In this document: positions 1 through 64,000 of the stretch, in pieces
Position numbering within the stretch: position 1 is the first letter of the stretch
Layout: each line of letters starts with the position of its first letter
Made by a program: the position numbers and the translations under genes
The notes under the pieces: model-generated
Databases searched by the model: none
What the model was told of the DNA's origin: nothing
What the model saw: the letters and a program-made list of their open reading frames with translations, nothing else
Assembly: GCF_032399705.1 (NCBI RefSeq)
Contig: NZ_CP135922.1
Coordinates: 5,518,001-5,582,000, forward strand
Origin: Paenibacillus sp. BIC5C1
Lineage (GTDB): Bacteria; Bacillota; Bacilli; Paenibacillales; Paenibacillaceae
DNA length: 64,000 nt
Direction of reading: 5' to 3'

Positions 1-423
1 AAAATGAACTTCAGCTGTGACAGCGTAAGTTGCTGGCTGATCTTCAAATACATAATGAATATGCTGCTTCATTCGTTGTTCCGGCCAGCTCTCCTGTAAT
101 ATGGAGTTAATCGCCGGACATTGAATCTCAGGCTCCTGAATAACCATTCTGAACCGCAGCCGCAAACGGCAGCCTGGTAGACCTCCTTGTGTCTCCATAA
201 TCTCTGCCGCGAGATCCGCAAGGGATGTGTTTAGCACCACTTCGCCTGTTACGTCAGGGCAATCTCGCAGGCAGAATTGCAGTACCAACTCTCTGGACAT
301 ACGGGCCAACTCAAGCTGATCCTTCCGATCCGTTATGGAAATAAGTTCATCCAAATTATCGAGATCATATAGGTAATTTTCGAAGCCTACTTTCAGATTG
401 TCATAAATCGTCGGATCAAACAT
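1..423 (-). CDS. Hypothetical protein, C-terminus cut off by the window edge
   Basis: An open frame of 141 codons runs off the left edge. It starts at an ATG at 421-423, with a modest GCAGG ribosome site about 9 bases upstream. The protein begins MFDPTIYDNLKVGFENYLYD and is acidic and soluble, with no signal peptide or membrane segment. A cysteine-containing stretch (LQFCLRDCPDV) follows around residue 60. I do not recognise the family. The even codon use and conserved-looking N-terminus suggest a real gene. It is separated from the L25 gene by about 200 bases holding that gene's terminator. Confidence 0.6.
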   Translation of the reverse strand, partial: MFDPTIYDNLKVGFENYLYDLDNLDELISITDRKDQLELARMSRELVLQFCLRDCPDVTGEVVLNTSLADLAAEIMETQGGLPGCRLRLRFRMVIQEPEIQCPAINSILQESWPEQRMKQHIHYVFEDQPATYAVTAEVHF

Positions 424-623
424 GTTGTGAAACCTGCTTTCTTATGCAAATTATTCCGAAGTCAATCGCTGCTACTCCGAATCATAGTATACTGTAACGC
501 TGTTTCACGCAAACAGGGCACTGTCATCATACCAAATAAAAACTATGTAACCATCTGTCATAAGTTAAAACGACATTCATTATCGCGTATCTCCTGCGAC
601 TCCACTTGGTCCATTTCCAATAT

Positions 624-652
624 AAAAAAGCCCGGTCATCACGACCGGGCTT
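624..652 (-). terminator. Intrinsic terminator of the L25/ctc gene
   Basis: A 10-bp perfect stem (AAGCCCGGTC with GACCGGGCTT) with a 5-base loop is followed on the minus strand by a T run. It lies 35 bases past the L25 stop codon. Confidence 0.9.
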
Positions 653-686
653 GGTTGAGATACAGAATAATAAATATTCTAACTCC

Positions 687-1319
687 CTATTCTTCTTTAG
701 CTGGTTCTTCGGGTGCTGCCGGTGCTGCTTCATCAGCAGAAGCCGTAGGCTCTTCCTCAGCCGCTTGTGGCGGCATCACGGAAGCGATGATGGAATCACC
801 TGATGTCACCAGAGTCAGACCTTTATCGAGCTTGATATCTCCAGCTGTCAAACGATCACCAATTTCCAGTCCGCTAACATCCACCTCTATGGAAGTTGGC
901 AGATCAGCCGGAAGTCCTTCGACCTCCAGTTGAGTTTCCTGTGTCTGGAACACACCGCCTGCCTTGGAGCCGGCTGCGGTACCTTGGAAGTCGATCGATA
1001 CACTAACACTGATCGGCTTGTTCTTAGAAATTTGCAAGAAGTCCACGTGCAGCAGACGTCCGTTGCGTTCCTGCTGATCCTTGATCAGCACTGGAACCGT
1101 TTTGCCACCCTCAAGATTCAGGTTGAACATTTCGGAGCGACCTGTACGTGCTACTTTCAGCACTTCCTTTTCATCTACATGTATCGCGGCACCTTCCAAT
1201 CCCGGGCCATAAACGACAGCCGGAACACGTCCGCCTTGTCTTAACAGGCGCAATGCTGCACCTTTCTTTTCAGTTCTTGGTGTTGCCGTAAGTTGAGCCA
1301 TTTTTCCGTTGGATTTCAT
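687..1319 (-). CDS. rplY: 50S ribosomal protein L25 / general stress protein Ctc
   Basis: This 210-residue protein has the two-domain layout of the long L25 (Ctc/TL5) family. The N-terminal 5S-rRNA-binding domain occupies residues 1-95 (GRVPAVVYGPG motif near 28-40). The C-terminal TL5-type beta domain runs to about 185 and ends in an acidic Ala/Glu-rich tail. The start is set by GAAGGAGG just upstream. The protein binds 5S rRNA in the large subunit; Ctc of Bacillus is a SigB-dependent stress protein. A SigB-like promoter about 120 bases upstream fits that. The gene is transcribed alone and ends at a strong terminator. Confidence 0.95.
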   Translation of the reverse strand: MKSNGKMAQLTATPRTEKKGAALRLLRQGGRVPAVVYGPGLEGAAIHVDEKEVLKVARTGRSEMFNLNLEGGKTVPVLIKDQQERNGRLLHVDFLQISKNKPISVSVSIDFQGTAAGSKAGGVFQTQETQLEVEGLPADLPTSIEVDVSGLEIGDRLTAGDIKLDKGLTLVTSGDSIIASVMPPQAAEEEPTASADEAAPAAPEEPAKEE

Positions 1320-1435
1320 GATTGAACATCCTCCTTCAAGGGATCCTTACTTATATTTGTTAGAAAGCCATAAGCTTCTCTCTTAGACCAGAATGGCCTT
1401 TTCGTGCGTGGCCGAATCTGGGGCCATATCTATAT

Positions 1436-1462
1436 TTACCCCAATGAAAGACCATCTCAAAC
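1436..1462 (-). promoter_or_regulatory. SigB-like promoter of the L25/ctc gene
   Basis: On the minus strand GTTTGA (1457-1462) and GGGTAA (1436-1441) are 15 bases apart, against the Bacillus SigB consensus GTTTAA-N12-15-GGGWAW. It lies about 117 bases before the L25 start. The ctc gene of B. subtilis has the same kind of promoter. Confidence 0.55.
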
Positions 1463-1516
1463 ACTGACATGTAGAGTTTTTTTATTTTCCGGGTGAAAAT
1501 GGTCCTTTTTGATGAA

Positions 1517-1549
1517 CAAAAAAGCAGCCGGAATACCTTCCGACTGCTT
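1517..1549 (-). terminator. Intrinsic terminator of the first pullulanase gene
   Basis: An 11-bp stem (AAGCAGTCGGA with TCCGGCTGCTT, one G-T pair) is followed on the minus strand by TTTTTT. It lies about 50 bases past the stop codon at 1599. Confidence 0.85.
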
Positions 1550-1598
1550 GTTAAGCATCTATTTTTAATCATTGGTATGAACTTAATAATCTTGCCAG

Positions 1599-4478
1599 TT
1601 ATGCGCTGTTACGATCATCCTCTTCATCACTTTCACGGATAACCTGCATCTGATCCGACCCACTGTGAACGATAATGTGCACATCTCCGTCTTCAGGACC
1701 GATATCAACATAACGATCACCGCAGGTGTCTTTGGCTTCCCATTCATTCAGCCGAATGATTAAGCCCAGATGATGCAGTCCTGCAGCCACTCGAAAACGT
1801 GCTTCTGCTGCATCGCCCACTCGCTCAAAGGGGACAGCACCATCCTCCATGCCTGTGCCCCATACCCAGACATCCCATCCCTCATAATGCTGATCTTCTC
1901 GTTTATATCGGAGAGTAACAATTCGCGAAATTGGTTTGTGGATTTTGATATTCAGCGATGCCTGAATCCCTCCAGCCTCCGCGATAATCTGGGCAGACCC
2001 TGGCGTTAAAGCACGTACGATTCCTGCAGTACTGACCGCTGCATGATCCAGATGAGACGAGCTCCACCGTATATTCATCCCTTGCAAAGGCTGGCCGAAT
2101 TGATCCAGAACCAAGGCGCGAAATCGACTGACACGTGTCGTGTACATTACCGATTCCCCTATAATTTCAATCCGCTCCGGATGGAGGTGGTCCACCTGCA
2201 ACGTACACTCTGTGGTAATCGTGCCACATTGGACGCAGATCGTTGCTTCCCCAGTCTCCCCCGTATGAATTGTCCCATCAGATTGAATCGCAATAATGTT
2301 TGGGTTCGAAGAGCTCCAGGTCACAAATGCATTCTCCACCACATTACCAAAACGGTCTCTGACCGACGCTCGCAAACCAGCAATCTCTCCGGCATTGTAA
2401 ACAAGACGCGGCGAATGGATCTCAATCACAGCGGGTTCAGCACCGCCAGCATATTCTGTGTCGTACAGTACCATCAGTGACCATCGTTCTACCCTTGCGG
2501 TTCCGCTCACCGTCTCAATGAGGTCTGTACCTGCTTGGTGATCATTCACAACAATATGCCAATCACCCTCCGGCAGACTTACTTGCTGCTGCTGACCCGT
2601 TCCGTTGTAGATCACCACGATCTGATTCCAGGTATCCTGATTTGCTCCGTGATCCAGTGTAAATGCAACTACATTTCCTTCTGCACGAATCATGCGAAGA
2701 TGATTCCGTACCTGCTCGGCGTTAATCATGCGAAAGGCCGGATGTGTGCGCCGCAGATGAATCAGGCCGCGATAATAGTCAAAAACAGGTCTGAATCGAG
2801 CTTTGTTAGCCCAAGTGATCGTATTCACGGCGTCCCCGCTGCGATAACTATTATGATCTCCTGCTTTGGATCTCAGCATCTCATCCCCTGCATGAAGAAA
2901 TGGAATACCCTGTGAGGTAAGCAAAATCCCTGTTGAGAGCAAGGAACGACGGACCATCTCATGATCGAGTACATCATCCGCATCAACATAACGATAAGGG
3001 TCTGCTGCTTTAACCGCCGATTCTGCACTGCCTCCTTCTACGGGCTGCCCATCTCTCCATACAGGGTAACCGAGATCATGCCTGAGGTACATCGTTGTTG
3101 CAATTTTGTCCCATAAGTTGAGATTATCATGTGCCGTTACATAATTGACGGATTCCACTGGTGAAGATGTGAAATCATCCAGCGCTCCGGCTACACCCAT
3201 GGCAATTTCATACTCCTTACCGTCTGCTCCGGTAACAAAACCTTTGCCAATCCCATCACTATCCCCTTTGATGGCACTGCGGAAATGATCGTTAAAAACG
3301 GCAAATCCCTGGCCTCGTTGTGTTCCTTTTAACGTTTTCCGATCCAAAGGTGAATCTCCGCCTGTCCACGGCTCCCCGTAGATCAGAAAAGCCGGATCAA
3401 TCTGTTCTCTCAGCTCACGGGCCACTTCGTTCATCGTGTCTGTATCAATCAGACCCATGAGGTCGAAGCGAAACCCGTCCACATGATATTCCTCTGCCCA
3501 ATACAGGAGAGAGTCCAAAATATATTTTCGCACCATGGGGCGCTCCGTAGCCAGTTCATTGCCTACACCCGAACCATTGCTCAATGTGCCATCCTCACGG
3601 TAACGATAATAATAACTTGGTACAATCCGTTCAAAAGGTCCATCATCCACGCTGTACGTATGGTTGTATACCACATCAAGCACAACGCGAATGCCTTGTC
3701 GGTGCAAGGAATGAATAAGCGCCTTGAACTCCTTGATTCGAACTGAAGGATCACGCGGATTGGTGGCATAGGAACCTTCTGGCACGTTGTAATGCTGCGG
3801 ATCATAGCCCCAGTTGTATGGCAATTTGGTATTTGAACCGGCGTTCGTTGTCGCTGCCAATTCATCAACCGTCTGATAATCCGCTACAGGCAGAAGATGC
3901 ACATGCGTGATGCCGAGTTCAACAAGATGGTCTACTCCGATGGAGTTGCCGCTTCTGTCCGTCAACCCGGAAGCAGTAAATGCCAAATATTTTCCCTTAA
4001 AAGGAATATCGGCATGTAGGTCGGATGAGAAGTCTCGCACATGCAATTCATATAAAACTGCATCTGCCGGACGCAGAAATACGGGCTTCACATCCTCTTC
4101 CCAATCCACTGGATTGGTTGTATCCAGGTCAATGATGGCTGTTCGCTGTCCATTCGCCGATACAGCACGAGCGTAAGGATCGGGAGCCACTGCAATATGC
4201 TGATCATCATGCGTAATGTGATACATATAATAATGTCCGTCCCAATCCCCTTCAAGTTGTACACTCCATATTCCATTCGGGTCACGGGTCATCGATCTTA
4301 TCTGTCCATCATCATGCTCGGTTACTTTACCAGTTGCATCGTAACGTCCCTCATCATCAAAAATGAGTAACGAAACCTGCTGAGCTGTAGGTGCCCACAG
4401 CTTGAATGTGCTTGCTGTACGCGTATATGTTAAGCCAAGATCGTTGCCTTCATAACGAAAAGATGTCCATTCCGGCAT
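1599..4478 (-). CDS. pulA: Type I pullulanase (GH13) with C-terminal Ig-like and CBM41-like modules
   Basis: This 959-residue enzyme should hydrolyse alpha-1,6 branches of pullulan, starch or glycogen. An N-terminal CBM48-like domain (about 10-95) precedes the GH13 barrel. The barrel has the type I pullulanase motif YNWGYDP (221-227), nucleophile Asp339 (GFRFDLMG), acid Glu369 (YGEPW) and Asp451 (TAHDN). Two bacterial Ig-like (Big2) domains follow at about 684-762 and 767-847. A pullulanase-associated/CBM41-like domain lies at about 850-940 (RYKREDQHYEGWDVWVWG). I start it at codon 9 of the longest frame: that ATG follows GGCGGTG by 6 bases, whereas the upstream ATG lies only about 12 bases from the predicted transcription start. 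No signal peptide is visible, which is odd for these surface-type modules. Confidence 0.93.
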   Translation of the reverse strand: MPEWTSFRYEGNDLGLTYTRTASTFKLWAPTAQQVSLLIFDDEGRYDATGKVTEHDDGQIRSMTRDPNGIWSVQLEGDWDGHYYMYHITHDDQHIAVAPDPYARAVSANGQRTAIIDLDTTNPVDWEEDVKPVFLRPADAVLYELHVRDFSSDLHADIPFKGKYLAFTASGLTDRSGNSIGVDHLVELGITHVHLLPVADYQTVDELAATTNAGSNTKLPYNWGYDPQHYNVPEGSYATNPRDPSVRIKEFKALIHSLHRQGIRVVLDVVYNHTYSVDDGPFERIVPSYYYRYREDGTLSNGSGVGNELATERPMVRKYILDSLLYWAEEYHVDGFRFDLMGLIDTDTMNEVARELREQIDPAFLIYGEPWTGGDSPLDRKTLKGTQRGQGFAVFNDHFRSAIKGDSDGIGKGFVTGADGKEYEIAMGVAGALDDFTSSPVESVNYVTAHDNLNLWDKIATTMYLRHDLGYPVWRDGQPVEGGSAESAVKAADPYRYVDADDVLDHEMVRRSLLSTGILLTSQGIPFLHAGDEMLRSKAGDHNSYRSGDAVNTITWANKARFRPVFDYYRGLIHLRRTHPAFRMINAEQVRNHLRMIRAEGNVVAFTLDHGANQDTWNQIVVIYNGTGQQQQVSLPEGDWHIVVNDHQAGTDLIETVSGTARVERWSLMVLYDTEYAGGAEPAVIEIHSPRLVYNAGEIAGLRASVRDRFGNVVENAFVTWSSSNPNIIAIQSDGTIHTGETGEATICVQCGTITTECTLQVDHLHPERIEIIGESVMYTTRVSRFRALVLDQFGQPLQGMNIRWSSSHLDHAAVSTAGIVRALTPGSAQIIAEAGGIQASLNIKIHKPISRIVTLRYKREDQHYEGWDVWVWGTGMEDGAVPFERVGDAAEARFRVAAGLHHLGLIIRLNEWEAKDTCGDRYVDIGPEDGDVHIIVHSGSDQMQVIRESDEEDDRNSA

Positions 4479-4520
4479 CGTTCCCACCGCCTTTATATCC
4501 ATTGATTTCGTGTTGTCCCG

Positions 4521-4549
4521 ATGTTACGGAGCGAGACGTCATTTGTCAA
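4521..4549 (-). promoter_or_regulatory. SigA-type promoter of the first pullulanase gene
   Basis: On the minus strand TTGACA (4544-4549), a 17-base spacer and TAACAT (4521-4526) form a near-consensus promoter about 42 bases before the chosen start. The rest of the 4479-4837 gap holds the terminator of the upstream pullulanase gene and nothing else I can name. Confidence 0.7.
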
Positions 4550-4710
4550 CCCGGGGTTGTCTGTACTCAACATATCGGTTGAGCAGAGGCTTTCAATTAG
4601 CATATTGAATGTGATGCAATTCCTCACAGCAATCGCTTTCAAGATACAGCATATGTAAACAAGCGCCATAGATTGACAGCATTTGTACCTGTCCTGATGA
4701 AAAGATAGAC

Positions 4711-4752
4711 AAAAAAAGTAAAACACCCTCGCTCCACAATGGAGAAAGGGTG
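4711..4752 (-). terminator. Intrinsic terminator of the second pullulanase gene
   Basis: On the minus strand a hairpin pairs ACCCT with AGGGT and CTCCA with TGGAG. GTTTTAC and a run of seven T follow. It lies about 86 bases past the stop codon. Confidence 0.75.
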
Positions 4753-4837
4753 CAACATTACTGTTTTAACAACTAATTCTTGTTAGGTCGGCAAGATGCC
4801 CTGATGCCTGTTGAGGTTTAGCGAGCGATGTGAACGT

Positions 4838-6889
4838 TCACTCACCTGCATACATAACCGTCATGGATATAGCGGGAACGCTGACCTGACCATCTTTGGC
4901 TGTACGCAGCGTCTCATTGCCAGCCTGCCCCTGCTCTACAACCACATTCCATGCACCTGAAGGAATGGAGATTGTACGGGTTTCTTTGTAAGCATTGTAG
5001 ATAATGATTATCCGTTCCCATGAATCTCCGACAGCCGTTCCTGCCAGTTCATAGGCTAACAACCCTTTTCCCTTTTCTAGCAATCGAACATGCTTCTCAA
5101 TCTCTTCCCGGGTACGAAGACGAAAAGAAGGATGTTCGCGCCGAATATGGATCAGGCCACGATAGTAATCATAAACAGGCTTAAACTGCTGCTTTTGCTC
5201 CCATCGAATGGCATTGACTGAATCTCCACTCTCATGACTGTTCGCATCGCCATATTTACTTCGCAGAAGTTCATCTCCAGCCGCAAGCAATGGGACCCCC
5301 TGGGAAGTCAATACGATGCCATTAGCAAGCAGACAGCGCCGAACCGTTTCATTCTCCAGTATGTGGTCCGGGTCAACCTGCAAATACGGATTCGCCTGCT
5401 GTACAGCCTCTTCCACATTGGCGCTGCCTTTCACACGACCATCCTCGCTATGTGTGATAAATCCCAGCGTATCGTGCAATCCTTGTGTTTGGACGACTTT
5501 GTCCCACAAGTTGAGATTATCATGAACGGTTACATAATTAATCGTTTCAGACGGGCCAGCAGTAAAATCGTTAATGGCTCCACGTACACCTTTCCATATA
5601 TCGTCTTCTTTTTCCTCCGCTCCTGTAGCAAATCCGGTTCCCGTTCCATCGCTATCGCCTTTGATCGCTCCACGGAGGTTATCGTTAAATACAGCAAATC
5701 CAGCTTCACGCTGTGCTCCCTTAAGTGTCATTTGATCCCCAAGGGGTGATTCCAGCGCACCCCAGGGTTCACCGTATAAGAGAATGGATGGAGAAACCTC
5801 GGCATGCAGTTCTGCTGCGAGCTCTTTCATCGTTGTCGTGTCGATCAGACCCATCAGGTCAAAACGAAACCCGTCCACATGGTATTCCTCTGCCCAGTAG
5901 CGTACAGAATCGATAATGAATTTGCGCACCATCGGGCGTTCTGTAGCCACTTCATTGCCTGTACCTGATCCATTGCTGTACGTGCCATCCGGGTGCTGAC
6001 GGTAGTAATATCCTGGAACAAGCTTCTCAAATGAACTGGCTGCCGTATCAAACGTATGATTGTACACCACATCCATAATGACTCCGATACCCTTCTGATG
6101 AAGGGCGAGCACCATCGATTTGAACTCTCGAATTCTTGTCTCCGGCTCATCTGCACGGGATGCATAGGAACCTTCTGGAACGTTGTAGTGGAGCGGATCA
6201 TAGCCCCAGTTATAACGTGAGCAATCGGAAGTCCCGTCATCTGCCTTCGATTCGTCCACTGTCGCAAAATCAAATACCGGAAGAAGATGTACATGAGTGA
6301 TTCCCAGCTCAACCAAATGATCGATTCCCAGTGTATTCCCGTTTGAATCACGCAGACCTGTCTCGGTAAAAGCCAGATACTTTCCTTTATGCCTCATACC
6401 GGATGACTCATGGATCGAGAAATCGCGCACATGCAGCTCATACAAAACCGCATCTACCGGGCTTGCCAGTTTTGGACGAATATCCTCATTCCAGCCATTC
6501 GGGTGCGTCTGTTCCAGCCTAACGATGACTCCTCTTTCTCCATTCATGGTCACAGCTCGTGCATAGGGGTCAACCGCTATCTCCTGCCGTCCGTCCTCAA
6601 AGGTAGATCTGTACATATAACGATAACCGCTCCATTCACCTTCAAGCTTCAGGGACCAGATGCCCTGATCCTGCTTGTTCATAGCTAGTTCCTTCTGTTC
6701 ATCCTGATTCTTCTGTTCATTGGGACTTCCCCCTGTTGAAGGCGGGTATAACAGCACATCTACCTGCTTTGCGGCAGGCGTCCACACTTTAAAACTACAG
6801 GCTTGTGGTTCCATCGTGACACCCAGATCTCTTCCTTGGTATGTATCTACTACGTTTAATACGTCTAACTTGTGATGGTCATCAATCAT
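4838..6889 (-). CDS. pulA: Type I pullulanase (GH13), short form
   Basis: This 683-residue enzyme is a paralogue of the neighbouring pullulanase, without its C-terminal modules. It has an N-terminal CBM48-like region and the type I motif YNWGYDP (226-232). Nucleophile Asp344, acid Glu374 (YGEPW) and Asp457 (TVHDN) are all in place. The length is typical of intracellular type I pullulanases such as B. subtilis AmyX. The start at MIDDHHKLD is chosen because AGAGGGGAA precedes it by about 9 bases; the 15 extra upstream codons have no ribosome site. No signal peptide is seen, so cytoplasmic debranching of imported maltodextrin or glycogen is likely. Confidence 0.93.
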   Translation of the reverse strand: MIDDHHKLDVLNVVDTYQGRDLGVTMEPQACSFKVWTPAAKQVDVLLYPPSTGGSPNEQKNQDEQKELAMNKQDQGIWSLKLEGEWSGYRYMYRSTFEDGRQEIAVDPYARAVTMNGERGVIVRLEQTHPNGWNEDIRPKLASPVDAVLYELHVRDFSIHESSGMRHKGKYLAFTETGLRDSNGNTLGIDHLVELGITHVHLLPVFDFATVDESKADDGTSDCSRYNWGYDPLHYNVPEGSYASRADEPETRIREFKSMVLALHQKGIGVIMDVVYNHTFDTAASSFEKLVPGYYYRQHPDGTYSNGSGTGNEVATERPMVRKFIIDSVRYWAEEYHVDGFRFDLMGLIDTTTMKELAAELHAEVSPSILLYGEPWGALESPLGDQMTLKGAQREAGFAVFNDNLRGAIKGDSDGTGTGFATGAEEKEDDIWKGVRGAINDFTAGPSETINYVTVHDNLNLWDKVVQTQGLHDTLGFITHSEDGRVKGSANVEEAVQQANPYLQVDPDHILENETVRRCLLANGIVLTSQGVPLLAAGDELLRSKYGDANSHESGDSVNAIRWEQKQQFKPVYDYYRGLIHIRREHPSFRLRTREEIEKHVRLLEKGKGLLAYELAGTAVGDSWERIIIIYNAYKETRTISIPSGAWNVVVEQGQAGNETLRTAKDGQVSVPAISMTVMYAGE

Positions 6890-7000
6890 GCTGTGTATTC
6901 CCCTCTCAATGAGCAATAAAATGGATGTGAACAAAGGCTCCTTACCTTTTATACCCCTTCTGTCACCTAACCATAATCTCGGGGATGAAAAAGAACATTT

Positions 7001-7047
7001 AAAAACAAGCCATGCTTCACGTCATTTTACGTAAAACACAGCTTGTT
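7001..7047 (-). terminator. Intrinsic terminator of the surface-protein operon
   Basis: A long imperfect hairpin on the minus strand (outer stem AACAAGC with GCTTGTT, inner TTTTACGT with ACGTGAAG using wobble pairs) ends in TTTTTAAA. It lies 20 bases past the stop at 7068. Confidence 0.75.
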
Positions 7048-7067
7048 GAGGGATTAGCCCTTTTTCT

Positions 7068-10000
7068 CTAATGAGGGACCTTGGATTGAAAATCATTCCG
7101 GCTGGACTGATCCGCATGGTAAAACACAACATCACCATCCTTCAGCGACCAGTTTCTGCCTTGGCTGTTTTCCGGACTCCGGTTAAAGCCCTCCATCTGC
7201 CACTGATTCATCAATGGGGCATAAATATATTGCAGGTGCGGGGCAACCGTATTGCCACCTTGCAAACTCTCAATATTGAAGTTGACTACGATATGACCGT
7301 CCTTCAGGAAGATCTCCGACTGCTCATCCAGAGGATGTTGTCTGGCGAGTGATTCGAGATCGGTTCCTTTCTGTACGGCGTACACATCGGCTGGCAGACT
7401 GTACTCTCCATACCAGCGCTGGATGGCTGCTTTAGCCCGGTCCACATTGACGCCAGGTGGGATGTCCGTCTTTGGTCCAATCAGTGTGCGAATCGGCGAG
7501 GATAGGATCAGCCAATCATAACGGCCCACCCATGTTTTCTGGTGAGAAGTTTGATCCACGAAACCGACCATGTATTCCGCAAGGGTACTCTGGCTCTGCT
7601 CCTCCGGTGTCAGCTCGTAGGTATATCGATACCTAGCTGCATCCCCCAGCTCCGTAATCGGTACATTCCGCAGCCGCGCGTTTAGAACAACAAAGCGCTT
7701 CTCCAAATCCTGCGCCGATCCGATGCGAATGAGGCGTTCCTGGCCCCGGTGATAGTACAGATCCACTTCCTGGCGGGAAGAACCATCCCGACTCACAAAA
7801 TGGAAACTCGGTGTAATTCGTACACCATCCTGCTTGCCAAACATATTACCCTTGGTTTTGAGATCAAACTTGATATGGTATCCCGTTTTGACTGACACAT
7901 TTTTGAACCCCTGCACCGGATGACTGCCTGGACGTATCGGAAGAATGAACGGGGCTAAATTCCCCCTGGGGTCACCATCAATACTGTTAAGACCCGTCCA
8001 ATAACCGACTCCCGTAGGTTCTGGACGGCCCATCTGCTTACGGAATACGTTCTCCCAGTTATAGTCGGAAATATCGGTCACACGAAAATCATACAACCGT
8101 CCAATGACTTCCACAGGTACCGTATCTGCCGCTACATGATGCGCCAGATTCGTATTAGCATCCTGCTGTTCAGTGAAGTTCGTAGGTGCATTTTCGGCGA
8201 TATTGCGAAACTCGATTTCGTAATCCCCTTCGTCCACCCAAACCGGAAGATAAAAGGGGGTATCCAACTGATTCACTGGAATATCCACCCACGTCTTGGC
8301 GGGGATGAACTGGCTGCGGCCTTCGTTATAGACATCGAATGGGAATCGCACCTGCTTGATGCGAAAATACTTGGCGTAGTCCCGGTTGCCATAGCCGGGG
8401 TAACTCCCAGCATCCAAATGCTGCCCCGAAGTCGGGATTCTTACGATAAAAGGACGCTCCAGAATGAGCGCTGCCCGGTTTGCATTCGGTATCGTCTTCT
8501 GGTTATGCGGCTGGTCATCCGATACCCAAGCGTAGTTCACGACAGGCGTATGTACCGTGACCGTATTTATGCCGTTGATTGGAAAAACTTTGTTGATTCC
8601 CCCATTTACATTGCCCGGCAACAATTCGTAATAAATTTCGCCGGAACTCGTGGTATTAGCCTTATTTATGAGCGTATTGTTGATCATGTTATTAGGCTTA
8701 TACAGTACATCACGGTTAATAGTAGTTGGGTTAGGTATATTAGACGGAATTGGCCCATCCTTCGTCGTTTCCGAAGAGCTCATGATCGTCGAGCCATTAA
8801 AATTGACCATATCGTTACTGACTTTACTTTGAGGCGTATTGCTTTCAGCCATCCCTTTAAGCGTGGATGTGTGATCCGGAAGAGATGGCGGGGAGTTCAA
8901 TCCCCCTGTTAGAAGTGGTGGAGTAAAAGTGATTGATGAAGTATTGGCTGGTCTAACGTGACTATTAACATCTGCATCATTACTCGAATCAAGTGATGGT
9001 GGCGTATACCCTGAAGGTGTCATGGTGACCTTCCCGCCGGGCAAGGCGTAGTTACTCATTTCAGCCTGATTTATCTTGTATACTTCCAAATTATTAATTT
9101 GCCAGTATGAGTAATCCCTAAATAATTGGAATGTATAGGTTTTGGACTGAGTATCCGTTTTTGTCACCGGAGGTCCTGGAGTACAACCCGTTTCAGTACA
9201 TACTTGAGGACCGGGTACTGTCCATTGACGTGCGTACGTAACTTCGACGGTACAGTCATATGTGGTCTTTCCAGACATTTTCCCCCAATCCTGTTTGAAC
9301 AAATATTCATCAGCCAACGCATTGGTATAAAGAGATTCAGATGTTGGAATCCCCTTAAGAACATCGAATTTTTCGGAATCCCTATCGTCAGCCCGAATAA
9401 CCCCATTGGCACCTGGATCCATGTGACTTTGCTTCATAACAGTTCCTTGAGAGGGACTTCCAATCGTCCAACTGCATTGTCCCGATCCATTACCTTCAGG
9501 AATTTCAGGTTGATTGCCTCCTCCGCCACTGTCGGTGCATAAAGCCCCCGAGCCAACTGTCATCTCAAAAGTATCCTTTTCATCAAGCGCTTGGGTAGCG
9601 TCAACAAAGTGTCCAGTAATCGTTGCTGTGCCAGTCGGGGCAACCGCTGTTACTAATCCAGAACTATTAACCGTCATTGTAGATGTGTTAGAACTTGACC
9701 ACGTGAGCTTGGCATGGCTCTGTAGGGGCCAAACACTTCCATCTACCTTTGTCAAAGTTGCTGTTAACTGAGTTGTTCCGTTTGGCGCTACGCAAATATT
9801 ACCGCTGATCTCAAGTCCGGATGTCCCATCTGCATACGTGACTTTCAATTTTTTATCCTTGTATACGTAAGTGTAGGAATCAAAGTCAGCTCTAAATTTG
9901 GAGAAATACCATACTTGTTTTGCACCTGGATTCGCCCAGTATTTACTATAAGTATCATTATTAAATGTTTGTTTAAAACTAATTGTGATTAAGTTCAAAC

Positions 10001-10808
10001 TTGGCACGTCGATTACTTGACCTGCAACTGTACTTGGATCAGTATAACCTTGAGTTCCATGTACATCATTAATTGGACTAGTGGAGTCAATTATGGTGCG
10101 TGATGCTTTTACATCAGTCTTAGAAATCCCTCCATCCCTAATCCATAAATCATGTAGAGAATCTCCATTAGCAACGATATAGAATGCTTCCGTACGTGGA
10201 ATATTGGCAGCCAAGTTAGGGTCCGTGCACCCAGGATAACGTGGCAGATTCCCATTAAAACTTTGCCCCGTGTTTGGGTTTTTGTTTTCGGTTGGCACAC
10301 CACCTGGACAGTTTGGTCCGGGTTCACTGGTATAAACACTTACTTGTCCGCCCCCGGCGCGCCAATACTTACCATTAAAGTTTCCTGAATCACCAGCTGT
10401 CCATCTGTCCCAATAGTAAATTCCACCGTAATTAGAATTATTTTTAGAACGAACAGTATACCTCGTGCCGTTTAAAGTATCTTTTAAATTGTCAGATGCT
10501 TTAATTTCAGTTTTACCTGTAGGGATGGATATTGAACGGAGTACCTTACCGTCCTTGTCTATCCACTCCATCTTTTTAATGATTTTGCCAGGCTTTGAGG
10601 GCACCACGATTGGAACGGTTGGTAAGGTAGGCTTATCCGAGAAATAAAGCCCTCCATAAAGATAATCGTCAGCGTCCCCTTTCATCTCATACGCTATGAT
10701 CTCTGTAATTTCTCCTGCGGCTGATACGGTGTTTAGAAAAATGCTAGTTGGTAGCAACTGCGAAAGGAGAAGCATTAACAACACAATGGGAAGAATTCTG
10801 TTCTTCAA
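7068..10808 (-). CDS. Large secreted protein with an Ig-like domain, function unknown
   Basis: This 1246-residue protein has a signal peptide (hydrophobic 6-26, likely cleavage after VSAAG near 31). The Big2-like Ig domain lies at about 330-418 (LTWSSSNTSTMTVNSSGLV). A Gly/Pro/Ser/Thr-rich middle (about 420-700) leads to a beta-rich C-terminal half without motifs I can name. Cysteines in CTETGCTPGP suggest disulfides outside the cell. I do not recognise a catalytic motif; I believe similar proteins occur widely in Paenibacillus. It lies 19 bases downstream of an SLH-domain gene and is surely co-transcribed with it. It probably sits on or is released from the cell surface. The 5' half looks AT-richer than the 3' half. 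Confidence 0.75.
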   Translation of the reverse strand: MKNRILPIVLLMLLLSQLLPTSIFLNTVSAAGEITEIIAYEMKGDADDYLYGGLYFSDKPTLPTVPIVVPSKPGKIIKKMEWIDKDGKVLRSISIPTGKTEIKASDNLKDTLNGTRYTVRSKNNSNYGGIYYWDRWTAGDSGNFNGKYWRAGGGQVSVYTSEPGPNCPGGVPTENKNPNTGQSFNGNLPRYPGCTDPNLAANIPRTEAFYIVANGDSLHDLWIRDGGISKTDVKASRTIIDSTSPINDVHGTQGYTDPSTVAGQVIDVPSLNLITISFKQTFNNDTYSKYWANPGAKQVWYFSKFRADFDSYTYVYKDKKLKVTYADGTSGLEISGNICVAPNGTTQLTATLTKVDGSVWPLQSHAKLTWSSSNTSTMTVNSSGLVTAVAPTGTATITGHFVDATQALDEKDTFEMTVGSGALCTDSGGGGNQPEIPEGNGSGQCSWTIGSPSQGTVMKQSHMDPGANGVIRADDRDSEKFDVLKGIPTSESLYTNALADEYLFKQDWGKMSGKTTYDCTVEVTYARQWTVPGPQVCTETGCTPGPPVTKTDTQSKTYTFQLFRDYSYWQINNLEVYKINQAEMSNYALPGGKVTMTPSGYTPPSLDSSNDADVNSHVRPANTSSITFTPPLLTGGLNSPPSLPDHTSTLKGMAESNTPQSKVSNDMVNFNGSTIMSSSETTKDGPIPSNIPNPTTINRDVLYKPNNMINNTLINKANTTSSGEIYYELLPGNVNGGINKVFPINGINTVTVHTPVVNYAWVSDDQPHNQKTIPNANRAALILERPFIVRIPTSGQHLDAGSYPGYGNRDYAKYFRIKQVRFPFDVYNEGRSQFIPAKTWVDIPVNQLDTPFYLPVWVDEGDYEIEFRNIAENAPTNFTEQQDANTNLAHHVAADTVPVEVIGRLYDFRVTDISDYNWENVFRKQMGRPEPTGVGYWTGLNSIDGDPRGNLAPFILPIRPGSHPVQGFKNVSVKTGYHIKFDLKTKGNMFGKQDGVRITPSFHFVSRDGSSRQEVDLYYHRGQERLIRIGSAQDLEKRFVVLNARLRNVPITELGDAARYRYTYELTPEEQSQSTLAEYMVGFVDQTSHQKTWVGRYDWLILSSPIRTLIGPKTDIPPGVNVDRAKAAIQRWYGEYSLPADVYAVQKGTDLESLARQHPLDEQSEIFLKDGHIVVNFNIESLQGGNTVAPHLQYIYAPLMNQWQMEGFNRSPENSQGRNWSLKDGDVVFYHADQSSRNDFQSKVPH

Positions 10809-10827
10809 AGGACCACTTCCTAACTTC

Positions 10828-12003
10828 TTAAAGCTCGGATTGTGCTAATTTTTTTTGATAGACAGTAACTCCAGGAGTGGTAATTGTTTCTACTAAAACT
10901 TGTACCGAACCATCATAATAAAGAGCTTTTTTAGGGATCACTAAGCCGTATATTTCCTTTTTGGGATCGTTAGAGCGAATAGGCATTGCTTGATTAATTT
11001 TTACTTTACTAGGTGTACCGTCATAGCCAAGAACAGAAAGGGCAAGTCGGTTCGTTCTATATCCTTGTGGATTCTTATTAACTGTCAGTTCGGAGTCAAG
11101 TAACAAGATATAACACTCATCATTGTCAGAGAATTTCTGTTCTTGTCCCCCGTAGAGCCAGAAGAACTTATCTTTGGATGGGAGCAGTTTTCGATTCGGG
11201 TCTTTCGGATCATTCCAATCAATCGCAATCAGACTGTTTACGCGACCCTGAACAGAACCGTTAGGGGCTGAGACGATAAGATTCGACTGTTTCCATGATT
11301 TAATACCAAATCTGTGATTGGAGTTTTTCGGACCATTAAAGATTTCTTCTGCAACAGTGAAAATATTGGTCTTGTGCCAGTACAGTTCCGCAGCCGCGAC
11401 AGCATACTTATCGGATGCCAATGTCTTACCATCCTTTATCGATAAAACCCGTTCAATAACAGCAATTGCTTGAGCGCGAGTTGTAGTTCCCTCTGGCGAG
11501 ATTTCACCTGGTGCGGTGCCTGTGATAATACCGTTCTTGGTAGCCAAGTACATCCATTGTTTGTCTTCAACGTCGGTAACTCCAAGTGCTCGGACAGCTA
11601 CTTTTGACATTTCCTCTCGAGACATCGGCTTAGTCCAATCCGAATTTGAAAAGTCGCCTGCTTTATAGATCCCTGCTGTTTGGGCAGCGTTGACGTACGA
11701 GGTATACCAACTCCCGGATGCAGAGCCGACCCCCAGATCTAAAGCAGATACCGTCATTTTCACGAATTCTGCTCTGGTAACTACATTATTGGGGAGGAAT
11801 TTCCCATCTGGGAAACCATCGACATAGCCTCGCTGAATAGCCTGAAGGATACTGGATTCTGCCCAATGGCCAGTAATGTCTTTGAATTTTTGTACAACCT
11901 TGATGTCGTCGTTAATTGCAGCTTTTACGGGTTGTGGACCGATAGATGCTTGTGCGGAAAGTAGAGTTAGTGCAGCCACTCCTGTTAATATTACTTTTTT
12001 CAT
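10828..12003 (-). CDS. S-layer homology (SLH) domain surface protein
   Basis: This 391-residue protein has a signal peptide (1-28, cut near VKAA). Three SLH repeats lie at about 40-88 (FKDITGHWAESSI), 98-141 and 148-187. SLH triplets bind pyruvylated secondary cell-wall polymers, so the protein should be anchored to the wall. The C-terminal 190 residues have no family I recognise. AGGAGG stands 7 bases before the ATG. It is the first gene of an operon with the 1246-residue secreted protein 19 bases downstream, so the two may form a surface complex; that is inference. Confidence 0.85.
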   Translation of the reverse strand: MKKVILTGVAALTLLSAQASIGPQPVKAAINDDIKVVQKFKDITGHWAESSILQAIQRGYVDGFPDGKFLPNNVVTRAEFVKMTVSALDLGVGSASGSWYTSYVNAAQTAGIYKAGDFSNSDWTKPMSREEMSKVAVRALGVTDVEDKQWMYLATKNGIITGTAPGEISPEGTTTRAQAIAVIERVLSIKDGKTLASDKYAVAAAELYWHKTNIFTVAEEIFNGPKNSNHRFGIKSWKQSNLIVSAPNGSVQGRVNSLIAIDWNDPKDPNRKLLPSKDKFFWLYGGQEQKFSDNDECYILLLDSELTVNKNPQGYRTNRLALSVLGYDGTPSKVKINQAMPIRSNDPKKEIYGLVIPKKALYYDGSVQVLVETITTPGVTVYQKKLAQSEL

Positions 12004-12100
12004 TTTCTTTCCTCCTATGTACCTTAATATGGGGTAAACTACTGCTTAATACTGCTTGTTTAATACTCTCGTATTTCTTTTCAAAACAAAACCTAAATTT

Positions 12101-12130
12101 GTCATAATAATCAATATTCTACCATGTCAA
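12101..12130 (-). promoter_or_regulatory. Candidate SigA promoter of the SLH operon
   Basis: TTGACA (12125-12130) and TATGAC (12101-12106) are 18 bases apart on the minus strand, about 98 bases before the start codon. The rest of the 12004-12336 gap holds the AGGAGG site and the terminator of the next operon. Confidence 0.4.
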
Positions 12131-12199
12131 TCTAGGCGATTGGTATTGTTTTTTAAAGGCATACCTCCTCCCTAAGAACTAATTCACCTCTTAATGCAC

Positions 12200-12234
12200 A
12201 AAAAAAGGCCACGAATCCGCAGATCCATAGCCTT
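12200..12234 (-). terminator. Intrinsic terminator of the pectin-oligosaccharide transport operon
   Basis: A 13-bp stem with several wobble pairs (AAGGCTATGGATC with GATTCGTGGCCTT) and a TGCG loop is followed by T7 on the minus strand. It lies about 100 bases past the stop of the last binding-protein gene. Confidence 0.8.
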
Positions 12235-12336
12235 ATTCTTTAAGGTGTAATTACTGTTTAATTTTGTAAAAACATCACTCTTTCATAGAATAAACGATTC
12301 CATTCCATTTGACCACTCTTTTTTTCACCAGTTCTA

Positions 12337-13848
12337 TTACTTCCCGTTTAGCTGAGCATAAGACGCTTCAAATTCGGAAATGAGCTGGTCGCCACCGGAT
12401 TTTCTCCAGTTCGCCACTTCCTGTTCCCATCCAGCATCATCGATTTTGCCCATAATATATTTGGTCTGTGCATCCCAGATCATCTGGTCCAGCTCCTGGC
12501 CACGCTCAGTATAGATGGCAGAAGACAAGGTCAGCGCCGGATTGGGAATGGCATACTGCTCATTCTCACGTGCCATCTTTGTGCCCTTCATACCGATTGG
12601 TACATCGACAAGCTCAGGCACGTTATAGCCTTCAACGCTTAGCAGATTGTCACGATAAGGCTTCACTTCACGCTGGTATCCGTCGAAGTCTTTGAACTCG
12701 GTTTTGCCATCCGAAGTCTTCGTATAGTGCACATTTTCCAGACCTCTCAGCTGAAGTGTACTCAGCGGTTCGTCCATCAGTTGATCCAGGAACGTCAGCA
12801 CCTGTTTTAACTGTTCTTCATCCGGTACGGAAGCTTTGGGAATGACAAGCATGCCATAGTTTCCCGGTTCCCCGGCAATTCGAATGCCATTGGGTCCCTG
12901 GAACGGGGCCACATCAATCTCACCATCAGGCACGTTTGGTGTCAGCCGCTGCTGGAATGATTTTCCGTTCTGAGCAACACCGTTCAACTTCATAGCTACG
13001 AGACCGGAGTCGATTTTTTTATCCGCATCGGAAGGGTCCAGTGCAGGAAAGTCACTGTTGATTAATCCCTCACTGAACAGACGATTGAACAGCTTCATTG
13101 TGTCCATATATTCTGTGGTCAGGAATTCAGGGGTAAGTTTACCCGCATCGTCCACACCCCACTTGTTCACCCCACCAATACTTACGGCGATTCGTGTCAG
13201 CGGCGAGGATACACCTTCATTGTACTTTTTGAACAGTACTGTTCCATACGTATCCTCCTTACCGTTACCATCAGGATCATCCTTGCGAATGGAGCGCATC
13301 ACTTCGTACCAGTCATCCAGCGTTTTTGGTACATCCAACTTCAACTTGTCGAACCAGTCCTTACGATACACAATGGCTGTACGCCCGATATCGCGGAAGT
13401 TGGGTACCCCGTACACCTTTCCTTCGATTTTGATATTATCAAAATAGGCCTCCGATTGGGCAGACAGGTTTTTATAATCCTTCAGGTAGGGTCCAATTTC
13501 CCAGAACAGCCCCGTTTTGGCTGCGTTAAATGTTGTGGGTACATAATTCACGCGCATAATGGTCGGCATCTCGCCCGAAGCTACCATGACATTCACTTTA
13601 TCATCAAAAGCAGATTGTGGAATCCATTGTACACTGACATCGGTATTCGTATATTCCTCAATCTTTTGTTCAATCCCGTTCTCCTTGGCTGGCACATCAC
13701 CAACCTGCATTAAAGAAATCGAAATGGGAAGTTTGCCTTCACCTGCCGCAGGCGCTTTTTCTCCCCCACAGCCTGCAAGCAGTCCGGCGGACATTGCACC
13801 AACCACGACCAATCCGCCTAAACGGGACATCCGACCTTTTGGACTCAT
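12337..13848 (-). CDS. Extracellular sugar-binding lipoprotein of an ABC transporter (LplA-type)
   Basis: This 503-residue solute-binding protein of the family 1 (LplA/YtcQ) group has a lipoprotein signal with lipobox LLAGC in the first 30 residues. The start at MSPKGRMSR follows AAAGGAGAG by about 7 bases; the 19 upstream codons are unlikely to be translated. It is plainly homologous along its whole length to the binding protein two genes upstream. Shared features are the signal, a VGDVPAKENG-like opening and near-identical RKDWFDKL, GPNG and AIPNPALTLSS segments. It lies downstream of the GH105 gene, at the end of the operon. It probably binds pectin or rhamnogalacturonan oligosaccharides; the specificity is inferred from context only. 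Confidence 0.88.
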   Translation of the reverse strand: MSPKGRMSRLGGLVVVGAMSAGLLAGCGGEKAPAAGEGKLPISISLMQVGDVPAKENGIEQKIEEYTNTDVSVQWIPQSAFDDKVNVMVASGEMPTIMRVNYVPTTFNAAKTGLFWEIGPYLKDYKNLSAQSEAYFDNIKIEGKVYGVPNFRDIGRTAIVYRKDWFDKLKLDVPKTLDDWYEVMRSIRKDDPDGNGKEDTYGTVLFKKYNEGVSSPLTRIAVSIGGVNKWGVDDAGKLTPEFLTTEYMDTMKLFNRLFSEGLINSDFPALDPSDADKKIDSGLVAMKLNGVAQNGKSFQQRLTPNVPDGEIDVAPFQGPNGIRIAGEPGNYGMLVIPKASVPDEEQLKQVLTFLDQLMDEPLSTLQLRGLENVHYTKTSDGKTEFKDFDGYQREVKPYRDNLLSVEGYNVPELVDVPIGMKGTKMARENEQYAIPNPALTLSSAIYTERGQELDQMIWDAQTKYIMGKIDDAGWEQEVANWRKSGGDQLISEFEASYAQLNGK

Positions 13849-14028
13849 GAACCATCTCTCCTTTGGATAAAGGTTATGTACATAAGCACTCCGATGACAG
13901 AACAACCTTCTGATCGCTGTTATCCCCAGATTTTTTTGATTCCCTTCTTCAGAAGGGAAAATCCGGTGATAAAGGCGAACGCTTCGCTTCCTCAGGTTAT
14001 TTCTGTCCTCTCCGTTCTCATGTACATG

Positions 14029-15141
14029 TTAGTTGGGCTTGTAAAGTTCCATCTCCACTCCTGCCAAAATAAACGGAGCTACCGATTTCGGATCATTGAT
14101 CCGAATGGATTCTGTCACATAATACTCGTACGACCCGTCACGATACGGGGTACCGCCCAGACCTGCCCCTCCGTTACACTGTGTCAGGGACAATACACCT
14201 TCACGGTCCGTTTGCAGCAGATGCAACAGCAGACCCTGATAACCCTTTTCTGCGATCGTTTGAAACTTGCCGCTCAAATAACCCTTACGTACCCCCTTCG
14301 CCAGTGCATACACAAACATTGAGGTTCCCGATGCCTCCAAATAATTACGCTCACGCCCTGGTTGATCAAGCAAATGAGGCCATAATCCGGACTGTTGGTC
14401 CTGTACATGTACAAGCGCATTCGCTACACGTTCGAAAATCCCCACAATCTGACCGCGCTGCTCATGATCAACAGGCAAATGATCCAATGTATCCACTACC
14501 GCCATAACATACCAGCCCATCGCCCGGCTCCATACATGCGGAGAGCATCCGGTTTCTCCCGAGCTCCAGCGCTGTTCCCTGCTCTCATCCCAGGCATGGT
14601 ACAGCAGACCGCTACGTGGATCACGTGTACGTTTCTCCACCAGCAGCAGCTGTAATGCCGCCTTGTCAAACCACTTTTCTTCACCAGTAACCGCACCATA
14701 CTGCGTTAGGAACGGCGTGGCCATATACAGCCCATCCAGCCACATCTGGAACGGATAGATTTTCTTGTGCCAAAATCCGCCTTCGCTCGTACGGGGCTGT
14801 CCCTTAAGCTGTACCATGAGCAAATCTGCGGCTTTACGGTATTTCTCGTCACCCGTTTTGTCCAGCAACAGGAACAGCGATTTCCCCTGGTTAATCTGGT
14901 CCAGGTTATACTCCTCTACCGCATAGGAGCGAATCGAGCCATCCTCCTGAATGAAGTTATCCATCAGTTCACGGATGTAGTCAAAATATTTCTGTTCTCC
15001 AGTATGGGTGTACAGCTCTTCCAGCGCTTTCAGCAGACAACCATTTTCATAATGCCAGGTCGGATACAACTCATGATTGCGATAACTTTCCATGAACTGT
15101 TCAGCCATCCGTACCGGTGTAAATTGCAGGGTTTCTTTCAT
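14029..15141 (-). CDS. Unsaturated rhamnogalacturonyl/glucuronyl hydrolase (GH105, YteR/YesR-like)
   Basis: This 370-residue protein has an (alpha/alpha)6-barrel-like pattern and the family motifs GLLYHAWDES, WSRAMGWY and AVVDTLDHLP. There is no signal peptide, so it acts in the cytoplasm. GH105 enzymes hydrate and release the terminal unsaturated uronic acid made by pectate or rhamnogalacturonan lyases. AGCGGAGG precedes the ATG. It sits between two LplA-type binding-protein genes (23 bases after one) and downstream of two permease genes, so it should process what the transporter brings in. The exact linkage (rhamnogalacturonan or other uronates) cannot be read from sequence. Confidence 0.9.
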   Translation of the reverse strand: MKETLQFTPVRMAEQFMESYRNHELYPTWHYENGCLLKALEELYTHTGEQKYFDYIRELMDNFIQEDGSIRSYAVEEYNLDQINQGKSLFLLLDKTGDEKYRKAADLLMVQLKGQPRTSEGGFWHKKIYPFQMWLDGLYMATPFLTQYGAVTGEEKWFDKAALQLLLVEKRTRDPRSGLLYHAWDESREQRWSSGETGCSPHVWSRAMGWYVMAVVDTLDHLPVDHEQRGQIVGIFERVANALVHVQDQQSGLWPHLLDQPGRERNYLEASGTSMFVYALAKGVRKGYLSGKFQTIAEKGYQGLLLHLLQTDREGVLSLTQCNGGAGLGGTPYRDGSYEYYVTESIRINDPKSVAPFILAGVEMELYKPN

Positions 15142-15164
15142 GATGTTCCTCCGCTTCCGGCTTT

Positions 15165-16664
15165 TTATTTAGCCTGTTTTTTGTAGTCTTCGGCATATTC
15201 CTCACGAATTTTGGTACCGCCCGCATTGCCCCAATTCTCAATTTCCTGTTTCCAGCCATTTTCATCGATTTTGCCCATAATATATTTGGTCTGCGCATCC
15301 GCAATCATCTGATCCAGATCTGCCCCACGGTCGCCATAAGTAGACGAATACAAGGTTAATGCAGGGTTTGGTACAGCATGTTCCGCCAGCTCTTTGGCAA
15401 GTTCCGTACCCTTCTCACCGAGTTCGGTATCTTTCAATTTCGGGACATTGTACCCTTCTACGTAAGGCAAGTTATCACGATATGGCTTCACTTCACGCTG
15501 GAATGCATCGAAGTCACTCATCTCCACTTGGTCTTCGCCAGCTTTCTTGTAATGTTTGTCTTCAATACCACGCATCAGCAGCGTCGCCATCTCCGGGTCC
15601 ATCAATTTATCAAGGAAAGACAACAGGTTTTTCAACTCGTCTTCCGATTTCACCGTTGCTTTTGGGAAAGCCAGAATACCGGAGTTACCTGTCTGTCCTG
15701 CCACACGGTCACCACTCACGCCAAGCAAACCTGCAATGTCTACTACGCCATCCGGGTCGTTCTTGGACAGACGCTCTTGCTGGCTCTTTCCGTTCTGGGC
15801 GACACCGATACGCATGCCGACAACGCCAGTATCATATTTCTTCTCCGCTTCTGTGGAGTCAAATACGGCAAAGTCCTGGTTCAGCAGTTTCTCGCTATAC
15901 AAACGTTTCAGCAAATCCAGCACCTGCATATATTCCGGTGTCATGAATTCCGGCGTAAAACTGCCGTCATCCTCTACCTTCCACTTGTTTGGTGCACCAA
16001 AACTTACGCCAAGACGTGTAGTGAAAGAATATTGATCCTCGTTATACTTTTTGAAAAGCATTAGTCCAAACGTATTATCCTGACCATCTCCATCCGGATC
16101 GGAGGTCGCAAGCGTCTTGATCGTTTCATACCATTCATCCGGTGTCGTTGGTACCTTGAGATTCAACTTATCAAACCAGTCTTTACGGTAAATCACCGTT
16201 GCACGAGCAATATCAGAGAATACGGGTACCCCGTAGATTTTGCCTTCCACCTTGATATTGTCAAAGAAACGCTCATTCTGTGCAGACAGATTTTTATAAT
16301 CCTTCAGTAAAGGTCCAACTTCCCAGAAAACATCGTTACGCATCGCACTGGTTACGGTTGGGTTATACTGCACTTTCACAATTTTGGGCATATCGCTGGA
16401 TGCAATCATGACATTAATTTTGTCATTGTAAGCCGAAGCCGGAATCCACTGAATGTCCAGCTTGGTGTTCGTATACGCCTCGATCTTTTGCTGGACCTCA
16501 TTGCCTTTGCTTGGTACATCACCGACCTGTGCTATTGCAATGGACACGTTCTGCACGCCGCCCTCGGCAGCCTGACCTTCATCCGATCCGCATCCTGCCA
16601 GCAGGCCTGTTACCAATGCCAGTGTGCTCAAGACAGCTACGGCTTTCTTTTTTGTTGCTTTCAT
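15165..16664 (-). CDS. Extracellular sugar-binding lipoprotein of an ABC transporter (LplA-type)
   Basis: This 499-residue solute-binding protein has a lipoprotein signal (lipobox GLLAGC, Cys25) and the opening IAIAQVGDVPSKGNEVQQKI, typical of the LplA/YtcQ group. It follows the second permease gene by 67 bases, with GGGGAGG before the ATG, and is probably the main binding protein of this importer. A close paralogue lies two genes downstream. The cluster resembles the ytePQR/lplABC/ytcPQ rhamnogalacturonan region of B. subtilis, which is the basis for the substrate guess. Confidence 0.9.
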   Translation of the reverse strand: MKATKKKAVAVLSTLALVTGLLAGCGSDEGQAAEGGVQNVSIAIAQVGDVPSKGNEVQQKIEAYTNTKLDIQWIPASAYNDKINVMIASSDMPKIVKVQYNPTVTSAMRNDVFWEVGPLLKDYKNLSAQNERFFDNIKVEGKIYGVPVFSDIARATVIYRKDWFDKLNLKVPTTPDEWYETIKTLATSDPDGDGQDNTFGLMLFKKYNEDQYSFTTRLGVSFGAPNKWKVEDDGSFTPEFMTPEYMQVLDLLKRLYSEKLLNQDFAVFDSTEAEKKYDTGVVGMRIGVAQNGKSQQERLSKNDPDGVVDIAGLLGVSGDRVAGQTGNSGILAFPKATVKSEDELKNLLSFLDKLMDPEMATLLMRGIEDKHYKKAGEDQVEMSDFDAFQREVKPYRDNLPYVEGYNVPKLKDTELGEKGTELAKELAEHAVPNPALTLYSSTYGDRGADLDQMIADAQTKYIMGKIDENGWKQEIENWGNAGGTKIREEYAEDYKKQAK

Positions 16665-16731
16665 TAAACGAAAACCTCCCCTTTTTTTTATACAGTCATG
16701 AACCCGTTCTGATGTACAACCATGCGCAATT

Positions 16732-17604
16732 TCAACCTTTTACCGATCCCAGCATCACTCCTTTGGCAAAGTGTTTTTGCAGGAACGGATACACCAGCAT
16801 GATTGGAATCGTGGAGAACACGATAACGGCCATGCGAATGGTGAGTGGCTGAATCTCGGTTTCTTCAATACTCGTATCCCCAATACGGCTCTGAGCCAGA
16901 ATGACAATTTCCCGCAGCCACACCTGTACGGGCCATTTTTCACTATCATTGATATAAATAACAGCGTTGAAGAAGCTGTTCCAGTGAGCCACCGCGTAAA
17001 AGAGAGAGAATGTAGCCATGGCTGGCATCGACAAAGGCAAAACAATACGGAACAATACGCCCACATCGTTGCATCCATCCATTTTGGCGGCATCCTCCAG
17101 TTCGTCCGGAATGGCTTGGAAGAAGTTCTTAAGTACGATCAGGTTGAACGCACTTATGGCGGTAGGTAGCATCAGAGACCATAATGTATCGGTAAGGTGC
17201 AATGATTTTACGACAAAGTAGGTTGGGATCATTCCGCCGCTGAACAGCATGGTGAACAGTACACCCAGCAAGATCGGCTGACGTCCACGCAAGTATCTTC
17301 TGGAGAGCGGATACGCCATCAACGACGTGAACAACAGATTAAGCAGTGTTCCGATGACGGTGATGTAGATGGATACACCCAGACTGCGAATCAATGTGTC
17401 TGTAGAGAAAATGTAACGGTAAGCAGCGAGGGAGAATTCTTTTGGAAAAAGAATGAATCCTCCCTTGGCCACTTCATGCGGGCTAGTAAACGAGACGGCC
17501 AAAATATAAATGAACGGGATAACGGTCACGATTCCGATCAAAAGTAGAAAACCATGATTGAGGATATCAAAGATCCGGTTGCCCCACGTTTTATCCTGTT
17601 GCAT
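16732..17604 (-). CDS. ABC sugar transporter permease (LplC/YtcP-type)
   Basis: This 290-residue membrane protein has six predicted transmembrane segments. The inner-membrane EAA motif is at DELEDAAKMDGCNDVGVLFR, and the PLSMPAMAT loop docks on the ATPase. The start at MQQDKTW is chosen from AGGAGTG 9 bases upstream; the 14 upstream codons overlap the intergenic region. The gene directly follows the other permease gene (45-base gap). No ATPase gene is nearby. As in Bacillus, a shared MsmX-type ATPase elsewhere probably energises the importer. Confidence 0.92.
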   Translation of the reverse strand: MQQDKTWGNRIFDILNHGFLLLIGIVTVIPFIYILAVSFTSPHEVAKGGFILFPKEFSLAAYRYIFSTDTLIRSLGVSIYITVIGTLLNLLFTSLMAYPLSRRYLRGRQPILLGVLFTMLFSGGMIPTYFVVKSLHLTDTLWSLMLPTAISAFNLIVLKNFFQAIPDELEDAAKMDGCNDVGVLFRIVLPLSMPAMATFSLFYAVAHWNSFFNAVIYINDSEKWPVQVWLREIVILAQSRIGDTSIEETEIQPLTIRMAVIVFSTIPIMLVYPFLQKHFAKGVMLGSVKG

Positions 17605-17649
17605 TTTAATGTTCACTCCTGTCTGGTGAAGAACGTCTGCAGCCAATCA

Positions 17650-18603
17650 TTAGTAGACGCCTTCCTCCCCGAATTTTTTGGCCATCGTGTTGGCACCCAG
17701 TACAAGCGCCAGTCCGACCACCGACTTGAACAAACCGACAGCAGCACTGTAACTGTACTGTGCCTGTGTGAGACCTTTGGTGTAGACGTAGGTATCAAAT
17801 ACCTCTCCCACATCCCGGTTCGTCGGCGTCAGCATCAGGAAGATCTGTTCAAAGCCTGTATCCAGGAAGTTCCCCAGACGCAGAATGAGCAAAATAATGA
17901 TCGTACTGCGGATGGCAGGCAGCGTAATATGCCATGTCTGGCGCCAACGATTGGCACCATCCATCCGTGCAGCTTCATAGAGCTGTGTATCTACACCGGA
18001 AAGTGCCGCCAGGAAAATAATCGTGCCCCAGCCCACCTCTTTCCAGATGGATTGTCCAACAATCATCGTTCGAAACCAGCCAGGCTCAAGCAGGAACGCC
18101 ACTTTTTGTCCCGTCAGGTTATAAAGTAATTCGTTAATAGCGCCGCCCTCGGTTGTGAACAGCATGTAGAACACACCAACCACAACAACCCAGGAAACAA
18201 AGTGCGGAACATATACCAGCGTCTGTACAAATCGTTTGAACCGTTCACGGCGAACTTCATTCATCATGAGTGCCAATACAATGGGCAGCGGGAAGAAGAA
18301 CACCATATTATAGATCGCTAACAAAAACGTATTTCGGAACAAGGTCCAGAACTGCGGTTCCCCGAAGAAACGCTGGAAGTGCTTGAACCCTACCCAGTCA
18401 CTGCCCAGGATGCCCTTGTAAGGCGTGTAATCCTGAAAAGCCATCGTAATGCCGTACATGGGTATGTATTTGAAAATAACAAAGTAAAGCACGCCCGGTA
18501 TCAACATAATATAGAGCCACCGGTTTTTGATGATGTCCCTCCACAGCAGGTTTTTGTCACTGCGGGTAGCGGGTCGTGTTCGAGCCGCCGTTTCGGCTTT
18601 CAT
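17650..18603 (-). CDS. ABC sugar transporter permease (LplB/YteP-type)
   Basis: This 317-residue protein has six transmembrane segments and the EAA loop YEAARMDGANRWRQTWHITL. It is the first gene of the transport operon. I start at MKAETAAR because GGGGAGG lies 7 bases upstream; the longer frame would start inside the cre site. It pairs with the downstream permease to form the membrane channel for pectin-type oligosaccharides. The cre box 18 bases ahead of the start points to CcpA-mediated catabolite repression of the whole operon. Confidence 0.92.
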   Translation of the reverse strand: MKAETAARTRPATRSDKNLLWRDIIKNRWLYIMLIPGVLYFVIFKYIPMYGITMAFQDYTPYKGILGSDWVGFKHFQRFFGEPQFWTLFRNTFLLAIYNMVFFFPLPIVLALMMNEVRRERFKRFVQTLVYVPHFVSWVVVVGVFYMLFTTEGGAINELLYNLTGQKVAFLLEPGWFRTMIVGQSIWKEVGWGTIIFLAALSGVDTQLYEAARMDGANRWRQTWHITLPAIRSTIIILLILRLGNFLDTGFEQIFLMLTPTNRDVGEVFDTYVYTKGLTQAQYSYSAAVGLFKSVVGLALVLGANTMAKKFGEEGVY

Positions 18604-18620
18604 AATGTCTTCCTCCCCAC

Positions 18621-18638
18621 ATTGGAAACGATTACAAA
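18621..18638 (-). promoter_or_regulatory. cre site (CcpA operator) of the transport operon
   Basis: ATTGGAAACGATTACAAA matches the 18-base cre consensus WWTGNAARCGNWWWCAWW at every position (read on the plus strand; the site is near-palindromic). It lies a few bases upstream of the first permease gene's ribosome site. Confidence 0.8.
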
Positions 18639-18847
18639 ATATCACTTCCTGAATTCATGTCTTCATTGTGGAGGATAAACGGGTGACTGGCTATCGTCTC
18701 GTTTTAGCTTCTTATTTTCCCTTGTGCAGCAAGGGTTTAAGGCATTGGTAACTCTGCGCTGCTCTCCTGAATGAACCACTTTTAACCTTCGATACTCCCG
18801 TCTTAACTCTGCTCCAAACACAGAACAAAGGATGACCATAAAACAAA

Positions 18848-18882
18848 GAAAAACCTGCCTGCCATGGCAGGCAGAGCAGGTT
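18848..18882 (-). terminator. Intrinsic terminator of the AraC-type regulator gene
   Basis: A strong GC-rich hairpin (AACCTGC with GCAGGTT, plus CTGCC/GGCAG) is followed by TTTTTC on the minus strand, directly after the stop codon at 18887. Confidence 0.85.
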
Positions 18883-18886
18883 GCTT

Positions 18887-21223
18887 TTATCGCTGCTGCT
18901 CCCGGTATTTTCCGGGGGTAGTTCCCGTAATTTTACGAAATGTACGGATAAAAGCGGTAGGGTTCGTGTAATTGAGTTTCTCGGCAATCTCCGATATTTT
19001 CAGATTGGTCGTCTGCAGCCAAGTCTTGGCTTTTTCCATCCGGTATTCCGCAAGGTATTCCGTAAAGTTCACACCAGCCTCCTTCTTGAACACACGGCTC
19101 AGATAAACCGGATGAAAATTCAGTTCTTCTGCGCAAGCTTCCAGTGACAATTCACGATCATATCGCTCCTCGATCAGCCGAATCATGCGCCGGGCAATAT
19201 TCAAATATTGAGACTCTTCCTGCTCGCGCCAGAATCGAATGACGGGTCGAAATAAACATTTGCGGAACCAGTTCGTCATTTCATCCAATGTGGACAACTT
19301 CAGCAATCGTGCCATGGAGGCCTTTTCACCCAATACTTCCGCAACATTCCCACCCTGCTCCTGTACAAGCTGATACACACGGGACATCAACTGAACCATG
19401 ATAACGGGGTATTCGCTGAAGTGCAGCTTCTTGTCTGCGAGCAGACCGAGATATTGTTTAAAGTACGCATCGGTTTTCTCCTCGTCCCCTTGCTTTAGCG
19501 CAGAAGCCAACTGGTCTTCAATCATCCTGAGCTGTGTATATAGTGCTGCTTCTGTCTGACCGCGCGGCTGAATATCCTCGTAATGCAAAATAATACGGCT
19601 ACCCAAACTAACCCTGCCTTGCAGAGCCTCCCGACTTTCCTGGTAAGCCCTCGGTGAATCACCTATTGCAGAATAGGAGCGACTAATACCGATACTTACA
19701 GGCAGATTCAGATAGGTCACGACCCGCTCACGGATCAATTCCGCTTGAGTGTGCGTCCACTCTTTGAGTTGTACTTCATCATCCAACACGGATGCCAATA
19801 CCGTAACCTGGGCGTCATCAATCATGACAGGTGCGAAACGAATCTCAGAGGGCAGCAGTTCACCGACCATATTGTTTAACGCGAACAGCAGTAGATCCCG
19901 GTCCTGCTCTTCATACCTTGTCCCTTCAAGGGTATCAATCTGAAGGGTAAGTACCCCAAGTCTAGACCATGAGGTTGGAAAATCGTATAACTGGCCCTGA
20001 TATCTGAAGTCATCTTCCGATATTTTGCCTGTAAGCAGTTTGGTCATAAAAAATTCCTGCAAATGAACATGCTGGCCCTTCATCTGCTCACGCATCGTTT
20101 TCTCCGAGCTGAACAAGGTCGATAATCGCTCTTCAATGTATATAAATTCATCCTGACGACGTCCCGACGGAGCCATTGGAGAATCCAGCCCTTTCGTAAA
20201 CTGCAGTAGTCTGGAAATGGGAGAATACATCTTGCGGCTGCCATAGAAGGCTACTAGTCCCGTCAAACATAACATGACCAGTGTAGCCACACCTGTAACC
20301 AATGCAATTTTCTGGGACTGGGCGGTTATCTGACTCAGCGATACAACGGAAACATACAACCAGCCATTAAGTGGTGACTGCCTGTAGCTAACCGCCACCT
20401 GGCTTCCTTCCACCTCTGCGCTGAAGAAACCCTCCGACTGTCCCGTCGTTTGTACCTTTTCGTGGATTTCCTGATTCAGCGTATCGTATTTCCCGTCTTG
20501 TTCTGTGTCGTTGAGAAAATATTTCTGCTCCCGATCAAGGACGTACATATCCCCTGAATTCGGATTTCGACTTAGAAATGTACTTAGCTCTGTATCCGCT
20601 ATGTCTATAACCAGAAATCCCTTTGGTTTCACATTCGTGGGTATCATTGGAATCTTGAATACCATGCTGACCACATTGTCGGATGAAATAAGGGTAGGCG
20701 CAGGTTCTTGTGCCGCTTCACCGACTCCGGCCGATACCGGTATACTTTCTTTGGTTGAACTCACATTTTGCGTCACCCAAAACAGGCTGTTTGTATATTT
20801 CAAATAGGAACCAATCCGGTCCCGAATACTGAAATCATCCAATTTTCCAAAGGATCGCATCGAAACGACCCAGTCTTCATCCAGATTCACAAGATAGGCC
20901 TGATCAATATTTGTAACCGATTGCAAATTATTAAATCCGGAAGTCAGATCACGAATTTCCTGAAATTCGCTGCTGTCCAGCGGTTTTTTCATCGCTTGTA
21001 ATACCAGTGGAGAATTCACATATTGGATGGACGATAATTGCAGGCTACGCAATACTTGTTCTACCCGCATTTGGGTCTGATGCAGAATCTGCAAATTACT
21101 CTCTCGCACCTTCTGTTCAATGTCACGTGAAGCAATCGAATAGGAGACCGAACCAATAACAATGACTGGAAGGGCTCCGAGTATCATGGTAAAACAGAGC
21201 AAACGCAGCAGGTATTTAGGCAA
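18887..21223 (-). CDS. Membrane-bound AraC-family regulator (YtdP/YesS-like)
   Basis: This protein of about 778 residues has a transmembrane segment near 7-30 and an extracellular Cache-like sensor domain (about 35-295). A second transmembrane segment lies near 300-322 (TGVATLVMLCLTGLVAFYG). The C-terminal AraC helix-turn-helix pair is in the last 100 residues (EACAEELNFHPVYLSRVFKKE and IAEKLNYTNPTAFIRTFRK). It likely senses an extracellular sugar and activates the adjacent pectin operon, as YtdP-type proteins are thought to. The AAAGGAGG site abuts an ATG with no spacing; a TTG three codons later has an 8-base spacing, so I take TTG at 21221-21223 as the start. Confidence 0.88.
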   Translation of the reverse strand: MPKYLLRLLCFTMILGALPVIVIGSVSYSIASRDIEQKVRESNLQILHQTQMRVEQVLRSLQLSSIQYVNSPLVLQAMKKPLDSSEFQEIRDLTSGFNNLQSVTNIDQAYLVNLDEDWVVSMRSFGKLDDFSIRDRIGSYLKYTNSLFWVTQNVSSTKESIPVSAGVGEAAQEPAPTLISSDNVVSMVFKIPMIPTNVKPKGFLVIDIADTELSTFLSRNPNSGDMYVLDREQKYFLNDTEQDGKYDTLNQEIHEKVQTTGQSEGFFSAEVEGSQVAVSYRQSPLNGWLYVSVVSLSQITAQSQKIALVTGVATLVMLCLTGLVAFYGSRKMYSPISRLLQFTKGLDSPMAPSGRRQDEFIYIEERLSTLFSSEKTMREQMKGQHVHLQEFFMTKLLTGKISEDDFRYQGQLYDFPTSWSRLGVLTLQIDTLEGTRYEEQDRDLLLFALNNMVGELLPSEIRFAPVMIDDAQVTVLASVLDDEVQLKEWTHTQAELIRERVVTYLNLPVSIGISRSYSAIGDSPRAYQESREALQGRVSLGSRIILHYEDIQPRGQTEAALYTQLRMIEDQLASALKQGDEEKTDAYFKQYLGLLADKKLHFSEYPVIMVQLMSRVYQLVQEQGGNVAEVLGEKASMARLLKLSTLDEMTNWFRKCLFRPVIRFWREQEESQYLNIARRMIRLIEERYDRELSLEACAEELNFHPVYLSRVFKKEAGVNFTEYLAEYRMEKAKTWLQTTNLKISEIAEKLNYTNPTAFIRTFRKITGTTPGKYREQQR

Positions 21224-21307
21224 AAAGAGCATCCTCCTTTGTGCATTTTGCGTGGTTTGAACGAGAACGATTTCGGAATCACTTCTCGAACTAATGCAAA
21301 ACGTATG

Positions 21308-21325
21308 TATAATATCGCTTTCATT
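21308..21325 (-). promoter_or_regulatory. Candidate cre site upstream of the AraC-type regulator
   Basis: AATGAAAGCGATATTATA on the minus strand matches the cre consensus except for T in place of the conserved C in the second half. It lies about 85 bases before the regulator start. Confidence 0.4.
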
Positions 21326-21390
21326 GGATTAATTTACTATTGTTATTTTAAAACCCATTGTTATTCAAGTCCACTATTTATTCTTAAAGG

Positions 21391-21420
21391 TTGACTTCAA
21401 AGCAATTTCCAGTTTATATT
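21391..21420 (+). promoter_or_regulatory. SigA promoter driving the MutS2-like leader
   Basis: TTGACT (21391-21396) and TATATT (21415-21420) are 18 bases apart on the plus strand. Transcription should start near 21427, about 370 bases before the MutS2-like gene. The long 21224-21798 gap is filled by this leader and, on the other strand, the regulator's upstream region. Confidence 0.65.
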
Positions 21421-21454
21421 AGTTGCATATTCCTCAATCAAAGGAGAGATTTTG

Positions 21455-21478
21455 ATGTCGGTGAGCGTTCTTAACTAA
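21455..21478 (+). CDS. Leader peptide MSVSVLN upstream of the MutS2-like gene
   Basis: ATG TCG GTG AGC GTT CTT AAC TAA follows AAGGAGAG at a 6-base spacing, as good a ribosome site as that of the main gene. Codons 5 to 8 form the 5' arm of the 12-bp leader stem. A ribosome held on this frame would open the stem. The position and size fit leader peptides of drug-inducible attenuators; the inducing signal is unknown. Confidence 0.5.
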   Translation: MSVSVLN

Positions 21479-21624
21479 CAAGTTTCATATTCAGGAGTTT
21501 GGCCTTCGATTCACTTGTGCCTTGTGGCATACGTGTATTTCATGATGCGCCATTACCCTGTACTTAGTTAAGAACAGCGGATATCATAAATCGCCTCCGG
21601 GATTGTACTTGTCCGGGTCTATTT

Positions 21625-21653
21625 CCGCGCTGTGTTCAGCGTGGATTTTTTTT
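21625..21653 (+). terminator. First intrinsic terminator in the MutS2-like leader
   Basis: An 8-bp stem CCGCGCTG with CAGCGTGG (one G-T pair) and a TGTT loop is followed by ATTTTTTTT. It lies between the leader peptide and the MutS2-like gene on the same strand. Confidence 0.75.
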
Positions 21654-21690
21654 GTATAGACCTATAACGGGCCTTACTTTCCCTTACGTT

Positions 21691-21733
21691 AAGGGCGGAG
21701 AATGACGTTTGTTCATTCTCCGCCCTTTTTGCG
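21691..21733 (+). terminator. Second intrinsic terminator in the MutS2-like leader
   Basis: A perfect 15-bp stem (21691-21705 with 21713-21727) with a 7-base loop runs into TTTTT, 66 bases ahead of the MutS2-like start. A competing hairpin CCCTTACGTTAAGGG (21681-21695) overlaps its 5' arm and could act as an antiterminator. Confidence 0.8.
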
Positions 21734-21798
21734 TTTTCCGGGAATATGTTCCATCGCTTTAACCGAAATTCCATTTTATATCCAAGGAGAGATCAAGC

Positions 21799-23808
21799 AT
21801 GAATGAAAAAACTTTAACCAGTCTGGGTTATCCCCAAATTCAAAAAAATGTTGCCGCCTGTGCCCTATCCTATTTGGGCAAACGTTATGCAAGAGACATG
21901 AAGCCAATGGTAGACGCTCCTCTGATCCAAATGCGTCTGGAAGAGACCGCTGAAGCCGCTGCTTTGATTCGTAACGGCGCCAGTGTGCCCATTCCTTCAC
22001 TGGATGGCATGGAGACCATCATGGATCTGCTGGGCACCGGTTATTTATTCACGGAACGTGATTTCAGCCATCTCGCCCAATTTCTTCGCAGCTGCGCGCA
22101 GCTTATGAAATACATGGAGGGCAAATCCGAAGTGGCCCCGACAGTTAGTCGCTACGCTTCATCCATGATATGGATGGAAGCCTTGCTGAGCGAGATTGAA
22201 CGCTGCATCCATAGTGGACGCATTCAGGATCAGGCGAGCAAGGAACTGATACGTATTCGTAAAAAAATGACTGTGAATGAGGAACGCATGAAGCGCAAGC
22301 TGGATTCTCTTATAAGCAAACACCGCTCCATCATGCAGGAAAATGTGATCAGTCAACGTGGCGGAAGAACTGTCCTGCCCATCAAGAAAGAATTCCGCAA
22401 ACATGTTAAAGGCAGTGTGCTGGATGAATCGGGAAGTGGCCAAACCGTATATATTGAGCCTGCTGAATTAGTAGGTCTGCAAATGGAGCTGGCTTCACTC
22501 CAAGCCGAGGAATCACGGGAGGAGATGAAAATCCTCGGTGACTTAACCTCCCTTGCAGAGTCTTATAACCGAGAAATCTCACTAAACACCGAAACGGTAG
22601 GAATTCTGGATTTCCTGTTCGCCAAAGCGAAATATGCAGCCACCATGGACGGACGGACTGTACGTGTCAATGCCAATGGACGGGTTCTGCTTCATCATGC
22701 CCGCCATCCGTTTATGGGTTCATCCATGGTTCCGCTTGATTTTGCAATTGGTCAGACGTATTCCTCACTAATCATTACAGGGCCGAATACGGGTGGCAAA
22801 ACGGTTGCACTCAAAACATTGGGTCTGCTCACCTTGATGATGCAATCCGGTCTGCTTGTGCCTGTCGCTGAAGATGGCGAGATGGCCGTATATCATGAAG
22901 TCGCTGTGGATATCGGTGATGGACAGAGCCTGGAGCAAGCACTCAGTACCTTTTCTGCACATATTCGTAACATGATTGGCATCCTGGAGCAAGCCAATTC
23001 ATCGACACTTGTGCTTATTGACGAGATGGCCTCCGGTACCGATCCCGGTGAGGGAGTGGGGCTCTCCATCGCCATGCTGGAGGAGCTGCACAGCCGCGGA
23101 GCTACCGTTATCGCCACAACCCATTTTGGGGAAATCAAACATTTTGCAGCAGGTACGCCTGGATTTGAGAATGCCCGAATGGAATTCGATACGGTCTCTC
23201 TTCAACCTCTTTATCGATTGCGGATCGGAGAAGCCGGGGATAGTTATGCCTATTCCATCGCACTGAAATTGGGTATGCCACAGCGTATTATTGAGCGCTC
23301 CAAACTCATTTCAGATCAGGGTGTCCCGCAAAGTGTCTCTTCCAGCTTCACTCCATCCGTGCCTAACGTAAATTCGTCGTCAACGCAAATAAACAGCACG
23401 GCGGAACATGAACACTTGAATAAAACAAAGAACAAGATGAAACCTGTCAGCCCGTCCGTACAAACCGGAACAAGAAAGCACTCTGCTGATCGGTCTGAAT
23501 CAGTAGAACCCACCACCCCTGCCAAAGTATTCCGAAAAGGGGATCGCGTCTATGCAGCTTATCTGAACCAATCAGGCATCGTATGTGATGTGGAGGACAG
23601 TCGCGGAAATATCGGAGTCATGCTGCGTGGACGCAAAGTCAAAATTCACAAGAAGCGTCTAACTCTGCACATCTCCGCAGATGAACTGTATCCGGGTGAC
23701 TATGATCTCGACATTGTGCTGGAGACCAAAGAGAACCGCAAAAAACGCAAACTGATGAATCGCAAGCATGTGGAAGGACTGAAGATTGAATTGCCCCCTG
23801 AAGAATAA
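21799..23808 (+). CDS. MutS2-like ATPase lacking the Smr domain
   Basis: This 669-residue protein has the MutS2 core, lever and ATPase regions. Walker A is GPNTGGKT (328-335), an ABC-type signature region lies near 377-389, Walker B is LVLIDE (404-409, then MASGTDPGEG) and the switch His is in TTHFGE (440-445). A Ser/Thr/Asn/Lys-rich linker (about 505-575) leads to a KOW-like beta segment (about 577-625). The protein then ends, with no Smr nuclease domain; classical Bacillus MutS2 is about 785 residues. MutS2 is known to act on collided ribosomes. AAGGAGAG sets the start. Two terminators and a leader peptide upstream imply conditional expression. It is probably a paralogue of the housekeeping MutS2. 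Not a mismatch repair MutS. Confidence 0.85.
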   Translation: MNEKTLTSLGYPQIQKNVAACALSYLGKRYARDMKPMVDAPLIQMRLEETAEAAALIRNGASVPIPSLDGMETIMDLLGTGYLFTERDFSHLAQFLRSCAQLMKYMEGKSEVAPTVSRYASSMIWMEALLSEIERCIHSGRIQDQASKELIRIRKKMTVNEERMKRKLDSLISKHRSIMQENVISQRGGRTVLPIKKEFRKHVKGSVLDESGSGQTVYIEPAELVGLQMELASLQAEESREEMKILGDLTSLAESYNREISLNTETVGILDFLFAKAKYAATMDGRTVRVNANGRVLLHHARHPFMGSSMVPLDFAIGQTYSSLIITGPNTGGKTVALKTLGLLTLMMQSGLLVPVAEDGEMAVYHEVAVDIGDGQSLEQALSTFSAHIRNMIGILEQANSSTLVLIDEMASGTDPGEGVGLSIAMLEELHSRGATVIATTHFGEIKHFAAGTPGFENARMEFDTVSLQPLYRLRIGEAGDSYAYSIALKLGMPQRIIERSKLISDQGVPQSVSSSFTPSVPNVNSSSTQINSTAEHEHLNKTKNKMKPVSPSVQTGTRKHSADRSESVEPTTPAKVFRKGDRVYAAYLNQSGIVCDVEDSRGNIGVMLRGRKVKIHKKRLTLHISADELYPGDYDLDIVLETKENRKKRKLMNRKHVEGLKIELPPEE

Positions 23809-23901
23809 CCACAGGATTGATATAATAGGTTGAGTTGCTATACTTTAATAAACCTTATCGATCGTTCGTGGTTAGAAATTCATTGGGGAAGGAAGACTCA
23901 T

Positions 23902-24150
23902 ATGTCTGTTGAGCAGGATACAAAGAAAGTCACTCCAGAAGTTCTCATATGTCCTTTGTGCGGGGAGCCCAATGGCTGCTCCTATGCCGCTGGCCGTCCT
24001 CATTCAGAATGCTGGTGTAACCGGGCTGTGTTCCCAGAAGGGGTATTTGACCCCATTCCGGCAGAACAGCGAAGGAAGTCTTGCATCTGTGAGGCGTGTC
24101 TGGATACGTATAAAAAGAAGACAGATCAAAATAAAGAGCCCCACAGTTAA
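23902..24150 (+). CDS. Small cysteine-rich CWC-family protein
   Basis: This 82-residue protein has the cysteine pattern CPLCGEPNGC, then ECWC, then CICEACL, matching the cysteine-rich CWC family, probably a small metal (zinc) site protein of unknown role. The start follows GAAGGAAG by 6 bases; an upstream in-frame start has no ribosome site. It lies 93 bases after the MutS2-like gene on the same strand with no terminator between, so it may share its control. The stop codon sits inside the bidirectional terminator shared with mtlD. Confidence 0.8.
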   Translation: MSVEQDTKKVTPEVLICPLCGEPNGCSYAAGRPHSECWCNRAVFPEGVFDPIPAEQRRKSCICEACLDTYKKKTDQNKEPHS

Positions 24151-24165
24151 CCCTGTGAGGCTCTT
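24134..24165. terminator. Bidirectional terminator between the CWC gene and mtlD
   Basis: AAGAGCC-C-CACAG pairs with CTGTG-A-GGCTCTT around a short loop. T-rich tails follow on both strands (CTTCT on plus, TTTATTTT on minus). Confidence 0.8.
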
Positions 24166-24202
24166 CTTCTATCGATATGATTTTGTATTGAAATACAGAC
24201 CG

Positions 24203-25354
24203 TTACTTCTGCATTTGTTGATAATGCGCTACAGCCTGCTTCAATACAGGATGACTCTCATCCATGGACGTATACTGGCTGAGTGCTGCTTCAATTCCTT
24301 TTTGCTTGATCGTAGTCTGGAGTTCTACGGCTTCCGGGTCTTCGGAAATGTCAAACTTGCAGGCAGCGGCCATACCCATTGCCAAATGTGTTGTCTCCGT
24401 TCCGTACTCGTAAGCCTGGAGAGCCGGGCGAACCAGACGGTCATTCGGGGATAGTTTCCGCAGTGGAGAACGTCCTACACGAGTTACCTCATCTGTCAGA
24501 TGTGGGTTAACGAACCGTTCCAATATTTTGGCAATGTACAACTGATGATCGTCGGCATTGAATCCAAAACGCTTCACCAGAACTGCTCCGGTTTCCTGCA
24601 AGGCACCATATACGATGGATTTGACTTTTTCATCAGCAATAGCCTTCTGAATTGTATCAAACCCGTTCACATATCCAATATAAGCGGCAATACAGTGTCC
24701 GGTATTTACGGTAAACAGCTTCCGTTCGATATAAGGCTCCAGATCATCAACATACATTACACCCTCAACCGGTTTGAACGCAGGAGCCATCTGTGAACGG
24801 TCCACAACCCATTCATAGAAAGGCTCTACCTGTACATGCAATGGATCTTCATGATGCTGAATCGGCACAATCCGATCCACGGCAGAGTCCGGGAAATACA
24901 CATACTGATCCGCAAGCAGGCGAGTACGTTCATCAAGCAGACCATATACATGTTCTTTTAACTGAGTGCTGGCACCAATTGCATTTTCACAAGCAATAAT
25001 GTGAAGGGGCTGGAAGACATCACCTGTTCCAAGTCTGGATGTAAGTCCTTTGGCAATACCCGGAGCAATATGTTTCAGAATGTTCACACCCACTGCGGTT
25101 GTGATCAGTTCAGCTTCTGCAACGTTCTGAGCAACAGTATCCAGATTGGTTCCATCGATTGCACTCACACCGGTAACTGTCTCCAGGTCCTTGGCCTCGT
25201 TAGCCAGTTCAACCTTGTATTCTCCACGCTGCTCCAGAGCCTTAACCAGCTCCTGGTTAACGTCCGAGAAAACGACATTGTAGCCTGCACGGGACAAAAT
25301 CAAACCGATAAAGCCACGTCCAATATTACCTGCTCCAAAGTGAAGGGCCTTCAT
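24203..25354 (-). CDS. mtlD: Mannitol-1-phosphate 5-dehydrogenase
   Basis: This 383-residue NAD-dependent polyol dehydrogenase has the N-terminal dinucleotide motif HFGAGNIGRGFIG and the conserved VNTGHCIAAYIGY catalytic region near 215. The length is standard for MtlD. It oxidises mannitol-1-phosphate, delivered by the mannitol PTS, to fructose-6-phosphate in the cytoplasm. It is the last gene of mtlA-mtlR-mtlF-mtlD and overlaps mtlF by 4 bases, showing translational coupling. Confidence 0.97.
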   Translation of the reverse strand: MKALHFGAGNIGRGFIGLILSRAGYNVVFSDVNQELVKALEQRGEYKVELANEAKDLETVTGVSAIDGTNLDTVAQNVAEAELITTAVGVNILKHIAPGIAKGLTSRLGTGDVFQPLHIIACENAIGASTQLKEHVYGLLDERTRLLADQYVYFPDSAVDRIVPIQHHEDPLHVQVEPFYEWVVDRSQMAPAFKPVEGVMYVDDLEPYIERKLFTVNTGHCIAAYIGYVNGFDTIQKAIADEKVKSIVYGALQETGAVLVKRFGFNADDHQLYIAKILERFVNPHLTDEVTRVGRSPLRKLSPNDRLVRPALQAYEYGTETTHLAMGMAAACKFDISEDPEAVELQTTIKQKGIEAALSQYTSMDESHPVLKQAVAHYQQMQK

Positions 25355-25785
25355 AGTTCCATTTCACTTTCCAAAATAGTGATGACTTCTTCAGCGGTTT
25401 GAGCATGACGCAAAGCTTCCATGTTCTCTTCCTCGGCGCAGATGACTGCGATGCTGGTGAGGATCTCCATATGTTCTCCGCCCTGAGCAGCGATACCAAT
25501 GACCATATACGCCTTCTCTTCGCCAAAATCAACACCTTGCGGGAACTGAATGACCGATATACCTGTGGACAAAATGAATGATTTGGATTCCTTCGTGCCG
25601 TGTGGAATCGCAAGTCCGTTGCCGACATACGTGGAAACAATCTCTTCACGCTCCAGCATTTTGTCAATGTATTCAGCAGTGATATGTCCCGCGTCTTTCA
25701 AAATTTGACCTGCCATACGAATCGCTTCGTATTTGTCCTGAGCCGTTGCATTCATGATGACTTTATCTTTAGTTAACACACTCAT
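25351..25785 (-). CDS. mtlF: Mannitol PTS EIIA component
   Basis: This 144-residue EIIA of the fructose/mannitol family has its phosphorylation-site histidine in GNGLAIPHGTKES (near residue 65). It passes phosphate from HPr to the EIIB domain of MtlA and, in this operon type, also modulates MtlR. It overlaps mtlD by 4 bases and lies 2 bases after mtlR, so it is firmly inside the operon. Confidence 0.96.
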   Translation of the reverse strand: MSVLTKDKVIMNATAQDKYEAIRMAGQILKDAGHITAEYIDKMLEREEIVSTYVGNGLAIPHGTKESKSFILSTGISVIQFPQGVDFGEEKAYMVIGIAAQGGEHMEILTSIAVICAEEENMEALRHAQTAEEVITILESEMEL

Positions 25786-25787
25786 GT

Positions 25788-27887
25788 TTAAATACCTCCA
25801 ATTTCGGTTTTACTGCGGTAAAATCCCGCAAGTTCTTGGGACAAGTAATGAATAAGATCATCCCGGTTGCCTTTTTCAAGTAATGTGATCATTTCTTCTT
25901 GCAACAATAGTGCACTGATCTCACTCAGTACCTCCAAACTTTCCTTCGATAACTGTCTAGGTCCTAGCATCAAGAGCACATGGCTGACACCTGTCGGGTC
26001 TTCCGGCGTACGCAGAAGCGGCTCTGTCAACTGGAACAACGTGATTGAAGGACTGTGAATGCCATCACTGCGTGTATGAAACAGAGCGAGGGAAGTCCCG
26101 GGAATTTTCTGACTTCCAACCGCTTCACGCTCCTCCAGCAGCCTGGCAATCTCTTTAGGATTATTTAACACACCCGATTGATGTAAAACACTGCACATCG
26201 CATAGGCCGTTTCCAAAAATCCGATCTCCCGATTATCCAGCGGGAACACCTGAAACTTGCCGATAATCTGTACGATTTCAATCAGGGTAGCTTCCAGTCC
26301 AACCGGATCGGAAATTCGTCCTGTTGTCCTTGAATCTGCCTCAGTTGGGGGACTATGTTCCCGCTGAAGCGTGGTTGTCCTGATGAAGTGCCTTAAACGT
26401 TCGCTTTCTTCTGCCGTCAGCAGTGGGCTCACCTTGTAGTATTGATGTTTATCCATTGGCAGATCCACAGTAGAGAGAACCAGATCATATTCCGCCTTCG
26501 GTATACGTGCGGCTTCATACCAGGACACACTGTCCACAATCCGAATCTCGGGAATTTCCTTGGACAGACGGCTCGATAACATCCGTGAAGATCCGATCCC
26601 ACTCGTACAGACGACGACAGCCCTGATTTCACGTTTCAGCACCCGCAGTCGTTCAATGGAAGCACCGAAGTGCATCACCAAAAATCCGATCTCCTCATCC
26701 GGAACATCCGTATTGGGCCAAGCCTCTCGAACTGCTTGCTTTACATCCTCAAAGAGTGATTCATAATCCTTGCGGATCTGTTGAAGCAGCGGATTACGGA
26801 TGAGCTGCCGCTCATCCATTCGTTCCAGTACTGGCTCCATATGGGCAATCAGACCTTCACGGAGCAGACGATCCTCATGGAACGAATAATGAGTTTTCTG
26901 CTGCATCCGATCTGTGAGGGAACGAACCATGTCAAGTAAGACCAGATCGTCTACGGGCAGCAGACGCGAGGAATGAATCGAGTGCTCGATTTCAATCAGC
27001 AGCCTGTGAAAATAAGCCTGCTCCTCGCTCACAAACTCCAGTCCAAGCTGGGCAGATAGAACACCGCACAAACGGGAGGCTAAATATTCCGGTACTTTCC
27101 GCTCGTCTTGCAAAGGCATTCCAACGTCTTTTTTGTCCTGTTGAGTGCACCGACCTATGCCAAAGCCTTTGCGAATCCGCACAACGGCTACAGATAATTG
27201 AATCAGCAGCTTCATGTATTGACGCTCCGGTATATTTTCCAACCACTCAATATCCGGCTGCCATAATGCATTTTCGATCGTAAGTACATCCTCATGCCCT
27301 ATCATTTCCAGAAGCTTGCTGCTTACTTTGGAAACTCCTTGGTCCGCTTGTCTACCGAACAAATCGGATTCATCCAGATATTCAAGAGCGAGCGCGGAAA
27401 TAGCCATGCGATGAGCCAGCTCGCTTCCGTTGATCTTGACCCCATATCCGCGCCTGCGAACCAACTTCAATCCTGCCAGATGAATGCGTGGCTCCAGATC
27501 GTCCAGATCATTGCTTGCCGTAGACACGGTAACCTTCAGATCTGAGGCTAACGCAAGCAGCTTCACAGGCTCGGATTCATTCAGCAAAATACAAAGCATG
27601 AAGAGTTTACGCTCTTCGGGCGTAAACTCCACATATTCGTTAAGCTCAAGTTGTTGACGCAATACGGCCAAATCATCGGAACCGGGATCAATTCGAACCC
27701 CGGTTCCTGATTTTTTTTCCAATCTCATGCCAAGGGGCTCAAGCCATTGTTCAATCATCTGCAACTCTCGATGTACGGTACGAGTGCTTACTTTGACCGC
27801 AACAGCTATATCGCCAGCAGTTACCTCATGAGGATGCTCCAGCAGGAACTCCACGATCTCACGCTGTCTCCTTGTAATATTACTCAT
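25788..27887 (-). CDS. mtlR: PRD-containing activator of the mannitol operon
   Basis: This 699-residue regulator has an N-terminal DNA-binding helix-turn-helix (about 1-60, then a second winged segment). Two PTS regulation domains follow to about 390. An EIIB-Gat-like domain carries the cysteine in VVCTSGIGSSRM (near 430). An EIIA-like domain ends the protein, with a histidine in LALFHTRSD. This is the full MtlR layout; phosphorylation of these sites by HPr and the mannitol EII proteins sets activity. Its ATG shares one base with the mtlA stop codon, the tightest coupling in the operon. Confidence 0.95.
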   Translation of the reverse strand: MSNITRRQREIVEFLLEHPHEVTAGDIAVAVKVSTRTVHRELQMIEQWLEPLGMRLEKKSGTGVRIDPGSDDLAVLRQQLELNEYVEFTPEERKLFMLCILLNESEPVKLLALASDLKVTVSTASNDLDDLEPRIHLAGLKLVRRRGYGVKINGSELAHRMAISALALEYLDESDLFGRQADQGVSKVSSKLLEMIGHEDVLTIENALWQPDIEWLENIPERQYMKLLIQLSVAVVRIRKGFGIGRCTQQDKKDVGMPLQDERKVPEYLASRLCGVLSAQLGLEFVSEEQAYFHRLLIEIEHSIHSSRLLPVDDLVLLDMVRSLTDRMQQKTHYSFHEDRLLREGLIAHMEPVLERMDERQLIRNPLLQQIRKDYESLFEDVKQAVREAWPNTDVPDEEIGFLVMHFGASIERLRVLKREIRAVVVCTSGIGSSRMLSSRLSKEIPEIRIVDSVSWYEAARIPKAEYDLVLSTVDLPMDKHQYYKVSPLLTAEESERLRHFIRTTTLQREHSPPTEADSRTTGRISDPVGLEATLIEIVQIIGKFQVFPLDNREIGFLETAYAMCSVLHQSGVLNNPKEIARLLEEREAVGSQKIPGTSLALFHTRSDGIHSPSITLFQLTEPLLRTPEDPTGVSHVLLMLGPRQLSKESLEVLSEISALLLQEEMITLLEKGNRDDLIHYLSQELAGFYRSKTEIGGI

Positions 27888-29353
27888 CAGGAGTCGGATT
27901 TGAGGCGCTCCACCAGTGCCTCATATTCAGGACTCTTCAGGAAGTTATCGATGGAAATATGCTCTGCATTAGGAGCCACGGATTTGGCCCGGTCTGTCAA
28001 TGTTTTCTGTGTGATGACGATGTCGGCATCTTGTGGAATCTCACTGATCGCCGTGTTGGTTACAGCGACATCCACACCGGCTGCCTTCATTTTCTTCCGC
28101 AGAATCGAGGCACCCATGGCACTCGAACCCATACCTGCATCACAGGAGAATACAATTTTATTGATATCCGTTTTCACTGCCGAAGAAGCAATATCGGCTG
28201 CACGGTCAGCTTCACGATTGTCTTTATCAACGGTGAGGTTGCCCGTTTTGCCCTGATTTTTCATATCTTTCATGCGGTTGGAAGCACTGTCCAGATCTTC
28301 GTCGTCCTTCTTTTTACCTGTTTTGAGCAGCACAGATGCTACGAGGAACGAGATGATCGCAGCTACGGCTACCCCTGCAAACATGCCAAGGTATCCACCC
28401 TTAGGTGTTAACAATGAGTAGGCAATGATACTTCCCGGTGACGGTGCGGATACCAAACCAGCTCCAGTCAGCATGAAGGTCAATGTACCTGCTACCCCAC
28501 CAGCCATCGCAGCCAGAATCAGTATCGGTCTCATCAGAATGTAAGGGAAATAAATCTCGTGAATCCCGCCAAAGAAATGGATGATTACAGCACCTGGAGC
28601 GGAAGATTTGGCTGATCCGCGACCGAAGAAGCAGTATGCCAGCAAAATGCCGAGTCCAGGTCCTGGATTGGATTCAAGCATGAATAATACAGATTGGCCC
28701 AGTTCTCTTGCTTGATCCGTACCAATTGGTGTCAGAATCCCGTGGTTGATCGCATTGTTCAGGAATAATACTTTTCCTGGCTCAATGATCAGGTTGACCA
28801 GGGGAAGAAGACCAGCATTCATCAAAGCTTCTACCCCAGCTGATAACACCTTGCTAATCGCTTCAACGAAAGGCCCGATGCCTTTAAGGGCCAGAAGGGC
28901 CAAAATCCCACCAATAATTCCAGCGGAGAAGTTGTTAACCAGCATCTCAAACCCTGATTTGATTTTGCCATCGACAGCCTTGTCAAATTTCTTAATGACC
29001 CAGGCTCCCAACGGCCCGGCTATCATGGCGCCAAGAAACATTGGAATGTCACTGCCGACAATAACCCCGATGGTCATGATCGCACCGACTACACCACCAC
29101 GTTGGCCGTGTACCATGGTACCGCCGGTGTAACCGATAAGCAAAGGCAGCAAATATTTGATCATTGGATCAACCAATAATGCAAAATCTGCGTTAGGGAA
29201 CCATCCTTTTGGAATGAACAATGCCGTAATTAAACCCCAGGCGATAAATGCACCCATGTTCGGCATAACCATACCACTTAGGAAACGTCCAAACTTCTGA
29301 ACGCCGACCCGTATTCCTCCGCTTTTTTCGGACTTTGCGTCCACTGAACTCAT
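27887..29353 (-). CDS. mtlA: Mannitol PTS EIICB permease
   Basis: This 488-residue protein has an N-terminal EIIC membrane domain (about 20-345, GAFIAWGLITALFIP opening). After a charged linker comes an EIIB domain whose cysteine is in IVFSCDAGMGSSAMG. It takes up mannitol and phosphorylates it to mannitol-1-phosphate. EIIA is a separate gene (mtlF). It is the first gene of the operon; a cre-like box and an inverted repeat lie upstream. Confidence 0.97.
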   Translation of the reverse strand: MSSVDAKSEKSGGIRVGVQKFGRFLSGMVMPNMGAFIAWGLITALFIPKGWFPNADFALLVDPMIKYLLPLLIGYTGGTMVHGQRGGVVGAIMTIGVIVGSDIPMFLGAMIAGPLGAWVIKKFDKAVDGKIKSGFEMLVNNFSAGIIGGILALLALKGIGPFVEAISKVLSAGVEALMNAGLLPLVNLIIEPGKVLFLNNAINHGILTPIGTDQARELGQSVLFMLESNPGPGLGILLAYCFFGRGSAKSSAPGAVIIHFFGGIHEIYFPYILMRPILILAAMAGGVAGTLTFMLTGAGLVSAPSPGSIIAYSLLTPKGGYLGMFAGVAVAAIISFLVASVLLKTGKKKDDEDLDSASNRMKDMKNQGKTGNLTVDKDNREADRAADIASSAVKTDINKIVFSCDAGMGSSAMGASILRKKMKAAGVDVAVTNTAISEIPQDADIVITQKTLTDRAKSVAPNAEHISIDNFLKSPEYEALVERLKSDS

Positions 29354-29466
29354 ACTGAAAACCTCCTCAACATATTAAACCTTGATTCCACTGAATTTTG
29401 ACAACGATGATCCAGACGAACGAAGGTACAAATCTGCAATAAATCTTAATTTACAACCATATCGTA

Positions 29467-29484
29467 AATGAAAACGGTATCTTC
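29467..29484 (-). promoter_or_regulatory. Candidate cre site upstream of mtlA
   Basis: The core TGAAAACGGTATCT matches the cre core TGWAANCGNTNWCA except for its last base. It lies about 115 bases before mtlA, which fits catabolite repression of mannitol use. Confidence 0.5.
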
Positions 29485-29548
29485 TACAACGAAATGAAAA
29501 CCTACTTCCGTCATGAACGTTGATGACAAGATTTAAATTTAAAGGATT

Positions 29549-29576
29549 GTTCCATATTTAAACCTGTATATGGAAC
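29549..29576. promoter_or_regulatory. Inverted repeat upstream of mtlA, possible activator site
   Basis: GTTCCATAT (29549-29557) and ATATGGAAC (29568-29576) form perfect 9-base arms with a 10-base spacer, about 200 bases before mtlA. The two-turn spacing suggests a dimeric regulator such as MtlR; this is inference. The rest of the 29354-29919 gap is AT-rich and holds the cre box and the gcvH terminator. Confidence 0.35.
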
Positions 29577-29743
29577 GAAACCTGTTATTCCCTTTCATGT
29601 ATCATACCCACGAATTGCCCCATTTTAATGACAAATGCAAATGTAAATTTATTCTATTTTGTCAAGCCGGTTCTACCTCATTTAGAAATGATGATTAACA
29701 TGTTAGATTGATATTTATTTCATCTAATTCGGCGAGTAACAAC

Positions 29744-29793
29744 GAAAAAAAAGCGCAATTGCCTCATCCTGATTCAGATGAGGCAATTGCGCC
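29744..29793 (-). terminator. Intrinsic terminator of gcvH
   Basis: A perfect 16-bp stem (29753-29768 with 29777-29792) and an 8-base loop are followed by T8 on the minus strand, about 127 bases past the gcvH stop. Confidence 0.9.
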
Positions 29794-29919
29794 TAAGTAT
29801 CTCCGAATGAGTACTATCACCATTCGGGTCTATAATCAATTAATTCATTTTTATCAAGTAAAACGGACGTTTACATTAAGCTGAAACTTCGTATCTAGCC
29901 GAAATTTGCAGCTTTAATA

Positions 29920-30309
29920 TTATTCCGTATGTTTACGATACGCATCCGCGTTCATCAATGTGGAAAGTGCTGCTGTCAAGTCGCCCTCAACACGAATCTC
30001 GATCATCCAGCCTTCCTCATATGGAGAGTTGTTAACCAGCTCCGGTGAATCCTGCAATGCGTCATTCACAGCAATAATCGTTCCACTGACAGGAGAAAAC
30101 AAATCCGAAACGGTTTTGACGGATTCAATCGTTCCAATGCCCTCTTCCGCTTTTACATCCGATTCAAGGTCAGGCAATTCCACAAACACAATGTCACCCA
30201 GCTGATGCTGCGCGAACTCGGTAATACCAATACGTACGGTATCCTCCCCTACGGTTTGCACCCATTCGTGCTCTTCACTGTACAGGAAATCACTTTTCAA
30301 TTCGCTCAT
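29920..30309 (-). CDS. gcvH: Glycine cleavage system H protein
   Basis: This 129-residue lipoyl carrier has the lipoylation lysine Lys65 in GTIESVKTVSDL and the typical SPVSGTI turn. The lipoyl arm shuttles the methylamine group from P protein to T protein, and in Firmicutes also takes part in lipoate relay. AGGCGG stands 6 bases before the ATG. Unlike many operons it is not next to gcvT in the same direction but is transcribed away from gcvT-gcvPA-gcvPB, so the plus-strand glycine riboswitch cannot control it. Confidence 0.97.
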   Translation of the reverse strand: MSELKSDFLYSEEHEWVQTVGEDTVRIGITEFAQHQLGDIVFVELPDLESDVKAEEGIGTIESVKTVSDLFSPVSGTIIAVNDALQDSPELVNNSPYEEGWMIEIRVEGDLTAALSTLMNADAYRKHTE

Positions 30310-30583
30310 CGATATCCGCCTCGCTTTTCATTAATGAGTGCATGCGTTTCTTTGACCTTAACCTTTTTCCCAGAACATAGCGTATGATATTTTCAATCCA
30401 AATGTCAAGATACCTCACAATTTATTTATTTTTCTTCCTTATATGCCTGTAACTCAAATGGACCCTCTCTACATATAATGGTGAATATTAGAAAAGTAAG
30501 CGCACTCTTTATAAATAGACGAACGTTATGAAGCGAACCAAAAATATCATTCGGATTTTTTATTGATTTCTATGATATCGTTC

Positions 30584-30613
30584 TTGACATCACTAGACGA
30601 TTCAGGCTTTAAT
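30584..30613 (+). promoter_or_regulatory. SigA promoter of the gcvT operon
   Basis: TTGACA (30584-30589), an 18-base spacer and TTTAAT (30608-30613) lie about 55 bases before the glycine riboswitch. Between 30310 and 30583 I see only the gcvH upstream region. Confidence 0.65.
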
Positions 30614-30667
30614 GAGAGTAGTAAATGTGTTTAATTGGTCTATGCAATACCCGCGGATGAATGTAAA

Positions 30668-30872
30668 GGGAGAGATTACCCTTGACACCGAATCAGGGTG
30701 TACATGCGGTAACGCCGAAGGAGTAAACCACCGACAAGCGGAGGTGAATCTCTCAGGCAAAAGGACTTTTACGGGACGCAACTCTGGAGAGCATCTAATC
30801 GCCGTGTGTGGGCGTTATGATCACCCAAGGGGAAACCTGCTGCATCATGCGGCGGGGTAACTCTCAGGTACC
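30668..30872 (+). ncRNA. Tandem glycine riboswitch
   Basis: Aptamer 1 has GGGAGAG, AACGCCGAAGGAGTAAA, then GAATCTCTCAGGCAAAAGGA and ACTCTGGAGAGC. Aptamer 2 follows after a short linker with CGCCG, GGGGAAACCTGC and AACTCTCAGGTACCAAGGAC. These are the conserved glycine aptamer segments, twice, in the tandem arrangement. It lies upstream of gcvT and should switch on the cleavage genes when glycine is high. Confidence 0.95.
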
Positions 30873-30940
30873 AAGGACAGAGCCTAAGAATACAGCGTGC
30901 TTCTGGCATGCCGATTCTTTGGCCTGTCCTTTTCCTTTTT
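30873..30940 (+). terminator. Expression-platform terminator of the glycine riboswitch
   Basis: AAGGACAG (30873-30880) pairs with CTGTCCTT (30924-30931), extended by AGCC/GGC and TAAGAAT/ATTCTTT, then a T-rich tract. The 5' arm overlaps the end of aptamer 2, so glycine binding can prevent this hairpin. Confidence 0.85.
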
Positions 30941-31078
30941 CCCAAAAAACGAAAACAGGTTATAGAGCGGCGCTGCCTATAGCGTCCTTACCTTACTTTT
31001 ATAATAAAATATGATGCCAGTTTCATTGATCCATGGTTATACACTCGGCCCATTGACGGCCCATGACGAGGTGATTGG

Positions 31079-32215
31079 ATGTCCGATTTGCTTAGAACCC
31101 CACTCTTTCCACTCTATCAGCAATATGAAGGGGTACGATGTATTGATTTTGGTGGCTGGGAGCTCCCGGTACAATTCAGTGGAATTCAGAAAGAGCATGA
31201 AGCGGTGCGAGAACGTGCCGGATTATTTGATGTATCCCACATGGGCGAATTCACCGTCCAAGGTGAACACGCAGAAGCTTTTTTACAGCACATGACCACC
31301 AATGATGTAACAACACTCGTTCCCGGTCAGGCCCAATACACGTTAATGTGTTATCCGGATGGTGGTGTGGTCGATGATCTGCTGATCTATAAACTGAAAG
31401 ACCAGCATTATATGCTGGTGGTTAACGCCTCCAACATCGACAAGGACTGGGCATGGCTGCAACAGCACATGACGCCAGGCGTAACGATGACCAATGATTC
31501 GGATCAAACGGCGCTGCTTGCTCTGCAAGGTCCGCTGGCAGTGGATATTCTCCGAACGGTGACAGACACCGATGTGTCATCGATTGAGCCTTTCCGCTTT
31601 GTGGCAAATGCGAAGGTATGCGGCGTTACATTGCTGTTATCCCGCACCGGATATACGGGTGAAGACGGCTTTGAGCTCTACGTTCCTGCGGATCAGGCTG
31701 CTGCAGTATGGAACGGATTAATGCAAGCGGGAGAAGGTCACGGACTCGTTCCGACAGGACTGGGTGCCCGGGATACGCTGCGCTTCGAAGCCAAGCTGCC
31801 CCTGTATGGACAGGAATTATCTGCAACCATCTCGCCGCTGGAGGCTGGCGTTGGCATGTTTGTGAAGTTAAATGCAGGACCGTTTATCGGACATGAAGCC
31901 TTGTTGCAGCAAAAAAATGATGGGCCTGCCCGTAAGCTGGTCGGCATTGAAGTACTGGAGCGCGGCATTCCCCGCCCCCATTATCCGATTTACGCCGAAG
32001 GCGTGCAGATTGGTGAAGTGACCACAGGCACCCAATCGCCTACATTGAAACGCAATCTGGGGCTGGCCTTGATCGACAGCAAATATGCTGCACTGGGTAC
32101 CCCGCTGGAGATTGAGATTCGTGGCAAGAAACTAAAAGCCGAGGTCGTAAAGACCCCTTTTCATAAACGGACACGTGCGCCAAAGACACCTACTCAAGGA
32201 GCTGATCAAGCATGA
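31079..32215 (+). CDS. gcvT: Glycine cleavage system T protein (aminomethyltransferase)
   Basis: This 378-residue protein has the T-protein opening [13 protein letters not shown], the FDVSHMGEF motif, the FE.Y folate-binding region ([10 protein letters not shown]) and the GLGARDTLR motif. It transfers the C1 unit from the H-protein-bound methylamine to tetrahydrofolate, releasing ammonia. GAGGTG stands 6 bases before the ATG. It is the first gene after the glycine riboswitch and overlaps gcvPA by 4 bases. Confidence 0.97.
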
Positions 32216-33567
32216 GCAAGCATCGCTACATCCCCATGACCGAGCAGGATCAGAGTGCCATGTTGGCAACCATCGGCGTGGAAACAATTGAGGATCTGTT
32301 CCATGACATTCCACAGGAGATTCGCTATCAGGGTGAACTGCCTGTTTCCTCCAAACTCGATGAATATGCACTGACACGTCACATGTCGAAACAAGCGGCA
32401 GCGAATGCCAACTTCGAGACACACGCCAGTTTCCTGGGTGCGGGCATTTATGATCACCACGTTCCTTCCGTCATTAATCATGTCATCTCCCGTTCCGAGT
32501 TCTATACAGCCTATACACCTTATCAACCCGAGATCAGCCAAGGAGAATTGCAGGCGATTTTCGAGTTTCAATCCTACATCTGTGAGTTGACAGGCATGGC
32601 TGTAGCCAATGCCAGCATGTACGATGGTGCAACTGCATTTGCGGAAGCAGGTAATTTGGCCGCAGCGGCTACCCGCCGCAAACAACTGATTGTGTCACGT
32701 ACCGTGCACCCTGAATCCCGTCAGGTATTGCAAGCTTATGCTCACGGCCTCAATCTGGAGATTGTTGAGATTGGATATCAAAATGGAGTAACAGACTGGG
32801 ATGCCCTGCAAGCCGCTGTGTCCGATGACACTGCAGCCGTCATGATCCAGAGCCCGAACTTCTTCGGCGCCGTGGAAAATGTAAAACAGGCCGCAGACCT
32901 TGCGCATGCGCACAAAAGCCTGCTCGTGGTCAGCGCCAACCCGCTATCGCTGGGTCTGCTGGAAGCCCCAGGCAAGCTGGGTGCTGACATCGTTGTTGGA
33001 GATGCACAGCCCCTTGGTATCGCCGCTTCACTCGGCGGCCCAACATGCGGATACTTCGCTGTATCCCAGGCTCATATGCGCCGGATTCCTGGCCGAATTG
33101 TAGGCCAGACAACGGACCGCAACGGCAAGCGTGGTTTTGTACTCACGCTGCAAGCACGGGAACAGCATATCCGCCGTGAAAAGGCGACGTCCAACATCTG
33201 TTCCAATCAGGCTTTACTCGCTCTGAGCGCCTCTGTCTATATGTCTATTATGGGTAAACAAGGCATGATCGACGTCGCTGATCTGAATTTGCAAAAGAGC
33301 CGTTATGCCCTTAATACGCTTACCGCAATTCCAGGCGTCTCTCTTACGTTTACCGCACCAACTTTCAATGAGTTTGTTATTCAACTACCTGAAAGAACAA
33401 ATGTGGATTCACTGCAACTGAAATTGCTCAATGCAGGTTTCATTGGTGGTTATGAGCTTGGACGTGATTATCCTGAGCTCGCCGGACATATGCTGATTGC
33501 GGTTACTGAACGGCGCAGCAAGGAAGAGATCGACGAATTCGCACATGTATTGGAGGGATCGCTGTGA
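32212..33567 (+). CDS. gcvPA: Glycine dehydrogenase (decarboxylating) subunit 1
   Basis: This 451-residue N-terminal half of P protein has typical motifs: [10 protein letters not shown] opening, [28 protein letters not shown] and GGPTCGYFA. With GcvPB it forms the heterotetrameric PLP-dependent decarboxylase that loads the H protein. Overlaps of 4 bases with both neighbours show coupled translation; AAGGAG precedes its ATG. Confidence 0.97.
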
Positions 33568-35150
33568 CTCAGGAAACAACAACAACAAAGACAACGACGA
33601 CATCAGCACAAGGACAATCGGAAACGGTAACCTCTACCTCCACATCTGGCCAACCTGATACTGTCACAACAGTTACTGCTCAAGCCGCCTCTCAAGCACC
33701 CGAGCAATCGTTGATTTTTGAACTCAGCAGTCCGGGTCGGGTCGCTTACTCCTTGCCTGAATGCGACGTTCCCCGTCAAGCTGTAGATTCCCTGATTCCC
33801 CGGGAAATGCTTCGGTCGGAAGCAGCAGCACTACCCGAAGTTTTTGAAGTGGACGTCATTCGCCACTACACTGCCCTGTCCCGCCGTAATTTCGGGGTCG
33901 ATAACGGATTCTATCCGCTGGGCTCTTGCACGATGAAATATAATCCGAAGATTAATGAGGATGTCGCCCGTTACAACGGGTTCGCCAAAATTCATCCATA
34001 TCAGCATGAATCCAGCATTCAAGGTGCACTTGAACTGCTCTACACGTTGCAAAATGACCTTGCCGGACTAACCGGCATGGATGCCGTTACGCTGCAACCG
34101 GCCGCTGGTGCACATGGCGAATGGACCGGGCTCATGATGATCCGTGCCTACCACGAAGGTCGTGGTGAACAGCGCACGAAAGTTATCGTACCGGACTCTT
34201 CTCACGGGACCAACCCGGCAAGTGCAACCGTAGCAGGTTTTGAAACGGTAACGATTCCTTCCCGCGCAGATGGTCTGGTAGATCTGGATGCACTTCGCGC
34301 AGCTGTTGGTTCGGATACCGCAGCGCTGATGCTGACTAATCCAAACACACTTGGACTTTTTGAGAAAGACATTCAGGAGATTGCCTCCATTGTGCACCAG
34401 GCAGGTGGCTTGCTGTATTACGATGGAGCCAACTCCAATGCCATTATGGGCATCACCCGGCCTGGAGATATGGGCTTCGATGTTGTGCATCTCAATTTGC
34501 ATAAAACAATGAGCACTCCGCACGGCGGGGGTGGACCTGGTGCCGGCCCGGTTGGCGTAAAGAGCCGCTTGATTCCGTTTCTGCCAAAACCGATGGTTAT
34601 CAAAAATGATGAGGGCATATATGCATTGGATCGCGAAGGCGATCAATCCATTGGCCGGGTCAAAGCTTACTATGGTAACTTCGGTATTTTGGTCCGTGCC
34701 TATGCCTACATTCGTACTTATGGACCTGAAGGCTTACGCCGGGTATCTGAATGTGCGGTGCTCAACGCCAACTACATGATGGCCCGTCTCGCACCTTACT
34801 ACGAAATTCCGTATCCAGGCGTGTGTAAACATGAATTTGTGATGTCTGGCCGAGGCTTAAAGCAGTATGGTGTACGCACGCTGGATGTTGCCAAACGATT
34901 GCTTGATTTTGGATATCACCCGCCAACCGTGTACTTCCCGCTGAACGTTGAGGAATGCATCATGATCGAACCAACGGAAACCGAAAGCAAAGAAACACTT
35001 GATGGATTCATTGATACGATGATTCGCATTGCCAAGGAAGCAGAGGAGACCCCAGAATTGGTACTCAATGCCCCTTATGGCACGCCGGTTACCCGTTTGG
35101 ATGAAACAACGGCAGCCCGTAAACCTGTACTGAACTGTGCTTGTAGTTAA
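33564..35150 (+). CDS. gcvPB: Glycine dehydrogenase (decarboxylating) subunit 2 with Thr-rich N-terminal extension
   Basis: This 528-residue PLP-binding half of P protein has its cofactor lysine in [16 protein letters not shown]. Family members usually begin close to the [10 protein letters not shown] segment; here about 48 residues precede it, rich in Thr, Ser and Gln. The GTG start at 33564 overlaps the gcvPA stop by 4 bases and has GGAGGG upstream, and no internal start with a ribosome site exists, so the extension looks translated. It is followed by a strong terminator. Confidence 0.95.
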
Positions 35151-35278
35151 AATCTAACCTAGTAAATTTGCATATAATTATGCCTGCACGACATCCGAAC
35201 TAAGTGATGATCCCGGAATTGGACACGATCTTTACAATGAAAACAAAATTCAGTCGTTGATAATGATTAATAAATGCC

Positions 35279-35321
35279 AAAACAGCCGCATTTTGCTTTC
35301 TGCGCGGCTGTTTTTCTTTTT
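35279..35321 (+). terminator. Intrinsic terminator of the gcvT operon
   Basis: AACAGCCGC (35281-35289) pairs with GCGGCTGTT (35304-35312), then TTTCTTTTT. It lies about 130 bases past the gcvPB stop. Confidence 0.85.
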
Positions 35322-35359
35322 GCTTATTAACTTGTCTGCTCTATATTATCTTATCCGGC

Positions 35360-36142
35360 CTAAGGCTTCCAATTGGCTCGTTCCTTCTTGCCCAATCGCG
35401 GACAGGTGTAACAATAGGAGCGACCTTGTCTTAAATATTGCAGGCAACAGACATTTTTGATCGCAAGTCTCTTCGAAGGATCCAACGGATGATCAATCAT
35501 CCGAACCCTGACACGAAGTGGATTCTTGGCCAGACCAAATACATCAGCTTCCAGACCATTTTGTACCACCTGTTCATCAGCGGCAAACTGACGCAAGAGA
35601 GCTTCATCGCCTTGATGCGTATTATGGATATTCTCCCTGTAGTTTTGCAAAGCTGTTGGCAACTGACCCCACAACATGCTTACATGCAACCCGGAAGCTT
35701 TGGCCAAACACTCCATGAGAGGACGAGCAGTTTGACTGTAAAAACGTCTTAATTCTGCGTCAAGCCAGACCGTTCTTTCCTCCGAATCCTTCGGAGCGAG
35801 AGTGACGTCGATGTTTTCAAGCTGAAAAGCAATTCGTGTATACCCGGTTTCCTTCATCAAATGTATACTCAGATTGGATAGCGAGAAATTCGGAGCTGCA
35901 TGATGGACGGATACGGTATATTGTAGCGCAGCTGCCACATCACCGAACCAACTGGTGAAATAGGCTGCGGCAACCGTTAGATCCTGTCCCTCGATTAACT
36001 GTTGGTACGCGGATAGAAAGCTGCTCATTGCCTCCGGATCAACAATAGATTCTGCCCAGAGCGATGCCACGGGTACAATATGCAGTTCCTGCACAAGATT
36101 AAAGTGCTCCCCCAGTTCCTCACGAATCCGGTCAATCATCAT
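35360..36142 (-). CDS. FhuF-like ferric siderophore reductase
   Basis: This 260-residue protein ends in the signature of FhuF-type [2Fe-2S] reductases, Cys-Cys-x10-Cys-x2-Cys (residues 232, 233, 244, 247). The rest matches IucA/FhuF-like iron transporter accessory proteins only in general character. It should release iron from imported siderophore by reduction in the cytoplasm. Its start overlaps the stop of the siderophore-binding lipoprotein gene by 4 bases, which supports a joint role. Confidence 0.88.
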   Translation of the reverse strand: MMIDRIREELGEHFNLVQELHIVPVASLWAESIVDPEAMSSFLSAYQQLIEGQDLTVAAAYFTSWFGDVAAALQYTVSVHHAAPNFSLSNLSIHLMKETGYTRIAFQLENIDVTLAPKDSEERTVWLDAELRRFYSQTARPLMECLAKASGLHVSMLWGQLPTALQNYRENIHNTHQGDEALLRQFAADEQVVQNGLEADVFGLAKNPLRVRVRMIDHPLDPSKRLAIKNVCCLQYLRQGRSYCYTCPRLGKKERANWKP

Positions 36143-37119
36143 TCGCCGAACAAACGATTCAGGTCATCCAGCATGGAAGTAGCCGCATTGGGTCCATACC
36201 CGCCAAACCACGAATCTGAAGCCACCTGAAATACCTGATTATCTTTAACAGCCTTCATGTTTTTCCAAATCCCCAAGGTCTGCAGATTGTTATAGATCTC
36301 TTCATTATCATTGATAAGGATAATATAATCCGGATCGATTTCTGGCAGCTTTTCATTAGACAACACTTCATAGCGACTTTCAGCGCTGGTCACTGGGAAA
36401 ACAGCCGGTCTGGAGAAACCGAAATCATCATAAAGCCATTTGTAGTCCATATCTCCGTAATACCGAATATCATTTCTTATCCGCAATACCATCAGTGTCT
36501 TACCCTCTGCTTTGGCGTGAACTTTTTGGATTGCCTCAGCTTTATGCGTTTCATAGGTATTTATCACTTCTTCTGCCTTTTCGTTCAAACCAAAGGCCGC
36601 CGCGGTAGCTCGAAATGCCGTCTGCCAATCAGGTGCCACATATCCATTCTCAAGCATGGCGGTTGGAGCAATTTTGGCGTAATTCTCGTATTGCTCTTTG
36701 CTGTTCGTATCCGTCACAATCAGGTCTGGTCCAAGAGAGAGCATTTTCTCTGCACTTACCTTACCTTGATCCCCGATGATAGCCACATCATTCAAGAATG
36801 GCTTCAAATATAATGGAAAATCTTCGTTCTGTGATTTCACCGTAGCTTTTGGTGTCATGCCAAGTGCAATCAGGTGATCCGTCAAATATGTCACCGTGGA
36901 AGCAATATTTTCTGGCTTCTGCGGTAATGTCTGCTCACCATTTGTATCCTTAAATGTAAACGTGGCATCTTGGGACTCTTCCGATCCCGCTTGTTCCTGT
37001 TTCGTCGGTTCTGCCTCAGACGAACCTGACTTCTCTTTGTTGCCGCAGGCTACAATCAATAATAGCATCGCAAGCAAAACTGCTGTTAAAGTGAGATAGC
37101 GTTGATTTCGTTGTTTCAT
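36139..37119 (-). CDS. Iron-siderophore-binding lipoprotein (FeuA/FhuD-type)
   Basis: This 326-residue lipoprotein has signal and lipobox LLLIVACGN (Cys26), a Ser/Glu/Gln-rich linker and a periplasmic-binding-type fold. Typical motifs are PQKPENIASTVTYLTDHLIALG and GDQGKVSAEKMLSLGPDLIV. It captures a ferric siderophore outside the membrane. No FecCD permease or ATPase gene is in this cluster, so it must use a transporter encoded elsewhere. It overlaps the FhuF-like gene and follows the esterase gene by 34 bases. Confidence 0.92.
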   Translation of the reverse strand: MKQRNQRYLTLTAVLLAMLLLIVACGNKEKSGSSEAEPTKQEQAGSEESQDATFTFKDTNGEQTLPQKPENIASTVTYLTDHLIALGMTPKATVKSQNEDFPLYLKPFLNDVAIIGDQGKVSAEKMLSLGPDLIVTDTNSKEQYENYAKIAPTAMLENGYVAPDWQTAFRATAAAFGLNEKAEEVINTYETHKAEAIQKVHAKAEGKTLMVLRIRNDIRYYGDMDYKWLYDDFGFSRPAVFPVTSAESRYEVLSNEKLPEIDPDYIILINDNEEIYNNLQTLGIWKNMKAVKDNQVFQVASDSWFGGYGPNAATSMLDDLNRLFGE

Positions 37120-37153
37120 GTTCTACAAATCCCCTTATTCATTCGTTATTCTG

Positions 37154-38350
37154 TTATTTTGTTTTCTTCTCTGTCATTCTCTCATTTCTCATTACGCGTG
37201 TGCTCGTGATCCAGCCCTTTTTATTTCTTAGATTCATAAAAAACGAACTCCCATGCTGTGGAAGACGTATGAGTGCCCTGCAGTTCGCCCTATCCAACGA
37301 AGCGGGAATGGACTCCCATCTTGCGGTTCTCCAATTACGATCATCCACGCACCAATAAAGATTGGCCTCCAGGACAGGAAGGCATGAATCATACCGAACG
37401 ACAAACCAACCGTCCTCGTGCTTCTCCTCACATATTTCAATAAGCGCAGATTTCGCTTTAACGATGCTGTCCGCAAAAGCGAAGACCTCCTCACATGCCC
37501 AAGCCTCCTTATAAGAATGCCCGAGACCGGGATGAAGGCTTAGTCTGCTGTTGTTTTTCGGATGGCACTCCAAATGCTGTTCATAAGACTTATTAAATAT
37601 GCTCAACGGAAAATGGGTATCATTACTACCATTAAGCCATAACATCGGCAAGTGGCTTTCAGACAGATACGTAGATGGATCCCACAATAGACGAATACGT
37701 TCTGCCTCTGCCTCGGGCATCGATGCAAAGCTAAGCCCATAATAGGAGCCCGGTTCATGCAGATACGCACAGCCATAAACGGGCATGGCAAAAGAAAGCC
37801 TGGTGTCTAACCCCGCAACCAAACTTGTGATAATGCCTCCCCATGAAATTCCTGTTATGCCTATGCTCTGCTTGTCCACTCCTTGATAAGAGCGGAGCAG
37901 CGAATGAGCCAATATTACAGCAGCTACGGCATGATACATCCATTGATCATCAACAGGCTGTTCGTAATCCGCAAACACACCCTGCTTCTCCGGACCACCC
38001 CATGAATGAGAAGGCCATTCCATCCGTTCGGTGTGCTCTTCATCCCCGAATGGAACATGACCTTCCAGATCCATGGCTATCGCAGCATACCCTCGTGCCA
38101 TCCATTCTTTTACCCAACTGCTAAAGGCTGTTCCCGCACCCCCGTGAACCAGAATCACCGCGGGAACTTCCTCGTTAGGAGAGACCGGACGCGGGATGCC
38201 GTAGTAGGCAAATATGCGAGTACCACGACCTTTATATGACACACCCTCATAGAAGCAGGCGTGTACGCCGGTATGTTGATCTACGGAAACAGGGTATAAT
38301 CGAGGTACTTTAAACAATTGCTCCAGATTCCAAGGCGGCTTTCCAGAAAT
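37154..38350 (-). CDS. Alpha/beta hydrolase (acetyl xylan esterase-like), probable ATT start
   Basis: This protein of about 398 residues has HGGAGTAFSSW (oxyanion region), nucleophile Ser169 in GISWGG, an acid in NGSNDTHFP and a histidine in GLGHSYKEA. Such hydrolases are often annotated as acetyl xylan esterases. Here the Fur box and the siderophore neighbours suggest cleavage of an ester siderophore; that is inference. The first ordinary start (TTG at 38315-38317) has an unusably close GGAG. AGGGAGGTG lies 7 bases before an in-frame ATT at 38348-38350, giving 11 more residues that read like a natural N-terminus, so I take ATT as the start. Confidence 0.8.
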   Translation of the reverse strand: MSGKPPWNLEQLFKVPRLYPVSVDQHTGVHACFYEGVSYKGRGTRIFAYYGIPRPVSPNEEVPAVILVHGGAGTAFSSWVKEWMARGYAAIAMDLEGHVPFGDEEHTERMEWPSHSWGGPEKQGVFADYEQPVDDQWMYHAVAAVILAHSLLRSYQGVDKQSIGITGISWGGIITSLVAGLDTRLSFAMPVYGCAYLHEPGSYYGLSFASMPEAEAERIRLLWDPSTYLSESHLPMLWLNGSNDTHFPLSIFNKSYEQHLECHPKNNSRLSLHPGLGHSYKEAWACEEVFAFADSIVKAKSALIEICEEKHEDGWFVVRYDSCLPVLEANLYWCVDDRNWRTARWESIPASLDRANCRALIRLPQHGSSFFMNLRNKKGWITSTRVMRNERMTEKKTK

Positions 38351-38372
38351 GGAATGTCACCTCCCTTTGAAC

Positions 38373-38387
38373 TGATAATGATTTTCT
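38373..38387 (-). promoter_or_regulatory. Fur box upstream of the hydrolase and siderophore genes
   Basis: TGATAATGATTTTCT matches the 7-1-7 Fur core TGATAATNATTATCA at 13 of 15 positions. A TATGAT -10 candidate (minus strand, 38400-38405) lies just upstream, so Fur binding would block the start of transcription. Confidence 0.75.
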
Positions 38388-38460
38388 TTCTCAATACGTA
38401 TCATATCATTCATTGCTTCAGCTAAACATGGATATTTAAACGGAGTGAACTGGACTTTAG

Positions 38461-40032
38461 TCAGCCAAACAATCGCAGAAAATAGGTCAGCGCCCGATCA
38501 TGCGACCAGGCTGAATACTCAAATAATTTTTCTGTCCCAACCTCGTACACATGTCCATGCCGAACAGCTATCAATCGATGCCACTGCTCGCTGGCCTGAA
38601 GCGCCTTCCATTCCCGGGCAGCCTGCTGTGTGGAATCTACCATGATAATCAGCATATCTGCGTCGTATTTTTCCAGAGCTTCTTTGGCCACCGCTTCAAA
38701 AACATTGATGTCATCAAGACGATGCGTAGCTGCCAATCTAAAATCATTATAAAGGACCGCCCCAGCATTACGTTTGCCATATATCCGATATTCCGAATCT
38801 GTGATACGCCATATGTTAACGGTAGCTCCACCGATGTTACGCCTTACTTTGCGGTAGACCGCTTCCGCCCTGCCATCATATTCCGACAGCCATGTCTCTG
38901 CTTCTGCCCGATGCTCCATGACTTCTGCAATCGTTCGAAGCTGCTCGCGCCAGTCTGTGGATAACCAAGGGATGGCAACTGTAGGTGCAATCTGTTCCAG
39001 CTCTTTTCGCGCCCGCTCGGCCAGAATGTCGGTGCAGAAAATAAGCTCCGGCTCCGACGCACGCAATTGATCCACATTTTCTTGCCAGATCTGCCCTTCC
39101 CCAAGCTCATAAGAATGCAGACGAGTCATTCGGTTGTATAATTCATGATTTGGATAAAAAGCAGCAGCTTTCGGAAGCAGGCCAAGAGCCAGTAAACTGC
39201 CCGAGATTGGATCAGAGACACTTGCGATACTATATCTGCGACTTTTGACAAACGCGTTAGGCGAAAGTCCCATCTTCTGTTTGAATCTGCGGCTAAAATA
39301 AAATTCATCTTCATAGCCCAATCGAACCGCAGTCTCTTTTACACCGTCACCTGACAAAAGGAGCTCCTTGGCTCGTTTCATTCTGACATCCATCAGATAG
39401 GCCGTGGGGGTCTTTCCTGTATATTGTTGAAATGCCCACGAAAAATACCCTGGACTCAGGCCTGCAAGCATGGCCAATTCATCACGTTTTAACTCATGAT
39501 CCAGATGCTCATTCATATAATCGGCAACACGGGCAATCGCAGAAGCGGTTGGCTCAGTGCTTTCCGGCTTAGCCTCCGCTTGAACAAGTAAAGTCATCAG
39601 ACCGTATAGTGCCGCCTGTCTATTGAAGTGCTCCTCGTCACCAGCAACCTCCATTTGAAGCAATCGATCACAAGAGAGCGCGAGTTGCTCGCGGTCTTTG
39701 CACCAAAACAACCCCTCCATGAAAGCATGGGTAGCGGTCAACTGCTGTTCTCCACCATATTCGTATACTTCGAAACGAACTATACAGCCTTTTAACGCCT
39801 GCTCATCCGCCGCCAGCTTGAACCTTTGTCCAGGAGCCAGCAAATAAACTTCCCCTTCATTCAATCGGGATATGTGTTCGTTCGATACCAAAGTTCCTGA
39901 GCCACTTGTACAAAGAATAGCGGAATGTTCCGCTGTCGCAGCATGAACCATTTCTCCATTCCAGGACACTTCAAACGAATCGATACTGCTATATTTAAGC
40001 ATCTTGCCTGCCTTTTTTTCGTTGACCTTCAT
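38461..40032 (-). CDS. AraC-family activator fused to a siderophore-binding domain (Btr-like)
   Basis: This 523-residue protein has an N-terminal cupin-like region (about 10-120) and an AraC helix-turn-helix pair (about 165-265: LAMLAGLSPGYFSWAFQQ and AVRLGYEDEFYFSRRFKQ). A C-terminal periplasmic-binding-type domain (about 280-523) resembles FeuA/FhuD proteins. This is the layout of B. subtilis Btr, which senses ferric bacillibactin in the cytoplasm and activates uptake genes. It is likely the activator of the adjacent hydrolase-lipoprotein-FhuF genes. A Fur box precedes it. An internal ATG at codon 11 is an alternative start. Confidence 0.9.
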   Translation of the reverse strand: MKVNEKKAGKMLKYSSIDSFEVSWNGEMVHAATAEHSAILCTSGSGTLVSNEHISRLNEGEVYLLAPGQRFKLAADEQALKGCIVRFEVYEYGGEQQLTATHAFMEGLFWCKDREQLALSCDRLLQMEVAGDEEHFNRQAALYGLMTLLVQAEAKPESTEPTASAIARVADYMNEHLDHELKRDELAMLAGLSPGYFSWAFQQYTGKTPTAYLMDVRMKRAKELLLSGDGVKETAVRLGYEDEFYFSRRFKQKMGLSPNAFVKSRRYSIASVSDPISGSLLALGLLPKAAAFYPNHELYNRMTRLHSYELGEGQIWQENVDQLRASEPELIFCTDILAERARKELEQIAPTVAIPWLSTDWREQLRTIAEVMEHRAEAETWLSEYDGRAEAVYRKVRRNIGGATVNIWRITDSEYRIYGKRNAGAVLYNDFRLAATHRLDDINVFEAVAKEALEKYDADMLIIMVDSTQQAAREWKALQASEQWHRLIAVRHGHVYEVGTEKLFEYSAWSHDRALTYFLRLFG

Positions 40033-40092
40033 GGTAACCCTACTTTCTCCCCCAGCATGATGTCCATTGATTGAATTGTTCGAATACCTTAA

Positions 40093-40107
40093 TGATAATG
40101 ATTTTCA
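40093..40107 (-). promoter_or_regulatory. Fur box upstream of the Btr-like regulator
   Basis: TGATAATGATTTTCA matches the Fur core TGATAATNATTATCA at 14 of 15 positions, about 60 bases before the regulator start. Confidence 0.8.
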
Positions 40108-40210
40108 ACCAAGATACAAATGGAAAAATGTAAATGACAAATAGTAGCGTTTCGCTCTCTCTCCTGCTGATTGAAACACGCTCTTTGGTTTTATGCAAAA
40201 TGCACAAAAC

Positions 40211-40248
40211 AAAAAAAGCCGATATCTGCTGTAACAACAGATACCGGC
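40211..40248 (-). terminator. Intrinsic terminator of the glucose PTS operon
   Basis: GCCGGTATCTG pairs with CAGATATCGGC (one wobble) and is followed by T7 on the minus strand, about 77 bases past the ptsI stop. Confidence 0.9.
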
Positions 40249-40324
40249 AAAACCGCTGCACGACTGCAGCTTTTTATCGGAAAAAGAAACCCTTAAAATC
40301 GGGTGGAAACCCCATAAAATTACA

Positions 40325-42037
40325 TTACGCTTGAATGCTTTGAACCAATTCAACGACTTGTTCAGCCGTTTGCATATCCAGTGCTTTGACAGCAAGCTCT
40401 TGCATGTCTGCACGGGACAGCTTGGTGATCTGACTGCGAGCTGGCAGAATGGACGTTGCGCTCATGCTGAACTCATCCAGTCCGAGACCGAGCAGCAATG
40501 GAATTGCTGTTTCGTCTCCCGCCATCTCTCCACACATGCCAACCCATTTGCCTTCACGGTGCGCTGCATCAATTACCATTTTAACCAAACGCAAGATGGC
40601 AGGGTTGTATGGTTGATACAGATACGACACACGCTCGTTCATACGGTCAGCAGCCATGGTATATTGAATCAGATCGTTCGTTCCGATACTGAAGAAATCC
40701 ACTTCTTTGGCAAATTGATCTGCCAGAACCGCAGTCGAAGGAATTTCGACCATGATTCCCAGTTGGATGCTGTCTGAAACAGCAATACCTTCAGCAACCA
40801 GCTTTTCCTTCTCTTCGAGCAGGACAGCTTTGGCTTCACGGAATTCACCCAGTGTTGCGATCATTGGGAACATAACACGCAGGTTACCATGTACGCTTGC
40901 ACGCAATAATGCACGCAATTGAGTACGGAAAATATCCAGACGGTCCAGACACAGACGAACTGCGCGGAAACCGAGGAATGGATTCATTTCTTTTGGCAGA
41001 TCCAGATATGGAAGCTCCTTGTCTCCACCGATGTCGAGTGTACGAACAACAACAGGTTTGCCTTCCATTTTTTCCAGTACAGCCTTGTAGGCATTATACT
41101 GAATGTCCTCAGAAGGAAGCTTGTCTCTGCCCATATACAGGAACTCGGTACGGTACAGGCCTACAGCCTCGCCGCCATTCTCCAGAACACCAGCAACATC
41201 ATTCGGTGTACCAATGTTGGCTGCCAGTTCCACATGAACGTTGTCCACCGTTACCGTTGGCTCATCACGCAGTTTTCTCCACTCCGCACGTTGTGCATCG
41301 TATTGCTCCTGTTTGGAACGATACTCAGCAATTACATCATCCGTTGGATTAACCAGCACGTGACCGTCCAAACCGTCAACGATAATCATATCGCCTTGTT
41401 TCGCTTGAGCCAGAATATCCTTGGTTCCGACTACAGCCGGGATTTCAAGTGAACGAGCCATGATCGCGGAGTGAGAAGTACGTCCACCAATATTGGTTGC
41501 AAAACCTTTAACATATTGACGGTTCAGTTGAGCCGTGTCGGAAGGTGTAAGATCCTCCGCAAGCACGATCACTTCTTCACTGATCTCAGCCGGACTCATG
41601 AATTCGATACCAAGCAAGTGATTTAGCACACGTTTGGTTACATCACGCATATCCGCAGCACGTTCCTGCAGATAAGCACTCTTCATGTTTTCGAACATTT
41701 CGATAAATTGCGTTGCTGTTTCGTTCAATGCGAATTCCGCATTAACCTTATCATCTGCAATTTTCGCTTTAACCGGATCAATCAGTTCCGGGTCATTCAG
41801 AATGAGCAAATGCGAAGCAAAAATCTCAGCTTTTTTCTCGCCAAGCTCTTGTAAAGTACGCTCTTTGATCGCCTCAAGCTCAGCCTGGGATTTGCCCAGA
41901 GCTGAGTCGAGTTTCGCGATCTCTGCGTCAACGTCGTTGATTTCGCGTTTTTCTACAGAGTAATTGGGATGCTCCAAGATAAACGCCTTGGCGATAGCAA
42001 TACCCGCCGAAGCCGCGATCCCAGAGACATTAAGCAT
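40325..42037 (-). CDS. ptsI: PTS Enzyme I (phosphoenolpyruvate-protein phosphotransferase)
   Basis: This 570-residue enzyme has its active-site histidine in [13 protein letters not shown] (near 189), the PEP-binding motifs [11 protein letters not shown] and [14 protein letters not shown], and the C-terminal MCGEMAGD loop with the catalytic cysteine. It phosphorylates HPr from PEP for all PTS sugars, including the glucose and mannitol systems here. It overlaps ptsH by 8 bases, the usual ptsHI arrangement. Confidence 0.98.
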
Positions 42038-42305
42038 TAATTTCGCCCAGCCCTTCGTTAACCATAACGTCTGTCAGAGCTTGAAGAGCTTCAGCTTCTC
42101 CTTCGCCTTCAACGATGATGCTGATGGTGTCGCCTTGTTCCAGACCCAGGGAAAGTACGCCCAGGATGGATTTCAAAGTTACTTTTTTACCGTTAGCTTC
42201 TGCAAAGGATTCTGCACCTTTGAATTTGTTTGCTGTATTAACCAGGGCTGTCGCCGGACGTGCGTGGATACCATCTTCGTCTGTAATTCTGAATGTTTGT
42301 TGCAT
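42030..42305 (-). CDS. ptsH: Phosphocarrier protein HPr
   Basis: This 91-residue protein has His14 (GIHARPAT) for transfer from Enzyme I and Ser46 ([11 protein letters not shown]) for HPr kinase, the site that makes it a CcpA corepressor. This ties it to the cre boxes in the window. I start at MQQTFRI to match family length; an ATG three codons upstream is possible. It lies between ptsG and ptsI. Confidence 0.97.
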
Positions 42306-42382
42306 TACAATCATCTCACTTTCAATAATTTAATTTAGGCATTGCATATATTTACACTTGCTTGCCATCGTCGTAACACTTC

Positions 42383-44440
42383 TTATTTTATCTCAATAAT
42401 CGGCTGATCGCCAATTTTCAGTAACCCACTTTTCGTTAGCGTTACTGTCGAGCCTTCTGGCAGGTTGGTGAAAATGACCGGAGAGATGATCGACGGAGCA
42501 TTGGCTTTCACATACTCCAGATCCACTTCCATAATCGGCTGTCCTGCAGATACCAGGTCGCCTTCCTGCACGAGCACGTTAAAGCCCTGACCTTTCAGCT
42601 TCACCGTGTTGACACCTATATGAACAAGCACTTCCTTGCCTCCGTCAGACATAATGCCCACGGCATGTTTGCTTGGAAATACGTTAAACACCTTACCATA
42701 TACAGGAGAAGTAATCTTGCCATCATGAGGTAGAACAGCAAAGCCATCGCCTGTCATTTTCTCAGCAAAGACCGGATCAGGAACGTTTGTGATATCCATC
42801 AATTCGCCGTTAACTGGCATAACGATGTCTTCCGCAATAATTCGTTCGCCTTCTTCACCTTGCGCCTTTTCCTGTTCAGGAGCTGGCTTAGCTACAGCTG
42901 CTGGAGCTGGTGCCGGTGTCCGTCCTGCAATGATATCCTGCATTTGAGATTTAATCGTATCTGAACGTGTACCGAAGATGGCCTGTACATTATTACCCAC
43001 TTCAAGTACGCCAGATGCACCCAATTGTTTCAAACGATCTTTATTTACACTGGATTTCTCATTTACTTCAATCCGCAAACGAGTAATGCAGGCGTCCAGA
43101 TGTTTGATATTCTCTTGCCCACCGAATGCAGCAAGAATGTTGTGAGGCAGATCATCTGTTGAACCTGAGCCTCCACCACCCGAAGCTGTTTCAGGTGTTG
43201 CCTCTTCACGACCTGGTGTTTTGAGGTTGAATTTGCGAATGATCAATCGGAATCCGAAATAGTAGATCACTGCCAGAATCAAACCTACGATGATAACATC
43301 CCACCAAGGCGTGCGGTTCGGGATAATTCCGAAGATCAGGAAGTCAATGAATCCACCGGAGAATGTCATTCCGATTTTGACTCCAAGAATTTGCATTGTC
43401 ATGAAAGACAAACCTGCAAAGATACAGTGTACTGCAAACAGGATTGGCGCTACAAACAGGAATGAAAACTCAAGCGGTTCTGTAATCCCTGTGAGGAATG
43501 AAGTCAGCGCAGCTGACCCCATGATCCCTGCAACATACTTTTTGTGCTCCGGTCTTGCTTCATGGTACATCGCAAGCGCCGCTGCTGGCAAACCGAACAT
43601 CATGAACGGGAATTTACCAACTTGGAACGTCCCCGCTGTGAGGTTCACACCATCACGCAGTTGATTGAAGAAGATTTGCTGGTCTCCACGAATGACATCT
43701 CCAGCTTTGTTCACATATTCACCGAACTCAAACCAGAATGGTGAATAGAAAATGTGATGCAGACCGAACGGAATAAGTGACCGTTCTACTACTCCGAATA
43801 TGAACGCCGATAATGTCGGACTTGTATCTACCATGAAGTGAGATACAGCATTCAGCCCATTTTGAATCGGAGGCCAGATGATCACCAGAAGCAACCCGAT
43901 TAAGAGGGAAACGACTGAAGTGATAATTGGGACAAATCGTTTACCTGCAAAGAAACCAAGGTAAGACGGCAATTCGATTTTGAAAAATCGATTGTAGCAT
44001 AGCGCGGCGGTAATACCAATGATGATACCTCCGAACACGCCGGTACTCAATGTAGGGATACCCAAGATGCTCGCATAACCTGGTACTTCACCGATCATGG
44101 CTGGCGTAACACCAACAGCTGTACCCAGAGTCACGTTCATGACCAAGTAACCGATGATGGCCGCAAGACCTGCGACACCTTCGCCTCCGGCCAGCCCGAC
44201 AGCTACACCAACAGCGAACAGCAATGCCAGATTATCAAATACGATCTGACCCGCATTCATCATAATCGTCGCGATTGAGCTTACCCATGGGGTATCTAGC
44301 ACGGTTGCATACTGCAAAAAATCAGGATTCACAAGCATGTTGCCAATCCCTAGCAATAAACCTGCCGCTGGCAAGATTGCTACAGGTAGCATAAGAGCTT
44401 TACCTACTCTTTGCAATACACCAAAAAGCTTTTTAAACAT
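42383..44440 (-). CDS. ptsG: Glucose PTS EIICBA permease
   Basis: This 685-residue protein has an EIIC membrane domain (about 1-410). The EIIB domain has its cysteine in HLDACITRLRIEV. After an Ala/Pro-rich linker comes an EIIA domain with its histidine in EVLVHIGVNTV. It imports and phosphorylates glucose. I start at MFKKLFGVLQ, with AAAGGGTGG about 10 bases upstream; the longer frame would begin inside the terminator. Expression depends on the RAT/terminator leader and GlcT, encoded just upstream. Confidence 0.96.
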   Translation of the reverse strand: MFKKLFGVLQRVGKALMLPVAILPAAGLLLGIGNMLVNPDFLQYATVLDTPWVSSIATIMMNAGQIVFDNLALLFAVGVAVGLAGGEGVAGLAAIIGYLVMNVTLGTAVGVTPAMIGEVPGYASILGIPTLSTGVFGGIIIGITAALCYNRFFKIELPSYLGFFAGKRFVPIITSVVSLLIGLLLVIIWPPIQNGLNAVSHFMVDTSPTLSAFIFGVVERSLIPFGLHHIFYSPFWFEFGEYVNKAGDVIRGDQQIFFNQLRDGVNLTAGTFQVGKFPFMMFGLPAAALAMYHEARPEHKKYVAGIMGSAALTSFLTGITEPLEFSFLFVAPILFAVHCIFAGLSFMTMQILGVKIGMTFSGGFIDFLIFGIIPNRTPWWDVIIVGLILAVIYYFGFRLIIRKFNLKTPGREEATPETASGGGGSGSTDDLPHNILAAFGGQENIKHLDACITRLRIEVNEKSSVNKDRLKQLGASGVLEVGNNVQAIFGTRSDTIKSQMQDIIAGRTPAPAPAAVAKPAPEQEKAQGEEGERIIAEDIVMPVNGELMDITNVPDPVFAEKMTGDGFAVLPHDGKITSPVYGKVFNVFPSKHAVGIMSDGGKEVLVHIGVNTVKLKGQGFNVLVQEGDLVSAGQPIMEVDLEYVKANAPSIISPVIFTNLPEGSTVTLTKSGLLKIGDQPIIEIK

Positions 44441-44497
44441 TGCGTCGTATCCACCCTTTCGTTTAAGTTTATATGTCGTGATGCAAGCAAGGGAAAA

Positions 44498-44594
44498 CAA
44501 AAAAGGCATGAATTAATAAAGTGAATTGTGCCAACCTTTGGGTATAGCATACCCGGATAAAGGTAAGAACAATCACACTCTAATTAACTCATGC
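44498..44594 (-). terminator. Leader terminator of ptsG controlled by GlcT
   Basis: On the minus strand GGCATGAGTTAATT (44581-44594) and its complement near 44505-44518 enclose inner pairing (GTGATTG with CAATTCAC, GGGTA with TACCC). A T6 run follows. The 5' arm overlaps the RAT element, so only one of the two can form. Confidence 0.85.
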
Positions 44595-44615
44595 CTGATC
44601 GAATCAGTAACACGT
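44587..44615 (-). promoter_or_regulatory. RAT antiterminator target of GlcT
   Basis: The minus strand reads ACGTGTTACTGATTCGATCA then GGCATGAGT, forming the CTGAT/ATCAG hairpin with internal loops. It closely resembles the ptsG RAT of B. subtilis as I remember it. GlcT binding here prevents the terminator and lets ptsG be transcribed. Confidence 0.85.
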
Positions 44616-44728
44616 CGTTTGTGTTTATTCAGTTGCTTGATTACGGAAACCATTGTAGCACCACTTCAAAAACGATGCAAGCCTTTACACGAAATTTCTC
44701 AAATTAGAGTTCCACTTGTGGAAATATT

Positions 44729-45583
44729 TCACTTGCTCTCTTCTTCTTTTCTTTGGTTCAAGCGCTGCAAGTGAATGGTTAGATAGCCTACTTCAGCAGG
44801 ATACACTGGAAGATTCAACCTTTTTTCCATCACCTTCGTTAGCTTCCATGCAAGCGAGTACATTTCAGGATATTCCAATTTTAGCAGGGAATCCAGTTTG
44901 TGAATTTCTTCCACTTTGTCTCCCCGACGGACACGTTCCAAGGCAAAGCGAAGATGAGTTAGTAACCGGGAGTAATCCAGTGATTGCGTCTCAAACGAAT
45001 AATCCAGTTGGGTGGACACCAGGCTCACCAGATCGGTAATCAATTGCGAATGTTCGCGAACTTGAGAAATATTTTGGTTGGTCATGGCACTGTAGATGTG
45101 AAGTGCAATAAAACCGATTTCGTCCATGCCCAGATCTACACTCAGTTTTTCTTTAATCAAACGAACCGCATATTCACCCATCCGATATTCATCAGGATAA
45201 ATTTCACGGGTCTCATATAGAAAAGGATTCTGGATGACAATCCCTTGTTCTTTCCGTTTTAATGCAAAAGAAATATGGTCGGTCAATGCGATATGAATAT
45301 GTTCGTTTAAAGGAACTTCCGTATGCTCAGCAATATACGTAATGACTTCGTTAATAATCTCGATCAATGCTTCATCCACTTGGGGAAGAAGCTGTTTATA
45401 CTGCTCTTGCTCCTGCTGGTTTCTCAAAATGAACATCTTTTCCACAGCCATTAGTGGAATAATGTCATTCGTTTTCCGATTGAAGCCGATGCCTTTACCA
45501 ATCACGACAACTTCTCCATGTTCAGGATGCTGTGCAATAATTACATTATTATTTAGCGCTTTGGCTACTTGCAGGCTACTCAA
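44729..45583 (-). CDS. glcT: PtsGHI operon antiterminator GlcT
   Basis: This 284-residue protein has an N-terminal RNA-binding (CAT) domain (1-58, VAKALNNNVIIAQ opening) and two PTS regulation domains. Their conserved histidines lie in HIHIALTDHISFALKR and GFIALHIYSA (PRD1), and in LLTHLRFALERV and GYLTIHLQRL (PRD2). The start is a TTG with AGAGGTG 6 bases upstream, giving the family's usual length; the longest frame adds 15 residues unlike any GlcT. It lies directly upstream of its target ptsG. Confidence 0.95.
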   Translation of the reverse strand: MSSLQVAKALNNNVIIAQHPEHGEVVVIGKGIGFNRKTNDIIPLMAVEKMFILRNQQEQEQYKQLLPQVDEALIEIINEVITYIAEHTEVPLNEHIHIALTDHISFALKRKEQGIVIQNPFLYETREIYPDEYRMGEYAVRLIKEKLSVDLGMDEIGFIALHIYSAMTNQNISQVREHSQLITDLVSLVSTQLDYSFETQSLDYSRLLTHLRFALERVRRGDKVEEIHKLDSLLKLEYPEMYSLAWKLTKVMEKRLNLPVYPAEVGYLTIHLQRLNQRKEEESK

Positions 45584-45639
45584 TATTTGCACCTCTTTTT
45601 CACACCATCTTAAGTGTGATTCAGTCACACCCTAGTAAG

Positions 45640-45682
45640 AAAGAAAAGACATCCGGAAGCGGGCAAACCGCGCCGGACGTCT
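45640..45682 (-). terminator. Intrinsic terminator of the nfeD-flotillin operon
   Basis: AGACGTCCGG pairs with CCGGATGTCT (one wobble), with inner CGG/CCG, followed by TTTCTTTCTT on the minus strand, about 67 bases past the flotillin stop. Confidence 0.85.
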
Positions 45683-45748
45683 CGCTTAAAAAGTAACAAA
45701 AATTCGCCTTAAGGTCAATAGAACATAAGTGCTTTATAATTCGTTGTC

Positions 45749-47299
45749 TTACTCATCAACTCCAGCTTTTTCCACAATCTTATCGATTATAGAGGGAGTC
45801 GTTACAGGTTCGCTCTGTTGAATAGCAACTGGTGCTGTTGTTTTATGTTTGGTGAGACCTTTAATTAACTGCTCCACATCAATGCCGGAGACACTTTTGA
45901 GCATCTCAGGGGCTGTCGCCATGAGCTCAGTTACATAATTACTTACACGAGTGGCGCCTTCACCCTTACCTGTGTCCACAACGGTCAGCTTATCAATTGC
46001 AGAGATCGGCTCTGCAATTTTGCCAGCAAGTTCAGGCAGCATTTTGACGATGATATCGAGCACGGCAGCTTCGCCAAACTTTTGGAACGCCTCGGCCAGT
46101 TTTTCCTTCGCTTCTGCTTCCGCCAGACCCCGGAGACGAATAACCTCTGCATCCGCTGTACCTTTGGCACGTTCAGCATCTGCCATCGCTTGACCTTCAA
46201 GACGCTTCTGCTCAGCAGTAGCTTTTGCATGCGTTTCAATGGAGTACTGTACCGCATCGGCTTCACGCATTCTTTTGGCTTTATCCGCTTCGGCAGCCTG
46301 CTCCACCGCATAACGATCCGCTTCTGCCTTTTTCTTCACTTCAGCATCATACTGCTTCTCACGTACAATAATTTCTTTCTCTTGCAGATCAATCTCACGT
46401 TCTTTACGAACGAGCTCAACCTTCATCTCTTCCTCCACCACGGTTTGTCTAGCACGTGCTTCGTGGATATGGTAAGCCTGATCCGCTTCCGCTTTTGCAG
46501 TATCCTGATCACGCTTAAACGTCGCTACTTTCAATTCTTTCTCTTTTGCAGCTTCAGCGATATTCGTATCACGCAGCAACTCGGCTTTTTGCCCTTGCTC
46601 TTCTGCATTAGCCTTCTGAATACGCGCATCCCGCATCGCTTCCGCTTCCGCAATTTCGGCGTCCCGCTTGACGGCTGCTATTCTCGGTTTACCGAGGGCA
46701 TCCAGATAACCTTGTTTGTCACGAACATCTTTGATGGTAAAAGAGACAATTTGCAGTCCCATTTTTTTCAAATCTCTGGCAGCTACACCTTGAACCTCTT
46801 GTGCGAAGCGATCACGGTTACGGTATACTTCTTCGACCGTCATCGTTCCGAGAATGGCCCGCAAATGCCCTTCCAGAACTTCCTGTGCTTCGCCTCTTAA
46901 TGATTCTACGGGCTTACCGATGAATTGTTCCGCTGCAGTAGCCACGTCTTCTACAGAGCTTCCAACCTTGATAATGGCGACACCATCGGCTATGACCGGC
47001 ACGCCTTGTTCCGTATATACTTCCGGTGTGGAAACATCCAGCTTATGGGACAACAAAGAGATAAATTCTGACTGCTGGAACACTGGCAATATAAATGCGC
47101 CGCCTCCACGAACAATTTTAATTTTCCGTCCGGAGTCATCGTCGGAAATATTTTTGCTTCCTAGGAATGAACCCGTAACGATCATGGCTTCATCCGGCCC
47201 AACCGTTTTGTATCTCGCCCAGAATGCCAAACCAAGAATCAGAATAACACCGACAACGATTCCAGGAACCAACAACACATCCATATCCAGATTATTCAT
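45749..47299 (-). CDS. floT: Flotillin
   Basis: This 516-residue protein has one N-terminal membrane segment (about 8-27, VPGIVVGVILILGLAFWARY). An SPFH/band 7 domain follows (about 30-200), then a long coiled coil rich in Glu-Ala repeats (about 215-400) and the flotillin C-terminal oligomerisation region. It scaffolds membrane microdomains. It follows an NfeD-family gene by 58 bases, matching the yuaF-floT pair of B. subtilis. Confidence 0.95.
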   Translation of the reverse strand: MNNLDMDVLLVPGIVVGVILILGLAFWARYKTVGPDEAMIVTGSFLGSKNISDDDSGRKIKIVRGGGAFILPVFQQSEFISLLSHKLDVSTPEVYTEQGVPVIADGVAIIKVGSSVEDVATAAEQFIGKPVESLRGEAQEVLEGHLRAILGTMTVEEVYRNRDRFAQEVQGVAARDLKKMGLQIVSFTIKDVRDKQGYLDALGKPRIAAVKRDAEIAEAEAMRDARIQKANAEEQGQKAELLRDTNIAEAAKEKELKVATFKRDQDTAKAEADQAYHIHEARARQTVVEEEMKVELVRKEREIDLQEKEIIVREKQYDAEVKKKAEADRYAVEQAAEADKAKRMREADAVQYSIETHAKATAEQKRLEGQAMADAERAKGTADAEVIRLRGLAEAEAKEKLAEAFQKFGEAAVLDIIVKMLPELAGKIAEPISAIDKLTVVDTGKGEGATRVSNYVTELMATAPEMLKSVSGIDVEQLIKGLTKHKTTAPVAIQQSEPVTTPSIIDKIVEKAGVDE

Positions 47300-47357
47300 T
47301 CCACATCTCTCCCCTTATTCATACATGAGTGCTTACACTGCTAACGGACAAACTACC

Positions 47358-47894
47358 TTAAACATTTTTAAGTACATCTTCATCCCATTCCGACACACGC
47401 AGTACACCTTCGGTTACATCCACAACTACAACACGCGCTCCCGCCGCAATGGGACGATGTTCAAAGCTGGATGCCGTGTGCACCGTATTACCGGCAGCAA
47501 TCTTGATCATGACTTCACCAAAACCTTTTTCCGGTACCGGAATGGTAATTTCTCCAATTTTCCCAGATAGCTCTTTCATGGAAAATGCAATGGAAACGTC
47601 ACTGTTACGCATCGGCTTGATATATGCAAAGAATACCAGCATGGCTGCAGCAATACCTATAAGCAGGGATAGTATCAGTGCCGAAATCGCACTAATCGAG
47701 CTATAACGTGTCAGCATAATGCCGGCTCCACCAAAGGTTGTTATGGAACCAGCCAGCACAACAGGTTTGAAAAAATCAAGGCCTGGCAATTCAAAGGCCC
47801 CGTCCAGCAAGCCATCAATCAAGTCACCTAGCACAAGGCTGACGACTGCAAATATGGCTCCTCCGATTAGACACCCCCAATAGATTGACTCCAT
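47358..47894 (-). CDS. NfeD-family membrane protein (YuaF-like)
   Basis: This 178-residue protein has about three or four transmembrane segments (residues 5-25, about 45-65 and about 70-95) and a C-terminal OB-fold NfeD domain (about 110-175, ARVVVVDVTEGVLRV). NfeD proteins partner with flotillin. The start at MESIYWG follows AGGAGG by 8 bases; the longer frame overlaps the promoter. It is transcribed with floT from an ECF-type promoter. Confidence 0.9.
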   Translation of the reverse strand: MESIYWGCLIGGAIFAVVSLVLGDLIDGLLDGAFELPGLDFFKPVVLAGSITTFGGAGIMLTRYSSISAISALILSLLIGIAAAMLVFFAYIKPMRNSDVSIAFSMKELSGKIGEITIPVPEKGFGEVMIKIAAGNTVHTASSFEHRPIAAGARVVVVDVTEGVLRVSEWDEDVLKNV

Positions 47895-47956
47895 TCCCCG
47901 TTCCTCCTCTCTTCTGCCGCAATTCCATCCAACTGGGCATTCCTCATGTAAATAAA

Positions 47957-47983
47957 TACGTAGCAAGGTGCCGTTATGTTTCA
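47957..47983 (-). promoter_or_regulatory. ECF (SigW-like) promoter of nfeD-floT
   Basis: TGAAAC (47978-47983) and CGTA (47957-47960) are 17 bases apart on the minus strand, against the SigW consensus TGAAAC-N16-CGTA. It lies about 63 bases before nfeD. The B. subtilis counterpart is SigW-dependent. Confidence 0.6.
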
Positions 47984-48078
47984 AAATCTTTCCTCATTTG
48001 TATTCTAGACCCGATAATGGTTATTCTCATCGCAATATGGTCCAGTTCCTGGAACATTCTCCAATTCGCTCTTATTCA

Positions 48079-48121
48079 CAACAAAGAACCGCAAATCTCC
48101 GTTAAAGGAGACATGCGGTTC
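48079..48121 (-). terminator. Intrinsic terminator of the alcohol dehydrogenase gene
   Basis: GAACCGCA with TGCGGTTC and TCTCC with GGAGA form a stem with a small mismatch, followed by TTTGTTGT on the minus strand. Confidence 0.75.
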
Positions 48122-48154
48122 CAGAACACATCGCTGTGTTTTTATGTTTTAATT

Positions 48155-49318
48155 TTATAGAGAAGCCTTGTAGATGGATACAACATCTTCACGTTGCAAT
48201 TTTTTGAAGTTACCGAATGGGCCAAAGAGCATAGCTTTGTCAGCCATAACTTCGATCTGGCTGTCATCGATATCATAATCAGCCAGACGGTTAGGCGCAC
48301 CAATGGATGTCCAGAATTTGCTCAATGCATCGATACCTTCTTCAGCAATCTGTTTGTCCGATTTACCTTCAGGATTAACTTCGAACACATTGATCGCGAG
48401 ACGTTTGAAACGATCCACATTTACGTCCACATTATGCTTCATCCAATGCGGGAACAGAATCGCGAGCCCTCCGCCATGCGGAATATCATACACTGCGGAT
48501 ACCGCGTGTTCAATATTGTGAGTAGCCCAGTCACCAGCGAGACCCATGTTCAGTACGCCGTTCAATGCCATCGTTCCACAATAAAGAATCGTTTCACGCA
48601 GTTCATAGTTCTCCAGGTCTTCAACCAGACGAGGCGCTGCATCCATAACTGTGCGCAGAATCGTCTCACAGAAGCCGAGCTGAACCGGTGTGTTGGCATC
48701 CAGATGGAAATAATGTTCCAGTACGTGAGACATCATATCAACCATGCCGTAAACCGTTTGGTCCAGAGGAACGGTATATGTATTTACCGGATCAAGGATC
48801 GAGAACGCAGGGAACGAATACGCACTGCCCCAGCCCAATTTCTCCTGTGTATCCTGATTCGTGATAACCGAACCGGAGTTCATTTCCGAGCCAGTTGCAG
48901 CCATTGTCAGCACTGTACCGAGTGGAAGAGCATCCTGTGCAACGGCTTTGCGCTGAGCAAAGTCCCACATGTCGCCGTCATACTTGGCGCCTACGGCAAT
49001 CGCTTTGGCACAATCCAGTACACTGCCGCCGCCTACAGCGAGGACCAGGTCAATGTTGTTCGTTTTGCAGAGGTCTACACCTTTGTGCACTGTCGAAAGA
49101 CGTGGGTTCGGTTCTACACCAGCCAGCTCCGTAACCTCAGCTCCAACTTCCTTCAGCAGTCCGATCACCTGATCGTACAAACCGCTGCGTTTGATACTGC
49201 CGCCACCATATACAAGCAGAACCCGCTTGCCGTATTTCGGTACTTCGGTTTTCAGTGCTTCCAGCTGACCTTTACCGAAAATCAATCGGGTTGGATTATA
49301 AAATTGAAAAGATCTCAT
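48155..49318 (-). CDS. Iron-containing alcohol dehydrogenase (butanol dehydrogenase-like)
   Basis: This 387-residue group III alcohol dehydrogenase has the nucleotide motif [15 protein letters not shown] and the metal-binding histidines in HVLEHYFH and [15 protein letters not shown]. It resembles YugJ/YugK and the clostridial NADPH butanol dehydrogenases, opening [16 protein letters not shown]. It interconverts aldehydes and alcohols with NAD(P)H; the natural substrate is unknown. It stands alone with its own terminator. Confidence 0.93.
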
Positions 49319-49409
49319 ATCTATGTCGCCTCCAATGGAGATTCATATTTTAGTGCAACTCCCATTATAGTACCCCGATTATACAAAAACAAATCGATAG
49401 CCACTCACT

Positions 49410-49997
49410 TTATAGCAATCCGTTGATTTGCAAGTGTGCACGGAACATTTCACTGGTTGACGGCAAGCTTTCTTTATCCACCCACGTCTCAGACGACCAT
49501 AATCCCGCTTGTTTAAATGCTCGTGGACAATGAATGAAGCATTCTTCCACTTCCACAATGACAGCTGCCCCAATGGTTTTGCCGCTCCAATCCATACTCG
49601 CGATAAATTTCTCATCCTTCGTAATTGAAGCCCTCCCATTAATGCGCAGCACCTCGTTCATACCTGGAATTAGAAAGAGCATGCCCACGCCTGGGTTGGA
49701 CAAAATGTTTAGTAAAGAATCGATTCTTCGATTGCCAGGACGTTCAGGATAGACAAGCCGATAGGGATCTATTACTTTTACAAACCCTGCTCCGTCTCCC
49801 CTCGGAGATGCATCACTCTTTCCTTCACGATCAGAAGTGGAGAGGAGAAATAAAGGAGAAAGCGATATAAAGTTCTGAACATGTGCATCTACAAACGAAA
49901 TTGCCTTGTTACGTACATGCTCGTGGGGTTCACCCACCATATTTTGCAATTCCCCGGCATCGGTAACCAGCGGTATATCCAAACCCTTTTTTTCCAT
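49410..49997 (-). CDS. Pyridoxamine 5'-phosphate oxidase-family flavoprotein
   Basis: This 195-residue protein has the split-barrel PNPOx fold pattern: FISLSPLFLLSTSD, ASPRGDGAGFV, LVYPERPGNRRIDSLLNIL and VGMLFLIPGMNEVLRINGRA. That ordering is typical of the MSMEG_1061-type subgroup, which binds FMN or F420-like cofactors and is not the true PdxH. AAAGGGG precedes the ATG. No operon partner is seen; the function is unknown. Confidence 0.85.
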   Translation of the reverse strand: MEKKGLDIPLVTDAGELQNMVGEPHEHVRNKAISFVDAHVQNFISLSPLFLLSTSDREGKSDASPRGDGAGFVKVIDPYRLVYPERPGNRRIDSLLNILSNPGVGMLFLIPGMNEVLRINGRASITKDEKFIASMDWSGKTIGAAVIVEVEECFIHCPRAFKQAGLWSSETWVDKESLPSTSEMFRAHLQINGLL

Positions 49998-50104
49998 TTT
50001 CGTATCCCCTTTTTTTAATGATAAGGAGTATCCATGACTTTTCTTCTAAATATTATACATGTGTACATAGTAAAGAAGTATTTTTCGATCTCACATTGTC
50101 AAAT

Positions 50105-50138
50105 AAACCAAAGCACCAGCCCTTATAGGGCTGGTGCT
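50105..50138 (-). terminator. Intrinsic terminator of the galactose operon
   Basis: A perfect 11-bp stem AGCACCAGCCC with GGGCTGGTGCT and a short loop is followed by TTGGTTTATTT on the minus strand, just after the galT stop. Confidence 0.8.
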
Positions 50139-50153
50139 CCAGGTTGTTCATGT

Positions 50154-51752
50154 TTATTCGGTGTATCCCATGCTGGTCACAAAACGACGGAAGGCTTGGC
50201 GTCCTGCCTCATCATATTTGTAGACACCTGCATGTTCGAGAATCTCCGCGAATTTCAAGCCGACTTCCTGTTGTACAAGCGCAACAGCTTGCTCCTTGTT
50301 CAGGTTGGGACCGAAACGTTCGATCAGTTCTTCTGCCCAGCCCAGATGTTTGTTCAACACATGTTCGGAAGCTTTGGCCGCCTCAGCAAGTTTGGTATCC
50401 CCAGCGAGAATATCCGCGATGCTGTCCAGCTCTTCTTTCAAACGACCTGGCAGGATTGCAAGCCCCATCACTTCGATGAGTCCAATGTTCTCTTTTTTCA
50501 AATGATGCATTTCGCGGTGCGGATGGAAAATCCCTTCGGGATGTTCATCATTCGTGCGATTGTTCCGCAGAACGAGGTCCATCTCATATCCTCCGTCCGC
50601 ACTGCGACGAACGATTGGAGTCACTGTATTGTGTGGAATCTGTTCTCCGTCAACCTCACTGAAGGCCTCAATCTCCACCGTAGAATCGCTGTACACCTTC
50701 CATGCTTCATAAACGGCATTCCCCGCTTCGAGCAACTCTGCAGGATCGTGTGAAGCCAGCCGCAGAACGGACATTGGCCATTTCACAAGACTAAGCGTAA
50801 GCCCCGGCGAACCAGCATGGCGGAATACCGCCTCTGGCTTCGCATTTTGAATGGCAAAGGTATGGCGTCCACCCTGGAAATGGTCATGAGTCAGGATGGA
50901 GCCGCCAACGATAGGCAGATCGGCATTGGAACCGATAAAGTAATGCGGATATTCCCCCACGAAAGCCAGCAGCCTACGCAGCGTATCCTTGGTTAATTTC
51001 ATCGGCACATGATCGTGATGGAAAATAATGCAGTGCTCGTTGTAGTACACGTATGGCGAGTATTGGAAGAACCAAGGTTCGCCGTTCAATTCCAAAGGAA
51101 TGATACGTAGGTTTTGACGGGCCGGGTGGTTGACCCGTCCCGCATAGCCCACATTTTCACGACAAAGTTGGCATTTCGGATATACCGGAGGCGGAAGCAG
51201 CTTTGCCATCGCGATTTCCTTTGGACTTTTCTCCGGCTTGGACAGGTTGATTGTAATCTCCATATCTCCATAAGCTGTATCCTGTGTCCAATACACATTC
51301 TTGGAGATACGGTCCATCCGAATGTAGTTGGAATGAATTGAAAGCTCATAAAATTGCGAGGTAGCCGCCTCAATGCCTTCGGTCTGCTCCGTATGACGGA
51401 ATGCGCGCACCACCTCAGATGGACGTGCCATCAATTGACCCATAATTTTCGCATCGAGCAAATCACGGTACGTGTCTGTATTTTCAGGTATAAGTCCAAT
51501 TTCGAATCCATAATCAATCAGCGTATCCAGCAATGGTTGGGGGCCATCCAACACCGTCTCGTTCAATACTCCTGCATACGGCTCGGAGAACCCAAACTGT
51601 TCCAGCAGTAGATTACGGCTGTAATCCCGATCGGCTTCTTCAATCAATTTGTTCTGCAAGGAAAATGCTACCAGACGTTCAATGGCATGCAGTGCTTCCT
51701 GCTGCTCCGGTGTCCGCTCTGTGGCACCTGCTGCAAGTTGAGTCTGTGACAT
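50154..51752 (-). CDS. galT: UDP-glucose--hexose-1-phosphate uridylyltransferase (class II GalT)
   Basis: This 532-residue class II GalT has the motif FQYSPYVYYNEHCIIFHHDHVPM and the region GGSILTHDHFQGGRH with its HxH elements. It converts galactose-1-phosphate and UDP-glucose to UDP-galactose and glucose-1-phosphate. The class II form, unrelated in length to E. coli GalT, is typical of Firmicutes. It is the last gene of galK-galE-galT, 15 bases after galE. Confidence 0.97.
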   Translation of the reverse strand: MSQTQLAAGATERTPEQQEALHAIERLVAFSLQNKLIEEADRDYSRNLLLEQFGFSEPYAGVLNETVLDGPQPLLDTLIDYGFEIGLIPENTDTYRDLLDAKIMGQLMARPSEVVRAFRHTEQTEGIEAATSQFYELSIHSNYIRMDRISKNVYWTQDTAYGDMEITINLSKPEKSPKEIAMAKLLPPPVYPKCQLCRENVGYAGRVNHPARQNLRIIPLELNGEPWFFQYSPYVYYNEHCIIFHHDHVPMKLTKDTLRRLLAFVGEYPHYFIGSNADLPIVGGSILTHDHFQGGRHTFAIQNAKPEAVFRHAGSPGLTLSLVKWPMSVLRLASHDPAELLEAGNAVYEAWKVYSDSTVEIEAFSEVDGEQIPHNTVTPIVRRSADGGYEMDLVLRNNRTNDEHPEGIFHPHREMHHLKKENIGLIEVMGLAILPGRLKEELDSIADILAGDTKLAEAAKASEHVLNKHLGWAEELIERFGPNLNKEQAVALVQQEVGLKFAEILEHAGVYKYDEAGRQAFRRFVTSMGYTE

Positions 51753-51767
51753 ATCGATGTTCGCCTC

Positions 51768-52757
51768 CTAGTTTTTTCCGTAGCCGTCAGGGTGGGACTG
51801 ATGCCAGCTCCATGCGCTTTGAATGACATCCTCCAGATTGGTCCATTTTGGATTCCAACCCAGTACGGATCTTGCTTTGGCAGACGAAGCCACCAGTACA
51901 GCTGGATCACCCGCACGACGTGGTTCCTGTACAACCGGAATATCCAGTCCGGTTACTTTCTTAGCCGTCTCAATAACCTGTTTAACAGAGAAGCCTTGAC
52001 CGTTGCCCAGGTTGAACACGTTGCTGTTCTCCCCTTTACGGAGATAATCTACGGCCCGCAGATGCGCATCCGCCAGATCACTTACGTGGATGTAATCACG
52101 TACACAGGTTCCGTCTTCAGTCGCGTAGTCGTCACCGAACACGGCGATGTGTGGACGTTGTTTCAATGCCGTTTGCAGTACGAGTGGGATAAGATGACTC
52201 TCCGGCTGGTGATCTTCACCGATTTTGCCGCTATCATGGGCTCCGGCAGCATTGAAGTAACGAAGGGAGACGTATTTGATTTCCTGTACTTTATCGAACC
52301 AAGACATCATGCGCTCCATCATCAGCTTGGTTTCACCATATACGTTCGTAGGCTCTGTGCGATCGCTCTCTTCAATCGGCACTTTCTCCGGCTCGCCGTA
52401 AGTAGCAGCCGTGGAGGAGAAGACGATGCGACGTACATTCGCTGCATTCATCGCTTCCAGCAGGCACAATGTCCCAAACACGTTGTTGTCATAGTATTTC
52501 ACGGGATCTTTCATACTCTCGCCAACCAGTGAGTTAGCCGCAAAGTGGATGACTGCATCAATGGAGTTCTCAGCGAACAGCTTCGCCAGAAGTTCCTTGT
52601 CACGCAGATCACCTTCATACAATTTTCCGCCCAGCAGAGCTTCACGATGCCCTGTCTGCAAGTTATCCAGTACAACTACCTCTTCGCCACGCTCCAACAA
52701 AGCCGCTACCGTATGAGAACCAATATATCCTGCTCCACCTGTCACCAAAATCGCCAT
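51768..52757 (-). CDS. galE: UDP-glucose 4-epimerase
   Basis: This 329-residue short-chain dehydrogenase-fold epimerase has the NAD motif GGAGYIGSHT at the N-terminus, FSSTAATYGEP and the catalytic Tyr-x3-Lys in YGETKLMMER. It interconverts UDP-galactose and UDP-glucose. It starts one base after the galK stop, inside the operon. Confidence 0.97.
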   Translation of the reverse strand: MAILVTGGAGYIGSHTVAALLERGEEVVVLDNLQTGHREALLGGKLYEGDLRDKELLAKLFAENSIDAVIHFAANSLVGESMKDPVKYYDNNVFGTLCLLEAMNAANVRRIVFSSTAATYGEPEKVPIEESDRTEPTNVYGETKLMMERMMSWFDKVQEIKYVSLRYFNAAGAHDSGKIGEDHQPESHLIPLVLQTALKQRPHIAVFGDDYATEDGTCVRDYIHVSDLADAHLRAVDYLRKGENSNVFNLGNGQGFSVKQVIETAKKVTGLDIPVVQEPRRAGDPAVLVASSAKARSVLGWNPKWTNLEDVIQSAWSWHQSHPDGYGKN

Positions 52758-52758
52758 C

Positions 52759-53940
52759 TTACTTCGCCTCCTTCAATTCTTTAACGCCGTCGCCTACTCC
52801 GCATACATAGAACTCGCCTTTGAGACTGGTGCGTGCTTCATATGCCGCTCCAACTTCGCTTACAAAACGCTCTACATCGTCCTCATGCACAAGGGATACC
52901 GTACATCCACCGAATCCTGCTCCTGTCATGCGTGCACCCAGAGTGCCTGGAATCCGTTGAGCTTCTTCAACCATCACGTCCAGCTCTTCGCAGCTCACTT
53001 CATATAGATAACGAAGGGATTCATGAGAAGCATTCATCAGCTTGCCGAAGGTTTCCAGATCGTTATCACGCAGTGCATCCACTGATGCAAGTACACGTGC
53101 ATTCTCTTCCACGACGTGCTGGGCACGCTGTCTTACCTTCTCATCCTTGATGTGATCCTGTAGTGTAACGAATTGTTCAGGTGTAAGTTGCGCCAGATAG
53201 TTCAGTGCAGGCAGTTGTTCTTTCAAAATGGCAAGTGCTTGCTCACATTGGGAGCGACGTTCGTTATAAGCCGAGTCCACCAACCCCCGACGTTTGTTCG
53301 TGTTACCAATGACCAGCTTGTAGGCACCCGTACGGAATGGTACTTTTTCATATTCAAGGGTGTCACACATCAGCAGGATCGCATGATCCTCTTCTCCATT
53401 AGCTACAGCGAACTGGTCCATGATGCCACAGTTGACACCAACGAATTCGTTCTCTGCCTTTTGGGACAGCAGCGCCAATTGAACCGTATCAATATCATTC
53501 AAACCTTCAAGCGACTGGATAGCAAACCCGGTAAGAACCTCCAGCGATGCGGAAGAGGAAAGTCCTGCGCCGTTCGGAATTTCTCCATGATAGAGGAAGT
53601 CATAACCTTTGGTTACTTTTACGCCTTTGCCTTGCAGTTCAACCATGACGCCTACCGGGTAATCCGTCCATTCCCCTGTTTTCTCTTTGCCAATGGAGGA
53701 CGTATCCAGCGTTCCTTCATAGGGCATATTCGTGGAAGCCAACTGCAACTTGTTGTCCTCACGCTCACGGATAATCAAAGTGGTACCGAATTCAAGCGCA
53801 GCCGGAAGCACGTACCCCCCGTTATAGTCAATGTGCTCACCGATCAGATTCACCCGCCCAGGGGCATGGAACACACGGATGTCCGCTCCACTCTCTCCGT
53901 ACTTGTCAATAAACTTTTGTTTCAATTCATTTATGTTCAT
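52759..53940 (-). CDS. galK: Galactokinase
   Basis: This 393-residue GHMP kinase has the galactokinase signature GRVNLIGEHIDYNGG, the ATP loop GAGLSSSASLEV and the C-terminal MTGAGFGGC motif. It phosphorylates galactose at C1. I start at MNINELK to match family length; the 56 upstream codons of the open frame cross the divergent promoter region and lack a ribosome site. It is the first gene of galK-galE-galT. Confidence 0.96.
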   Translation of the reverse strand: MNINELKQKFIDKYGESGADIRVFHAPGRVNLIGEHIDYNGGYVLPAALEFGTTLIIREREDNKLQLASTNMPYEGTLDTSSIGKEKTGEWTDYPVGVMVELQGKGVKVTKGYDFLYHGEIPNGAGLSSSASLEVLTGFAIQSLEGLNDIDTVQLALLSQKAENEFVGVNCGIMDQFAVANGEEDHAILLMCDTLEYEKVPFRTGAYKLVIGNTNKRRGLVDSAYNERRSQCEQALAILKEQLPALNYLAQLTPEQFVTLQDHIKDEKVRQRAQHVVEENARVLASVDALRDNDLETFGKLMNASHESLRYLYEVSCEELDVMVEEAQRIPGTLGARMTGAGFGGCTVSLVHEDDVERFVSEVGAAYEARTSLKGEFYVCGVGDGVKELKEAK

Positions 53941-54096
53941 TGCTGCTGCACCCCATCTCAATGTTGTTGGTTTTCTTAATGTTATTATACAAGAAGGCGG
54001 TTCCTCTTGAAATGCAACCATGTGTGTTCCATATGGATAAATGTGACCTTTCGACGTATAATGAATGGAACATCCAGGAAGGAAAGGAATGTCATC
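53941..54096. promoter_or_regulatory. Divergent promoter region between galK and the AraC regulator
   Basis: A TATAAT on the minus strand (53984-53989) faces galK, and a TATAAT on the plus strand (54057-54062) faces the regulator. Both have poor -35 boxes, as expected for activator-dependent promoters. Confidence 0.5.
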
Positions 54097-55059
54097 ATGA
54101 CTGAACAACGTAAGGAAGGTCTAACGGGGGATCCGATAAAACAAATTCCGGAAACCTCTGGCAAAAGTGGAGCACTCAGCTATTCGGTTGCCTCCAATCC
54201 TGTTTATTATGAAAAAGGGGCATTGCATGTCCTCTTTGCAGGGGCAAGCCAGACCCTTCCCGGTCACGCCCTTGGCCCGAAGCTATACGATTATTATCTA
54301 TTGCATTATGTAGAAAAAGGAGCCGGTACGTTCCGTACTGAACTACATACCTACGAACTGTCCGCAGGAGACTGTTTTCTCATTCAACCGGGACAGCTTG
54401 TAAGTTATCAATCCCATGCCCGGCATCCCTGGCAATACCGCTGGATGGCCTTTACCGGCAGCCAGGCTGCGAAGCATATAGAGGAAGCAGGCTTCCGTCC
54501 GGAGAAATCCGTCTTTCATGCCGGTCCTTCCTGCGGTATTACCGACTGGTTATCCGTGATGCAGACGGCTTTTGCCGAGCGAAAAGAAAGCTCTCATTTT
54601 ACATCACTGGGTACGTTATATATGATTCTAGCCGAGGCACAAAATCACCTTTCTCAGGGGCAAACCTTAATACCAGGTGAATCCTCCATACGACGAACGG
54701 TAAAACAGATGATTCAATACATGTCTACTCAATATGCTTACCCTGTCTCGATTGAGCAAATGTCGGCCAGTCTTGGCTATAATCGTGCGTACCTTTCCCG
54801 CATTTTCAAACAGGAGACCGGATTATCGCCAGTCACCTACCTGCTTAAACTGCGGATCGATAAATCGCGCCAGCTGCTGCGGGAACGTCCGGATCTGTCC
54901 ATCGAACAGGTATCCGCCTCCGTGGGCTTGCCAGATGCGCTGTATTTCTCCAAACAGTTCAAGCGATTCCATGGGGAAGCCCCTAGTCTGTACCGGGAGA
55001 ACATTCTTAATAGTCCCTTGCCTCAAGGTTCACGCCAAGTACCACCGCACCAGAGATAA
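54097..55059 (+). CDS. AraC-family regulator, probably of galactose genes
   Basis: This 320-residue regulator has an N-terminal cupin sensor domain (about 45-175, LHYVEKGAGTFRTELHTYEL) and a C-terminal AraC helix-turn-helix pair (about 215-310: EQMSASLGYNRAYLSRIFKQ and SASVGLPDALYFSKQFKRFH). I start at MTEQRKEG, with GGAAAGGAA upstream. It is divergent from galK-galE-galT, which suggests it activates them in response to a galactoside; the ligand is inferred from position only. Confidence 0.9.
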   Translation: MTEQRKEGLTGDPIKQIPETSGKSGALSYSVASNPVYYEKGALHVLFAGASQTLPGHALGPKLYDYYLLHYVEKGAGTFRTELHTYELSAGDCFLIQPGQLVSYQSHARHPWQYRWMAFTGSQAAKHIEEAGFRPEKSVFHAGPSCGITDWLSVMQTAFAERKESSHFTSLGTLYMILAEAQNHLSQGQTLIPGESSIRRTVKQMIQYMSTQYAYPVSIEQMSASLGYNRAYLSRIFKQETGLSPVTYLLKLRIDKSRQLLRERPDLSIEQVSASVGLPDALYFSKQFKRFHGEAPSLYRENILNSPLPQGSRQVPPHQR

Positions 55060-55112
55060 CCCTGTAATCAAAAGTAGGATCTCCTATTCCGTAGGTCTAC
55101 ATAATAAAGGAA

Positions 55113-55157
55113 CAAAAAAGGTGCATCCCGCCATTATGGCTAAGATGCACCTTTTGA
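55113..55157. terminator. Bidirectional terminator between the AraC and aldo/keto reductase genes
   Basis: AAGGTGCATC pairs with GATGCACCTT (perfect 10 bp). T6 follows on the minus strand and TTTT on the plus strand, so it can serve both convergent genes. Confidence 0.85.
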
Positions 55158-55160
55158 ACT

Positions 55161-56171
55161 TTATTTATGATCCGGTTCCGGACGGAGAATCGATTCAATG
55201 CGTTCCAATTCCTCTGAGGAGAATTCCAACTGACTGAGAGCAGCGACATTCTCTTCAATCTGCGAAGGACGACTTGCACCAATCAGTGCAGAAGTTACCT
55301 TGCCATCACGTAATACCCAAGCGAGTGCAAACTGGGCCAGACTCTGACCACGTGATGCTGCAATTTGATTCAGAGCACGAACTTTGCGCAATGTCTCTGG
55401 CGAGATGTTGTTTTCATTCAAAAATACAGACGGGCCTTTGGCACGTGAATCTTCTGGAATGCCATTCAGATATTTGTTGGTGAGCACGCCTTGTGCCAAT
55501 GGACAAAAAGCGATGCTGCCTGTTCCATACTCATCAAGTACATCCTGCAGTCCATCCTCAATCCAGCGATCCAGCATGGAATATTTGGGTTGATGAATTA
55601 ACAGAGGTGTACCCAGGCCTTTGAGAATTTCGGCCGCCTGCTTCGTCTGTTCTGCAGGATAGTTGGATATGCCGACATACAAGGCTTTGCCGGAACGTAC
55701 AATATGGTCCAACGCCATCATCGTCTCTTCCAGAGGTGTTTCGGGATCATAACGATGAGAATAAAAGATGTCTACGTAATCGAGACCCATTCGCTTCAAG
55801 CTCTGATTGAGACTGGAAACCAGGTTTTTACGAGAACCCCATTCACCGTAAGGTCCAGGCCACATATAGTACCCGGCTTTGGTGGAGATGACGAGTTCAT
55901 CTCGATATGGCTTCAGATCCTGTGCCAAAACCTGACCGAATAACTGCTCTGCCGAACCTGCCGGCGGACCATAATTGTTGGCAAGGTCAAAATGCGTAAT
56001 GCCAAGATCAAACGAACGGGTAATCATATTTCGGCCGTTCTCCGCATTATTAATGCCACCAAAATTATGCCATAACCCAAGTGAAATCGCTGGCAGTTTC
56101 AATCCTGAACGTCCAACGCGGTTGTATTTCATTGTTTCGTAGCGTGCATCGCTGGCTACGTAGACCATCAT
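55161..56171 (-). CDS. Aldo/keto reductase (YghZ-like)
   Basis: This 336-residue TIM-barrel oxidoreductase has the catalytic tetrad visible: Asp and Tyr in THFDLANNYGPPAG, Lys in VISTKAGY and His in DIFYSHRYD. GSRKNLVSSLNQSLKRMGLDY is the usual second signature region. It resembles YghZ (glyceraldehyde-3-phosphate/methylglyoxal reductase group). GAAGGG precedes the ATG pair at the start. Likely NADPH-dependent aldehyde detoxification; the substrate is not certain. Confidence 0.92.
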   Translation of the reverse strand: MMVYVASDARYETMKYNRVGRSGLKLPAISLGLWHNFGGINNAENGRNMITRSFDLGITHFDLANNYGPPAGSAEQLFGQVLAQDLKPYRDELVISTKAGYYMWPGPYGEWGSRKNLVSSLNQSLKRMGLDYVDIFYSHRYDPETPLEETMMALDHIVRSGKALYVGISNYPAEQTKQAAEILKGLGTPLLIHQPKYSMLDRWIEDGLQDVLDEYGTGSIAFCPLAQGVLTNKYLNGIPEDSRAKGPSVFLNENNISPETLRKVRALNQIAASRGQSLAQFALAWVLRDGKVTSALIGASRPSQIEENVAALSQLEFSSEELERIESILRPEPDHK

Positions 56172-56256
56172 GAATCCCTTCTTTCCCCAGGTTCCGCCTC
56201 TAGTACCCGGTCCGTATGCCGGAGAATGCGGTTATTCGGATAATGTTGACTTACGT

Positions 56257-56997
56257 TTAACCAAGAAGCTGGTCCACCTTATTCATTACCTCACCAATAG
56301 GGTCTGTAATCAACAAATCAGCCCGCCTGTCGTAAGCCGTAGGTGTAGCGTTAAGCAAGACCGTATGTTTCCCTTGAAAATACGTAATCAATTGTGCGGC
56401 AGGATACACGGTTAGTGAAGTTCCACCAACCAGCAGCAAATCCGCTGAGGACAGTGCATCAACCGAACGATATAATATCGTCTGGTCCAACTCCTCTTCA
56501 TACAGCACGACATCCGGTTTGATCACGCCACCACAAGCCGTGCAACGAGGCACCTTATCTTTTGCGGTAATAATATCATCCAGCCCATAAAACCTCTTGC
56601 AATCCATACAAGCGTTTCGATGGATTGAACCATGAAGCTCCAAGACATTGCTGCTGCCAGCCTTTTGGTGCAGCCCGTCGATATTTTGCGTGATAACCGC
56701 CTGAAGTTTTCCTTCCTGTTCCAATCTGGCGAGCAGTCGATGACAGCCGTTGGGCATCGCATCGGGATGAAGCATTTTGCCTCGATAAAAATCATAAAAA
56801 ATATCCGCATGCTGGTCAAAAAAATGTCGGCTCAGCAGCTCTTCCGGTGGATAGGGTGAATGCTGCTCTGTCTGGTATAAACCAGCCGCAGAGCGGAAGT
56901 CGGGAATCCCGCTTTCCGTTGAAGTTCCGGCTCCTCCGAAAAAAACAATATTTGAACTTTCATTAATCCAGGCAGCCAGTTGTTCTGTTGCGTTCAT
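56257..56997 (-). CDS. NAD-dependent protein deacetylase (sirtuin)
   Basis: This 246-residue sirtuin has the NAD motif GAGTSTESGIPDFRS, the TQNIDGLHQKAG motif and the catalytic histidine in LELHGSIHRN. Four zinc cysteines lie in CMDC and CTAC. It removes acyl groups from lysines, for example on acetyl-CoA synthetase. It lies 21 bases after a HAD phosphatase gene and is probably co-transcribed with it. Confidence 0.95.
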   Translation of the reverse strand: MNATEQLAAWINESSNIVFFGGAGTSTESGIPDFRSAAGLYQTEQHSPYPPEELLSRHFFDQHADIFYDFYRGKMLHPDAMPNGCHRLLARLEQEGKLQAVITQNIDGLHQKAGSSNVLELHGSIHRNACMDCKRFYGLDDIITAKDKVPRCTACGGVIKPDVVLYEEELDQTILYRSVDALSSADLLLVGGTSLTVYPAAQLITYFQGKHTVLLNATPTAYDRRADLLITDPIGEVMNKVDQLLG

Positions 56998-57018
56998 CCT
57001 CTCTCCTCCTTTACGAGA

Positions 57019-57804
57019 TCACCCCTGTGAGGAATGTTCAGAGATGATTTTTAACTCATGATAATGTTGGATAATGGTATCAGCGTCATGTAAATAGTGA
57101 CTTTCCTCGATTGCTGGACAGAAACCAATCTTACAGGACACCCCTGCGTTACGTCCCATCTGCATATCTCCATTGCTGTCACCGATCACAACAGCCTCCT
57201 CAGGAAGAATATGTAATTCTCGGCAAGCCAGAACCGCAGCCTCTCCATCCGGTTTGCCCCGCGTCACCCGATCACTGCCAACAATCGATGTAAAATACGA
57301 CCGGATGCCCATCCACTCTAAATGTTCCTCGGCAGCAGCTGTGCTGTCCGAAGTGACCACTGCCATCGGAATCGATGCTTCCTGGCAGCTCTGCAAAAAT
57401 GCATTTAATCCAGGCAGCGGTTCAGCCATTTTTCTCTGCCTTACCTCACCCATGGCGACACTGGAAAAACGGCGGATCGTTGTGATTGCTTCATTCCATG
57501 GCATGCCTGCTGCATACAACTGCCCTGCAAGCAAACCGTTGCTCTCATCCACCGTGGCAATAGCCAATGGCCCTTGAAGGTCATATCCGATCAGTTGACC
57601 CTCGAGATTGCGGATCGTACCGAGAACTTGCTCACGCGCTACCGTGAACGAGGCCCCAAGCTCTGACAGCTGTGATTCCAACTGATCCAGCAAAGACTCC
57701 GCCCACGGCCCCCATAACTGTAAGAAATCCAGTAATGTTCCATCCTTATCAAAAAGAATGCCTCGGCAGGGAACTTGCTTCTCACGGATTTGAAGCATGG
57801 ACAT
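57019..57804 (-). CDS. HAD-family phosphatase (phosphoglycolate phosphatase-like)
   Basis: This 261-residue hydrolase has motif I DKDGTLLDF, the Ser/Thr of motif II in VVTSDST, Lys in GKPDGEA and motif IV VIGDSNGDMQMG. The alpha-helical cap between motifs I and II is of the PGP/beta-phosphoglucomutase type. The start at MSMLQIREK is set by GGAGGTG 6 bases upstream, whose last GTG begins the longer frame. The substrate is unknown. Confidence 0.9.
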   Translation of the reverse strand: MSMLQIREKQVPCRGILFDKDGTLLDFLQLWGPWAESLLDQLESQLSELGASFTVAREQVLGTIRNLEGQLIGYDLQGPLAIATVDESNGLLAGQLYAAGMPWNEAITTIRRFSSVAMGEVRQRKMAEPLPGLNAFLQSCQEASIPMAVVTSDSTAAAEEHLEWMGIRSYFTSIVGSDRVTRGKPDGEAAVLACRELHILPEEAVVIGDSNGDMQMGRNAGVSCKIGFCPAIEESHYLHDADTIIQHYHELKIISEHSSQG

Positions 57805-57864
57805 ACGTATCACCTCCAGTTCCCTCTGCTATGGATTAGTCCCTTTCACCGTTGAACTTGCAGG

Positions 57865-58632
57865 TTACTTGATTGTATCCAGCCAGCCTAAAGTCGTTTT
57901 AACCGTTTGGGACAGTTGCTCCTCTTCACTGACTCCAGGTTCGCCGTCACCGCTCTGATGGCCATAGTCACCAAACTGTGAATGGTTGCCACCTTCAATG
58001 GTGTAATACACCGTATCTTCTGGTAAATATGCCCGACCATTCTGATACTTTGTTGCATTCACAACTTCATCATTCGTACCCAGTATGGATAACGCTGGTA
58101 TCCCCAATGACTTCACACTGCCTTTTTCATCCGGATAGGATGCGAGGAAAAAGATGCCCTGAAGTGCAACAGGATGGGAAGCCGCATAACGTGCCGCCAT
58201 CGATCCACCAAGAGAGTGGCCTCCCATAACAAATTGTTCATCCGGATAAGCTTTAATAATATCATCTGCGAGATTCTGCTTGAGTACCGCGAGATTAACC
58301 GGCATTTTCGCAATAATGGTATGATGTCCTGCTGCCGCAAGTTCATGGGCAAGAGGTGCATAACTTTCCGGTTTAACCAATCCACCTGGATAAAAAATAA
58401 CACTCACCCCAGCAGATTTGTCCGGTACAAAATCAATCCAGCTGTCTTTTTCAGTTACTGTCACCTGATTTGCAGTTTCCATTGCTGTCTGAGCCATCTC
58501 CTGTGGTCCATAAGGCGTAAACAGCTTCCAGGCCACAAACCCACACCCAATGACAATGAGCGCCAGAAGAACGAGCAGGAATTTCCCGATGCCCCTTTTC
58601 TTACGCCCTGTATTATATCGGTTTCTCAACAT
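57865..58632 (-). CDS. Membrane-anchored alpha/beta hydrolase
   Basis: This 255-residue protein has a basic N-terminus, one membrane anchor (about 15-36, FLLVLLALIVIGCGFVAWKLF) and an extracellular hydrolase domain. The nucleophile is Ser in GGHSLGG, with an acid in ILGTNDEV and a His in EGGNHSQFGDYGHQ. It belongs to the dienelactone-like alpha/beta hydrolase family often found in Paenibacillus and Bacillus; the substrate is unknown. AAAGGTGATGA precedes the ATG. Confidence 0.88.
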   Translation of the reverse strand: MLRNRYNTGRKKRGIGKFLLVLLALIVIGCGFVAWKLFTPYGPQEMAQTAMETANQVTVTEKDSWIDFVPDKSAGVSVIFYPGGLVKPESYAPLAHELAAAGHHTIIAKMPVNLAVLKQNLADDIIKAYPDEQFVMGGHSLGGSMAARYAASHPVALQGIFFLASYPDEKGSVKSLGIPALSILGTNDEVVNATKYQNGRAYLPEDTVYYTIEGGNHSQFGDYGHQSGDGEPGVSEEEQLSQTVKTTLGWLDTIK

Positions 58633-58671
58633 TCATCACCTTTCTGCACTTCCGCAGGTGCCGCGGCTTGC

Positions 58672-58706
58672 AGAATGGGAGCCTTCATTCCTGAGGCTCC
58701 CATTCT
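58672..58706. repeat. Strong hairpin after kdgA without a T run
   Basis: AGAATGGGAGCC and GGCTCCCATTCT form a perfect 12-bp stem with an 11-base loop. Neither strand has a T tract, so it may act as a Rho-linked or mRNA-stabilising hairpin at the end of the kdgK-kdgA unit. Confidence 0.6.
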
Positions 58707-58719
58707 CCATCATTCATCG

Positions 58720-59385
58720 CTATTCAGCCTTGGCCTTGCGGTAAGCATCCATATATTGTTCCGCTTTGCGGCGAACATGACTCAAGTCCCCCGTCTTCAC
58801 TGCTTCCGCTGTAAGGTCCGACCCAATACCTACAGCAACGGCGCCTCCCTTGATCCAGTCACCCAGATTGGACAAGGAAACCCCACCGGTTGGCATGAAA
58901 TTCGCTTGCGGCATAGGTCCCTTCATTGTTTTAATTATAGATGGATCGTAGAGATTACCCGGGAACAACTTCACAATATCCACGCCTAGTTCCAACGCAC
59001 GTTGTACATCCGCAATGGTCATCACCCCTGGAAGAATCGGAATCCGATACAAGTTGCAGATTTTCACAGTGTCCGGGTTCAGAGAAGGACCTACAACAAA
59101 CTCGGCACCTGACATAATCGCGGCACGCGCTGTCTGGGGTTCAAGCACTGTTCCAGCTCCAATAATGGCAAATTTCTCTGGATCTTGTGTGTTCCAATGG
59201 TATACACGGCTTAATTTCTCGATGGCTTTGAGGGCACTAGGCACAGTCATCGTAATCTCGATAATCTTGATGCCACCCGCGATGGCTTGTTCGGCCATGG
59301 CGATAACCTGATCAGCAGAATCTGCACGCAGAACCGCAACAACCCCACTGTCCGTTATTTTTTGCAGCAGCTGAAGCTTCTTCAT
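58720..59385 (-). CDS. kdgA: 2-dehydro-3-deoxy-6-phosphogluconate aldolase
   Basis: This 221-residue class I aldolase has GVVAVLRADSADQ, EITMTVPSALKAIE, GAGTVLEPQTARAAI and the Schiff-base lysine in VKLFPGN. It cleaves KDPG to pyruvate and glyceraldehyde-3-phosphate. It follows the KDG kinase gene by 86 bases; together they finish breakdown of the uronates that the pectin cluster and GH105 enzyme would supply. Confidence 0.95.
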   Translation of the reverse strand: MKKLQLLQKITDSGVVAVLRADSADQVIAMAEQAIAGGIKIIEITMTVPSALKAIEKLSRVYHWNTQDPEKFAIIGAGTVLEPQTARAAIMSGAEFVVGPSLNPDTVKICNLYRIPILPGVMTIADVQRALELGVDIVKLFPGNLYDPSIIKTMKGPMPQANFMPTGGVSLSNLGDWIKGGAVAVGIGSDLTAEAVKTGDLSHVRRKAEQYMDAYRKAKAE

Positions 59386-59471
59386 TTCATTCTCTCCCTT
59401 GTCAATGTGGTTGTCTATTACAAGCCTTACATTAATGAACGAAGATGAGACATATATGATATCAGCAGCGA

Positions 59472-60437
59472 CTAGCGCTCAACATGAGCTACATTGTTCA
59501 GCTTGGCCTCGACCTGCTCCCACGTCGGGAGCGCCTCCCAATCGCCAACAGCCTGTATAACCATGGAACCGGTCAAATTCCCGAGACGGGTCGCCTCCTG
59601 CGGAGAATATCCTTTAATAAGTCCGGACAAAAAGCCCGCACAGAATCCATCTCCTGCCCCGACCGTATCCAGGACATGATCTGCCTTGAAGTACGGAACT
59701 TCCGTTAGGGTACCATTCACCAATACGTAGGTCAAATCAGGACCGCCCTTAACGATGCAGACTGCTTTCATGGCGGACAAACGCTCAAGTACTTTTTGAT
59801 CATCTTCCTCGTTATACAGAAGTTTCATCTCGTCCAGACCCGGCAAGAAATAATCAGCTTGCTCTGCCAGACGAAGCAGAACAGGCCGCGCTTCTTCAGC
59901 TGACCACAATTTAAGACGCAGATTCGGATCAAAACTCACTTTCACACCAGCCTGCTTGGCTATATGTATAGCAGCTTCAACAGTAGCAAGTCCCGATGCG
60001 CTTATTGCTGCAGTGATGCCTGTAACGTGAAGGATTTGCGCACCCGCAATATAATCCGGGTCCAGGTCTTCAGGAGTAATTGCACTTGCAGCGGATAGCT
60101 TCCTATAATAGTGCACCGAGGCTTTCCCGGAAGCGTTCTCACGAATCATCAAACCGGTGGACTCTTTCTCACTCATCCTTGCTCTGGATACATCTACACC
60201 TTCACCACGAATAGCCTTCAAGATCATGTTACCGATCGGATCATTACCCAGACGGCCAAACCAACCACTGGTATGCCCAAGCCGGGATACACCAATGGCC
60301 AGATTACTCTCTGCGCCACCAAATGATTTGTCTAATGTCGCTGCATATTCGAGGCCTCTTGTATCCTTTGCTGTCAGCAAACCCATGCTTTCCCCAAACG
60401 TAACAATTTCAGGGCTTCGGCGGGTATTCGTCGACAT
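59472..60437 (-). CDS. kdgK: 2-dehydro-3-deoxygluconokinase (PfkB family)
   Basis: This 321-residue sugar kinase has PfkB signatures GGAESNLAIGVSRLG and, at the C-terminus, DTVGAGDGFCAGF with the catalytic Asp. The residue pattern and the kdgA neighbour point to KDG as substrate. AAGGAGGGG stands 7 bases before the ATG. A near-consensus promoter lies about 46 bases upstream. Confidence 0.92.
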   Translation of the reverse strand: MSTNTRRSPEIVTFGESMGLLTAKDTRGLEYAATLDKSFGGAESNLAIGVSRLGHTSGWFGRLGNDPIGNMILKAIRGEGVDVSRARMSEKESTGLMIRENASGKASVHYYRKLSAASAITPEDLDPDYIAGAQILHVTGITAAISASGLATVEAAIHIAKQAGVKVSFDPNLRLKLWSAEEARPVLLRLAEQADYFLPGLDEMKLLYNEEDDQKVLERLSAMKAVCIVKGGPDLTYVLVNGTLTEVPYFKADHVLDTVGAGDGFCAGFLSGLIKGYSPQEATRLGNLTGSMVIQAVGDWEALPTWEQVEAKLNNVAHVER

Positions 60438-60482
60438 GAATTCTCCCCTCCTTATATTTACAATTCCTCATCTTCTTTCCCC

Positions 60483-60511
60483 ATTGTCAGCCTCTATGCA
60501 ACCGTTGTCAA
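60483..60511 (-). promoter_or_regulatory. SigA promoter of kdgK-kdgA
   Basis: TTGACA (60506-60511), a 17-base spacer and GACAAT (60483-60488) lie on the minus strand upstream of kdgK. Confidence 0.6.
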
Positions 60512-60543
60512 TCCCGGAGCGTTCATTTTGTTGTCACAGCTTT

Positions 60544-60564
60544 GAGAAAGGATAGCGCTTTCTC
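60544..60564. promoter_or_regulatory. Operator-like inverted repeat between kdgK and the acyltransferase gene
   Basis: GAGAAAG (60544-60550) and CTTTCTC (60558-60564) are perfect 7-base arms around GATAGCG. It lies 33 bases upstream of the kdgK promoter. It could bind a LacI-type regulator such as KdgR or CcpA (the AAAGCGCTATC core is cre-like with two mismatches). Confidence 0.35.
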
Positions 60565-60658
60565 ATGTGAAATATATCACAATGAATATTACACATCCAT
60601 ATTACCCTTATTACAGAACCAGATTGCAATCGCCAAGGGTTATCAGGGGGGCTACAAC

Positions 60659-61711
60659 ATGAACAAACCGACTAACATTCACAACGATCAGGATTCCTTT
60701 TTTTACAACTTGCGCTTTATGCTTATTGTCTGTGTACTAGCGGGCAATGCTCTCGAACCAATCATTACGCGTTTTGCAGGAGCAGAGGCTCTGTTTCTGT
60801 GGATATATACGTTTCACATGCCGCTGTTTGTATGGGTAACCGGCTACTTTGCCAGACATTCACTCAAAGGTACATCTGGCCGCAATGTGCTTAAACAGAT
60901 TGCATTACAGTACCTTCTGTTTCAGTCCCTCTATGCAGTAATGGATTTCACCGTATTCCATACACCGCATATGCGTTTGTCTTTCTTTGCACCTTATCTA
61001 TTGCTCTGGTTTCTGGCAAGTCATTTTTGCTGGCGACTGTTGCTTCGTCTCACACTCTCCTGGAAACCGATCTACAGACTACTCGGTGCCGTGATGCTGG
61101 GGGTATGTGCCGGATATTTACCCATTGACGGTTTCTGGCTGAGCTTCAGCCGAACATTTGTATTTCTTCCTTTCTTTGTTATCGGGTATGACTACGGAGC
61201 GTCCATCCGCTCCCGTTTGCGATCCGGCTGGGGTCGTAAAATTGCAGCTACGTTGTCTGCTGCTCTTCTTGGTTGGATCGGACTCGGAGGGCTCAACATT
61301 TCACCAGGCTGGTTACTGGGAAGCATGACTTACGCAGAGCTTGGACATCATGAGTGGTTTGCAGGAATTTACCGCCTCGGAATTTATGCACTTGAAATCG
61401 GGTCAGGCGCATTATTTCTCGCATGGGTCCCTCCATTAACATCCAGATTGACTGAATTGGGACGACGCACGCTGTATGTGTTCCTTCTACATGGATTTCT
61501 CGTTCGCTTGGCGGTCTGGTCCGGGGTTTACAACTATATGGAGACCAGCTTGTACATCCCGGTGATTGTCTCCATTGCGTTACTGTTCGCTGTAACGCTG
61601 GCCCACCCAGCCATCCGTCATACCTTCCGCCCTCTCATTGAGCCCGATATTTCCCGCTTCCAGTTCAATCGTCAAGGGGTATTAAAACGTTCAGCATCCT
61701 GGTTCAGATGA
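60659..61711 (+). CDS. Acyltransferase 3-family membrane protein
   Basis: This 350-residue protein has about ten transmembrane segments, an early FHMPLFVWVTGYFAR motif (typical of fucose 4-O-acetylase/OafB-like acyltransferases) and a C-terminal LYVFLLHGFLVR. It probably O-acetylates a cell-surface polysaccharide. I start at MNKPTNIHND after GGGGGG with a 7-base spacing; the longer frame has no ribosome site. It stands alone; substrate unknown. Confidence 0.88.
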   Translation: MNKPTNIHNDQDSFFYNLRFMLIVCVLAGNALEPIITRFAGAEALFLWIYTFHMPLFVWVTGYFARHSLKGTSGRNVLKQIALQYLLFQSLYAVMDFTVFHTPHMRLSFFAPYLLLWFLASHFCWRLLLRLTLSWKPIYRLLGAVMLGVCAGYLPIDGFWLSFSRTFVFLPFFVIGYDYGASIRSRLRSGWGRKIAATLSAALLGWIGLGGLNISPGWLLGSMTYAELGHHEWFAGIYRLGIYALEIGSGALFLAWVPPLTSRLTELGRRTLYVFLLHGFLVRLAVWSGVYNYMETSLYIPVIVSIALLFAVTLAHPAIRHTFRPLIEPDISRFQFNRQGVLKRSASWFR

Positions 61712-61746
61712 ACTGAAATCCTGCTCCTTACCATCCAAATCGACTT

Positions 61747-61772
61747 GTTTCAGGCTGGAAAAGTTGTGGTAA
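61747..61772 (+). promoter_or_regulatory. SigB-like promoter of the KGG-repeat protein gene
   Basis: GTTTCA (61747-61752) and TGGTAA (61767-61772) are 14 bases apart, close to GTTTAA-N12-15-GGGWAW. It lies about 52 bases before the start codon. Confidence 0.5.
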
Positions 61773-61823
61773 GTAGGAATACGCGCTACAACAATCTACT
61801 TATGATATAAGGAGTGATTTGTA

Positions 61824-62075
61824 ATGGCACGTCCACAGACGTCTGAACACAAAATGAGTCGTGAGGAAGCCGGTAGGTTAGGTGGCAAGGCCACATCCAA
61901 AAAGCATGATCGGAGCTTCTACCAAATGATAGGTAAAAAAGGTGGTGAAGCGACTTCAGATGCGCATGATTCTCAGTTCTATAAGGAAATTGGAACCAAG
62001 GGTGGAGAAGCAACTTCCGAAACTCATAATAAAGAATTCTATCGGGAGATTGGCCGCAAAGGCGGGAGTAGTTAG
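61824..62075 (+). CDS. KGG-repeat stress protein (GsiB-like)
   Basis: This 83-residue hydrophilic protein has about three and a half repeats of the KGG stress-repeat motif (RLGGKATSKKHDRSFYQMIG, then KKGGEATSDAHDSQFYKEIG and so on). Proteins of this kind (GsiB, KGG family) are glycine-rich, hydrophilin-like and made under general stress or desiccation. AAGGAGTG stands about 6 bases before the ATG. The SigB-like promoter fits the known SigB control of gsiB. Confidence 0.9.
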   Translation: MARPQTSEHKMSREEAGRLGGKATSKKHDRSFYQMIGKKGGEATSDAHDSQFYKEIGTKGGEATSETHNKEFYREIGRKGGSS

Positions 62076-62126
62076 CCAATCCCCATGGGCAGCGGTGAAA
62101 GATCACCTGAGCCCGTGCATCAAATC

Positions 62127-62168
62127 AAGAAAGCTTCATTCCACTAATGGATTGAAGCTTCTTTCTAT
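62127..62168 (+). terminator. Intrinsic terminator of the KGG-repeat gene
   Basis: AAGAAAGCTTCA and TGAAGCTTCTTTCT arms with inner TCCA/TGGA form a long stem ending in TTCTTTCT, about 50 bases past the stop. Confidence 0.7.
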
Positions 62169-62273
62169 TGAATTGTAGAAATATGACGACGGTTGTGATA
62201 GACTCTATAGAAAAACCGGGTTGTTCACGGGTTTAAAGCAGCAAAGAACTTCACAAACTACGGGAAGCTCGAA

Positions 62274-62298
62274 ACCAGTATCACTGGTCTATTTTTTT
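62274..62298 (+). terminator. Weak terminator-like hairpin in the ilvD leader
   Basis: ACCAGT-ATC-ACTGGT is followed by CTATTTTTTT about 90 bases before ilvD. The 6-bp stem is short, but the position allows attenuation. The rest of the 62076-62388 gap holds the previous gene's terminator and a leader with no T-box sequence that I can see. Confidence 0.45.
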
Positions 62299-62388
62299 AG
62301 AGTACGGATGAAATTAAACGACAGATGCACTGCCATTTATATTTCCATTCATGTTGCTCAATATTATAAATTTGGGGGGAAATACACC

Positions 62389-64000
62389 ATGTCAGCCAAG
62401 AAGATGCGTTCCGATATGATCAAAAAAGGTTTTGACCGTGCACCGCACCGCAGTTTGCTCCGCGCAGCGGGCGTTAAAGAAGAGGACTTTGGCAAACCAT
62501 TTATTGCCGTATGTAACTCTTACATCGATATCGTGCCCGGCCATGTCCACCTGCAGGAATTCGGTAAAATTGTAAAGGAAGCTATTCGTGAAGCCGGTGG
62601 CGTTCCATTCGAATTCAACACCATCGGAGTTGACGACGGAATTGCCATGGGACACATTGGTATGCGTTACTCGCTGCCAAGCCGTGACATTATCGCGGAT
62701 TCCGTGGAAACCGTTGTATCTGCACACTGGTTCGACGGCATGGTATGTATCCCGAACTGTGACAAAATCACACCAGGCATGATGATGGGTGCACTCCGCT
62801 GTAATATCCCTACCGTGTTTGTCAGCGGTGGTCCAATGAAGGCAGGTCGTGACAGCAACGGTAAAGCATTGTCCCTGACTTCCGTATTTGAAGGCGTAGG
62901 TGCTTATCAAGCTGGTAAAATCGATGATAAGAGCTTGCTTGAACTTGAACAGTTCGGTTGTCCAACATGTGGATCATGCTCCGGTATGTTCACTGCGAAC
63001 TCCATGAACTGTCTGGCTGAAGCGATGGGACTGGCTATGCCAGGTAACGGAACCATCCTGGCTGTTGCTCCTGAGCGTCGTGAGTTTGTTAAACAATCCG
63101 CTAAACAACTGATGGAACTCATCAAAATGGATCTGAAACCACGTGATATCGTTACTGTAGAAGCCATCGACAACGCTTTTGCACTGGATATGGCTATGGG
63201 TGGTTCCACAAATACGGTACTTCATACATTGGCACTGGCTCATGAAGCAGGCATCGAGTATCCAATCGAGCGAATCAATGAAGTTGCTAACCGCGTTCCT
63301 CACTTGGCAAAATTGGCACCTGCTTCCGATCTTCACATCGAAGACGTTCACAATGCGGGTGGCGTAAGTGCTGTTCTGAACGAATTGCTCAAGAAACCAG
63401 GTGCTATTCACGGAGACTGCATTACTGTAACGGGTAAAACGATCCGTGAGAACGTTGAAGGTCAGGAAATCCAAGATACAAATGTCATCCATCATCTGGA
63501 TAATCCGCACTCGGAAAAAGGCGGACTGGCTGTATTGTTTGGTAACCTTGCACCACAAGGAGCTATCATCAAAGTCGGTGCTGTTGACCCATCGGTTGGC
63601 GGATACCACAAAGGTCCTGCTATTTGCTTCGACTCCCAGGAACAAGCGCTTGAAGGCATTGCGAACGGCAAAGTAAAAGAAGGACATGTTGTTGTTATCC
63701 GTTATGAAGGACCGAAAGGCGGACCAGGTATGCCTGAGATGCTCGCTCCTACTTCCCAGATCGTAGGTATGGGCCTTGGTGCCAAAGTAGGTCTGATCAC
63801 CGACGGACGCTTCTCTGGCGCATCCCGCGGAATCAGTATCGGACATATCTCTCCGGAAGCTGCTGAAGGCGGTCCAATTGCTTTTGTTGAAGAAGGAGAC
63901 ATCATTGAACTTGATCTGAACAACCGCATCATCGAATTGCATATCAGTGACGAAGAATTCGAACGTCGTCGCGCAGGTTGGAAAGGCTTTGAACCGAAAG
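62389..64000 (+). CDS. ilvD: Dihydroxy-acid dehydratase, 3' end outside the window
   Basis: 537 codons are visible of the roughly 560 expected. The iron-sulfur and active-site segments are present: [41 protein letters not shown] and the C-terminal [14 protein letters not shown]. It makes the 2-keto acids for valine, isoleucine, leucine and pantothenate. GGGGGGA stands 8 bases before the ATG. The frame is intact to the window edge. Confidence 0.97.

Follow-up and report, generated by a model that had tools for sequence, protein, structure and literature searches.

A seven-codon leader frame within a conserved RNA stem as a very probable stall-responsive attenuator of a MutS2-like gene in Paenibacillus

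The MutS2-like gene in the DNA analysed here (a stretch of 64,000 nucleotides from Paenibacillus sp. BIC5C1, called the window below) is preceded by a leader that, judged from its sequence, is very likely a transcription attenuator of the vmlR/tlrB/HflXr kind that responds to ribosome stalling and induces a likely ribosome-rescue factor. The attenuator logic, put forward in a first-pass annotation of the same DNA, is strongly supported by a conserved short frame, a compensated stem, a pause-type hairpin, two terminators and the presence of the same leader class before ribosome-protection genes. That annotation had also read phenicol-type stalling from the serines at positions 2 and 4 of the leader peptide, a claim that found no support: among 50 aligned leaders (alignment A1) codon 4 is free, with valine in 21 and serine in 14, and codon 2 encodes serine in 40 and leucine in 7. 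Phenicol-specific stalling was dropped, since Ser4 is not conserved, and the inducing drug class cannot be named from sequence.

The host genome has 7.08 Mb, and all features of the leader lie on the plus strand of the window. A divergent gene for an AraC-type regulator lies upstream, so that the leader needs its own transcription start. A promoter-like site (TTGACT-18-TATATT, 21391-21420, 10 of 12 matches) is only suggestive, because the number of such sites in the region is not above that in shuffled sequences. If it is used, the leader would be about 370 nt long; as a whole it begins near 21391 and reaches to the second terminator, at 21730. A Shine-Dalgarno sequence, AGGAG (21442-21446, read directly, with similar sites in relatives), is followed by the seven-codon frame MSVSVLN-TAA (21455-21478). 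Codons 5 to 7 and the stop form the 5' arm of the stem P1, GTTCTTAACTAA (21467-21478), a perfect 12-bp complement of the 3' arm TTAGTTAAGAAC (21564-21575), both arms being evident from direct reading, alignment and folding. Outside P1, TGATGTC (21453-21459), which overlaps the start codon, pairs with GATATCA (21580-21586) with one G-U, so that the start codon is covered too; 4 of these 7 pairs are changed on both sides. The coordinates of the first-pass annotation, its good ribosome site, its perfect stem over the last four codons and its outer pairing over the frame were thus all confirmed by direct reading.

Within the P1 loop, a hairpin (21516-21531), identified by a hairpin scan and a position test in relatives, is predicted to pause RNA polymerase. 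It is followed by a T-rich tract, TGTATTT (21534-21540), one base off the NusG motif TTNTTT that most relatives carry. A scan for terminator-like hairpins yielded intrinsic terminator 1 (21624-21645, T tail 21646-21653) and intrinsic terminator 2 (21691-21727, tail TTTGCGTTTT from 21728). The predicted antiterminator arm ACAGCGGA (21574-21581), assigned by eye and with a permutation test on 37 loci, can pair by eye with 21624-21627 and 21630-21633 (8 bp with a 2-nt bulge), in line with the earlier claim that the 3' arm can pair with the next terminator. The apex of terminator 2, TGTTC, is complementary to GAACA in the P1 3' arm. Folding of 21440-21600 gave -55.4 kcal/mol (z -4.86), a value reached by 0 of 200 shuffles. 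The Shine-Dalgarno sequence of the MutS2-like gene (21799-23808) was read directly at 21784-21789. A known Rfam RNA family was rejected as the identity of the leader, since a search at gathering score and E <= 5 gave nothing above any family's gathering score. Elsewhere in the window (30657-30882, plus strand) lies an ordinary tandem glycine riboswitch (Rfam RF00504), the next gene being by eye a glycine-cleavage T-protein.

From these parts we propose that in undisturbed cells RNA polymerase would pause at the loop hairpin and T-tract, and that a ribosome would translate the seven codons and leave. P1 would then close and lock its 3' arm, terminators 1 and 2 would form, and the MutS2-like gene would stay silent. 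A translation inhibitor or another stall would arrest the ribosome at the end of the frame, on its final codons or its stop codon, and keep the 5' arm covered, and the freed 3' arm (AAGAACA..CGGA) could pair with the stems and loops of the terminators, giving readthrough into the MutS2-like gene. One freed arm would have to serve two terminators. The product, a MutS2 ATPase core without Smr, would likely split or clear drug-stalled ribosomes.

The short frame is widely retained. In a first scan of 78 homologous MutS2-like loci, frames such as MSVNVLN, MSVVVLN, MSAVVLN, MLGVVLN, MIEVVLN and MSGVVHN took the position of MSVSVLN in genera from Paenibacillus and Brevibacillus to Fictibacillus, Rossellomorea and Lutispora; the frame of Desulfocucumis reads MSGVVLN. 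The covariance model R2 placed a leader before 75 of the 78 homologues (E <= 0.01), a count that includes many loci, or close kin of loci, from its own training set, and whose weakest members (L077, L068 and L067, 23 to 32 bits) do not outscore palindrome matches on the opposite strand. R2 gave no match at L073 (217 nt of upstream sequence only), L076 and L079. At E <= 1 it detected the leader in none of 30 canonical mutS2 loci, each of a different genome, 28 of them with more than 1 kb of upstream sequence (31 nt at L220 and 139 nt at L236) and 28 with matches that extend into the Smr region (all except L238 and L242). A leader common to all mutS2 genes is ruled out by this result.

Alignment A1 was made up of 30 leaders taken by protein homology and 20 taken by the exact P1 motif, the latter being biased to the consensus stem. 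All 50 frames are free of gaps and retain the start codon and stop; V5 and N7 are found in 50/50 and L6 in 49/50, residues 2 to 4 vary, and Ser2 is retained via TCG, TCC, TCT and AGC codons. Pairing holds in 89.4% of cells. The covariation score (0.127 vs 0.095 shuffled) and the number of cells changed on both sides (26 vs 11.8) were each matched by 0 of 500 shuffles; the number of pairs with any double change (7 vs 5.0, 55/500) and that of further pair types (26 vs 23.7, 75/500) were not above shuffles. Controls slid by -2 and +1 had 28 doubly changed cells each, yet just 28.7% and 43.2% of their cells were paired. The inner 12 pairs of P1 are nearly invariant in A1, and because this core hardly varies in Paenibacillaceae it yields little covariation in that family.

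Stronger evidence for the pairing comes from divergent leaders in which both arms have changed together, as seen in a set of 24 leaders whose frames were picked by hand and whose best duplex was searched. CTT/AAG is replaced by CTG/CAG in L148 (GTTCTGAAC:GTTCAGAAC), by CTC/GAG in L144 (TTCTCAA:TTGAGAA, with one bulge beyond) and by AAA/TTT in L159 and the tet(M) leader L158 (TTCTTAAA:TTTAAGAA). The stem of L160 is TTTTTAACT:AGTTAAAAA, that of L116 is TCTTTTAT:ATAAAAGA with TTTTAT/ATAAAA, and that of L113, AGGTATC:GATACCT, has almost nothing in common with the consensus. The best duplex of L067 does not involve the expected arm, which sits outside the scanned range, and this leader was excluded from the support. 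L113, L114, L116, L143 and L148 keep a short frame with start and stop despite their changed stem letters; the frames of L146 and L160 run one codon longer, L199 has a broken stem only, and L200, before a BpsA-like gene, has lost both stop codon and stem. L113 and L114 come from phage-labelled wastewater records that resemble bacterial contigs; their MutS2-like proteins show 33-34% identity, and their leader stem has been replaced entirely. The first-pass annotation had named covariation in relatives as a check, and absence of the frame or stem among homologues as an outcome that would speak against it; instead, frame and stem are kept, and the arms of divergent leaders have co-changed.

The pause element was assessed by position, since the alignment is out of register in the loop: at fixed register the loop hairpin was paired in 13 to 25 of 50 leaders, a failure attributed to that shift. 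TTNTTT occurs in 35/50 loops (shuffled mean 10.6, never above 22 in 500 sets), 30/50 have a good stem directly 5' of the tract (12.5 in shuffles), and the mean stem score before the tract was above every one of 60 shuffles, all of these shuffles preserving base content only. Between frame and terminator the family carries a pause site of the NusG type, made up of the hairpin and TTNTTT, the copy in the window being one base off. According to the excerpts of the B. subtilis studies, the NusG pause motif TTATTT of vmlR, which was mutated in vitro and in vivo, serves drug-dependent attenuation (PMC9226507), and a NusG pause takes part in the drug-dependent attenuation of tlrB (PMC6851288).

The terminators are clear, and permutations give a predicted mutually exclusive antiterminator some support, with a small effect and a weak shuffled-arm control. 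Terminator 1 offers, on its 5' side and in its loop, a complement to the 3' arm and the bases that follow it (AACA.CGGA in the window). Over 37 loci, cognate combinations of arm and terminator 1 averaged -10.07 kcal/mol vs -9.23 kcal/mol when permuted (8 of 2000 permutations as good, relatedness ignored), and no more than 6 of the 37 loci did better, at the 0.05 level, than shuffles of the arm that they carry. For terminator 2 (GAACA vs the TGTTC apex), the values over 47 loci were -5.35 vs -4.89 kcal/mol (2/5000, relatedness likewise ignored); L144, L148, L198, L204 and L210 were left out, all 47 scored rows were kept, and the terminator picked for L055 and L059 is probably not the intended one. 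The energy effects are small for both terminators. A clear co-change of arm and terminator 2 is found in L160, AAAACACT with AGTGTTTT.

The gene under this leader encodes a protein of 669 aa, in which profile search and structure prediction indicate a MutS2 core, an ATPase and a predicted SH3/KOW-like barrel, without Smr. It matches TIGR01069 with 577.7 bits (cut-off 400) over profile positions 1-509 of 790 and shows no PF01713 (Smr) match at E <= 10. The canonical MutS2, a separate gene in the same genome with 36% identity, has MSSS (KOW-like) and Smr domains, the latter with a PF01713 match of 93 bits. The predicted structure, built with 27 sequences (mean pLDDT 80.9), comprises the MutS2 core and five separate strands at residues 583-625 (block pLDDT 83-89), which may be read as an SH3/KOW-like barrel; PF20297 (MSSS) matched this piece alone with an E-value of 0.053, below the cut-off in significance, and did not match the whole protein. 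By fold, one of its best matches is the MutS2 chain in the collided-disome complex 7qv3 from B. subtilis (E 2.9e-45, 2.5 A over 518 columns). GPNTGGKT and DE, which we take to be Walker A and part of Walker B, do not vary among the 27 sequences, and a conserved LYPxDYDxDIxxETKENRKK stands at the C-terminus where canonical MutS2 has Smr. The protein of Paenibacillus taichungensis NC1 (L051) is 100% identical. On the Paenibacillus plasmid pHD01 (L115, NZ_CP013204.1) leader and MutS2-like gene lie near a tyrosine recombinase, and the MutS2-like gene of Paenibacillus sp. FJAT-26967 (L042:3001-4977) has two in-frame stops as matched, possibly from a frameshift or an assembly error.

Canonical MutS2 splits collided ribosomes in B. 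subtilis (PMC10897456), and its loss sensitises the cells to chloramphenicol, tetracycline and erythromycin. Deletion of Smr dramatically cuts the ribosome binding of B. subtilis MutS2, so the Smr-less paralogue need not act on collisions. Smr and KOW mutants are nevertheless only very modestly erythromycin-sensitive, and a Walker B mutant is as sensitive as the deletion. We hold the attenuator to be very probable and, in view of these deletion and mutant data, consider it fairly probable that the protein clears drug-stalled ribosomes. Among open-licence papers we found none on a Smr-less MutS2 in Paenibacillus.

The leader class extends beyond MutS2-like genes, and the functions found with it are largely ribosome protection and drug export. 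The palindromic stem pattern was present in 138/392 genomes of the same order, with 0 reversed-control matches in the genomes listed. Model R1 matched in 21/398 Bacillota genomes (E <= 0.01) and R2 in 50/250 Bacilli; in two further classes R1 matched 9/37 (E <= 0.05) and R2 3/13, the E-values of both models being rough. True leaders also score on the opposite strand because P1 is nearly palindromic, and opposite-strand matches were left out of the counts. The downstream gene was read for 118 leaders, a non-random set in which second copies and weak matches were chosen on purpose, the stem-pattern and Bacilli R2 searches having given many matches beyond these. After removal of seven duplicate places by coordinates, 111 distinct places remained, of which 66 are MutS2-like, 20 BpsA-like and 24 others (9 ABC exporter, 6 Tet(M/W/O/S)-type, 4 ABC-F, 3 APH-like, 1 MFS and 1 beta-lactamase-like), and 1 is an orphan. 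This orphan, L087 (G160:C1:8616452-8616560), has no target family within the downstream stretch examined. All 9 ABC exporter places belong to one genus, with the frame MIKGVLK in those read. The members tested scored 463 to 498 bits for ABC-F (cut-off 380) and 145 to 156 bits for BpsA_C (cut-off 27); one APH-like protein reached 127 bits and the copy in the window's own genome 22.5, below the cut-off of 23.2, and the beta-lactamase-like and own-genome APH cases may be chance neighbours. All weak forward R2 matches followed in Bacilli precede a Tet(M)-type, ABC-F, MFS or MutS2-like gene.

The BpsA-like genes belong to the branched-polyamine-synthase family and are related to N4-bis(aminopropyl)spermidine synthase and a predicted methyltransferase. 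We infer a link of this family to translation stress; in open-licence papers no connection between BpsA and antibiotics was found. By eye the BpsA-like proteins (PF01861; for example L117, L122, L124, L128, L130, L132, L134, L194, L195 and L200) have a winged-helix-like N-terminal part and a cysteine-rich tail. No BpsA-like gene was found in the window's own genome. That genome carries a second leader copy (L157, G000:C1:3754755-3754924, minus strand) with a GTG-start frame SAVVLS; about 300 nt separate its end from a gene for a weakly APH-like protein of 343 aa. Judged by eye, the second terminator of this copy is similar to the ones before BpsA-like genes, and the place may thus have lost a BpsA-like gene that an ancestor had.

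The 6 Tet(M/W/O/S)-type places share one covariance model with the MutS2-like leaders (E 2e-4 to 2.5e-3 per genome), R2 having been built without the tet(M) leader, which we take to be of the Tn916 type here. Of the proteins tested, Tet(M) scored 1513.8 bits vs a cut-off of 1420 and a second Tet(M/W/O/S) protein 1309.7 vs 1100. Their leaders score modestly (28.7 and 31.7 bits), and the score alone is weak because opposite-strand palindrome matches score similarly. Like the leader in the window, that of tet(M) has a short frame in a perfect 11-bp stem, GTATTCTTAAA:TTTAAGAATAC, and a terminator before the gene. The Tet(M)-type copies have the frame MRQGILK (L158:211-234, and also L204-L208), AATTTGATA after the stop, and a loop hairpin with TTAGTTTTTTGT. 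The tet(M) leader differs in that its annotated leader peptide is a 38-residue frame farther downstream (L158:326-442), the seven-codon frame being unannotated in this one plasmid record. Six leader peptides were looked for in open-licence literature, and none was found in print there. Transcription attenuation of tet(M) itself was described by Su et al. (1992), as cited in the excerpts of PMC9154091.

The mechanism class is already known, and what we did not find in open-licence literature are MutS2-family and BpsA-like targets and a leader that joins them to tet(M); the searched literature in this respect agrees with the first-pass statement that such control had not been described for a MutS2-family gene. 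As in vmlR, tlrB and hflXr, a short frame with a ribosome site lies inside a predicted upstream hairpin. In the excerpts available, vmlR of B. subtilis (PMC9226507) likewise combines a short uORF in an anti-antiterminator hairpin, a pause hairpin with TTATTT, an antiterminator (a predicted element in the window) and an intrinsic terminator; its uORF is MIN and its target an ABC-F gene, whereas the window has seven codons ending in VLN, two terminators and a MutS2-like target. As is predicted for the leader in the window, tlrB (yxjB) of B. subtilis has its pause hairpin at the apex of a larger hairpin, and a stall on its leader peptide prevents termination; it differs in its nine-residue peptide, its RYR arrest motif, its dependence on tylosin and its target, a 23S rRNA methyltransferase (excerpts of PMC6851288). 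In Listeria monocytogenes, hflXr (rli80) is described in part of PMC6310831 as a short-frame attenuator over a homologue of a ribosome-splitting factor, with the differences that its peptide has 14 aa and an RLR motif and that the product belongs to the HflX GTPase family and not to MutS2; a uORFC-6-1 motif precedes hflX according to excerpts of PMC8632094. For control of this type over a homologue of a ribosome splitter, HflXr is the direct precedent. The toiL uORF of topAI in Escherichia coli, also short with eight codons, senses several classes of ribosome inhibitors; what it acts on is a ribosome site and Rho-dependent termination instead of intrinsic terminators (excerpts of PMC12121999). 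Finally, B. subtilis MutS2 is homologous to the 669-aa protein in core and ATPase and differs by its KOW and Smr domains (excerpts of PMC10897456), and the leader class is in 0/30 canonical loci.

Three other explanations were weighed. The leader might sense a physiological signal such as amino-acid shortage, polyamine level or slow translation, the peptide stalling in response. The family of 20 of the 111 places, BpsA-like, is annotated for branched polyamine synthesis, and a specific stall peptide is possible, though this one has too few codons for a classical regulatory run. However, the Tet(M)-type, ABC-F and exporter genes that follow the same leader class have drugs in common, mostly ones that act on the ribosome, residues 2 to 4 of the peptide vary, and Val-Leu-Asn would make no single-pathway starvation code, so that we regard such a signal as unlikely. 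It appears improbable that control is mainly translational, with the gene's ribosome site being freed in the style of ermC, or partly of cplR, and the terminators being constitutive: these terminators lie between leader and gene, the complementarity of the arm is conserved, and the ribosome site sits 57 nt past terminator 2, even if a plain fold of 21691-21801 puts it near a weak long-range hairpin and cplR combines both modes (excerpts of PMC10201436).

The frame could also be incidental and untranslated, with P1 serving to bind a protein or an RNA or simply belonging to a terminator array. The start, seven ungapped codons and stop in 50/50 leaders and the spelling of Ser2 by four codons speak against it, as do the leaders that retain a short frame with a changed stem, the one-codon-longer frames of L146 and L160 and the lost stop of L200 notwithstanding. 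P1 nucleotides are, on the other side, conserved beyond coding needs, and the stem alone could keep codons 5 to 7; on balance an incidental frame seems very improbable. The stall-responsive attenuator is the reading that we prefer.

A wider reading, to which we give about even weight, is that a single class of leader, with some seven codons that end in V-L-N/K, with P1, a pause hairpin and terminators under antitermination, marks out a ribosome-stress regulon across the Bacillota, to which tet(M), ABC-F and exporter genes belong. It would expose two hitherto unrecognised ribosome-protection families, a MutS2 paralogue lacking Smr, as a splitter of ribosomes stalled by drugs, and a BpsA-like branched-polyamine synthase, as a shield of the translation machinery, both proposed because they share the switch with known resistance genes (guilt by association). 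The seven-codon frame would be the true tet(M) sensor, upstream of the annotated peptide, and the question of how the tet(M) attenuator senses its drug would be re-opened. If this reading is true, the leader class, with a search model at hand, would link known resistance genes to uncharacterised ones and offer a direct route to new ribosome-protection factors, and ribosome splitting by the MutS2 family would be an inducible answer of many soil Bacillota to ribosome-targeting antibiotics, parallel to HflXr.
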